Positions 1-27,363 of a stretch of DNA of 27,363 nt are shown piece by piece (position 1 is the stretch's first letter; each line of letters opens with the position of its first letter). Made by a program: the position numbers and the translations under genes. Location of the stretch: IMG/VR virus record IMGVR_UViG_3300030333_003191, positions 2,007-29,369 of that record; one strand, given 5' to 3'. The DNA is from a virus. Under the pieces are notes generated by a model. The model was not told where the DNA came from and did not search any database. It saw only the letters and a program-made list of their open reading frames with translations.

Positions 1-53
1 CCACCCCGACCGAATCGACCCGCCACCGAGGGGGTAGCTGTCCGCCAGTTACC

Positions 54-107
54 GAAACCTACCTACCAGTCAGTAGGCACTAATATACTGACCAGTCAGT
101 AGGTTTC
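54..107. promoter_or_regulatory. Tandem palindromic operator-like element
   Basis: The 13-mer ACCAGTCAGTAGG occurs twice, at 65-77 and 91-103, 26 bp apart. The right copy sits in a palindrome, TACTGAC-CA-GTCAGTA (86-101), with 7-bp arms. The left copy (60-75) matches the same 16-mer at 14 of 16 positions. Outer arms GAAACCTAC (54-62) and GTAGGTTTC (99-107) form a further perfect 9-bp inverted repeat around both. A -10-like TATACT (84-89) lies between and partly under the sites, which is the geometry of a repressor-controlled promoter. Palindromes of the GACYRGTC type are typical of TetR-family operators; that link is inference. No regulator of that family is encoded in the window, so it would be host-encoded or lie further left. 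Confidence 0.6.
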
Positions 108-154
108 ACCACCACAGCTTTGACCCACCCCCCCTACACCCCGCCATGCCGCCA

Positions 155-187
155 AGAGGGTTCCTTGCCGGGGAGCCCTTTCCTTTT
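155..187 (+). terminator. Candidate rho-independent terminator or attenuator
   Basis: AGAGGGTTCC (155-164 region) pairs with GGAGCCCTTT (172-181) around a 7-base loop, with two G-U pairs allowed, and is followed by CCTTTTCC. The T tract is short and interrupted, so it is a moderate terminator at best. It stands between the operator-like element and the first gene, so it could end an operon coming from the left or attenuate transcription from the operator promoter. Confidence 0.4.
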
Positions 188-198
188 CCAAAAATATA

Positions 199-227
199 TT
201 CAAAACACCTTGCCACGTTGGTATGGT
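199..227 (+). promoter_or_regulatory. Weak candidate promoter for the first gene
   Basis: TTCAAA (199-204) and TATGGT (222-227) are separated by 17 bp. A TG dinucleotide lies one base upstream of the -10, giving an extended -10. Each hexamer matches the sigma70 consensus at only four of six positions. It precedes the AGGAGG ribosome-binding site of the gene starting at 256. Confidence 0.3.
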
Positions 228-255
228 ATGGTTACTCAAGGCACAGGAGGACAAA

Positions 256-888
256 ATGCCACCAACAAAAAAGACAACGAAGAAGACAACCACCAAGACA
301 CCCACAAAACCAAGACGATCACGCGTCGGGATTACCTTGGAACCAAGGGAACTATCGCGGATTGACGCTCTGATTGACACTGTGAGTCATAGCGAAGCTG
401 CCAGAGAGTTTGGTGTGGAGGTAGATCGGAGCCTGGTACTGCGGATTGCAGTGATTCGCGGCCTACAGGTCATGGAAGCTGGGGCTGCGAGCCCCCGATC
501 GGTCATTACAGACCAGGTAGTGGCCAAGCCAGAGCCCAAAAAGGTCAAGAAAGAGGCTGCACCGGAGCCCAAAGACGACGAACCAGAGCCTGAGAAAGAC
601 GAAAACGGGAATGTGAAGCCGCCTGACGGCTGGAATGAGTGGATCTCGGGCGAACGTATCCCCGAATCACACGAAAAAGTCCACGAATACTACACGAAGA
701 ACGGCTGGAAGCGGTTTTGGGGTAAGGCTGGCGACGAAACCATCGTGTTTTACTGGACGGGCGACCCCCGATTGCAGGGATTAGCGCTGTATGACGGTAA
801 GGGGCCGGACAAATCGCCCGTTCTGGAGCAAAAAGTGGGGCCTTATGGCACCGGACACCTCATTCCTCACTCATGGAGTTCAAGGTAG
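256..888 (+). CDS. Ribbon-helix-helix-like protein with acidic linker and unknown C-terminal domain
   Basis: The ATG at 256 is chosen because AGGAGG lies 5 bp upstream; a GTG-type extension to 223 would have no such site. The 210-aa product has three parts. Residues 1-21 are a Lys/Thr/Pro-rich tail. Residues 22-75 read as a strand (RVGITLE) followed by two helices, the second with an RSLVLRIAVIRGL pattern like helix B of ribbon-helix-helix DNA-binding proteins, although the stretch between strand and helix B is longer than usual. Residues 85-122 are a Pro/Glu/Asp/Lys linker. Residues 123-210 are an aromatic-rich domain (several Trp and Tyr) that I do not recognise. A DNA-binding regulator is inferred, possibly acting at the element at 54-107. 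The 3' end overlaps the convergent gene at 860 by 29 bp. Confidence 0.75.
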   Translation: MPPTKKTTKKTTTKTPTKPRRSRVGITLEPRELSRIDALIDTVSHSEAAREFGVEVDRSLVLRIAVIRGLQVMEAGAASPRSVITDQVVAKPEPKKVKKEAAPEPKDDEPEPEKDENGNVKPPDGWNEWISGERIPESHEKVHEYYTKNGWKRFWGKAGDETIVFYWTGDPRLQGLALYDGKGPDKSPVLEQKVGPYGTGHLIPHSWSSR

Positions 889-1234
889 ATGCCAAATCAA
901 GGGTCATTTGCGGTTTATAGGACGAATCTACGCCGATTGACTCTTGAAGTAGGCCGCAACTGCGAATCATGAAGGCGTAGTAGTCGAACCACGGCACATC
1001 TGCCGGTTTTACGCTGTTTAGGGTAGGGCAATCTACTTCTGTGCGAGTTTCGTACACGGAACAGAGGTAGATTGGGCGCCCATCGGGGGATTCTGCGTCT
1101 ATTAGGTAGTCACAGCGCCCTGTTTCGTCATACGGTAGCGTAGTTTCGATGGTATGCAGGACTTTACAGCACGCACCGCACTGCGTACACGGATATGTCG
1201 GCTCTACCACGTTTGTATTTTCTTGCTCGCGCAC
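860..1234 (-). CDS. YkgJ-family cysteine-cluster (CxxCxxCC) protein
   Basis: This 124-aa product starts at GTG 1234, preceded by a GGGAGAG Shine-Dalgarno. It carries the CxxCxxCC signature (Cys16, 19, 22, 23), then Cys41 and a CSVYETRTEVDC segment (Cys58, Cys69). That is the layout of the zinc/iron-chelating YkgJ family (Pfam CxxCxxCC). The biochemical role of the family is not established; iron or zinc chelation is inferred from the cysteines, all of which are present. It is the only leftward gene in this arm. It is divergent from the zinc-ribbon gene at 1300 and converges on the gene at 256, whose 3' end it overlaps. Confidence 0.85.
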   Translation of the reverse strand: MREQENTNVVEPTYPCTQCGACCKVLHTIETTLPYDETGRCDYLIDAESPDGRPIYLCSVYETRTEVDCPTLNSVKPADVPWFDYYAFMIRSCGLLQESIGVDSSYKPQMTLDLASTLNSMSEE

Positions 1235-1255
1235 AAGTCTCTCCCGGCCGCCCCC

Positions 1256-1283
1256 TTGACAGGGTATTCCACGGTGTTATAGT
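1256..1283 (+). promoter_or_regulatory. Sigma70-type promoter of the left-arm operon
   Basis: A perfect TTGACA (1256-1261), 16 bp of spacer and TATAGT (1278-1283) preceded by TG (1275-1276) make this the best promoter seen in the window. The expected start is about 1290, so the leader is only some 10 nt. A short palindrome, GTTG-T-CAAC (1282-1290), covers the predicted start and could bind a regulator. It drives the operon 1300-3366. Confidence 0.7.
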
Positions 1284-1299
1284 TGTCAACGGAGTAATC

Positions 1300-1506
1300 A
1301 TGCCACTATATGTCTATAAATGCGAAGTATGCCAAACCAAAGTAGAGATCCTACAGGCCTTTGGTGATCCGAGCCCGCATTGTGGGGCGTGTGCTCTGGA
1401 TGATGGAACATCTGTTCCGATGAAAAAACAAGTGGCCCTGACCAGCTTCACATTGAAGGGTGGTGGTTGGGCCAAAGACAACTATGGGCTAAAGAATGAA
1501 AAGTAA
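1300..1506 (+). CDS. FmdB-type zinc ribbon protein
   Basis: This 68-aa protein begins MPLYVYKCEVC, the typical opening of the FmdB / CxxC-CxxC putative regulatory family. It has two CxxC knuckles (Cys8/Cys11 and Cys28/Cys31) that should bind one zinc ion. The start at 1300 is supported by GGAG five bases upstream; an upstream in-frame extension to 1195 would run through the promoter and overlap the divergent gene. FmdB-like proteins are small and are thought to act in regulation or as zinc-ribbon adaptors; the function here is unknown. It is the first gene of the operon, and its last 11 bases overlap the next gene. Confidence 0.85.
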   Translation: MPLYVYKCEVCQTKVEILQAFGDPSPHCGACALDDGTSVPMKKQVALTSFTLKGGGWAKDNYGLKNEK

Positions 1507-1783
1507 GATGTTTCTCCTACTGTTATTGTGCATGACCCAACCGGCTGCGGCAACTTTACCTACTGAGGGGCAGGTTACCGCGCAAACCGAAGATGGTTCT
1601 TGGATATTGGGGTATGACAACAAGCGGTACATCTGTAGGACCACTCGACTATGCAGGGACTTCCGAGTCGACATGCACTTCTTGACTGCGTTTGATCTCA
1701 CACGCGAAAAAGAGTTGGTCGACTACATGACCAAGGATTGGAAGTGGAATGATTGCATCATCCACAGTTGTCGAGAGTATTGA
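1496..1783 (+). CDS. Small secreted four-cysteine protein
   Basis: The 95-aa product opens with a clear signal peptide: Lys2 and Lys4, a run of leucines (residues 7-11), then a TQPAAA end with likely cleavage after residue 19. The mature part of about 76 residues has four cysteines (47, 53, 87, 92), which could form two disulfides in the periplasm. Cys12 lies inside the signal but no good lipobox surrounds it. The start at 1496 overlaps the preceding gene; ATG 1508 is an alternative that would lose the positive n-region. No family is recognised. A protein exported during infection suggests action at the envelope, for example exclusion or lysis control, but that is inference. Confidence 0.7.
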   Translation: MKSKMFLLLLLCMTQPAAATLPTEGQVTAQTEDGSWILGYDNKRYICRTTRLCRDFRVDMHFLTAFDLTREKELVDYMTKDWKWNDCIIHSCREY

Positions 1784-2274
1784 TGCCGGATCATTCATTA
1801 GACGACATCGTCCATTCCATACAGTCTGCCGTTATCGCAGCAACCGATATTGCAGAACGTCACGAACTCGATTCCATCATGAATCAGGAGTTTTGGGAAC
1901 TAAAGGTGGATGACGACGGGAACCCGGTCAAGGATGAGCACGGTAGGGAGGTTTACTCTCCGCGAATGGTGACCATGGAGATCCCTATGTGGGAAGATGG
2001 GAACCTCACGAAAAAGCATATACCTGTTCCGCTCCAGTCACTGACAACAGGGCAAAGCCTTCGAGTAGATAAACTTGAGGTTGAAATGTCTGTTGAAATA
2101 TCAGGGCTGGAGTCCAATAAACAAAAGGGTAAGCTGATGGTTCGTCCATGCCCCAACACGTCATGGTTCAAAAAAGAGAGTAATACTGCTAAACTCAAGC
2201 TGACGTTCAGAGGCAGCGAGCCTCCAGAGGGTTATGCAAGAATCGACGATCAACTAATCAAACTGCTTCCGTAG
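1783..2274 (+). CDS. DUF2589-like protein, first copy
   Basis: The start ATG at 1783 shares a base with the preceding stop (TGATG), with GAGAG upstream, so translation is probably coupled; an upstream in-frame ATG at 1753 lies inside the preceding gene. The 163-aa protein has an N-terminal helix (residues 6-30), a central segment IPVPLQSLTTGQSLRVDKLE followed by a β-rich stretch with alternating EVEMSVEI, and a C-terminal PPEGYARIDDQL. The central PL-x-SL / EV-x-V pattern and the PPEG ending recur in the next gene, so the two are diverged paralogues. This matches what I know of Pfam DUF2589, whose function is unknown. Family assignment is less certain for this copy than for the next. Confidence 0.75.
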   Translation: MPDHSLDDIVHSIQSAVIAATDIAERHELDSIMNQEFWELKVDDDGNPVKDEHGREVYSPRMVTMEIPMWEDGNLTKKHIPVPLQSLTTGQSLRVDKLEVEMSVEISGLESNKQKGKLMVRPCPNTSWFKKESNTAKLKLTFRGSEPPEGYARIDDQLIKLLP

Positions 2275-2283
2275 GAGAGCATC

Positions 2284-2889
2284 ATGGCAGATTCCGGCCT
2301 CGTACAAATGTCATCACAGTTTGGTGGCCTTCCAATGGAGCAACTCATTGGTGGCCCACTCAAGGCTGCGTGTAACGCACAAACACTGCTTGCTAAGGCA
2401 TCCAGCGACTTCATTAAAGATGTTGGTCTGAACGATGATGGCAAAGGCAACTTGTCGGCTCGTACCGTGGACTTTGGTTTCAACAAGCCCGTTCAAGACG
2501 CTGCCGGAAACACGACGATGGAAAAGGTGGATCTCCAGGTTCCACTGCTCGCCATTATCAACACGCCTGCACTTTCAGTCAAGGAAGCCGAAGTGCGCTT
2601 TACTATGGAAGTGAAGTCTTCTACCTCAAGCAAGACCACTTCTGACAGCAAGGCTGACCTTACAGCCAAGGCTAAGTACAATGCTGGCCTGTTTAGCTGT
2701 GAAGTGACTGTGCATGGCTCAGTGGCTAACCACAGCGAGAATAGCCGTAAGAGTGACAACAGCGCCAAGTATGACGTGAAGGTAGTCGCACGCGACGACG
2801 GCCCGCCCGAAGGACTCATGAAGGTATTGGACATGCTGAATGACGCAATCGCGCCAACTCAAGGCGTTCCCGCCCCAACCAAGAAGTAG
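2284..2889 (+). CDS. DUF2589-family protein, second copy
   Basis: GGAGAG stands six bases before ATG 2284. The 201-aa product shows the DUF2589 pattern: an N-terminal helix with IGGPLKAACNAQ (from about residue 22), a VPLLAIINTPALSVKEAEV core (residues 83-105), then β-strands and a Ser/Lys/Thr/Ala-rich segment, ending with PPEGLMKVLDMLNDA. DUF2589 has no known biochemical activity. It is separated by 9 bp from the upstream paralogue and by 9 bp from the downstream gene, so all three are likely co-expressed. No signal peptide, membrane segment or catalytic motif is visible. A structural or binding role is possible. Confidence 0.82.
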   Translation: MADSGLVQMSSQFGGLPMEQLIGGPLKAACNAQTLLAKASSDFIKDVGLNDDGKGNLSARTVDFGFNKPVQDAAGNTTMEKVDLQVPLLAIINTPALSVKEAEVRFTMEVKSSTSSKTTSDSKADLTAKAKYNAGLFSCEVTVHGSVANHSENSRKSDNSAKYDVKVVARDDGPPEGLMKVLDMLNDAIAPTQGVPAPTKK

Positions 2890-2898
2890 GAGACTAAA

Positions 2899-3366
2899 AT
2901 GGCCAGTTATGAAATGAACCCACAGGGCGAAATACGCGATCCCGATCAAATGATCCGCGAAATGAAAAAAGCTGAGAGGGAGCGTGAGCAGGAAGACATT
3001 GAGAGTATGATTGGTGGCAGACCCGAAGAAAACATTGAGTTCAAGCCGTCAACACCGCAGGTGATTCCTACAGGTGACGAAGATATTGAGATTAAGCCGC
3101 GTGACTTGGCTTCAGGTATTTACAAGGGTGCGGGCGGTTACAAGTATGAAGTGATGCCTGGTGGTGAGATTAAGATTCTTGACGCACCAGCCGGTCGCGG
3201 AGTTGGTGTGACATTGAAGTTCGGTCACCCAGCACATGAAGCTATCTTTGAAGAGTTGTCTTCTGGCGCTAAACCAATGGAAGGTGAGACGCGTGCAGAA
3301 GAATCGAAGACGCTTTCTGAAATGATCAAGGAAGACAAAGAAGAATCTACAGTGGCAGTAAAATGA
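2899..3366 (+). CDS. Unknown acidic protein linked to the DUF2589 pair
   Basis: AGGAG lies six to seven bases before ATG 2899. The 155-aa protein is highly charged. Residues 17-38 are a predicted helix. A short motif is repeated as ENIEFKP (44-50) and EDIEIKP (61-67). Residues 73-120 form a more globular, glycine-rich segment (YKYEVMPGGEIKILDAPAGRG region), and the tail is Glu/Lys-rich. I recognise no family. It is the last gene of the left-arm operon, ending just before the structured region that carries the terminator. Confidence 0.72.
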   Translation: MASYEMNPQGEIRDPDQMIREMKKAEREREQEDIESMIGGRPEENIEFKPSTPQVIPTGDEDIEIKPRDLASGIYKGAGGYKYEVMPGGEIKILDAPAGRGVGVTLKFGHPAHEAIFEELSSGAKPMEGETRAEESKTLSEMIKEDKEESTVAVK

Positions 3367-3401
3367 ACCTTGGAGCAGCAGCGGCTTTTAGTCGCACTGT
3401 G

Positions 3402-3414
3402 GTTAGTCACTAAC
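3402..3414. repeat. Small inverted repeat
   Basis: GTTAG-TCA-CTAAC is a 5-bp perfect hairpin with a 3-base loop, 36 bp after the stop of the preceding gene. It is the first of several inverted repeats in this convergent region. Confidence 0.4.
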
Positions 3415-3420
3415 GTCCCG

Positions 3421-3497
3421 GTTCTCCCCCCACCCACATCGTCTGTTCCCATCTCGGAGCGTGAGCATGGGCGATTCCTACCGGGTGGGGGGAGGAC
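3421..3497. repeat. Long GC-rich inverted repeat in convergent intergenic region
   Basis: GTTCTCCCCCCACCC (3421-3435) pairs with GGGTGGGGGGAGGAC (3483-3497): 15 bp with a single G-U pair. Inside it, ATCG (3438-3441) pairs with CGAT (3472-3475) and CCCAT (3448-3452) with ATGGG (3467-3471), so the whole 77 nt can fold as one extended hairpin. No T tract follows on either strand, so it is not a textbook terminator. The G-rich arm could also form a two-layer quadruplex, and the C-rich stretch at 3512-3523 could compete for the same G-run. Confidence 0.65.
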
Positions 3498-3523
3498 TTT
3501 ACCTGGGCATTTGCCCCGCCCCC

Positions 3524-3636
3524 TGATACAATCGGTTTAGCCGGTATCTTGAACGTTGTCTTGCATGTTTGTTGCCTTGCCAACCGGCTACCGTCCAACG
3601 GCAGTTCTGTTTTTCCGCTGCCGTTGGGCGGTTTTT
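3524..3636 (+). ncRNA. Candidate small RNA unit with its own promoter and terminator
   Basis: An extended -10, TGATACAAT (3524-3532), predicts a start near 3539; no good -35 is present. The transcript would be about 98 nt. It would contain the pair TAGCCGGT (3538-3545) / ACCGGCTA (3583-3590) and end in the terminator hairpin at 3591-3636. No open reading frame with a ribosome-binding site fits it. This is inference from layout; the simpler reading is that the region is only the 3' untranslated end of the left-arm operon. Confidence 0.3.
3591..3636 (+). terminator. Strong rho-independent terminator
   Basis: CCGTCCAACGGCAG (3591-3604) pairs with CTGCCGTTGGGCGG (3618-3631) over 14 bp with one G-U pair and a 13-nt loop, followed at once by TTTTT (3632-3636). 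The T tract is on the plus strand, so it ends rightward transcription from the 1300-3366 operon. It lies directly after the stop codon of the convergent scaffold gene, where it also prevents antisense read-through into that gene. Confidence 0.85.
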
Positions 3637-3637
3637 A

Positions 3638-4600
3638 TCAGCCGCCTTGTTGGGCTGCTGCTTCTGCCATGTACTGACGACGCAGTAGATCCATACGTTC
3701 GTCGAACGAAAGGTCACTTTGCTCCGTTGTGTTAGCCGCAGGGCTCGCACCCATGTTCATCATTTCGACGGCATCAGGCACTGGTGCTGGTTCGACTGGC
3801 GCGGGTTCCGGTTCGGGTGCCTGTTCTGGTTCAGGTGCTGGGTATCCAGCAAGAACCATACGCAGTGCGTCTTCCTTCGGAATGTTGCTGGCAACCTGGA
3901 CACACAAGGCGTACAGCGCATCTTTGTCATTGTAGACGTGAGGTGCCGTTTCCTGAATCCAGTTCTCGAAGTTATCTACTTCTGCATCCAAGGCTGCTTG
4001 TTCCCGCTGTGCTTCCATTTGCTCGAAGTTACGTGCACGTTCTTCCGCAGCTTCACGCGCAGCAATCAACTCGTCGATTGTGGTTGTGTGGCTTGCTTGT
4101 TGCTTCAGAATAGCTTGCTCATGCTCTTTGCGAAGTGTATCGAGCGCTGCTGAGTGGTTAGCACGAAGCAACTCCATTTCACGTTGCTTCTCTGCCATTG
4201 GGTCAACATCACCATGCAACCACTTCTGCACACGAAGTTCGGTGTCACGGATCTCTTTTTCTCTGGCCTCTAACGCACGACGCTTGACGGCCGCTTCTTG
4301 AAACGCCTTGGTGTATCCGCGTTCGTAGTTGCGGTACTTTGCAGTCATGCCCCGCTGCACAGCGTCTCGAATGTTCTCATCGAGTCCAGTGTACCAAGCT
4401 TCTTTTTGGATCGACTCAAGTTCGCCGTTCCAATCAAGGACTTGAGGCACTTCTTCCAGCGCATCGGCCGCAGTCTCAGTAGACTCAACAGAGTCAGAGG
4501 CTGCCTCGACCGATTCTTGGACTGACTCTACAGGCTCCGACGATTCTACCGATTCGGTGGATACTGTTTCATCTACTGCTTCGTTGTCTTCTTCAAGCAT
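3638..4600 (-). CDS. Scaffold-like assembly protein
   Basis: The 320-aa product is very acidic at the N-terminus (Glu/Ser/Val-rich to about residue 50). It then has a Trp-containing segment (DWNGELESIQKEAWY), a long charged helix/coiled-coil region (about 80-210), a Pro/Glu/Ala linker of the PEPEPAP type, and a short helical C-terminal end (FDERMDLLRRQYMAEAAAQ). This composition and the position in a packaging/portal operon fit a phage capsid scaffold, whose C-terminal helix usually binds the coat protein. There is no sequence proof. Two ATGs lie side by side; the second (4600) is chosen because AAGGAG is five bases away, against two for ATG 4603. It is the last gene of the leftward operon. 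Confidence 0.75.
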   Translation of the reverse strand: MLEEDNEAVDETVSTESVESSEPVESVQESVEAASDSVESTETAADALEEVPQVLDWNGELESIQKEAWYTGLDENIRDAVQRGMTAKYRNYERGYTKAFQEAAVKRRALEAREKEIRDTELRVQKWLHGDVDPMAEKQREMELLRANHSAALDTLRKEHEQAILKQQASHTTTIDELIAAREAAEERARNFEQMEAQREQAALDAEVDNFENWIQETAPHVYNDKDALYALCVQVASNIPKEDALRMVLAGYPAPEPEQAPEPEPAPVEPAPVPDAVEMMNMGASPAANTTEQSDLSFDERMDLLRRQYMAEAAAQQGG

Positions 4601-4630
4601 CATTTCTCCTTGTTGCTTAGGTGGTCATCT

Positions 4631-5305
4631 TTATTTCTTCGCCGCCCCGTACATGCTTGCTACACCGCCAGCGGCTTCTTTTAGCTTCGAACCTACGGGG
4701 GCAGTTGTGCCCATACCTGCGGCACCAGTCAATGCTTTAGCCAATGATGGACCACCCTTACCCTTCATGGAGTAACCACCTACAGCTTCTTCCTCAGTTT
4801 CTTCTGCGGGGGGCTCTTCGGCGGGAGCCATGTCAGCTTCCAGAGCAGCGTCTTCGGCCGCAGTGTCTGCTGTACGGGCGGCAATCTTTTCTACCTGCAT
4901 ACGAAGTTGCATGTCACCTGAGAGCATTTCTGCGATCTCTGTAGGTGACTTGCCTTCCATCTGAGGCATCATTTGCGCCGCAGCCAAGATTTGTGCTGCG
5001 CGTTCAGGAGATACGCCCAACACATCTTCGATAGGCTTCGTATCCATTGTTGCGTCGTCGCCTTCAATGTCTTCTTCAGTCATGTCAGCGGGAGTGGTTT
5101 CGTTTGGCCCCAACGCACCTTCAACATTGCTCAGCATGTCACCCAGCATCAAAGAGTCGGCCTCATTTGCCAGCGGCACCAAGTCACGATCAGGGATGAC
5201 CTCTGTTGTTTCGCCTTCACCTTCGGGTGCCGGTGGCGCACCTTCGGGTGCTCCAGGTTCTCCGGCGTATGGAAGTTTCTTACCTGTTTTGGGATCGGTG
5301 GGCAT
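4631..5305 (-). CDS. Unknown virion-cluster protein, acidic with Ala/Gly-rich C-terminus
   Basis: ATG 5305 is preceded by AAGGAG at six bases; an in-frame extension to 5341 has no such site. The 224-aa protein begins MPTDPKTGKKLPYAG. It has a Pro/Glu/Gly-rich acidic region to about residue 40, a helical middle (SPERAAQILAAAQMMPQM), a Glu/Ala/Pro-rich stretch, and ends in KGKGGPSLAKAL and small residues. No membrane segment or enzyme motif is visible. Its place between scaffold and small virion genes suggests a minor structural or assembly role. The GGPSL motif recurs in two other proteins of the window. Confidence 0.72.
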   Translation of the reverse strand: MPTDPKTGKKLPYAGEPGAPEGAPPAPEGEGETTEVIPDRDLVPLANEADSLMLGDMLSNVEGALGPNETTPADMTEEDIEGDDATMDTKPIEDVLGVSPERAAQILAAAQMMPQMEGKSPTEIAEMLSGDMQLRMQVEKIAARTADTAAEDAALEADMAPAEEPPAEETEEEAVGGYSMKGKGGPSLAKALTGAAGMGTTAPVGSKLKEAAGGVASMYGAAKK

Positions 5306-5347
5306 GGGAGTCTCCTTAATATATGTGGTGTAACATACCACGTAGGA

Positions 5348-5539
5348 TTAGTCAGTTGTGGGTTCCTGCTTTGCAGGTTTCTTTTTCTTAGCGAGTTTCC
5401 AGGCTTGAGTCAGTCCATGACTTGCGATGCTCTTGCCTGTGAGTATTCTACGCTCTCCGCTTCTCATGTGCTCATAGACGTACGCATCTTGATACGGCAT
5501 ATCGAGCACGTAGCGTAGCTTGCTCTCATTCAGTATCAC
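5348..5539 (-). CDS. Small basic protein, translationally coupled
   Basis: The 63-aa product starts at GTG 5539, which overlaps the stop of the upstream gene (GTGA). It is Lys/Arg-rich toward the C-terminus (AWKLAKKKKPAKQEP). No family is recognised. The overlap makes coupled translation with the zinc-ribbon gene likely and is the main support for this short gene. Confidence 0.6.
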   Translation of the reverse strand: MILNESKLRYVLDMPYQDAYVYEHMRSGERRILTGKSIASHGLTQAWKLAKKKKPAKQEPTTD

Positions 5540-6018
5540 TCTTTACCCTTTACCAAGTCAGCCGCAGAAGCAATCTTTGCCTTTGTTCTTCCTGCTGCTA
5601 AGTGTTCTTGTGCTCGGCGCTTCTGGTGCTCACGAATACCTTTACGCATGTTCTCGTCAATACCGTGGCTCTTGCGGCGCTTGAAGGAACGGTGCCTAAG
5701 TTCTTCTAATCGTGTGCTTTTTTGCGTGTCGCTTTCGTGAGTTACCTCGACTCGCTTGCCAGGAAACTTCTTTTGGATGGCAGCTACGCATCGATCATAG
5801 TCTTCTTTGGTTTCGGCTTTGCCCATTACACCAAAGTCGACTGCTGCAAATGACCCGTAGCCTTGACCATGAACGGCGCAGGTGAAGCCTTTGAAACTCA
5901 TCTTGCGCTCGCTACCGCACTCGGGACAGTCGGGTGGGCCCTCTGATGTGCGGTAGAACACTTCGTATTCAAAGAAGTCGCAGCCAGTACATTCGATATT
6001 GTTCGTTCTAAAACTCAT
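5536..6018 (-). CDS. Zinc-ribbon protein of the packaging operon
   Basis: ATG 6018 overlaps the preceding stop (ATGA), which fits the operon pattern better than GTG 6024. The 160-aa protein has an N-terminal zinc ribbon, Cys10/Cys13 (CTGC) and Cys31/Cys34 (CPEC), resembling FmdB-type ribbons. A mid part with a GYGSFAAVDFG segment follows, then a strongly basic helical C-terminal half (about residues 95-150). The basic tail suggests nucleic-acid or acidic-scaffold binding. It is distinct in sequence from the FmdB-like protein at 1300. Function unknown. Confidence 0.78.
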   Translation of the reverse strand: MSFRTNNIECTGCDFFEYEVFYRTSEGPPDCPECGSERKMSFKGFTCAVHGQGYGSFAAVDFGVMGKAETKEDYDRCVAAIQKKFPGKRVEVTHESDTQKSTRLEELRHRSFKRRKSHGIDENMRKGIREHQKRRAQEHLAAGRTKAKIASAADLVKGKE

Positions 6019-7037
6019 AACCACTCATGCGCCGATACTTTGGCTTTGTCACTCTCAAACTTTTCTCTTCGTGCTTTGTCGTCGTGAGCACGCATAAGGT
6101 CTCCCTCTTCGCCTGTAGGCACTAAAAACACTGCCCCTGATTCATACGTTTCTCTTGTATATGGAACGCCGTCAATCTCTACGCTCTCTTCGGCATACGG
6201 CTGTTTATATTCGTATGATTGTCCGTAGTTCTTTGCTGCCGCATCGAAAGCCTTTTGGATAAGTTGTTCGGGAGTCATGTCCTCACTACCTTCCAGGTAA
6301 GGCGCGTAGACTTCAGCGTTCACGTCAGCGGCACCCGAAGTTTTCACCGGATCACCACCGCCATTGGTGCCCTCATCTTCTTCGTCACCGCCCGCTGGTT
6401 TTTGGCGCTTAGGTTGTTGCTTACCTCGCTCGACTGCCTGCCCCGCAGCTTTTTTCCACTTCTCTGCTTGGTCTTCTTTTTCGATCGCTACATTCTCTGC
6501 CTTGTCTTCATCAGATAGAGGTTCGTCGCTTACAGGTGTTTGTTCGTCGGCCTCTTCAAAAAACTTGCGTACAGCTTCTCTGCCTTTGTCTTCTTTGGAC
6601 TGGTATACCAATCCAGCCCCAGGCTTACGGCTACCGAAGCTAAAACTTTTCTGTAGCTCTTTTCTTTGTGCGTCGAGTTTTTCTTGTAGCTCAGATCCTT
6701 GACGACGACGCACAGCGTCCGCGTATTCACGTTGCTGAGTGGGGGTGCCCTTGGGTACGGTTACAGTGCCTGTACCTGCCTCACCCTTGCCCCCAAGATT
6801 AATCTGTGTACGCATGTCTTCCAACACGTTTCCGGCAGTTGTCGAGCCTGACACAGCGCCGGGTTCTTTCTCGTCCTCGTCCTCCAAGGATGGACCACCG
6901 ATTGCTTGGCGGTCAGCGAAGTAATCTTTACTAAGCCTCTTGCCTTTTGCGTAGGCTTTTTTGCCTTTGTTGATCGCGGCTTTCTGTTTTTTCTCTTCGC
7001 TCTCACTGAGTCTTGCTACGTACTTTTCCTTCATCAT
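6015..7037 (-). CDS. Unknown charged protein of the packaging operon
   Basis: The start ATG at 7037 overlaps the upstream stop (ATGA). The 340-aa product is rich in Lys, Glu, Gly and Gln and mostly looks helical or disordered: a basic N-terminus (residues 1-40), GGPSL followed by an acidic run at about 47-60, a basic helix with REYADAVRRRQGSELQEKLD, and an acidic/Gly-rich linker near residue 215. A more folded C-terminal part (about 235-340) contains VPYTRETYESGAVFLVPTGE. No catalytic motif is seen. A minor virion or assembly role is inferred from the neighbours only. Confidence 0.68.
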   Translation of the reverse strand: MMKEKYVARLSESEEKKQKAAINKGKKAYAKGKRLSKDYFADRQAIGGPSLEDEDEKEPGAVSGSTTAGNVLEDMRTQINLGGKGEAGTGTVTVPKGTPTQQREYADAVRRRQGSELQEKLDAQRKELQKSFSFGSRKPGAGLVYQSKEDKGREAVRKFFEEADEQTPVSDEPLSDEDKAENVAIEKEDQAEKWKKAAGQAVERGKQQPKRQKPAGGDEEDEGTNGGGDPVKTSGAADVNAEVYAPYLEGSEDMTPEQLIQKAFDAAAKNYGQSYEYKQPYAEESVEIDGVPYTRETYESGAVFLVPTGEEGDLMRAHDDKARREKFESDKAKVSAHEWL

Positions 7038-7336
7038 AGATCCGTGTCGTGCTTCTTTGAGCCTTTAATAAAGCTGTTAACGCGAGCCATTGCCCATTGA
7101 GCCATCGACATACCTGGCCGAGAACCTGATGACAGAAACGCGCCTTGCCCTCGACGATACACTTTGACCAGCGTGCCGTAAGACTTACCAGACTCTTTTG
7201 CCTTGTTGCGTAGAGTCTTCTTGGTTGACTCGTTAAGCGGTTTGGCTTTTGATTTGGGCTTAGACCCACTTTTCTTCTTGGCTGTCTTGCGCTTTGTCTT
7301 CATCGCAGACGTAATCATGTCACGTTTAGTAGCCAT
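7034..7336 (-). CDS. DUF5824-like small basic protein
   Basis: ATG 7336 shares a base with the upstream stop (TAATG); an in-frame GTG at 7342 is less likely. The 100-aa protein has a Lys-rich first half and a conserved-looking second half, LVKVYRRGQGAF (56-67), SSGSRPG (69-75), W81 and ARVNSFIKG (84-92). This pattern of a Y/F-RRG motif, SGSRP and W-x-x-x-RVNSF is what I associate with the phage family DUF5824, of unknown function. Family assignment is from memory of the motif. Confidence 0.75.
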   Translation of the reverse strand: MATKRDMITSAMKTKRKTAKKKSGSKPKSKAKPLNESTKKTLRNKAKESGKSYGTLVKVYRRGQGAFLSSGSRPGMSMAQWAMARVNSFIKGSKKHDTDL

Positions 7337-7644
7337 TACCACTTCACCTTATCGGCCCAATAAGCTGCGCTCATTTTGCCCTTCGCAATGTTCTTGCGGT
7401 GCCGCGACTTAAAACTGGCGCGCTTTTTCTTCATCTTAGCGGACTCGCCAGCTTTGGGTTTACCCGCAGTGCTGGCACCCTGCTCACCAAACCGAATCAG
7501 TTTGATCTTGTCACCCTCTTGCGCCAGTACGACGTGACTCTTGGTTGGGTGATCAGGCGTACGCTTGGATTTGTTGGCGCCTTGAAGTCGATGCTTCTTA
7601 ATGAGCATCGCTTTGCGTACTTGGTCTCTTTTTGACAGGGCCAT
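7336..7644 (-). CDS. Small basic phage protein with RFG and AAYW-KW motifs
   Basis: TAGGAG lies seven bases before ATG 7644, and the gene starts 9 bp after the portal stop. The 102-aa product is strongly basic. Residues 37-56 read SHVVLAQEGDKIKLIRFGEQ, and the C-terminus has RASFKSRH and KGKMSAAYWADKVKW. This arrangement (short β segment ending in IRFG, Arg/His basic stretch, terminal AYW-x3-KW) is familiar from small proteins next to portal genes in many phages, but I cannot name a function. DNA or capsid-inner-surface contact is inferred from the charge. Confidence 0.75.
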   Translation of the reverse strand: MALSKRDQVRKAMLIKKHRLQGANKSKRTPDHPTKSHVVLAQEGDKIKLIRFGEQGASTAGKPKAGESAKMKKKRASFKSRHRKNIAKGKMSAAYWADKVKW

Positions 7645-7653
7645 TGTGCGCTC

Positions 7654-9387
7654 CTACTGCTGACGTATCGGTGCGCCACCACCAGCGGCTAACGCTTCTT
7701 CTGGCGGGGCCTCTCCAGACGCGTTCGGATCGATCTCCACGACATTCTGGTCGAGTGCTTGCTGCGTCTCTGTCAGTGCTTGATCTGCACCGGCAGGTGA
7801 CTGAGCACCAGCAATCATCAACTCTTGCTGTTGTGCGGCAGCGGCGCTCATTGCAGCATCCTTTGGCGGCATCAGCACGTTCTTCGACAGTCCGATACCT
7901 TCGATGAGTTCTTCCGTCAGTTGACGTACATCAATGTGCGGGCTCTGGACCAGCATCGGAAGCATCTGAATCATGGACTCCAACACAACTGCGGGGTTGC
8001 GTTGCATTGGGTGATGTGTGGTCATTTCAAAGTCGACCAGCACGTCTGCGATTGAGTCTATTGTAACTGTATCCCACCGACGTTCGCCTGAGACTCGAAC
8101 CGTCTTGGCCTCACTCATGTAGAGTTTCGAGAGGTAAAAAGCCTTCGCAGCCACGTCTTGAAGGGAATCGTTGAGGTGTCCTTCGCGGGTGGCAAGGCGG
8201 TTCCGCATTTGGGAATCGATGATTGCCATTTCGGTCGCGGTCCTGGCTCCAGTAACCTGTCCCCGTGCGGCCTCAGCAAGTGCAGATATAAAAGCTGCAT
8301 CGTCTTCCTGTCGAGCGATGAACTCTTTAACGCCTTGCGGAGAATCGGGCATCGGCATTGGGTAAAACAATGTAGCTAAGTTTCGCAGTGCTTCACTGTT
8401 CTCTGGCGCTACACCGATGAACGCACCGGTTGACGACTCAACTGCCTTGTTCAGATCCTCTTCTGTGATTCGTCCTGCATCGTATAGAATCCTCGGAATC
8501 ATTAGATAGGTGATCTGCTTCATGTGAGTCAGTAGATCGTTGACCGTTTGTTGCTGATCAAGAATCAACTGCACTTCACTGAGACCCAAACAGTCAACGC
8601 CTGAGTGGTTCAGGCTGAACATGCTGTATGGGATGTAGTCGATCTTGTCTTCAAACACGACGGCGTCAGCTTGCTTTACATAGTGCTGTACGATGTTTCG
8701 TTGGCGATCGTAGTATTCCCATACCGTGACCCACTGAAACGAGTCGCGTACCGTATGCTTTTGGTTCTTCTGTGATCGATCAAGCATCCAGCTTGGGTAG
8801 CGATCAGGGCGAATATCTCCAAGTTTCTCGGATCGGTAGCGTCCTGACTGAACACGCGACTTGAACTCGGACCATGGCATGACTGTCGCTTCCAGCCAGT
8901 AGCGAATGTCGTCTACATCACGCACAGTCATGTCGAAGAACAGTGCGCTTGGGTCGACTACTTTGATAACAGGGCGGTCTTCTACGGTACTCCAACCAGT
9001 CTTGAAGATACCTCGCTTACAGAGAACGGCGTCAATAAGCGCTGTAGCTGCGCGTCTACGCATCTTGTTGGAGTGAAACACATACTCCATAAACCCATTA
9101 ACTGCGGGTGCTGCGTCTTCGCTGTCAGGGTTCCTTGGGTTTGCCGCGACAACTGGGTTTGGCCCAAGCAGTGCCGATACAGCGGTGTCTGCGATGGCGT
9201 ATACAAGGTTCTTTGAACTCAGTAGTGAGTTACCTACATCACCGATGTCCGAGTTTTCTTTGTTTGCAAAGAAGTCCCCGCGATAGAACCTACGTGCCCG
9301 ATCAAACGATTTCTTTTCGTTCTTTTGGTAGAACGAAAGGTGCTTGTCGATAAGCTGATTGAGTTTATCCATTGCGTCCACCACCAT
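7654..9387 (-). CDS. Portal protein
   Basis: The 577-aa product is a portal: the dodecameric ring at the special vertex through which the terminase pumps DNA and to which the adaptor binds. Support includes an N-terminal helical part with RARRFYRGDFF (about residue 30), a clip/wing region with PSALFFDMTVRDVDDIRYW, and a stem/crown part with ARGQVTGARTATEM, the motif usual before the long helical region of podovirus portals. The tail is Gln/Ala/Pro-rich and ends in GGGAPIRQQ. The length is within the usual range. The start is uncertain between ATG 9387, used here, and ATG 9372, which overlaps the upstream gene by only 8 bp. Confidence 0.93.
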   Translation of the reverse strand: MVVDAMDKLNQLIDKHLSFYQKNEKKSFDRARRFYRGDFFANKENSDIGDVGNSLLSSKNLVYAIADTAVSALLGPNPVVAANPRNPDSEDAAPAVNGFMEYVFHSNKMRRRAATALIDAVLCKRGIFKTGWSTVEDRPVIKVVDPSALFFDMTVRDVDDIRYWLEATVMPWSEFKSRVQSGRYRSEKLGDIRPDRYPSWMLDRSQKNQKHTVRDSFQWVTVWEYYDRQRNIVQHYVKQADAVVFEDKIDYIPYSMFSLNHSGVDCLGLSEVQLILDQQQTVNDLLTHMKQITYLMIPRILYDAGRITEEDLNKAVESSTGAFIGVAPENSEALRNLATLFYPMPMPDSPQGVKEFIARQEDDAAFISALAEAARGQVTGARTATEMAIIDSQMRNRLATREGHLNDSLQDVAAKAFYLSKLYMSEAKTVRVSGERRWDTVTIDSIADVLVDFEMTTHHPMQRNPAVVLESMIQMLPMLVQSPHIDVRQLTEELIEGIGLSKNVLMPPKDAAMSAAAAQQQELMIAGAQSPAGADQALTETQQALDQNVVEIDPNASGEAPPEEALAAGGGAPIRQQ

Positions 9388-9715
9388 CCTGCATCTTCTG
9401 CGCGCGTTCTAACGCAGTCTCTATAACTTCTCTTGGCGTTCCTTTTAGGCCGTAAGTTGCGCCCAATACTTGGGTTGACGTAAGCCCCATTTTTCTAAGC
9501 GCCTTACTGAGAAGTTCGTTTTGTTCGGTTGATAACTCTCTTTGTGTCGAGTAGCCCCCGAAACTGCCGGTCATCATAAAAGCGGTTCGTTGATTAGCGT
9601 CCTTCCCTTTCGCAAATAACGCTTTGGGCGCTCGCTTCATCCACTGACCAGGACCACCGGAGTCTTTGAACCCCTCTACCTTCATGCCCTGAAGCGGTCT
9701 AAACTTCTTGCCCAT
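9365..9715 (-). CDS. Unknown small protein between terminase and portal
   Basis: ATG 9715 overlaps the preceding stop (TGATG) with GGGAG six bases upstream. The 116-aa protein is basic in its first half (GKKFRPLQGMKVEG, MKRAPKALFAKGK) and has a helical second half (STEQNELLSKALRKMGLTS). No family recognised. Its end overlaps the portal start, which indicates coupled translation. Confidence 0.7.
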   Translation of the reverse strand: MGKKFRPLQGMKVEGFKDSGGPGQWMKRAPKALFAKGKDANQRTAFMMTGSFGGYSTQRELSTEQNELLSKALRKMGLTSTQVLGATYGLKGTPREVIETALERAQKMQDGGGRNG

Positions 9716-9984
9716 CAGTCACTCCCGCCGATAAAAGACACTGGATCAGGTAAGACCTGTACGTGATTCTCTTTCACTGTTCTCACCAATCCACCAGGTA
9801 TTCTTGTGTAGCCGACAACTTTACTGCCGCTCAAAGTCAACTCGACGGGTGTGATAACCAGCTTGTCTCCTTTGTTGGTTTTAACTAACATGGTTCCGTC
9901 TACAGCCGGTCGACCACCGCGTTGAACTACTTTGGCTATTGTTCGTTTCGCAGGGTTGTTCGTTATTTCATTGCTGCCGGACAT
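9715..9984 (-). CDS. Unknown small β-rich protein after terminase
   Basis: ATG 9984 follows the terminase stop with no gap; its GGAGG ribosome-binding site lies inside the terminase C-terminal codons. The 89-aa product alternates short β-like segments (GTMLVKTNKG, DKLVITPVEL, HVQVLPDPVSF) with prolines and glycines, which suggests a small barrel. No family recognised. Confidence 0.7.
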   Translation of the reverse strand: MSGSNEITNNPAKRTIAKVVQRGGRPAVDGTMLVKTNKGDKLVITPVELTLSGSKVVGYTRIPGGLVRTVKENHVQVLPDPVSFIGGSD

Positions 9985-11652
9985 TTAGCCTCCAAACCTT
10001 GACACGGGTTTGTACGGGTTTCTGTAACGCATTTTCTCTGAGTGCTTAATCTTGTCAAGGTCCTTAATGGTGACCTGACCCGGTACGTATGTCGACGATG
10101 GTACCTCATCCTGTACTTTGGTAAACTTCCTTTTTGATAAAATATCAGCGGCCATGACTGCTGTTCGAGCACGGTCGAAGTGGTGTGTGGTGCCATCGAG
10201 CCCCTTCGCACGCTTCTTACGGCTACCATCGTAGTTCACAAGTTGGTGCAAAAGGCCGCGACTACGCACTTCTATGTCCCCTTGTCGAATCATGCGTACC
10301 AGGCGTGCCTCTGCTTCTTGGATGCGTTTGTCTGTAGCGTACCAGCCTGGATGACTGCGATCGGTCCACAGGAGGTTCTTTGCCCCGGAGTCTCGGAGAA
10401 TGGCAATACAGGCTGTTGCGTTCGACTCAACGATTAGCATTGCTTCATTGTAGTGTTTCTGCACCGTGAGTAGTCGACGAGCAAACTTTGCCGGGTCCTC
10501 CCGTTCTTCCCAAAAGGCTACCTCACGTCTTTCGTGTGCGTCCCACACAGTTAAGGCAGACTTATCACCTCTCGCACCGAAGCCCGCAGGGTCAGCCGTG
10601 ATGATGTACTTCGTTCCCGCCTTGGGTGGGTCGAGTTCATTACACCCATGCAAGCCGATACTCGGGTCATTGACTGCCTTCGCCAGTGCGGGTTTGAGTA
10701 CGTCTACCGGCATGACGGGGTTCAGTGAGCCAATCCAACCATCGTATGGGTCGGATGGATACTTAGATGTGAATAGTCTCGGGTCGCCGGCAAACTCAGT
10801 TTCAAGACCTAACCGTCTGAACGCAAGGTTTTCGTTGGTCATGCCTGGATGACGTGATCGGTACTCAATCTCGGCGTCAGTGGGTATAAATCCATCGGCC
10901 GGTACACGACAGCTATCGTCATCCCACCAGTTCAGGAACAAGGGAGTAAAGCGGCCGCGTCCTTCCATTGTCGAGTGCCACATCTGTTCGTGGTGCGACC
11001 CAGCCCGCCCAGGAGTAGATTCCAAGATGACCCGTGCGTTTGGGCGCTTGTTGATTGTGGGGAAGATGTTGACTGCCGCTTTGCGCTGCCACTGTGCTTC
11101 ACCAAACTCTGTGATGATGAGACGGTCAATGGATCGACCGACCGCAGGGGAGCGCCCGCCTGCTGTGAGTACCTTAATGCCTCCACCGTGCAGGAAATGT
11201 ATTTGGGTCGCCCCGGCCTTGCGGCCAGGGGCCAATGGCATCCTTACGTCATTTGGTAATCTATGATAGGCAAACAAGATTCGTTCGAACACATCTTCGG
11301 CAGTATCTTGGCGCTCAGCGATCAGGGTACCTTTTACGCCGCTCAGATACATACAGTCGCGCAATAGGAGCATGACACTAATGGTCGTGATCTTTGCCTG
11401 ACGAAACTTATTCACCATAGTCCAGCGATTGTTGGCGTATGCGTGTAGTAGTTTTCGTTGTGTTGGTGTGGGGTTCATGTACCCCGTAGACTCGTCCTCA
11501 CGTACGATCTGACACATAGACACAAATGCGTCTGGTGTAGAGAACATGGCCTGTATCTTGACCATGTTGAGTCCGTCTACGTGAGCAAGCTTTGCCCCAC
11601 TTGGTAGCCCTATGGGTCTTGAACCTTCCACACTTGCTTTCGCTCTCGCCAT
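9985..11652 (-). CDS. terL: Terminase large subunit
   Basis: The 555-aa product is the ATPase-nuclease that packages DNA. The N-terminal ATPase has a Walker A-like KFRQAKITT (82-90), a Walker B-like RLIITEFGEA (177-186) and a coupling motif ESTPG (211-215). The C-terminal RNase H-like nuclease shows Asp354 (ITADPAGFGARGDKSA), Glu409 (LIVESN) and Asp493 (HHFDRARTAVMAADIL). The phosphate loop lacks the usual GK[ST]: Gly is Lys87 and Lys is Ile88, and Walker B has Thr-Glu rather than Asp-Glu. Both resemble divergent RQxG-x-TT terminases. No small terminase is seen in the window. It is the first gene of the leftward operon, with an AGGCGG-type ribosome-binding site. Confidence 0.95.
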   Translation of the reverse strand: MARAKASVEGSRPIGLPSGAKLAHVDGLNMVKIQAMFSTPDAFVSMCQIVREDESTGYMNPTPTQRKLLHAYANNRWTMVNKFRQAKITTISVMLLLRDCMYLSGVKGTLIAERQDTAEDVFERILFAYHRLPNDVRMPLAPGRKAGATQIHFLHGGGIKVLTAGGRSPAVGRSIDRLIITEFGEAQWQRKAAVNIFPTINKRPNARVILESTPGRAGSHHEQMWHSTMEGRGRFTPLFLNWWDDDSCRVPADGFIPTDAEIEYRSRHPGMTNENLAFRRLGLETEFAGDPRLFTSKYPSDPYDGWIGSLNPVMPVDVLKPALAKAVNDPSIGLHGCNELDPPKAGTKYIITADPAGFGARGDKSALTVWDAHERREVAFWEEREDPAKFARRLLTVQKHYNEAMLIVESNATACIAILRDSGAKNLLWTDRSHPGWYATDKRIQEAEARLVRMIRQGDIEVRSRGLLHQLVNYDGSRKKRAKGLDGTTHHFDRARTAVMAADILSKRKFTKVQDEVPSSTYVPGQVTIKDLDKIKHSEKMRYRNPYKPVSRFGG

Positions 11653-11664
11653 TGCACCGCCTAT

Positions 11665-11680
11665 GTGATCATGGTATCAC
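11665..11680. promoter_or_regulatory. Short palindrome upstream of terminase
   Basis: GTGAT (11665-11669) and ATCAC (11676-11680) form a 5-bp inverted repeat with a 6-bp spacer, 13 bp upstream of the terminase start codon. On the minus strand a TTGACG lies further upstream without a convincing -10. It may be an operator or chance. Confidence 0.25.
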
Positions 11681-11712
11681 GGAAGTACGTCAAAGCACAT
11701 CAGGAAGTAATC

Positions 11713-11865
11713 ATGCCCATTGGAAGCGACGTTCGATACACAACACGCACGAGCAAAAAAAGTGGGCAGTCGGAACCCCGTGGTAAGCGTAAGCTACTTA
11801 TGGTTACGATGAAGCAACTGAAAAAGAAACAGCAGGGCAGTAAGCGAGCGAAAGACAAACGCTAA
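11713..11865 (+). CDS. Tiny lysine-rich protein in the divergent region
   Basis: AGGAAG lies six bases before ATG 11713 and gives a 50-aa product, starting MPIGSDVRYTTRT and becoming strongly basic (KKKQQGSKRAKDKR at the end). A longer in-frame GTG start at 11665 has no ribosome-binding site. Support is the ribosome-binding site and the extreme composition; no family is recognised. A nucleic-acid-binding role is possible. Confidence 0.5.
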   Translation: MPIGSDVRYTTRTSKKSGQSEPRGKRKLLMVTMKQLKKKQQGSKRAKDKR

Positions 11866-11891
11866 CCCTAATGTTGTTGATTAAGTTGACC

Positions 11892-11932
11892 CTACACTTG
11901 TCAAGATCACATACGTAGTGTAGAAGTAATAT
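11892..11932 (+). promoter_or_regulatory. Candidate capsid promoter with overlapping inverted repeat
   Basis: TTGTCA (11898-11903), 17 bp and TAGAAG (11921-11926) form a plausible sigma70 promoter; TAATAT (11927-11932) is an alternative -10. CTACACT (11892-11898) and AGTGTAG (11917-11923) are a perfect 7-bp inverted repeat whose arms touch the -35 and the -10, so a protein bound there could control capsid expression. A second TTGACC lies at 11886. Confidence 0.4.
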
Positions 11933-11935
11933 ACG

Positions 11936-12034
11936 CACCCCCCAAGTTTGTTCGGGTAGCCGGAAGGTCCGTATGGGTTGGTCAGGGCAGGCGACGGTTG
12001 AATCAAACTTCTTCAAACTTAACTAAGGTACAAA
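11936..12034 (+). promoter_or_regulatory. Structured leader of the capsid gene
   Basis: This leader of about 100 nt contains AAGTTTG (11944-11950), which can pair with either of two tandem CAAACTT copies (12004-12010 and 12014-12020). The second copy ends only four bases before the TAAGG ribosome-binding site at 12024-12028. The two pairings exclude each other, so the leader could change access to the start codon. No riboswitch class is recognised. Confidence 0.35.
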
Positions 12035-13108
12035 ATGTCCATTTCGACAGAACTTTTGAATACCACCTTTGAGGACCTCCGTGGTCCCCTGGTGAACTCA
12101 TTTGTTCGTAGCAGTGAACTTTTTGAGGCGCTTGACAAGAAAGCACGGATTCCAATGGAGAGCGGTACACTCATCGAGCGTACATTCTCTGGCGGTGCCC
12201 CTGCCCGTGGTGTCGGTATCTACGTTGGTGACGAACTTCTTAACATGACTCGTCGCCAAGAGATCCGTAAGTTCCAGGTCGAACCTCATAGGCTCGCTGT
12301 TGCGATCAACATTCCCAAGAAAGAACTTCAGATGAACAGCGGAAAACTCGCTGTGATTCGTCTCATTGAAGAGTATCCCAAGACTGTTCTTGAAGGTGCG
12401 AAGGCAGACATCAACTCTTACCTGCTTACAGGTACGAGTCGCGGTATTGTCTTCAACACTTCTGAACTGGCTGGTCTGCTCTCACTGAACGGTGATGTCT
12501 CTACCGGTATCGGTACTGGTGTCGCTCATGGTCTTCTCGACTGGCAACCCCCCGCCAGCCAAGGTGACAAGGTTCAGAATGTGACCAAGTCTTCTTCTTA
12601 CTTCCACTTCAACCAGTACGCTGAAATCGACGCTTACGCGACAGATGGTACCAAGAAGCTGCGTTCTTTGTATCGTAAGTGTGCTCATTATGCTGGTGGA
12701 ATGGGTAAGGGTCCAGACTTGTGCATCTTTGATGATGACACATTCGCCAACTTCGAGAACGATAAGTTGAGCAACGTTCGCGTTTCAGTCGTCGAAGACA
12801 AGACTGAAAAGAGCACAATGCTTGGCCTTGAACTCGGTATTGCTCAGGTCTATTCTTCTCTTGACCTGGACCCTTCAATCATGACAACTACTCCTGCGAC
12901 GGGCGCTACTTACGCACCTGACGAGGGAGCAGCTTACTTCTTGAACACTGACTATCTTGAGTTTGCAATGGCGGAAGCACCGACCATTAGCGAGTTCAAG
13001 GAACGTGTTGGCGACCAAGATGTTGTGACTGCTGTGTTCACTATGCAAGGAAACTTGATCTGTACCAAGACTCCCGCTCAAGGGTGTGTTGCTGGAGGTG
13101 CTGCATGA
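12035..13108 (+). CDS. Major capsid protein
   Basis: The 357-aa product is called as major capsid protein. Its N-terminal helical arm (STELLNTTFEDLRGPLVN), the ESGTLIERTF segment, a β-rich stretch with YVGDELLNM and VEPHRLAVAINIPKKE, a long helix rich in Glu/Lys (VIRLIEEYPKTVLEGAKADI), and a C-terminal GNLICTKTP strand fit HK97-fold coats of podovirus-like phages. The size is usual for that fold. It is the first gene of the rightward virion arm, has a long structured leader, and is followed by a decoration-like gene and a terminator. I do not see a prohead protease in the window. Confidence 0.87.
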   Translation: MSISTELLNTTFEDLRGPLVNSFVRSSELFEALDKKARIPMESGTLIERTFSGGAPARGVGIYVGDELLNMTRRQEIRKFQVEPHRLAVAINIPKKELQMNSGKLAVIRLIEEYPKTVLEGAKADINSYLLTGTSRGIVFNTSELAGLLSLNGDVSTGIGTGVAHGLLDWQPPASQGDKVQNVTKSSSYFHFNQYAEIDAYATDGTKKLRSLYRKCAHYAGGMGKGPDLCIFDDDTFANFENDKLSNVRVSVVEDKTEKSTMLGLELGIAQVYSSLDLDPSIMTTTPATGATYAPDEGAAYFLNTDYLEFAMAEAPTISEFKERVGDQDVVTAVFTMQGNLICTKTPAQGCVAGGAA

Positions 13109-13659
13109 GTGGTACGTTTAGTTCAGGCGCTTCTGTCGTCGATGGAGCAGTTGGCAAAGATTGGCCGGCTGCTACATATTCCTTTGAGGCATACCCTGTA
13201 GGTACTCGCCGTGTGCAAAAAGCGGACGAAGTAACCGCTGCTAACTCGACTCATTATGGTGATCGGGAGTGGATCTTCGTTTATAACGACGAGGAATCAA
13301 CCGCTTTCGCGGAAGGTCACGTAATCATGTTGGATAACACTGATTATCAACCCTTCCACGGACTGCTCTCAACCGCGACGATTCATCGTCATCGGATGCT
13401 TGGAGTCGCTGGTGGCGCTATCGCTGCTGGTGAGTACGGTTGGATCATTGCCAAGGGTTGCGGTGAAGTTCAGTGTGACGGTGGTGTCGCTCAAGGTGAT
13501 CGTATCGTGTCGGGTGCCTCTGGTATCGCTGACACAATCGTTGTTGACTCCAGTGCAACTACGGACGAACTTGAGTGTGTTATCGGTATGGCTCTTGAAG
13601 CCGATGCTGGTTCTTCTTCGGGAGACAAGGCAACATGCTGGATTAACAGTGTGTGGTAG
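13105..13659 (+). CDS. Capsid decoration/cement-like protein
   Basis: ATG 13105 overlaps the capsid stop (ATGA), with GGAGG six bases upstream inside the capsid gene; a longer in-frame start at 13084 is less likely. The 184-aa protein is Gly/Ala/Val/Asp-rich and β-rich, with AAGEYGWIIAKGCGEVQCDG and a GDRIVSGASGIADTIV segment. This is the sort of composition seen in small head-decoration (cement) proteins that follow capsid genes. Coupled translation would keep it near the capsid level. The role is inferred mainly from position and composition. Confidence 0.7.
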   Translation: MSGTFSSGASVVDGAVGKDWPAATYSFEAYPVGTRRVQKADEVTAANSTHYGDREWIFVYNDEESTAFAEGHVIMLDNTDYQPFHGLLSTATIHRHRMLGVAGGAIAAGEYGWIIAKGCGEVQCDGGVAQGDRIVSGASGIADTIVVDSSATTDELECVIGMALEADAGSSSGDKATCWINSVW

Positions 13660-13671
13660 TTAACTACTTCA

Positions 13672-13680
13672 TGATATACT
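13672..13680 (+). promoter_or_regulatory. Extended -10 element before a terminator
   Basis: TGATATACT is a near-perfect extended -10 without a good -35. The predicted start (about 13687) falls inside the terminator hairpin that follows, so it may be a promoter whose RNA escapes the hairpin, or chance. Confidence 0.3.
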
Positions 13681-13681
13681 T

Positions 13682-13720
13682 AGGGGGCGTGGCTTTCGGG
13701 CTCCGCCCCCTTCGTCTTTT
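13682..13720 (+). terminator. Rho-independent terminator after capsid/decoration genes
   Basis: AGGGGGCGTGGC (13682-13693) pairs with GCTCCGCCCCCT (13700-13711) over 12 positions, with one mismatch and one G-U, loop TTTCGG, followed by TTCGTCTTTT. It sits 22 bp after the decoration-like stop and directly before the GGAGG of the adaptor gene. It should lower tail expression relative to capsid. Confidence 0.8.
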
Positions 13721-13729
13721 GGAGGCACC

Positions 13730-16249
13730 GTGAATGTTTCTCTTGGTTCATTGCGTCAAAGACTTCTTGCTATGCGTGCATGGGATAGCGAAGGAAAATC
13801 ACTCGACGAAAAGCTGAATAGCGCAATCAACCAAGCACTCGACCGTCTTGCAGGTGATGTACCAGAAGCACTTATCCCTGACGAAGAACACGTCGTGCTC
13901 CAAAAGCCGCAGAAAAGCGGCGATGACTATGTCAAAGCTTACGTAGTCTGTCATCCCCAAGACAAGCGATTGATGGCATTTGTTGACGAGAACGGTCAAT
14001 CGATTGATTCGCTACGCTCTCTCACAACATGGCGACCAAAATGTACCGGTGAGTGGGATGGTATCATGCACATCGAGATCAAAGATCCATCAGGTCGGTG
14101 GCATCGTCGTCAGTGCCGTGAGTTCTTCTTCGACGACCAAAGTAACGCTCTGTCAGTGTATGACATACGACCTTTTGGTCAGGCTAATGGTGTGTTGGTA
14201 GGCAAGTCTATTACTAGTGCCCGACTTAAAGCGTCTACCGAAGAAGCCAACAAGATTACCAAAGCTGCGATGCAGAAGTTTCAAGAAGAGTATGACTATA
14301 GCCAAGAGGGTCAAAACGCGGTTAACGCGGTCAACCTGATAGTTAACGAGTATTTTGAAGGCGAAGGTACCAAGGGCGCTGCTGCGTTCAAAACGGCTAG
14401 CAAGAAAGATGCTGCCGATAAACTAAAGATTGCACGCGCTAACGGACTTCCCGTTAATGAAGTGAACGAAGCGTTTTTGAAGCAGTTTCGTACGAAACTT
14501 CGTAGCCGTGGCGTGCATTTTAGTACGTTTGATAGTTATGGCGGTATTGCTGCTTCAAGGGTTCCGCTCTTTGCTCGTGAGCCTGGTTATGACGTGACTG
14601 TACGCGCGTTCTCTACCGACACAGAAGACTTTGAAGCCTTTGACTTTGACCCAACAGCACTGTTCAAACAGAATCGACCCAAGCAACTTACTGCCTTTGC
14701 TACGGGTAACCCGAATGATCCACCACCCAACAATGAACCTCCAGTACAAGACCAACCTCGTCCAGACCCCGTAAGGGAGTTTGAGCAAGTAAGAACTTAT
14801 CTGGTGACTTTGGATAGGCCCTGGAGAAATAACTTGGACGGGTGGGAGTGGATTCGCCGCACGATGACCACAAGAGTCTGGTCCAGAGAACAGAAGTGGG
14901 TAGATGTGCCTCAGACCATAACGTTCCCGCGTGTATCGGAACCTATGGAGTTTCGTATCTATCAACCTGAGTTCTTTCTTCGGGATGATGTAACTGAACT
15001 TCACGAACCTGCCGTCGTCTATGATGAGACCCAACAGCAAGTGTGGTCTATTGACACGGCAGGTGCCGATCGTGCTGGCATGAGAGACTTCCAAGGTGAC
15101 ACAGAGGGTAGACCTGTTCGTATGTTTAGAGGTAGACACTTCCAGCTACCAGCACCTACAGAGCCTCCAATACTAAGCTACGCAACTGGTAGAAACATTC
15201 CTTGGGTGTTCAGTAGTGAAGTTATGCCGGGAGGAGTCGCTGACATAGCCGACAGCCTTTCGCTTTCTGAGTTAGCTTTGGTTGGTAGGGCACTCAACGG
15301 TGATCACGAATCTCTGAGGCAGGGAACGTGGTCGATGTGCTACACCTATGTATGGGGCCGAAGAGACAAGGAATGGCAACAAGCACCCAATGTTACTCCA
15401 AGAGGTCACCGGGGATTGTCGTCCGAGATTGAGATTAACTGGGCACATTCGCAGCAGCAACACTACGTCCACCCCGACCGATATTCTTCGGCAACCAGCC
15501 TTGCAGGTATCACTGACCCTACATGGGAAAGTGCTCCGTCTCCTGTGTCAACGATATTTTTGGACCCTGAGAGTCGGTTTGCTCAAGGGGCGCTACAAGT
15601 ACAAGCGACTAACATTGACGCAATGCTGGGCTTCTCTGACCCGTTTACGCAACGTTTTGGGCGTAGCGGTTTACGTCTTCGTTTCTACGTTTCGCACAAG
15701 GCTTACGAAGGTCGAGGTATTGGGGGCGGCTCTAAAGGTGCAATGGCGAACACAGAGACAGGTGATAAGTTTTACTTACTATGCGAAGTAGAACCTACGT
15801 TTGACCAGTTTGCGGGCAACCCACAAGAAGCTTGTAGGTTTATGTGGACTGGTAACTGTCTGTATGACATTGAACGGCCTTTGCGCCACAGCACGGGGTA
15901 CTACGCGTACAAAACTTACCCGGTACAGGATGATCGTTATGAACTCGACTTGCGGGTTTCACGTTTACCCAAGAAGTTGATTGATGACCAAGATACTCCG
16001 CCGATTCAGCGTGATGCTGTATCGACTTTGATTGAGTTGTCTGCATACTATGTAGCCTTACTTGATGGAGCCGATCAAGCAGGTGCCCAAGTTCATCTGG
16101 ACCGATATATTGAGTTGGCTCGGAGATACCGTTCACGCTACGCAAACCCTGCGAAGATTGTTGAGCCTACTTCGATTATCGGAGGCACACCCTACCGATC
16201 CAGAAGTAACCTGTTCGGCAGCTTCAACTCTCTTAAACAAGATAGTTAG
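13730..16249 (+). CDS. Head-tail adaptor-like protein with very large insertion
   Basis: Starts at GTG 13730 with GGAGG four bases upstream. The 839-aa product has adaptor-like ends. Residues 1-50 (SLGSLRQRLLAMRAWDSEGK, then NSAINQALDRLAGDVP) and residues 746-815 (RDAVSTLIELSAYYVALLDG, HLDRYIELARRYRSRYA) look like the helical bundle of podovirus adaptors that bind under the portal. Between them lie about 690 residues: a β-rich part (60-160), a helical part (165-270), a Pro/Asp/Asn linker (about 325-350), then β-rich sequence. Adaptors such as T7 gp11 are about 200 aa, so the insertion is unusual. Adaptor assignment is inference from the ends and gene order. Confidence 0.68.
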   Translation: MNVSLGSLRQRLLAMRAWDSEGKSLDEKLNSAINQALDRLAGDVPEALIPDEEHVVLQKPQKSGDDYVKAYVVCHPQDKRLMAFVDENGQSIDSLRSLTTWRPKCTGEWDGIMHIEIKDPSGRWHRRQCREFFFDDQSNALSVYDIRPFGQANGVLVGKSITSARLKASTEEANKITKAAMQKFQEEYDYSQEGQNAVNAVNLIVNEYFEGEGTKGAAAFKTASKKDAADKLKIARANGLPVNEVNEAFLKQFRTKLRSRGVHFSTFDSYGGIAASRVPLFAREPGYDVTVRAFSTDTEDFEAFDFDPTALFKQNRPKQLTAFATGNPNDPPPNNEPPVQDQPRPDPVREFEQVRTYLVTLDRPWRNNLDGWEWIRRTMTTRVWSREQKWVDVPQTITFPRVSEPMEFRIYQPEFFLRDDVTELHEPAVVYDETQQQVWSIDTAGADRAGMRDFQGDTEGRPVRMFRGRHFQLPAPTEPPILSYATGRNIPWVFSSEVMPGGVADIADSLSLSELALVGRALNGDHESLRQGTWSMCYTYVWGRRDKEWQQAPNVTPRGHRGLSSEIEINWAHSQQQHYVHPDRYSSATSLAGITDPTWESAPSPVSTIFLDPESRFAQGALQVQATNIDAMLGFSDPFTQRFGRSGLRLRFYVSHKAYEGRGIGGGSKGAMANTETGDKFYLLCEVEPTFDQFAGNPQEACRFMWTGNCLYDIERPLRHSTGYYAYKTYPVQDDRYELDLRVSRLPKKLIDDQDTPPIQRDAVSTLIELSAYYVALLDGADQAGAQVHLDRYIELARRYRSRYANPAKIVEPTSIIGGTPYRSRSNLFGSFNSLKQDS

Positions 16250-16269
16250 TTTTAGTATCTTGACCACCC

Positions 16270-16278
16270 TGTTATAGT
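16270..16278 (+). promoter_or_regulatory. Extended -10 promoter candidate before 16308
   Basis: TGTTATAGT (16270-16278) is an extended -10 of the same sequence as the -10 of the left-arm promoter, and both continue as TTG. A TTGACC lies at 16260 but only 7 bp upstream, which cannot serve as -35 for this -10. Position in a 58-bp gap between two genes supports an internal promoter. Confidence 0.4.
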
Positions 16279-16307
16279 TGAGACGCAACACAACGTAAGG
16301 AGGTTGC

Positions 16308-16775
16308 ATGTCATTCAAACTACCTCGACCCAAGATTGGCGACACACTTGAGCGCCAGAACCTTGACGGTCAAATCGAAGAGGCGATGGTTATCAGCCTC
16401 AAATACAACAAAGAAGATCCGACTTTTTGGCACTCTGTACTAATCACGCGCAATGGCTTCGAGTTTGTTTCGTCCCATGCGAATCCGATTACGCACACAG
16501 ATTGGCGTCCGAAGGGTTGGGTATATCACCGCGTAACCAACTCATTCTTGCCTGTTGGAGCAAGCCCCGTTGCTGGTAGCGACGAGGTTATCTTTGAGGC
16601 AGGTACTGAGCCCGAAAAGCTTGAAGAGTTACCGTTACCGCCTCCCGTGGCAGGAGAGAAGTATATGTCTTGGCGTGCGCGAGCATACAAAGCTGTACCT
16701 GATCTCCGAGGGAACCCGTCTGCACCAGAACTTCTTTCACTTACTTGGAAGAAACGCGAACAAGTATCATTTTAA
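16308..16775 (+). CDS. Unknown protein between adaptor and nozzle genes
   Basis: A consensus AAGGAGG stands four to five bases before ATG 16308. The 155-aa product has a β-rich N-terminal half (GDTLERQNLDGQIEEAMVIS, HSVLITRNGFEF), a Pro-rich acidic middle (EPEKLEELPLPPPV), and a C-terminal basic-aromatic part (YMSWRARAYKAVPD, LTWKKREQVSF). No family recognised. The place between adaptor and nozzle suggests a neck or tail component; its very strong ribosome-binding site suggests high copy number. Confidence 0.7.
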   Translation: MSFKLPRPKIGDTLERQNLDGQIEEAMVISLKYNKEDPTFWHSVLITRNGFEFVSSHANPITHTDWRPKGWVYHRVTNSFLPVGASPVAGSDEVIFEAGTEPEKLEELPLPPPVAGEKYMSWRARAYKAVPDLRGNPSAPELLSLTWKKREQVSF

Positions 16776-16786
16776 GAGATTGAACC

Positions 16787-19177
16787 TTGGCCTCTCCAGC
16801 ACAACAGCAGGTACTTCAGTGGGTTATTCCGCCTGGTCAGGCCGAGGTTCAGTATTCTCCGCAGGCTTTGGGTCAGCACGTACAGAACTTTGCCGTTACA
16901 AGAGACGGTACGCTTCGAACAGTACCGCTCATCACGCCGTATGAGATAGCGCCTGGGCCTAATGAACTAATAGAGTCAAGCTACTGGCCTCAACCAGCGG
17001 GGTGTCCCGAGGTTTTAACCGAAGGCTACGATAAGTGGACGTACTCATGTAGTACGCCATTGGGTACCGTCTTTCACGCCAGACTGTTCGACAAGTGCGC
17101 TGATATGCTTTTTGTGTCTGCGGGCACAAAACTATATATGCACAAGCCTTGGTGTCAGTCAGCGCTGCTATCTTTAGGCGTTTACGAAGAGCCAAACTTT
17201 CTTCCCGTACTTCGAGACTTGACGGCACCTACGGACGACACACAAACACTTACGGGCCCGGTTATTTTTCCGCATCAGTTCGTGGCGTTTAATGACTTTG
17301 TTATTTTTAACAACGGGTTCGACCAGGCTCATATCATCACACCCGAAGGTACTGCGTTCAAACTCGGATTCCGCGACATTCCGAGTGCTCCGATTGCAGA
17401 GGGTCCAACAGGAGTGGACATCGTAGGGCGTGATTCATTCTATCCCAACTCGCACGGATACTCTTGGGAAGGCAACATCGGGACGGCCGGTGACATGCTA
17501 TCCGGTGATGGTGGTGGTGTGCTCGCGGGCCATTTTATCTACCACGTACAATACGAAGACCAGTTTGGTAACCGCTCTGCTACATCTTCAAGGTCAAATG
17601 CAGTTCACATACAACCGCACAGCGCTAATCCGATTCGTGGTGGTAGTGACGGTGTTGAGGGGATCATTGCTAAGCTTGAAGAAACGTTAGGTCTTGAGAT
17701 CAAAGACGTTCAACGCCAGTTTCTTTTGCGCTGTTCTTTGCCCGACCACACACCTATCGGATCTGCTTCTGACTCCAACTGGACGAGTAACGGTGTCAGC
17801 GTAAAAGATTCTGCACGCGCAAGCGATGTAGTAGCCGTAAATATCTATCGTACACCTGACATCGATAACGTAGGTCCGACTCCAAGACTTGTGACGCGTA
17901 TGTCGGCTGCGGGTGACTTTGACTTTCCAGATAATGTTCCCGACGCAGAGTTGGGCGATGACATGGTACCTACCGTAGCCATCCCGATATTCAAAGTTAT
18001 GTGCGTACACCAGGGCAGGCTCATCATCGGTAACATTTCAGGTGCTCCTGGTATGGTGATGCGCTCTGAGCAGGGGTACCCAGGAACATTTAGTGCCGTT
18101 GACTTTACGTTTCCTGATAGCGGTGGTTCAGAGATTACTGCTTTGTTCTCTCATAACAATCAGCTACTCGCTTTTACCGAGACAACTGTATACGCGATGG
18201 ATGACTTTGCGGCACCAACACCGATTACGCACGGTGTTGGCTGTGTCGCACCGCAGAGTATCCAAGTCATGCGTGACGGTTCGCTAATCTGGTTAGGTCG
18301 TGACGGCTTCTACGCTCTCCAAGGCGGGGCCATCAATATGATCAGCACCGCGATTGACAGAACTATGAAGGTTCATGTTAACCGTAACAGACTCAGGCTC
18401 GCTGCATCTGTGATTGACCCTGATAGCGGGGAATATCGCTGCGCTGTCTGCAAAACGGGCTCAACGGCTCAAAGTCTGGTCTTGTGCTTCGATGGTAACT
18501 ACTGGCGCGAGATCAACTACAATATGCACATTTCAAGTTTCGCAGTAACCCAAGACGCTCGAAACTTGTGCTTGGTTGCGGCAACAGACGCTACTTTTGA
18601 GCATTTCTTCAAGAACGGCACTGCCGGCCTAAACTATTCGACGCGGTTCCGGGATAGAGTACAGGACGAACTGCATCGTCGAGGGCCTAGTGTTTACGTA
18701 GTGAACCGAGAAACAGCCGCAAGTTCTCTGGCCTGCAACTTCTCCCACAAAGCTGTTTATCGGTCAGGTTGGCTTCGAGCAGACCAAAACTCGCTTACTC
18801 CGGTGAATGTACGCACTATGTATATTGCTTTAGTCGACACAGAGAACGCCTCGTTTCGTCTGAAGTTTTATAAAAACGGCTCCACTAAAGTAGTGAATGA
18901 ACTCACAGTTAAGTCGATAGGCATAGACGATGGTACTGAGGTGGTTGAAGATGTCGGTGACTTCGCTGTTGTGGGTAGTAGTCGGACGCAAAGACCAAGG
19001 TTATTTTGGCGTAAGATACCCGTTAATATGAGTACAGTGAACACTTGGTGCTTTGAGATAGAGACTACTATAGATGGTGCGGGCGGTTCAGTTGAGATTG
19101 CTTCTTTCGCGTTTGACGTTTCAGTAGCTACAGCGGGTAACCCGAGAGCCAGAATCCCTGGTAGAGAGGACGTTTAA
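16787..19177 (+). CDS. Tail nozzle / tail-tubular-B-like protein
   Basis: The start is TTG 16787, the first possible start after an in-frame stop, with AAGAGA seven bases upstream. The 796-aa product is β-rich with repeated propeller-like blades: VCVHQGRLIIGN, FSHNNQLLAFTETTVYAMDD and LIWLGRDGFYALQGG segments in the middle third. This pattern is seen in podovirus nozzle/stabilisation proteins of the T7 gp12 / P22 gp10 kind (T7 gp12 is 794 aa). It would extend the tail tube below the adaptor and close the DNA channel. The C-terminal part (about 620-796) is β-sandwich-like. Family assignment is by pattern and position. Confidence 0.75.
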   Translation: MASPAQQQVLQWVIPPGQAEVQYSPQALGQHVQNFAVTRDGTLRTVPLITPYEIAPGPNELIESSYWPQPAGCPEVLTEGYDKWTYSCSTPLGTVFHARLFDKCADMLFVSAGTKLYMHKPWCQSALLSLGVYEEPNFLPVLRDLTAPTDDTQTLTGPVIFPHQFVAFNDFVIFNNGFDQAHIITPEGTAFKLGFRDIPSAPIAEGPTGVDIVGRDSFYPNSHGYSWEGNIGTAGDMLSGDGGGVLAGHFIYHVQYEDQFGNRSATSSRSNAVHIQPHSANPIRGGSDGVEGIIAKLEETLGLEIKDVQRQFLLRCSLPDHTPIGSASDSNWTSNGVSVKDSARASDVVAVNIYRTPDIDNVGPTPRLVTRMSAAGDFDFPDNVPDAELGDDMVPTVAIPIFKVMCVHQGRLIIGNISGAPGMVMRSEQGYPGTFSAVDFTFPDSGGSEITALFSHNNQLLAFTETTVYAMDDFAAPTPITHGVGCVAPQSIQVMRDGSLIWLGRDGFYALQGGAINMISTAIDRTMKVHVNRNRLRLAASVIDPDSGEYRCAVCKTGSTAQSLVLCFDGNYWREINYNMHISSFAVTQDARNLCLVAATDATFEHFFKNGTAGLNYSTRFRDRVQDELHRRGPSVYVVNRETAASSLACNFSHKAVYRSGWLRADQNSLTPVNVRTMYIALVDTENASFRLKFYKNGSTKVVNELTVKSIGIDDGTEVVEDVGDFAVVGSSRTQRPRLFWRKIPVNMSTVNTWCFEIETTIDGAGGSVEIASFAFDVSVATAGNPRARIPGREDV

Positions 19178-21516
19178 TGCCGTACGAGTTTCCGAAGCAC
19201 GTTCTCAAACAGAATGAGATTCTCGACCCGGACAATCTGACTCTTGAACTTACACCTGCGTCAGAGCAACTCTCGGGGAACTTGGGGGCTACTAACTTTA
19301 GTGGTTCAGGTACACGCATTGACCCATTACAGGCAGGGGAACATGCGTTTAGTTCATACAAGTACGCTTACCGAGAGGGTAGCAACGACTTCCGAGTTTA
19401 TGGCATCGGTAGCAGTCCTGGTGATGCACCTACTTGCCCGCAAGCACCTATCTTCTATGTAAGGAAGTCTGGTTGGCAGACAGCTTGTGTGATTAACTAT
19501 AGTTACATAACTGAGCCTACAAGATTCTGGCTCTCTGGTATCGGTCAACACCTTTGGTACTGCTTTTTTGAACTTTTGCCGACGGCTGATGGAGGAAAGG
19601 GTCGAGTACCATTCCCTAATCATGCGTTTCAGTATGGCGATGTTCTGCAAGATGAAGAATGGCCTTCACCGAGAACTACGGGTTTAACGCAATACCCAAG
19701 AAAAGCGTACGGCGCAATGGTTCAGTGGGCTTTGCGTGTAAACGGTAGTATCATCGACGATTCGATAACAGGAAGTCATGATGACCAGCAACAGGGTATT
19801 GTGCCGATTCAACTCAAAACTCAGCGACTTGCCGATGAAGAGAGAGTTCAGTTTCCTGGCCCGTCAGGTGAGAAAACTCCGCAAAGGGCCTCATTGGGTA
19901 CTGTTGCTTGGCCTTGTAGACTTGGAACCATTGTAGACGTTTCACCCGGTAACTGCGTAATCGAACTTGTAGTGCGACGTCTTGACGATGACAGATACTC
20001 AAAACAATATGGGAACAGGACCGAAGAAAACAAAGTGGGTGTAATGAACGCATCGATCAACGCCATCGCACTCCCCACGCGAATAGGCTCACCTGTTTCG
20101 TCAAACTCAGTTGGTGTTCCGGCTTTTGACGATCAAGTTCCATTCTACCCCGGCAGTAAGGTGAACCAGCTAGCCAATCAGCTTTCGCGCCTAAGAGACG
20201 GCAACATCGCTCCAGGCACGTTTCGACCGGATCACATGATAGGGGGTCCTGTAGTCACTTTTGACCAGACCAGTTTCCACGCAAGAACACAACTTGGCTA
20301 TAGCGGGTTCAGCTACCATAATCGAAGACCGGATATGGAGTGGATTCCGCGTATGAATGATGACGGTACATCAACATCAAACCCAAATAAGCCAATAATA
20401 ACCTGGGACCACACAACAACGGGTTTAACTCTTCCTGCAACGGCTACTATGTATGGAACAGCCAAAAAAAGCGACACGTCTGGTTGGTGTATGTGGGCTG
20501 TTCGTTCGCACAACGAGCGACGTCTTGATCGTTTTGACGCACTGCTCACAGATCACGATAACTCAAGCATAAGCCCTGAAGTGACAAGTACGGGCAGTAA
20601 CAGAGGCTTTGCAGAGATTGTCCCTAACTTCTCAAAAGAATGGCGCGAACTAAACAACAGCTTTTGCGTTCTTCGTAACAAGTTCCCATTCAAGAAAAAC
20701 CGGAAGAGAGGTTTACTAATCACAGCAGACGTACAGGTAAACTTATTGCACGGCAGTAGAGTAGCGTTTGATCTAAGTACCGGGAGTACCGGCTTTATCG
20801 GCGGCAGCAAAAATGGTACCGGCGGTTATGGTGGTTGGTATGTAGATCCTTTTGGCGAGAATCCTTCAGCCCCTGGAGAGTGGGGTTCTACACCCGAAGG
20901 TGATGCGGCTTACACAACCAGCAAACCTTCCAGCGGTCACCCGTTCCTGCCGATTAGTAAGAGTAGTGGTAGCGGTAGTGGTGGTAGTTTTAAGGATATA
21001 GAACACCAGCAAACAAAGCGAGCCTATAGTAACGCGGGTGTGTTCGGTTTCTTCCGTCTTGGTTATCACATCGAAGGTCGTGATGATGACGATTGGGTCA
21101 TACTGCAACGCTCTGAGGTGTTTGTGAACCAGTTTAATAACTGGAGAGAGCACCCAACACTTGAGACCGATGATGAGTTTCGGGACACACGACCCATAGC
21201 GAACCAGGCAAACTTGAGTCTTCAAGTGTTCGTCGATAGGCCATGGCTCGAAGAAAGGTATTGGGACTTCGCCCCTGGTGGTGCGAACGAAAACGCATCT
21301 GTACTTGAGGTCCTTCAAAGGCAATCACAAGATATGGTAATCGATGGCATTGCTCTGTTTGTCGCAGGCGCAGAGACCAGCACATTTTACGGTCCAGCGG
21401 TAGGGTTAAGTGGTGCAAACCTCTCAGCTATGCTCATTGATTTTGGGCATACAGATAGCCATGTTGTTTTTGAATCCCTGGTGGCGACCGAACCTGCTAC
21501 GGTGGCAGCCGAATGA
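19177..21516 (+). CDS. Large unknown virion protein A
   Basis: ATG 19177 shares a base with the preceding stop (TAATG). The 779-aa protein is rich in Gly, Ser, Asp, Arg and aromatic residues, β-rich, without signal peptide, membrane segment or coiled coil. The N-terminus reads LDPDNLTLELTPASEQLSGN. A Gly/Ser-rich hinge (SSGSGSGGSF) lies near residue 605, after a GGSKNGTGGYGGWY stretch. The last part contains SVLEVLQRQSQDMVIDGIAL. No receptor-binding or enzymatic motif is recognised. The position after the nozzle suggests a tail or virion-surface protein; it could include the receptor-contact region, but that is speculation. Confidence 0.72.
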   Translation: MPYEFPKHVLKQNEILDPDNLTLELTPASEQLSGNLGATNFSGSGTRIDPLQAGEHAFSSYKYAYREGSNDFRVYGIGSSPGDAPTCPQAPIFYVRKSGWQTACVINYSYITEPTRFWLSGIGQHLWYCFFELLPTADGGKGRVPFPNHAFQYGDVLQDEEWPSPRTTGLTQYPRKAYGAMVQWALRVNGSIIDDSITGSHDDQQQGIVPIQLKTQRLADEERVQFPGPSGEKTPQRASLGTVAWPCRLGTIVDVSPGNCVIELVVRRLDDDRYSKQYGNRTEENKVGVMNASINAIALPTRIGSPVSSNSVGVPAFDDQVPFYPGSKVNQLANQLSRLRDGNIAPGTFRPDHMIGGPVVTFDQTSFHARTQLGYSGFSYHNRRPDMEWIPRMNDDGTSTSNPNKPIITWDHTTTGLTLPATATMYGTAKKSDTSGWCMWAVRSHNERRLDRFDALLTDHDNSSISPEVTSTGSNRGFAEIVPNFSKEWRELNNSFCVLRNKFPFKKNRKRGLLITADVQVNLLHGSRVAFDLSTGSTGFIGGSKNGTGGYGGWYVDPFGENPSAPGEWGSTPEGDAAYTTSKPSSGHPFLPISKSSGSGSGGSFKDIEHQQTKRAYSNAGVFGFFRLGYHIEGRDDDDWVILQRSEVFVNQFNNWREHPTLETDDEFRDTRPIANQANLSLQVFVDRPWLEERYWDFAPGGANENASVLEVLQRQSQDMVIDGIALFVAGAETSTFYGPAVGLSGANLSAMLIDFGHTDSHVVFESLVATEPATVAAE

Positions 21517-22601
21517 GTTTTACTTTATCAGACACCACGATCTATGACGAAGGTAGTGTTTTTAATACAAAAAAGCACGCCGTTAATCTGTACTCGCCTA
21601 CGAACCCTGAAAACAGTATCTACGGGATGCTGAACGGGCGTCTCGGCAATAACGTTCTGATGCCGAAACCGGAAGATACTTGGGCCGTACGCAAAACGCA
21701 CGTATGGCCGACGCTGATGGCGAGGTCTTTTGGTACGTCTTCTTTGCTGACCGTCGAATACTTTAGCCAGAGCACTCCCGCTGGCGGTACTCCCTACAGC
21801 AACTCTTATGACCCTGACCGTTATGGAACAGTAGCGGGTACCTCAATCAAGTTTTTCTTGCCCTACTCATGCGTTTGTCACATTGACATATCAACTTATC
21901 TGTCTATCTGGCGCCCTTTCTACGTCAATGACCATGACGGGGGTGACATGGAATCAAGCGAACGTAGAGCCGTGATCTCTGCGCCAGCCCGACTACGGCT
22001 AGTGGTTGACAGTCTGCCTGTGATGGAGCGCGGGCTACCGTTCAGTGCTCAGTTAAGCCCCGCACATACTATTGCGTCCTTAGAACTTGCGGATCGAGAC
22101 GAAGAACTCACAGGTGTTATACGTACGCACGAAGTTACTCAGGGGTTCTATAAGTCAATGCACCATGTAGCATCTTTGAGTGCTGGATGGCACGAAGCCC
22201 ATATCGAGTATTATTTGGGTAACGCAACTTTTGGTATGGACACAACAATCAAGCGCGGTAACCAGCTTGTCGACACGGAAGTAGAAAGCGGAGCGAGACT
22301 GTTGTGCGGAATACGTAATGCGCGAGTTTTGTCTTTTAAGGCGCCGGTACTAAGCTTTCTCGGCGGCAACCAAGGCGGTCAAAGTGGGGGCATCAACTGG
22401 CAGGATTACTTAGACTCTTGGGATAGAGAAGAGATTAGTGATACGTCATCGCTGTCTACGTACTTCCAACTTCGATTACGTCAGCGAACGCTTATGGTAT
22501 ATGTGTCGGACGAAAAAGGTGAAGAACTTGTCCTGAAAGCAAAGGAAGACACGGGTGAATCTGATAACCTTACGGTAAGAGTACACAGAGAGCCAGAATA
22601 G
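21513..22601 (+). CDS. Virion protein B
   Basis: ATG 21513 overlaps the preceding stop (ATGA). The 362-aa product begins with an extended segment containing NLYSPTNPENSIYGMLNGRL and continues β-rich, with a jelly-roll-like alternation (IKFFLPYSCVCHIDIS, SAPARLRLVVDSLPV, HEAHIEYYLGNATFGMD). The NSIYG-x-xNG motif is one I associate with virion proteins of environmental podoviruses, without known function. It probably works with the 779-aa protein before it. Confidence 0.7.
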   Translation: MSFTLSDTTIYDEGSVFNTKKHAVNLYSPTNPENSIYGMLNGRLGNNVLMPKPEDTWAVRKTHVWPTLMARSFGTSSLLTVEYFSQSTPAGGTPYSNSYDPDRYGTVAGTSIKFFLPYSCVCHIDISTYLSIWRPFYVNDHDGGDMESSERRAVISAPARLRLVVDSLPVMERGLPFSAQLSPAHTIASLELADRDEELTGVIRTHEVTQGFYKSMHHVASLSAGWHEAHIEYYLGNATFGMDTTIKRGNQLVDTEVESGARLLCGIRNARVLSFKAPVLSFLGGNQGGQSGGINWQDYLDSWDREEISDTSSLSTYFQLRLRQRTLMVYVSDEKGEELVLKAKEDTGESDNLTVRVHREPE

Positions 22602-22624
22602 ACGTGAGCATCAAAGGAGGTAAA

Positions 22625-23362
22625 ATGGACTTGTTTTTCCCGCGACTAAAACCGTGGCAGTATGCGCTGTTCACTTGCCTCTTTGTCATTTGTTGGGTCT
22701 TTGGTGACCCGCTTGAAGCCAGTGCTGGTGGGATGGTGTACGCTAACCCGCTTGCCATTGTTGGTGCGGGTGTTGCCATGGGTGCCTTGGCTGGCGGAGC
22801 GCAGCTTCTCGGTCAACATATTGCTCGAAAGAAGTACGAGAAGAGTGACATCGGTAAGGCGGAAGCGGCCATCCTCAAAGAGCAGGCAAAGATTGCCAAG
22901 ACTCCGCTTAGTGAACTCGGACTTACTGAGGCGCAGAAACGTAAGGCTGTAACAATGGCTTTGGAGCAAGCACGGTCGCAGAAGCGTCAGCTTGAAGAAC
23001 AGCAAATGAGAGCGCGAGACATTCGTGGTCCAGCACGCTCCGGTATCGAAGCCATCCAAGATACCAAGCTGCGCGAAGCAATGTTGCAAGCAGGTGCGGC
23101 AGCAAGATCAGACATCGAAGCACAATCGGCTCAGTTGGCTCTTGCTCGCAAGCAAGGGGCTCAAGGTGTCGTACTACCCGCAGCCCAATCCAGACTGGCT
23201 CAGATGCAGCAAACAGCGGCATTGGCGGGCTCCACATTCGCAGGCGGTGTCGCTGGTGGCGTAGCTGCTTTGGGTGGTTACTACCAAGGTGGAGGCGCAG
23301 GTGCCGGTACCGGTGCAGGTAAGTACCCAACCAGTCCAGGTACCGTAGAGAAACCACAGTAG
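22625..23362 (+). CDS. Membrane-active internal/ejection protein candidate
   Basis: ATG 22625 is chosen because AAGGAGGT lies four bases upstream; GTG 22604 would place that site inside the gene. The 245-aa product has a hydrophobic segment at about residues 13-28 (YALFTCLFVICWVFG), a possible signal cleavage after EASA, a second Gly/Ala-rich membrane-like helix at 41-63, a Lys/Glu/Gln/Ala-rich coiled-coil region (70-195), and a Gly/Ala-rich tail. Small size, two hydrophobic helices and position just before a 1306-aa protein resemble T7 gp14, an internal protein that enters the outer membrane during DNA ejection. No sequence similarity is claimed. Confidence 0.68.
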   Translation: MDLFFPRLKPWQYALFTCLFVICWVFGDPLEASAGGMVYANPLAIVGAGVAMGALAGGAQLLGQHIARKKYEKSDIGKAEAAILKEQAKIAKTPLSELGLTEAQKRKAVTMALEQARSQKRQLEEQQMRARDIRGPARSGIEAIQDTKLREAMLQAGAAARSDIEAQSAQLALARKQGAQGVVLPAAQSRLAQMQQTAALAGSTFAGGVAGGVAALGGYYQGGGAGAGTGAGKYPTSPGTVEKPQ

Positions 23363-23373
23363 CAGGAAGTAAG

Positions 23374-26300
23374 ATGTCGCAGTCTCAAATCATGTCAACC
23401 CTGATCTTGAACTACTTTAAGTCTCGGGGCATGGATACGTCTAAGGACCAGTCCCAAAACCCGGAGTTTATGCGAACGTACCGGGAAATAGCTGAGTCGA
23501 TTCGTAAGTGGCACTCAGGCGAAGATCGTGATGAGGCTCGCAGGGAACTGGAAGAAATGCGTCTTGCGTTCAAAGAGCGGGACTCTTTGCGTAAGTACAG
23601 CGCAGACCTCGCTCGAATATCAGTGACAGAAAAGAACGCGATTCGCAGTGCAGGTGCCCGAGTAAAGTCAGCAACAATCGCTGCCCGCGCTAGAGTTGAG
23701 ACAAGTCGCGCACGCGGTTTTGACGACGCCGTCTCTAAGCTGGAAGCAGAACTTGCAAATACGCCAGCAACTAAGGGAGCAGCCGACAGATTAGCGACTG
23801 CCATAGCTGGATCTCTTACGGCTGAAGGTGAGTACGGTGGGATACCGTCAAGCACATACACAAAAGTATTGGATTGGGCAGCGGAACAAAATATCGACTT
23901 TCGCGACCCGAAAGTATTGGAAAGCTTGAAAGACAGTCCAGCAACTTACGCATCAATGCAGCGGTTTGTGCAGCGTGCGAAGGTCGCTGATGATGCTCAA
24001 AGAAACTTAGTAGCACAACTCGACGCAGAAGATGCGACCCAGGCAAAGTTACTTGCAGCACTTGATAAGGCAAAACCAAGTGACGTAGACACAGTTGCCG
24101 ACCTTCAAAGACAACTACAGTTAAGTACAGCCAAGTCAGCGGAACTCGTTGAAGGCATGGACATGGGTACCGACGAAGCCACTGTCAATGCTCGAATCGC
24201 AAAGATCGATAAAGAAAATAAGTCGCTTAAAATCCTTGAGGCGCGTTTAGCCAAGATGGATGCACAGCTTGACGCTGGCACTGGACCACTAAGCGAAGAC
24301 GAAAAAACTCGTAGTCAAATAGCCCGTACCATTGGCCGAGAGAACTTCCGTCAGTGGGCTAAGGACAATGGCTATACCGAAGATGAGATTGGCTACGTAG
24401 ATTATGACGAGGCTGGTAGGCCTATCATGTCTACCTTTGCACCCGGTACCAAGACTTTTCGGGCAATGGGTCAGTTCGAGCACCAGGCAACGAACCCCAA
24501 CAGGCATAGCCGTTTCTTGGGTCCAAGTTCTCACACGAATGAAATCCACGTCTTTGATATGGTGGTTGACCCTGCAACGGTAGAGCGGTTCAAACACTCT
24601 GACGGTAAGTGGGTAATCTCGACTGACGAAGACGGTATCGAGCGGTACGTCACGGAAGGTGAGTCACGCGACTATCTCTCACGCTATGTGAGGCCGACAG
24701 TAAAAGTTGGTGTGGGGGATGACGGGAAAGCCTATCTAAAGGCAGGCAGCGAAGCCAACCCGGTATACTACGAAGTCGATGGAGACGGTAAACCGATTAA
24801 CGGCGCTTACTATGAAAGAGTCGAGGGACCTAAAACATGGGTACCCAAAGCAGGTGACCTCGGACTGGTTCTCCGCGATGCCGAAGGAAACGCTACTCGC
24901 TATCTGCAAGCAGAAGACTTGACAGACGTTGGTGCCGTTGACTTCTCTGTAGCTACTACCGAAGATCGACAGGCACTCAACTCAGAGTACGGTGACCTAA
25001 ACATCAGTGTCGTAGACTCACCTCCTGCGGCTGCTACACGTACTGTAACAGCGCGTCGACTCAAGACCGATGCAATGGACGTGTACCACGGACGCGCAAC
25101 AGGTCAGAACCATCGAAGCTACATCGACGTGTCGACCAACTTAGAGTTCCGTATTGACCCTGCTGAAATAAAGAACTTGAAGTCCTACCAGACAAAGTCG
25201 GACACCAACTTCAAGGACTTCGCCAACTTCTTAGGCAGTCGCCGGCAGACCCGTATTGCGGAAAAAGCACAAGACACTTCCGAGATCGAATACGAAGAGA
25301 AGATGGTCAATGGTGTGATGACAAGAGAGTACGGCAGCACCAAACTCAATGTGTTCGATAAGCTGCAAGGCAAGATCACTGGTCCTGACTTGAAGCCCGA
25401 TAAAGCCGAAAAGAGCGCGATCACACAGGAGCGTGCGGTTGCGGCACTGAGCGACGATCGCCAAGCTGCGAAAGAAGTGTACGAATCAGCACTGCGAGAT
25501 CAAGAAGCTGCCAAAGAAAGCTTTGGTCTCGCGGCTGATGCAAACGATGCAAACCCCACAGAAGCCAACAAAGCAGCGCGTAAGAAGGCTTACTCTGAGA
25601 TGCAATCGGCTAATATAGTCGCGAACAAAGCAGCAGACGCTTACCGAAAAGTCGAGCGCAAAGCAGCACAAGCAGGAGACCCCGCTGCACGCGCATCCGG
25701 TTATCCGTTGACTGATGACGGTGATGTTACTGATGCTGCTGAACTTGTCGATGCACCCACAACTACCAGAACGGAACCCGCACCTACGCGACAAGACGCA
25801 CTAGACATACTGGAGGGTGAGGTTGCTACTGAGCGCGTGCCTGACCCAATGACGGGTAAGATACGCGAAGTTCCAGTTGCCGAAAGGGGTGCTGTACTTG
25901 ATGAAGCGCGTGCTCTGGCCGAAGACTTGTCACTGAGCAGAATCAGTGCTGACCCTACGGCATATCTGAGAAGACTCAAGAGAGCCTACGAACTATCAGA
26001 TAACGACCCCAAGTATCTTCCACTTATTGCCATGGCGCAGACGGAAGCAGGCTACCTGAATGACGCGCAAAAAACGCTCGACCAGTACACACAGACTGAG
26101 GGTGTCGACATTGGCCCTGACTCGGAAGCCGCTTGGGTCGCTGAATATCTTGGTTCGACGAGACAAAAACGAGCCCAAAAACGCGAAGCTTTCGATGCAC
26201 GTATGAGCGCGTACATGGACAAGCAGTTCGACGTAACTCCGATACCGCCAGATCCGACCGAAGGCGTACCTGATGTCGTCGCTACTGGCTATCTTCAAGG

Positions 26301-27294
26301 GTCTATAGACGAGGGCGAACTAAGGCGTCGGGGTATAGCCCCTGACCAGATAGCCGCGCTTCAAAAACAAAAAGACGAAGCAGCCGCAGCAGCGGCGTTA
26401 GCCAAAAGCAAAACGGCCATTGATTCCGGTACTGGTGTGCCGACACAGTACGAAATCATGAAAGGCATGCAAGAAGCTACCGGTCTAACAGAAGACCAGA
26501 TAGCGGAGCGGCAAGCCAAGCAAATAGCGGAACGGCAAGCGGCGGAGAACCTGCGAGATCGACTGATTACTGGTAAGGGCACTATTGAAATAGATAAACC
26601 ACCCGAAGGGCGTAGTGCTTCGGAAGTAGCGCAGCAGTTAGAAATAGACGCTGCTATGGCAGAAACGCCGCCAGTTGACCTCAAAGAAACTGCGGCTCTT
26701 GCGGAGCAACGTACGCCGCCAGTTGACGAGTCCCAAGAGCGAGTCGAACAAAGCGATGCCCTTATAGCGGACCTTGAGAAAAAGGCAGATGACGTAACGC
26801 AGGAGATAAATCGAAAGCGCGAGATAGCGACAAAGCAGCGCGAAAAAGAAAAAGAAGACAAGCGGAAAAAAGATGCTCAGATCGCCCGACAAGCTGCCGC
26901 AGGCGAAGGTCTTGCGCCGGCGAACGTTACCGATGATCCGAACGTTCGGACGGTAGATGATACCGACACGGTAGAAGATACCGACGATAAAGACGAGGGC
27001 GGTCCAAGCCTTAAACCCGAAGCTGCGAAGGGGCCGACTGGTGCTCAAAATAAACAGCGTGCTCAGATACTTGCTGCCCTTCAAGGCAGAGAGAGTGCTG
27101 AGAGTAAGAAGCGCGACGAAAGTGACAAGGGGCAACCAAGTCCCGCGTCACCAACAGAAACTGCGAAAGCTGGACCTGATACTACGGTTCCAAGTCTCAG
27201 TGACAAAGATAAGGCTGAAGCGAAATCACTCGTAGAGAAGATGCGTCAGATTCAAGACATCATTTATGAAATGGACCAATCGGGAGTTGCGTGA
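23374..27294 (+). CDS. Giant internal virion / DNA-ejection protein candidate
   Basis: AGGAAG lies four to five bases before ATG 23374. The 1306-aa protein is mostly Ala/Glu/Lys/Arg/Gln-rich helix and coiled coil (about 20-310 and 660-1160). A non-helical island at about 320-620 contains EIHVFDMVVDPATVERF, YYEVDGDGKPINGAYYERV and AMDVYHGRATGQNHRSYIDV. Short repeats occur near the end (IAERQAKQ/IAERQAAE; TPPVD twice), then an acidic/Pro-rich tail with GGPSL at residue 1209. No lytic-transglycosylase motif is seen. Length and composition resemble ejected core proteins such as T7 gp16 (1318 aa). A structural role is likely and the exact one is unproven. Confidence 0.75.
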   Translation: MSQSQIMSTLILNYFKSRGMDTSKDQSQNPEFMRTYREIAESIRKWHSGEDRDEARRELEEMRLAFKERDSLRKYSADLARISVTEKNAIRSAGARVKSATIAARARVETSRARGFDDAVSKLEAELANTPATKGAADRLATAIAGSLTAEGEYGGIPSSTYTKVLDWAAEQNIDFRDPKVLESLKDSPATYASMQRFVQRAKVADDAQRNLVAQLDAEDATQAKLLAALDKAKPSDVDTVADLQRQLQLSTAKSAELVEGMDMGTDEATVNARIAKIDKENKSLKILEARLAKMDAQLDAGTGPLSEDEKTRSQIARTIGRENFRQWAKDNGYTEDEIGYVDYDEAGRPIMSTFAPGTKTFRAMGQFEHQATNPNRHSRFLGPSSHTNEIHVFDMVVDPATVERFKHSDGKWVISTDEDGIERYVTEGESRDYLSRYVRPTVKVGVGDDGKAYLKAGSEANPVYYEVDGDGKPINGAYYERVEGPKTWVPKAGDLGLVLRDAEGNATRYLQAEDLTDVGAVDFSVATTEDRQALNSEYGDLNISVVDSPPAAATRTVTARRLKTDAMDVYHGRATGQNHRSYIDVSTNLEFRIDPAEIKNLKSYQTKSDTNFKDFANFLGSRRQTRIAEKAQDTSEIEYEEKMVNGVMTREYGSTKLNVFDKLQGKITGPDLKPDKAEKSAITQERAVAALSDDRQAAKEVYESALRDQEAAKESFGLAADANDANPTEANKAARKKAYSEMQSANIVANKAADAYRKVERKAAQAGDPAARASGYPLTDDGDVTDAAELVDAPTTTRTEPAPTRQDALDILEGEVATERVPDPMTGKIREVPVAERGAVLDEARALAEDLSLSRISADPTAYLRRLKRAYELSDNDPKYLPLIAMAQTEAGYLNDAQKTLDQYTQTEGVDIGPDSEAAWVAEYLGSTRQKRAQKREAFDARMSAYMDKQFDVTPIPPDPTEGVPDVVATGYLQGSIDEGELRRRGIAPDQIAALQKQKDEAAAAAALAKSKTAIDSGTGVPTQYEIMKGMQEATGLTEDQIAERQAKQIAERQAAENLRDRLITGKGTIEIDKPPEGRSASEVAQQLEIDAAMAETPPVDLKETAALAEQRTPPVDESQERVEQSDALIADLEKKADDVTQEINRKREIATKQREKEKEDKRKKDAQIARQAAAGEGLAPANVTDDPNVRTVDDTDTVEDTDDKDEGGPSLKPEAAKGPTGAQNKQRAQILAALQGRESAESKKRDESDKGQPSPASPTETAKAGPDTTVPSLSDKDKAEAKSLVEKMRQIQDIIYEMDQSGVA
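26667..26728. repeat. Short coding repeat (PPVD)
   Basis: ACGCCGCCAGTTGAC occurs twice about 46 bp apart inside the 1306-aa gene, each encoding TPPVD. A nearby imperfect pair, ATAGCGGA-R-CGGCAAGC at about 26499 and 26522, encodes IAERQA twice. These look like local duplications in a low-complexity region. Confidence 0.55.
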
Positions 27295-27363
27295 TGGCTG
27301 ATCAACGTAGCGTTATTGAAGGTGCCATACGTGGGATGCTGGGTCTGAGTGAGACATCGAAAG
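27294..27363 (+). CDS. Start of a further virion-cluster gene (partial)
   Basis: ATG 27294 shares a base with the preceding stop (TGATG), and CGGGAG lies eight bases upstream. The reading frame is open to the end of the window for 23 codons and begins MADQRSVIEGAIRGMLG. Too short to name. The overlap makes it very likely to be a real, co-translated gene. Confidence 0.65.
   Translation, partial: MADQRSVIEGAIRGMLGLSETSK

What the first reader, a model, noticed from the sequence alone, without database searches (positions are those of the whole stretch)
1783..3366. Tandem DUF2589-like paralogues plus acidic partner: a candidate undescribed phage module
Two consecutive genes share the PL-x-x-L / EV core and a PPEG-x-x-x-x-x-D-x-L ending, so they look like a duplicated DUF2589-type pair. 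They are followed at 9 bp by a third protein with a repeated (E/D)-x-I-E-x-KP motif. The family has no known function, and duplication with divergence suggests a hetero-oligomer. The operon also contains the secreted protein and the zinc ribbon, so a five-gene functional unit is possible.
Basis: partly seen in the sequence, partly recalled or inferred. Interest (0 to 1): 0.65.

Follow-up and report, generated by a model that had tools for sequence, protein, structure and literature searches.

The report
Ancient DUF2589 gene pair, lysis-linked
Two neighbouring genes of unknown function in this marine phage belong to an ancient, nearly inseparable pair found in many phages and bacteria, and the pair repeatedly sits beside cell-wall-cutting enzymes, which suggests it helps break or cross the bacterial envelope.

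Summary
Confirmed: D1 (1783-2274) and D2 (2284-2889) both belong to Pfam DUF2589 (PF11655) and are divergent paralogues (profile-profile E 1.6e-13). The acidic third gene carries ExIExKP twice.

The pair is very stable: 99 of 100 distinct viral D2 genes have D1 upstream (median gap 9 nt), the last has it downstream, and 81 of 85 bacterial loci hold both types. The tree puts the duplication before the phage/bacterial spread. The trio and five-gene unit are not conserved (acidic gene after D2 in 2 of 63 viral contexts), and the module is not phage-specific. Bacteria add a conserved ~90-aa gene (b1).

Main new result: the pair is linked to peptidoglycan hydrolases. In 35 bacterial loci one of five unrelated families lies beside it, all same strand, 34 within 2 kb, none among 416 genes 4-9 kb away. 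In phages L245/L253 a membrane/coiled-coil gene, D1, D2 and an endolysin form one tight operon. The window's lineage carries that endolysin, but about 31 kb away.

Best reading: an accessory pair of lysis or envelope hydrolysis. How it acts (soluble pore former, or endolysin partner) is open; models are poor and match no solved fold.

The parts
1256..1283 (+). sigma-70-like promoter site before the block
   Evidence: TTGACA-16-TATAGT with TG, 11/12; consensus match only
1300..1506 (+). small zinc-ribbon protein (68 aa, FmdB-like); upstream of D1 in this phage lineage only
   Evidence: PF09723 34.1 bits, just under cut-off; 29 of 63 complete viral contexts
1496..1783 (+). small protein with signal-peptide-like N-terminus (95 aa); not conserved with the pair
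   Evidence: weak DUF7720 match; 1 of 63 contexts
1783..2274 (+). D1: first DUF2589 paralogue, 163 aa, no TM segment or signal peptide
   Evidence: PF11655 61.6 bits; D1 lineage in tree; highest 19-residue hydropathy 0.94
2284..2889 (+). D2: second DUF2589 paralogue, 201 aa, the more conserved partner; amphipathic strand pair at about residues 124-147 with an apolar turn
   Evidence: PF11655 149.2 bits; alignment A3; beta moments
2899..3366 (+). acidic 155-aa protein with two ExIExKP motifs; lineage-specific neighbour, not part of the conserved module
   Evidence: no family match; 2 of 63 downstream, 3 of 63 upstream
3596..3640 (+). stem-loop with T run, likely terminator between convergent blocks
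   Evidence: CCAACGGCAG...CTGCCGTTGG read

Best explanation
D1 and D2 are the two partner subunits of an ancient DUF2589 module that works with peptidoglycan (envelope) hydrolases. Shown here: they are paralogues, kept as an adjacent pair in phages and bacteria, and co-located with unrelated hydrolases on the same strand; in phages L245/L253 a membrane/coiled-coil protein, D1, D2 and an endolysin form one tight operon. Inferred: the two cytosolic proteins form a hetero-complex that acts at the inner membrane to let the leaderless hydrolase reach, or act on, the cell wall (a lysis accessory in phages; in bacteria a domesticated lysis or envelope-attack cassette with b1 as third subunit). The step itself (opening the membrane, or carrying or holding the hydrolase) is not shown.
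For: Pair: 99 of 100 distinct viral D2 genes have D1 upstream, median gap 9 nt; the exception (L254) has it downstream. 81 of 85 bacterial loci have a D1-type gene near D2. 12 of 12 genomes examined hold exactly two PF11655 genes (three in one Actinobacterium), adjacent. Linkage: 35 bacterial loci with GH19, GH108, GH24, N-acetylmuramidase or c7-type lysin, 34 within 2 kb, all co-directional, 0 of 416 genes at 4-9 kb, Fisher p 1e-8; Pfam near-versus-far counts agree. Sample drawn by PF11655 alone, 8 Pseudomonadota loci: GH19 twice, GH24, Amidase_3. Phage lysin c7 (matches an endolysin PHROG) is homologous to the gene before D2-b1-D1 in Flavobacteria and lies within 4 kb of D1-D2 in 41 of 63 viral contexts. 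L245/L253 operon. L255: D1-D2, one small ORF, then a phage lysozyme. By hydropathy 21 of 23 hydrolases inspected show no signal-like N-terminus.
Against: About half of the bacterial loci show no recognised hydrolase nearby. Bacteroidota loci with a single PF11655 hit have a different partner family and little hydrolase linkage. Archaeoglobus, whose wall has no peptidoglycan (own knowledge), carries DUF2589-related genes AF0414-0417 (PMC3949148). In the window's own lineage the pair is about 31 kb from the endolysin, and in L227/L292 it sits among structural genes. Phage contexts share ancestry, so 41 of 63 are not independent events. The hydrolase families tested were chosen because they had been seen near the module. 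No structure supports a mechanism.
Confidence: 0.6

Rival explanations
1. Endolysin chaperone or inhibitor: D1-D2 hold the leaderless hydrolase inactive in the cytosol until lysis and play no part in the membrane.
For: No TM segment or signal in D1/D2; overlapping D2 and endolysin genes in L245/L253.
Against: The partner hydrolases belong to at least five unrelated families, so one conserved binding surface is hard to picture; endolysins generally need no such partner (own knowledge).
Confidence: 0.25
2. Virion component: D1-D2 are structural or ejected proteins.
For: L227 has the pair between head and connector-type genes; L292 has it just before a portal-like gene; tail-fibre-like and repeated c0 genes lie near it in others; the window's pair faces the scaffold/portal block.
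Against: Bacterial loci across many phyla keep the pair without phage structural genes in view; D1/D2 match no PHROG.
Confidence: 0.15
3. Antibacterial weapon in bacteria: D1-D2-b1 help release or deliver a lysozyme-type effector to rivals; phages share the genes.
For: Signal-bearing small proteins (b2) lie between the module and GH19 and could be immunity proteins; phospholipase-like and jacalin-like genes nearby in some loci; export genes beside the Vibrio plasmid pair.
Against: The neighbours vary; no immunity function is known for b2; the phage operons point to lysis of the own host.
Confidence: 0.2
4. Anti-phage defence or counter-defence module.
For: Patchy distribution in bacteria (9 of 398 and 19 of 296 sampled genomes) and occurrence on plasmids.
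Against: No PADLOC match for D1, D2, b1 or lysins; the recurring neighbours are lytic enzymes, not nucleases or sensors.
Confidence: 0.07

Closest known systems
Pfam DUF2589 (PF11655)
   Same: Both proteins match the profile nearly end to end, above the curated cut-off.
   Different: Pfam treats it as one family of unknown function; here it resolves into two lineages (D1, D2) that occur as a pair, with a third partner b1 in bacteria.
Phage lysis cassettes (holin - endolysin - spanin)
   Same: The pair sits between a membrane/coiled-coil protein and an endolysin in L245/L253 and near lysins in other lineages.
   Different: D1/D2 have no TM segment, signal or lipobox, so they are neither canonical holins nor spanins.
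Type 10 secretion systems (holin/endolysin/spanin-derived; e.g. PMC10109510, PMC10847048, titles and abstracts only)
   Same: Bacterial cassette with a leaderless phage-type muramidase.
   Different: No holin or spanin recognised next to the DUF2589 module; D1/D2/b1 are not known T10SS parts.
Beta-barrel pore-forming proteins
   Same: D2 has strongly alternating strands, an amphipathic strand pair with an apolar turn (GWGPFS/NAGLFS) and Ser/Thr/Asn-rich flanks.
   Different: No sequence or fold match; a resemblance only.

Membership tests
DUF2589 (PF11655) | Profile match above gathering score | tested here: met
   61.6 and 149.2 bits against 23
DUF2589 (PF11655) | D1 and D2 homologous to each other | tested here: met
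   hhalign E 1.6e-13 over 166 columns
Conserved D1-D2 pair | Both paralogue types adjacent | tested here: met
   99 of 100 viral loci upstream plus one downstream; 81 of 85 bacterial loci
Holin | At least one transmembrane segment | tested here: not met
   Highest 19-residue hydropathy 0.94 (D1) and 1.12 (D2)
Spanin | Signal anchor or lipobox | tested here: not met
   No apolar N-terminus or lipobox in D1/D2
Endolysin / lysozyme | Peptidoglycan hydrolase domain | tested here: not met
   No such domain found in D1/D2
Beta-barrel pore-forming protein | Recognisable fold with an inserting hairpin | tested here: inconclusive
   Amphipathic strand pair in D2, but low-confidence models and no fold match
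Lysis-cassette component | Effect on host lysis | not testable with these tools
   Genome context only
Known anti-phage defence system | Match to a PADLOC model | tested here: not met
   no match

The most novel reading that the evidence does not exclude
D1-D2 are a soluble, beta-type membrane-perforating pair: D2's amphipathic strand pair inserts into the inner membrane with D1 as partner or regulator, doing the holin's job for leaderless peptidoglycan hydrolases in phages and in bacteria.
Probability: 0.15. Interest if true: 0.85.

Novelty: new variant of a known kind. Interest (0 to 1): 0.6.

Why it matters
DUF2589 has no assigned function, and only one paper in the library searched mentions it. 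Tying it to envelope hydrolases across phages and bacteria gives a testable role, names the right unit to test (D1+D2, plus b1 in bacteria, plus the neighbouring hydrolase), and would add an undescribed component to lysis cassettes that are usually explained by holin, endolysin and spanin.

Tried and rejected
Five-gene unit and acidic partner: rejected by neighbourhood counts. Phage-only module: rejected. Recent duplication in this phage: rejected; phage D1 groups with bacterial D1 and D2 with D2, and a branch with support 100 separates all D2 (plus one Actinobacterial third copy) from the other D1 rows (a few long-branch rows are placed unsurely). Fold assignment: D2 model pLDDT 56 and D1 model pLDDT 70, Foldseek and VIA-align gave nothing, so the fold was left open. 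PDB sequence search: no hit. PADLOC: no hit. Bacterial-type D1 alignment against viral contigs: no relatives confirmed. Known phages: only one unverified gut contig has a D2 match, and its gene content (D2, a partner, a second DUF2589, muramidase) looks like the bacterial module. NCBIfam: nothing for D1, D2, b1. b1 was not found in the first set of viral contigs or the window, but is in one later viral contig, L254.

Full report
Observation. D1 (1783-2274, ATG 1783 overlapping the stop of the gene before) and D2 (2284-2889) are 9 nt apart, and the acidic gene starts 9 nt after D2. Both D1 and D2 pass the curated cut-off of PF11655 and are related to each other by direct BLASTP (E 8e-4) and by profile comparison (E 1.6e-13). 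The PPEG-x5-D-x-L ending is exact in both; ExIExKP occurs twice in the acidic protein. The window is part of a 29,369-base IMG/VR virus record with an SU10/P22-type portal, terminase and major head protein. The best-listed terminase matches in the phage collection are about 22-25% identical, so the lineage is far from cultured phages.

The pair in viruses. Scans of IMG/VR confirmed 188 stretches for D2 and 104 for D1, of which the best 80 each were kept, and a scan with a more diverse alignment added other lineages. After removing duplicates by D2 sequence there were 114 distinct D2 genes. Of 100 with enough upstream sequence, 99 have D1 upstream on the same strand with a median gap of 9 nt; in 23 the gap exceeds 100 nt, often with an inserted gene. 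The exception, L254, has D2-b1-x-D1 order. In 63 complete contexts the zinc ribbon is upstream in 29, the acidic gene downstream in 2 and upstream in 3, the secreted protein in 1. The pair is the conserved thing; the rest is local.

The pair in bacteria. A genome scan returned 80 loci from Pseudomonadota, Thermodesulfobacteriota, Myxococcota, Bacteroidota, Bacillota, Actinomycetota, Verrucomicrobiota and others. With the plasmid and gut contigs there are 85 loci (L142 and L148 are the same record), and 81 have a D1-type gene near D2. In 12 genomes searched whole there are exactly two PF11655 genes, adjacent, and three in one Actinobacterium. In random phylum samples the family is patchy: 9 of 398 Pseudomonadota, seven of them as neighbouring pairs (one of the nine being the genome at the centre of the draw), and 19 of 296 Bacteroidota, many with a single hit. 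Those single-hit Bacteroidota loci have another conserved neighbour of about 230 aa that is at best distantly D1-like. Bacteria add a third conserved gene, b1, about 90 aa, called in 61 loci and without match in Pfam, PADLOC or NCBIfam. A tree of 75 sequences separates all D2 (plus one Actinobacterial third copy) from the other D1 rows by a branch with support 100, with phage and bacterial members on both sides. Within phages the partners have been exchanged: the window's D1 is closest to L228/L245, its D2 to L293/L294, and some relatives have a close D1 with a distant D2.

Linkage to envelope hydrolases in bacteria. 35 loci have a GH19, GH108, GH24, N-acetylmuramidase or c7-type lysin gene near the module. 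All are on the same strand, 34 lie within 2 kb, and none of 416 genes 4-9 kb away is of these kinds (Fisher p 1e-8). Two cautions: these families were chosen because they had been seen near the module, and related species are not independent. A Pfam comparison of near and far neighbours, which does not pick families beforehand, agrees: GH19 9, GH108 7, pesticin-type 3, muramidase 1, phage lysozyme 1 among 133 near proteins, and none of these among the families listed for 133 far ones; AraC regulators 11 against 2. A few downstream hydrolases had been added to that near set by hand, and only the 25 commonest families are listed for each set. A sample of eight Pseudomonadota loci drawn by PF11655 alone has GH19 twice, GH24 once and an Amidase_3 once. 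By hydropathy 21 of 23 hydrolases inspected show no signal-like N-terminus; L224 clearly does, and L171 has a moderate apolar stretch in what looks like an over-extended start. Several gene starts are uncertain.

Linkage in phages. The lysin family c7, which matches an endolysin PHROG and in L245/L253 also carries a peptidoglycan-binding domain, lies within 4 kb of D1-D2 in 41 of 63 contexts, 18 on the same strand and 23 convergent. Its bacterial homologue is next to D2-b1-D1 in Flavobacteria. In L245 a protein with one borderline membrane segment and a coiled-coil-like tail, D1, D2 and the endolysin overlap or nearly touch (4120-4449, 4449-4952, 4962-5561, 5561-6352). In L255, D1-D2 are followed after one small ORF by a phage lysozyme. 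Other phages do not fit so neatly: L227 and L292 have the pair among structural genes, L251 and L294 beside other functions. The window-type relative L038 (71.5 kb) has the same endolysin, but about 31 kb from the pair. The 41 of 63 share ancestry; the stronger argument is that unrelated hydrolases and separate lineages show the same neighbourhood.

How it may work. D1 and D2 have no signal peptide, lipobox or TM segment, so neither is a canonical holin or spanin. Their constant pairing, unequal conservation (D2 about 50% identical between phage and bacteria, D1 about 20-30%) and operon position suggest a cytosolic hetero-complex that works with the hydrolase at the inner membrane; this is inference. 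D2 has strongly alternating strands at about 99-111, 124-132, 139-147 and 161-169, an apolar turn at 133-138 and Ser/Thr/Asn-rich flanks. That would suit a membrane-inserting hairpin but equally an ordinary beta sandwich. The AlphaFold2 models are of low to middling confidence (D2 pLDDT 56, D1 70) and no solved fold matches, so the pore reading is kept as the novel case, not the conclusion.

Limits. The evidence for function is genome context only. About half of the bacterial loci show no recognised hydrolase. Archaeoglobus has DUF2589-related genes AF0414-0417, up on lactate (PMC3949148), though its wall lacks peptidoglycan (own knowledge), so the family's role may be broader than cell-wall lysis.

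Noticed in passing
L144 (Vibrio sp. 16 plasmid, NZ_OY808999.1): The DUF2589 pair sits near a YcaO-like gene, a HlyD/peptidase-domain ABC exporter pair and a gene annotated as a TcdA/TcdB-type glycosyltransferase domain protein; not examined further.
   Followed up: no
L008, L020, L124, L139 and others, between D1 and D2: Some relatives carry an extra gene between D1 and D2 (c70, c103, c104, c142); c103/c104 have glycine-rich apolar stretches reminiscent of the window's 252-aa protein at 22604-23362.
   Followed up: partly
L089, L130, L133 versus window: Partner exchange: D1 80-84% identical to the window's, D2 only about 58-61%.
   Followed up: partly
Bacteroidota genomes G027, G068, G141, G161: Short ORFs (97-115 aa) that match only the N-terminal 40-50 positions of PF11655.
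   Followed up: no
L316, L319-L324 (Bacteroidota): A conserved pair of about 230 and 190 aa proteins follows single DUF2589 genes; the 230-aa family also includes the protein between the two DUF2589 genes of L141.
   Followed up: partly
L230-L260, c0 genes: Tandem paralogous proteins of about 125 aa (c0) next to D1-D2 in many phages; no PHROG match for the representative scanned.
   Followed up: no
L306 1-1400 (record bases before the window): Long ORF of about 465 aa upstream of the window, function not searched; a run of four unknown residues in a small ORF nearby marks undetermined bases at about 2000.
   Followed up: no
b2 family, e.g. L177:9689-10150, L176:9658-10113: Signal-bearing small protein (lipobox-like in L177) beside the module, often just before the GH19 gene, in several bacteria; a possible inhibitor or immunity protein.
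   Followed up: no
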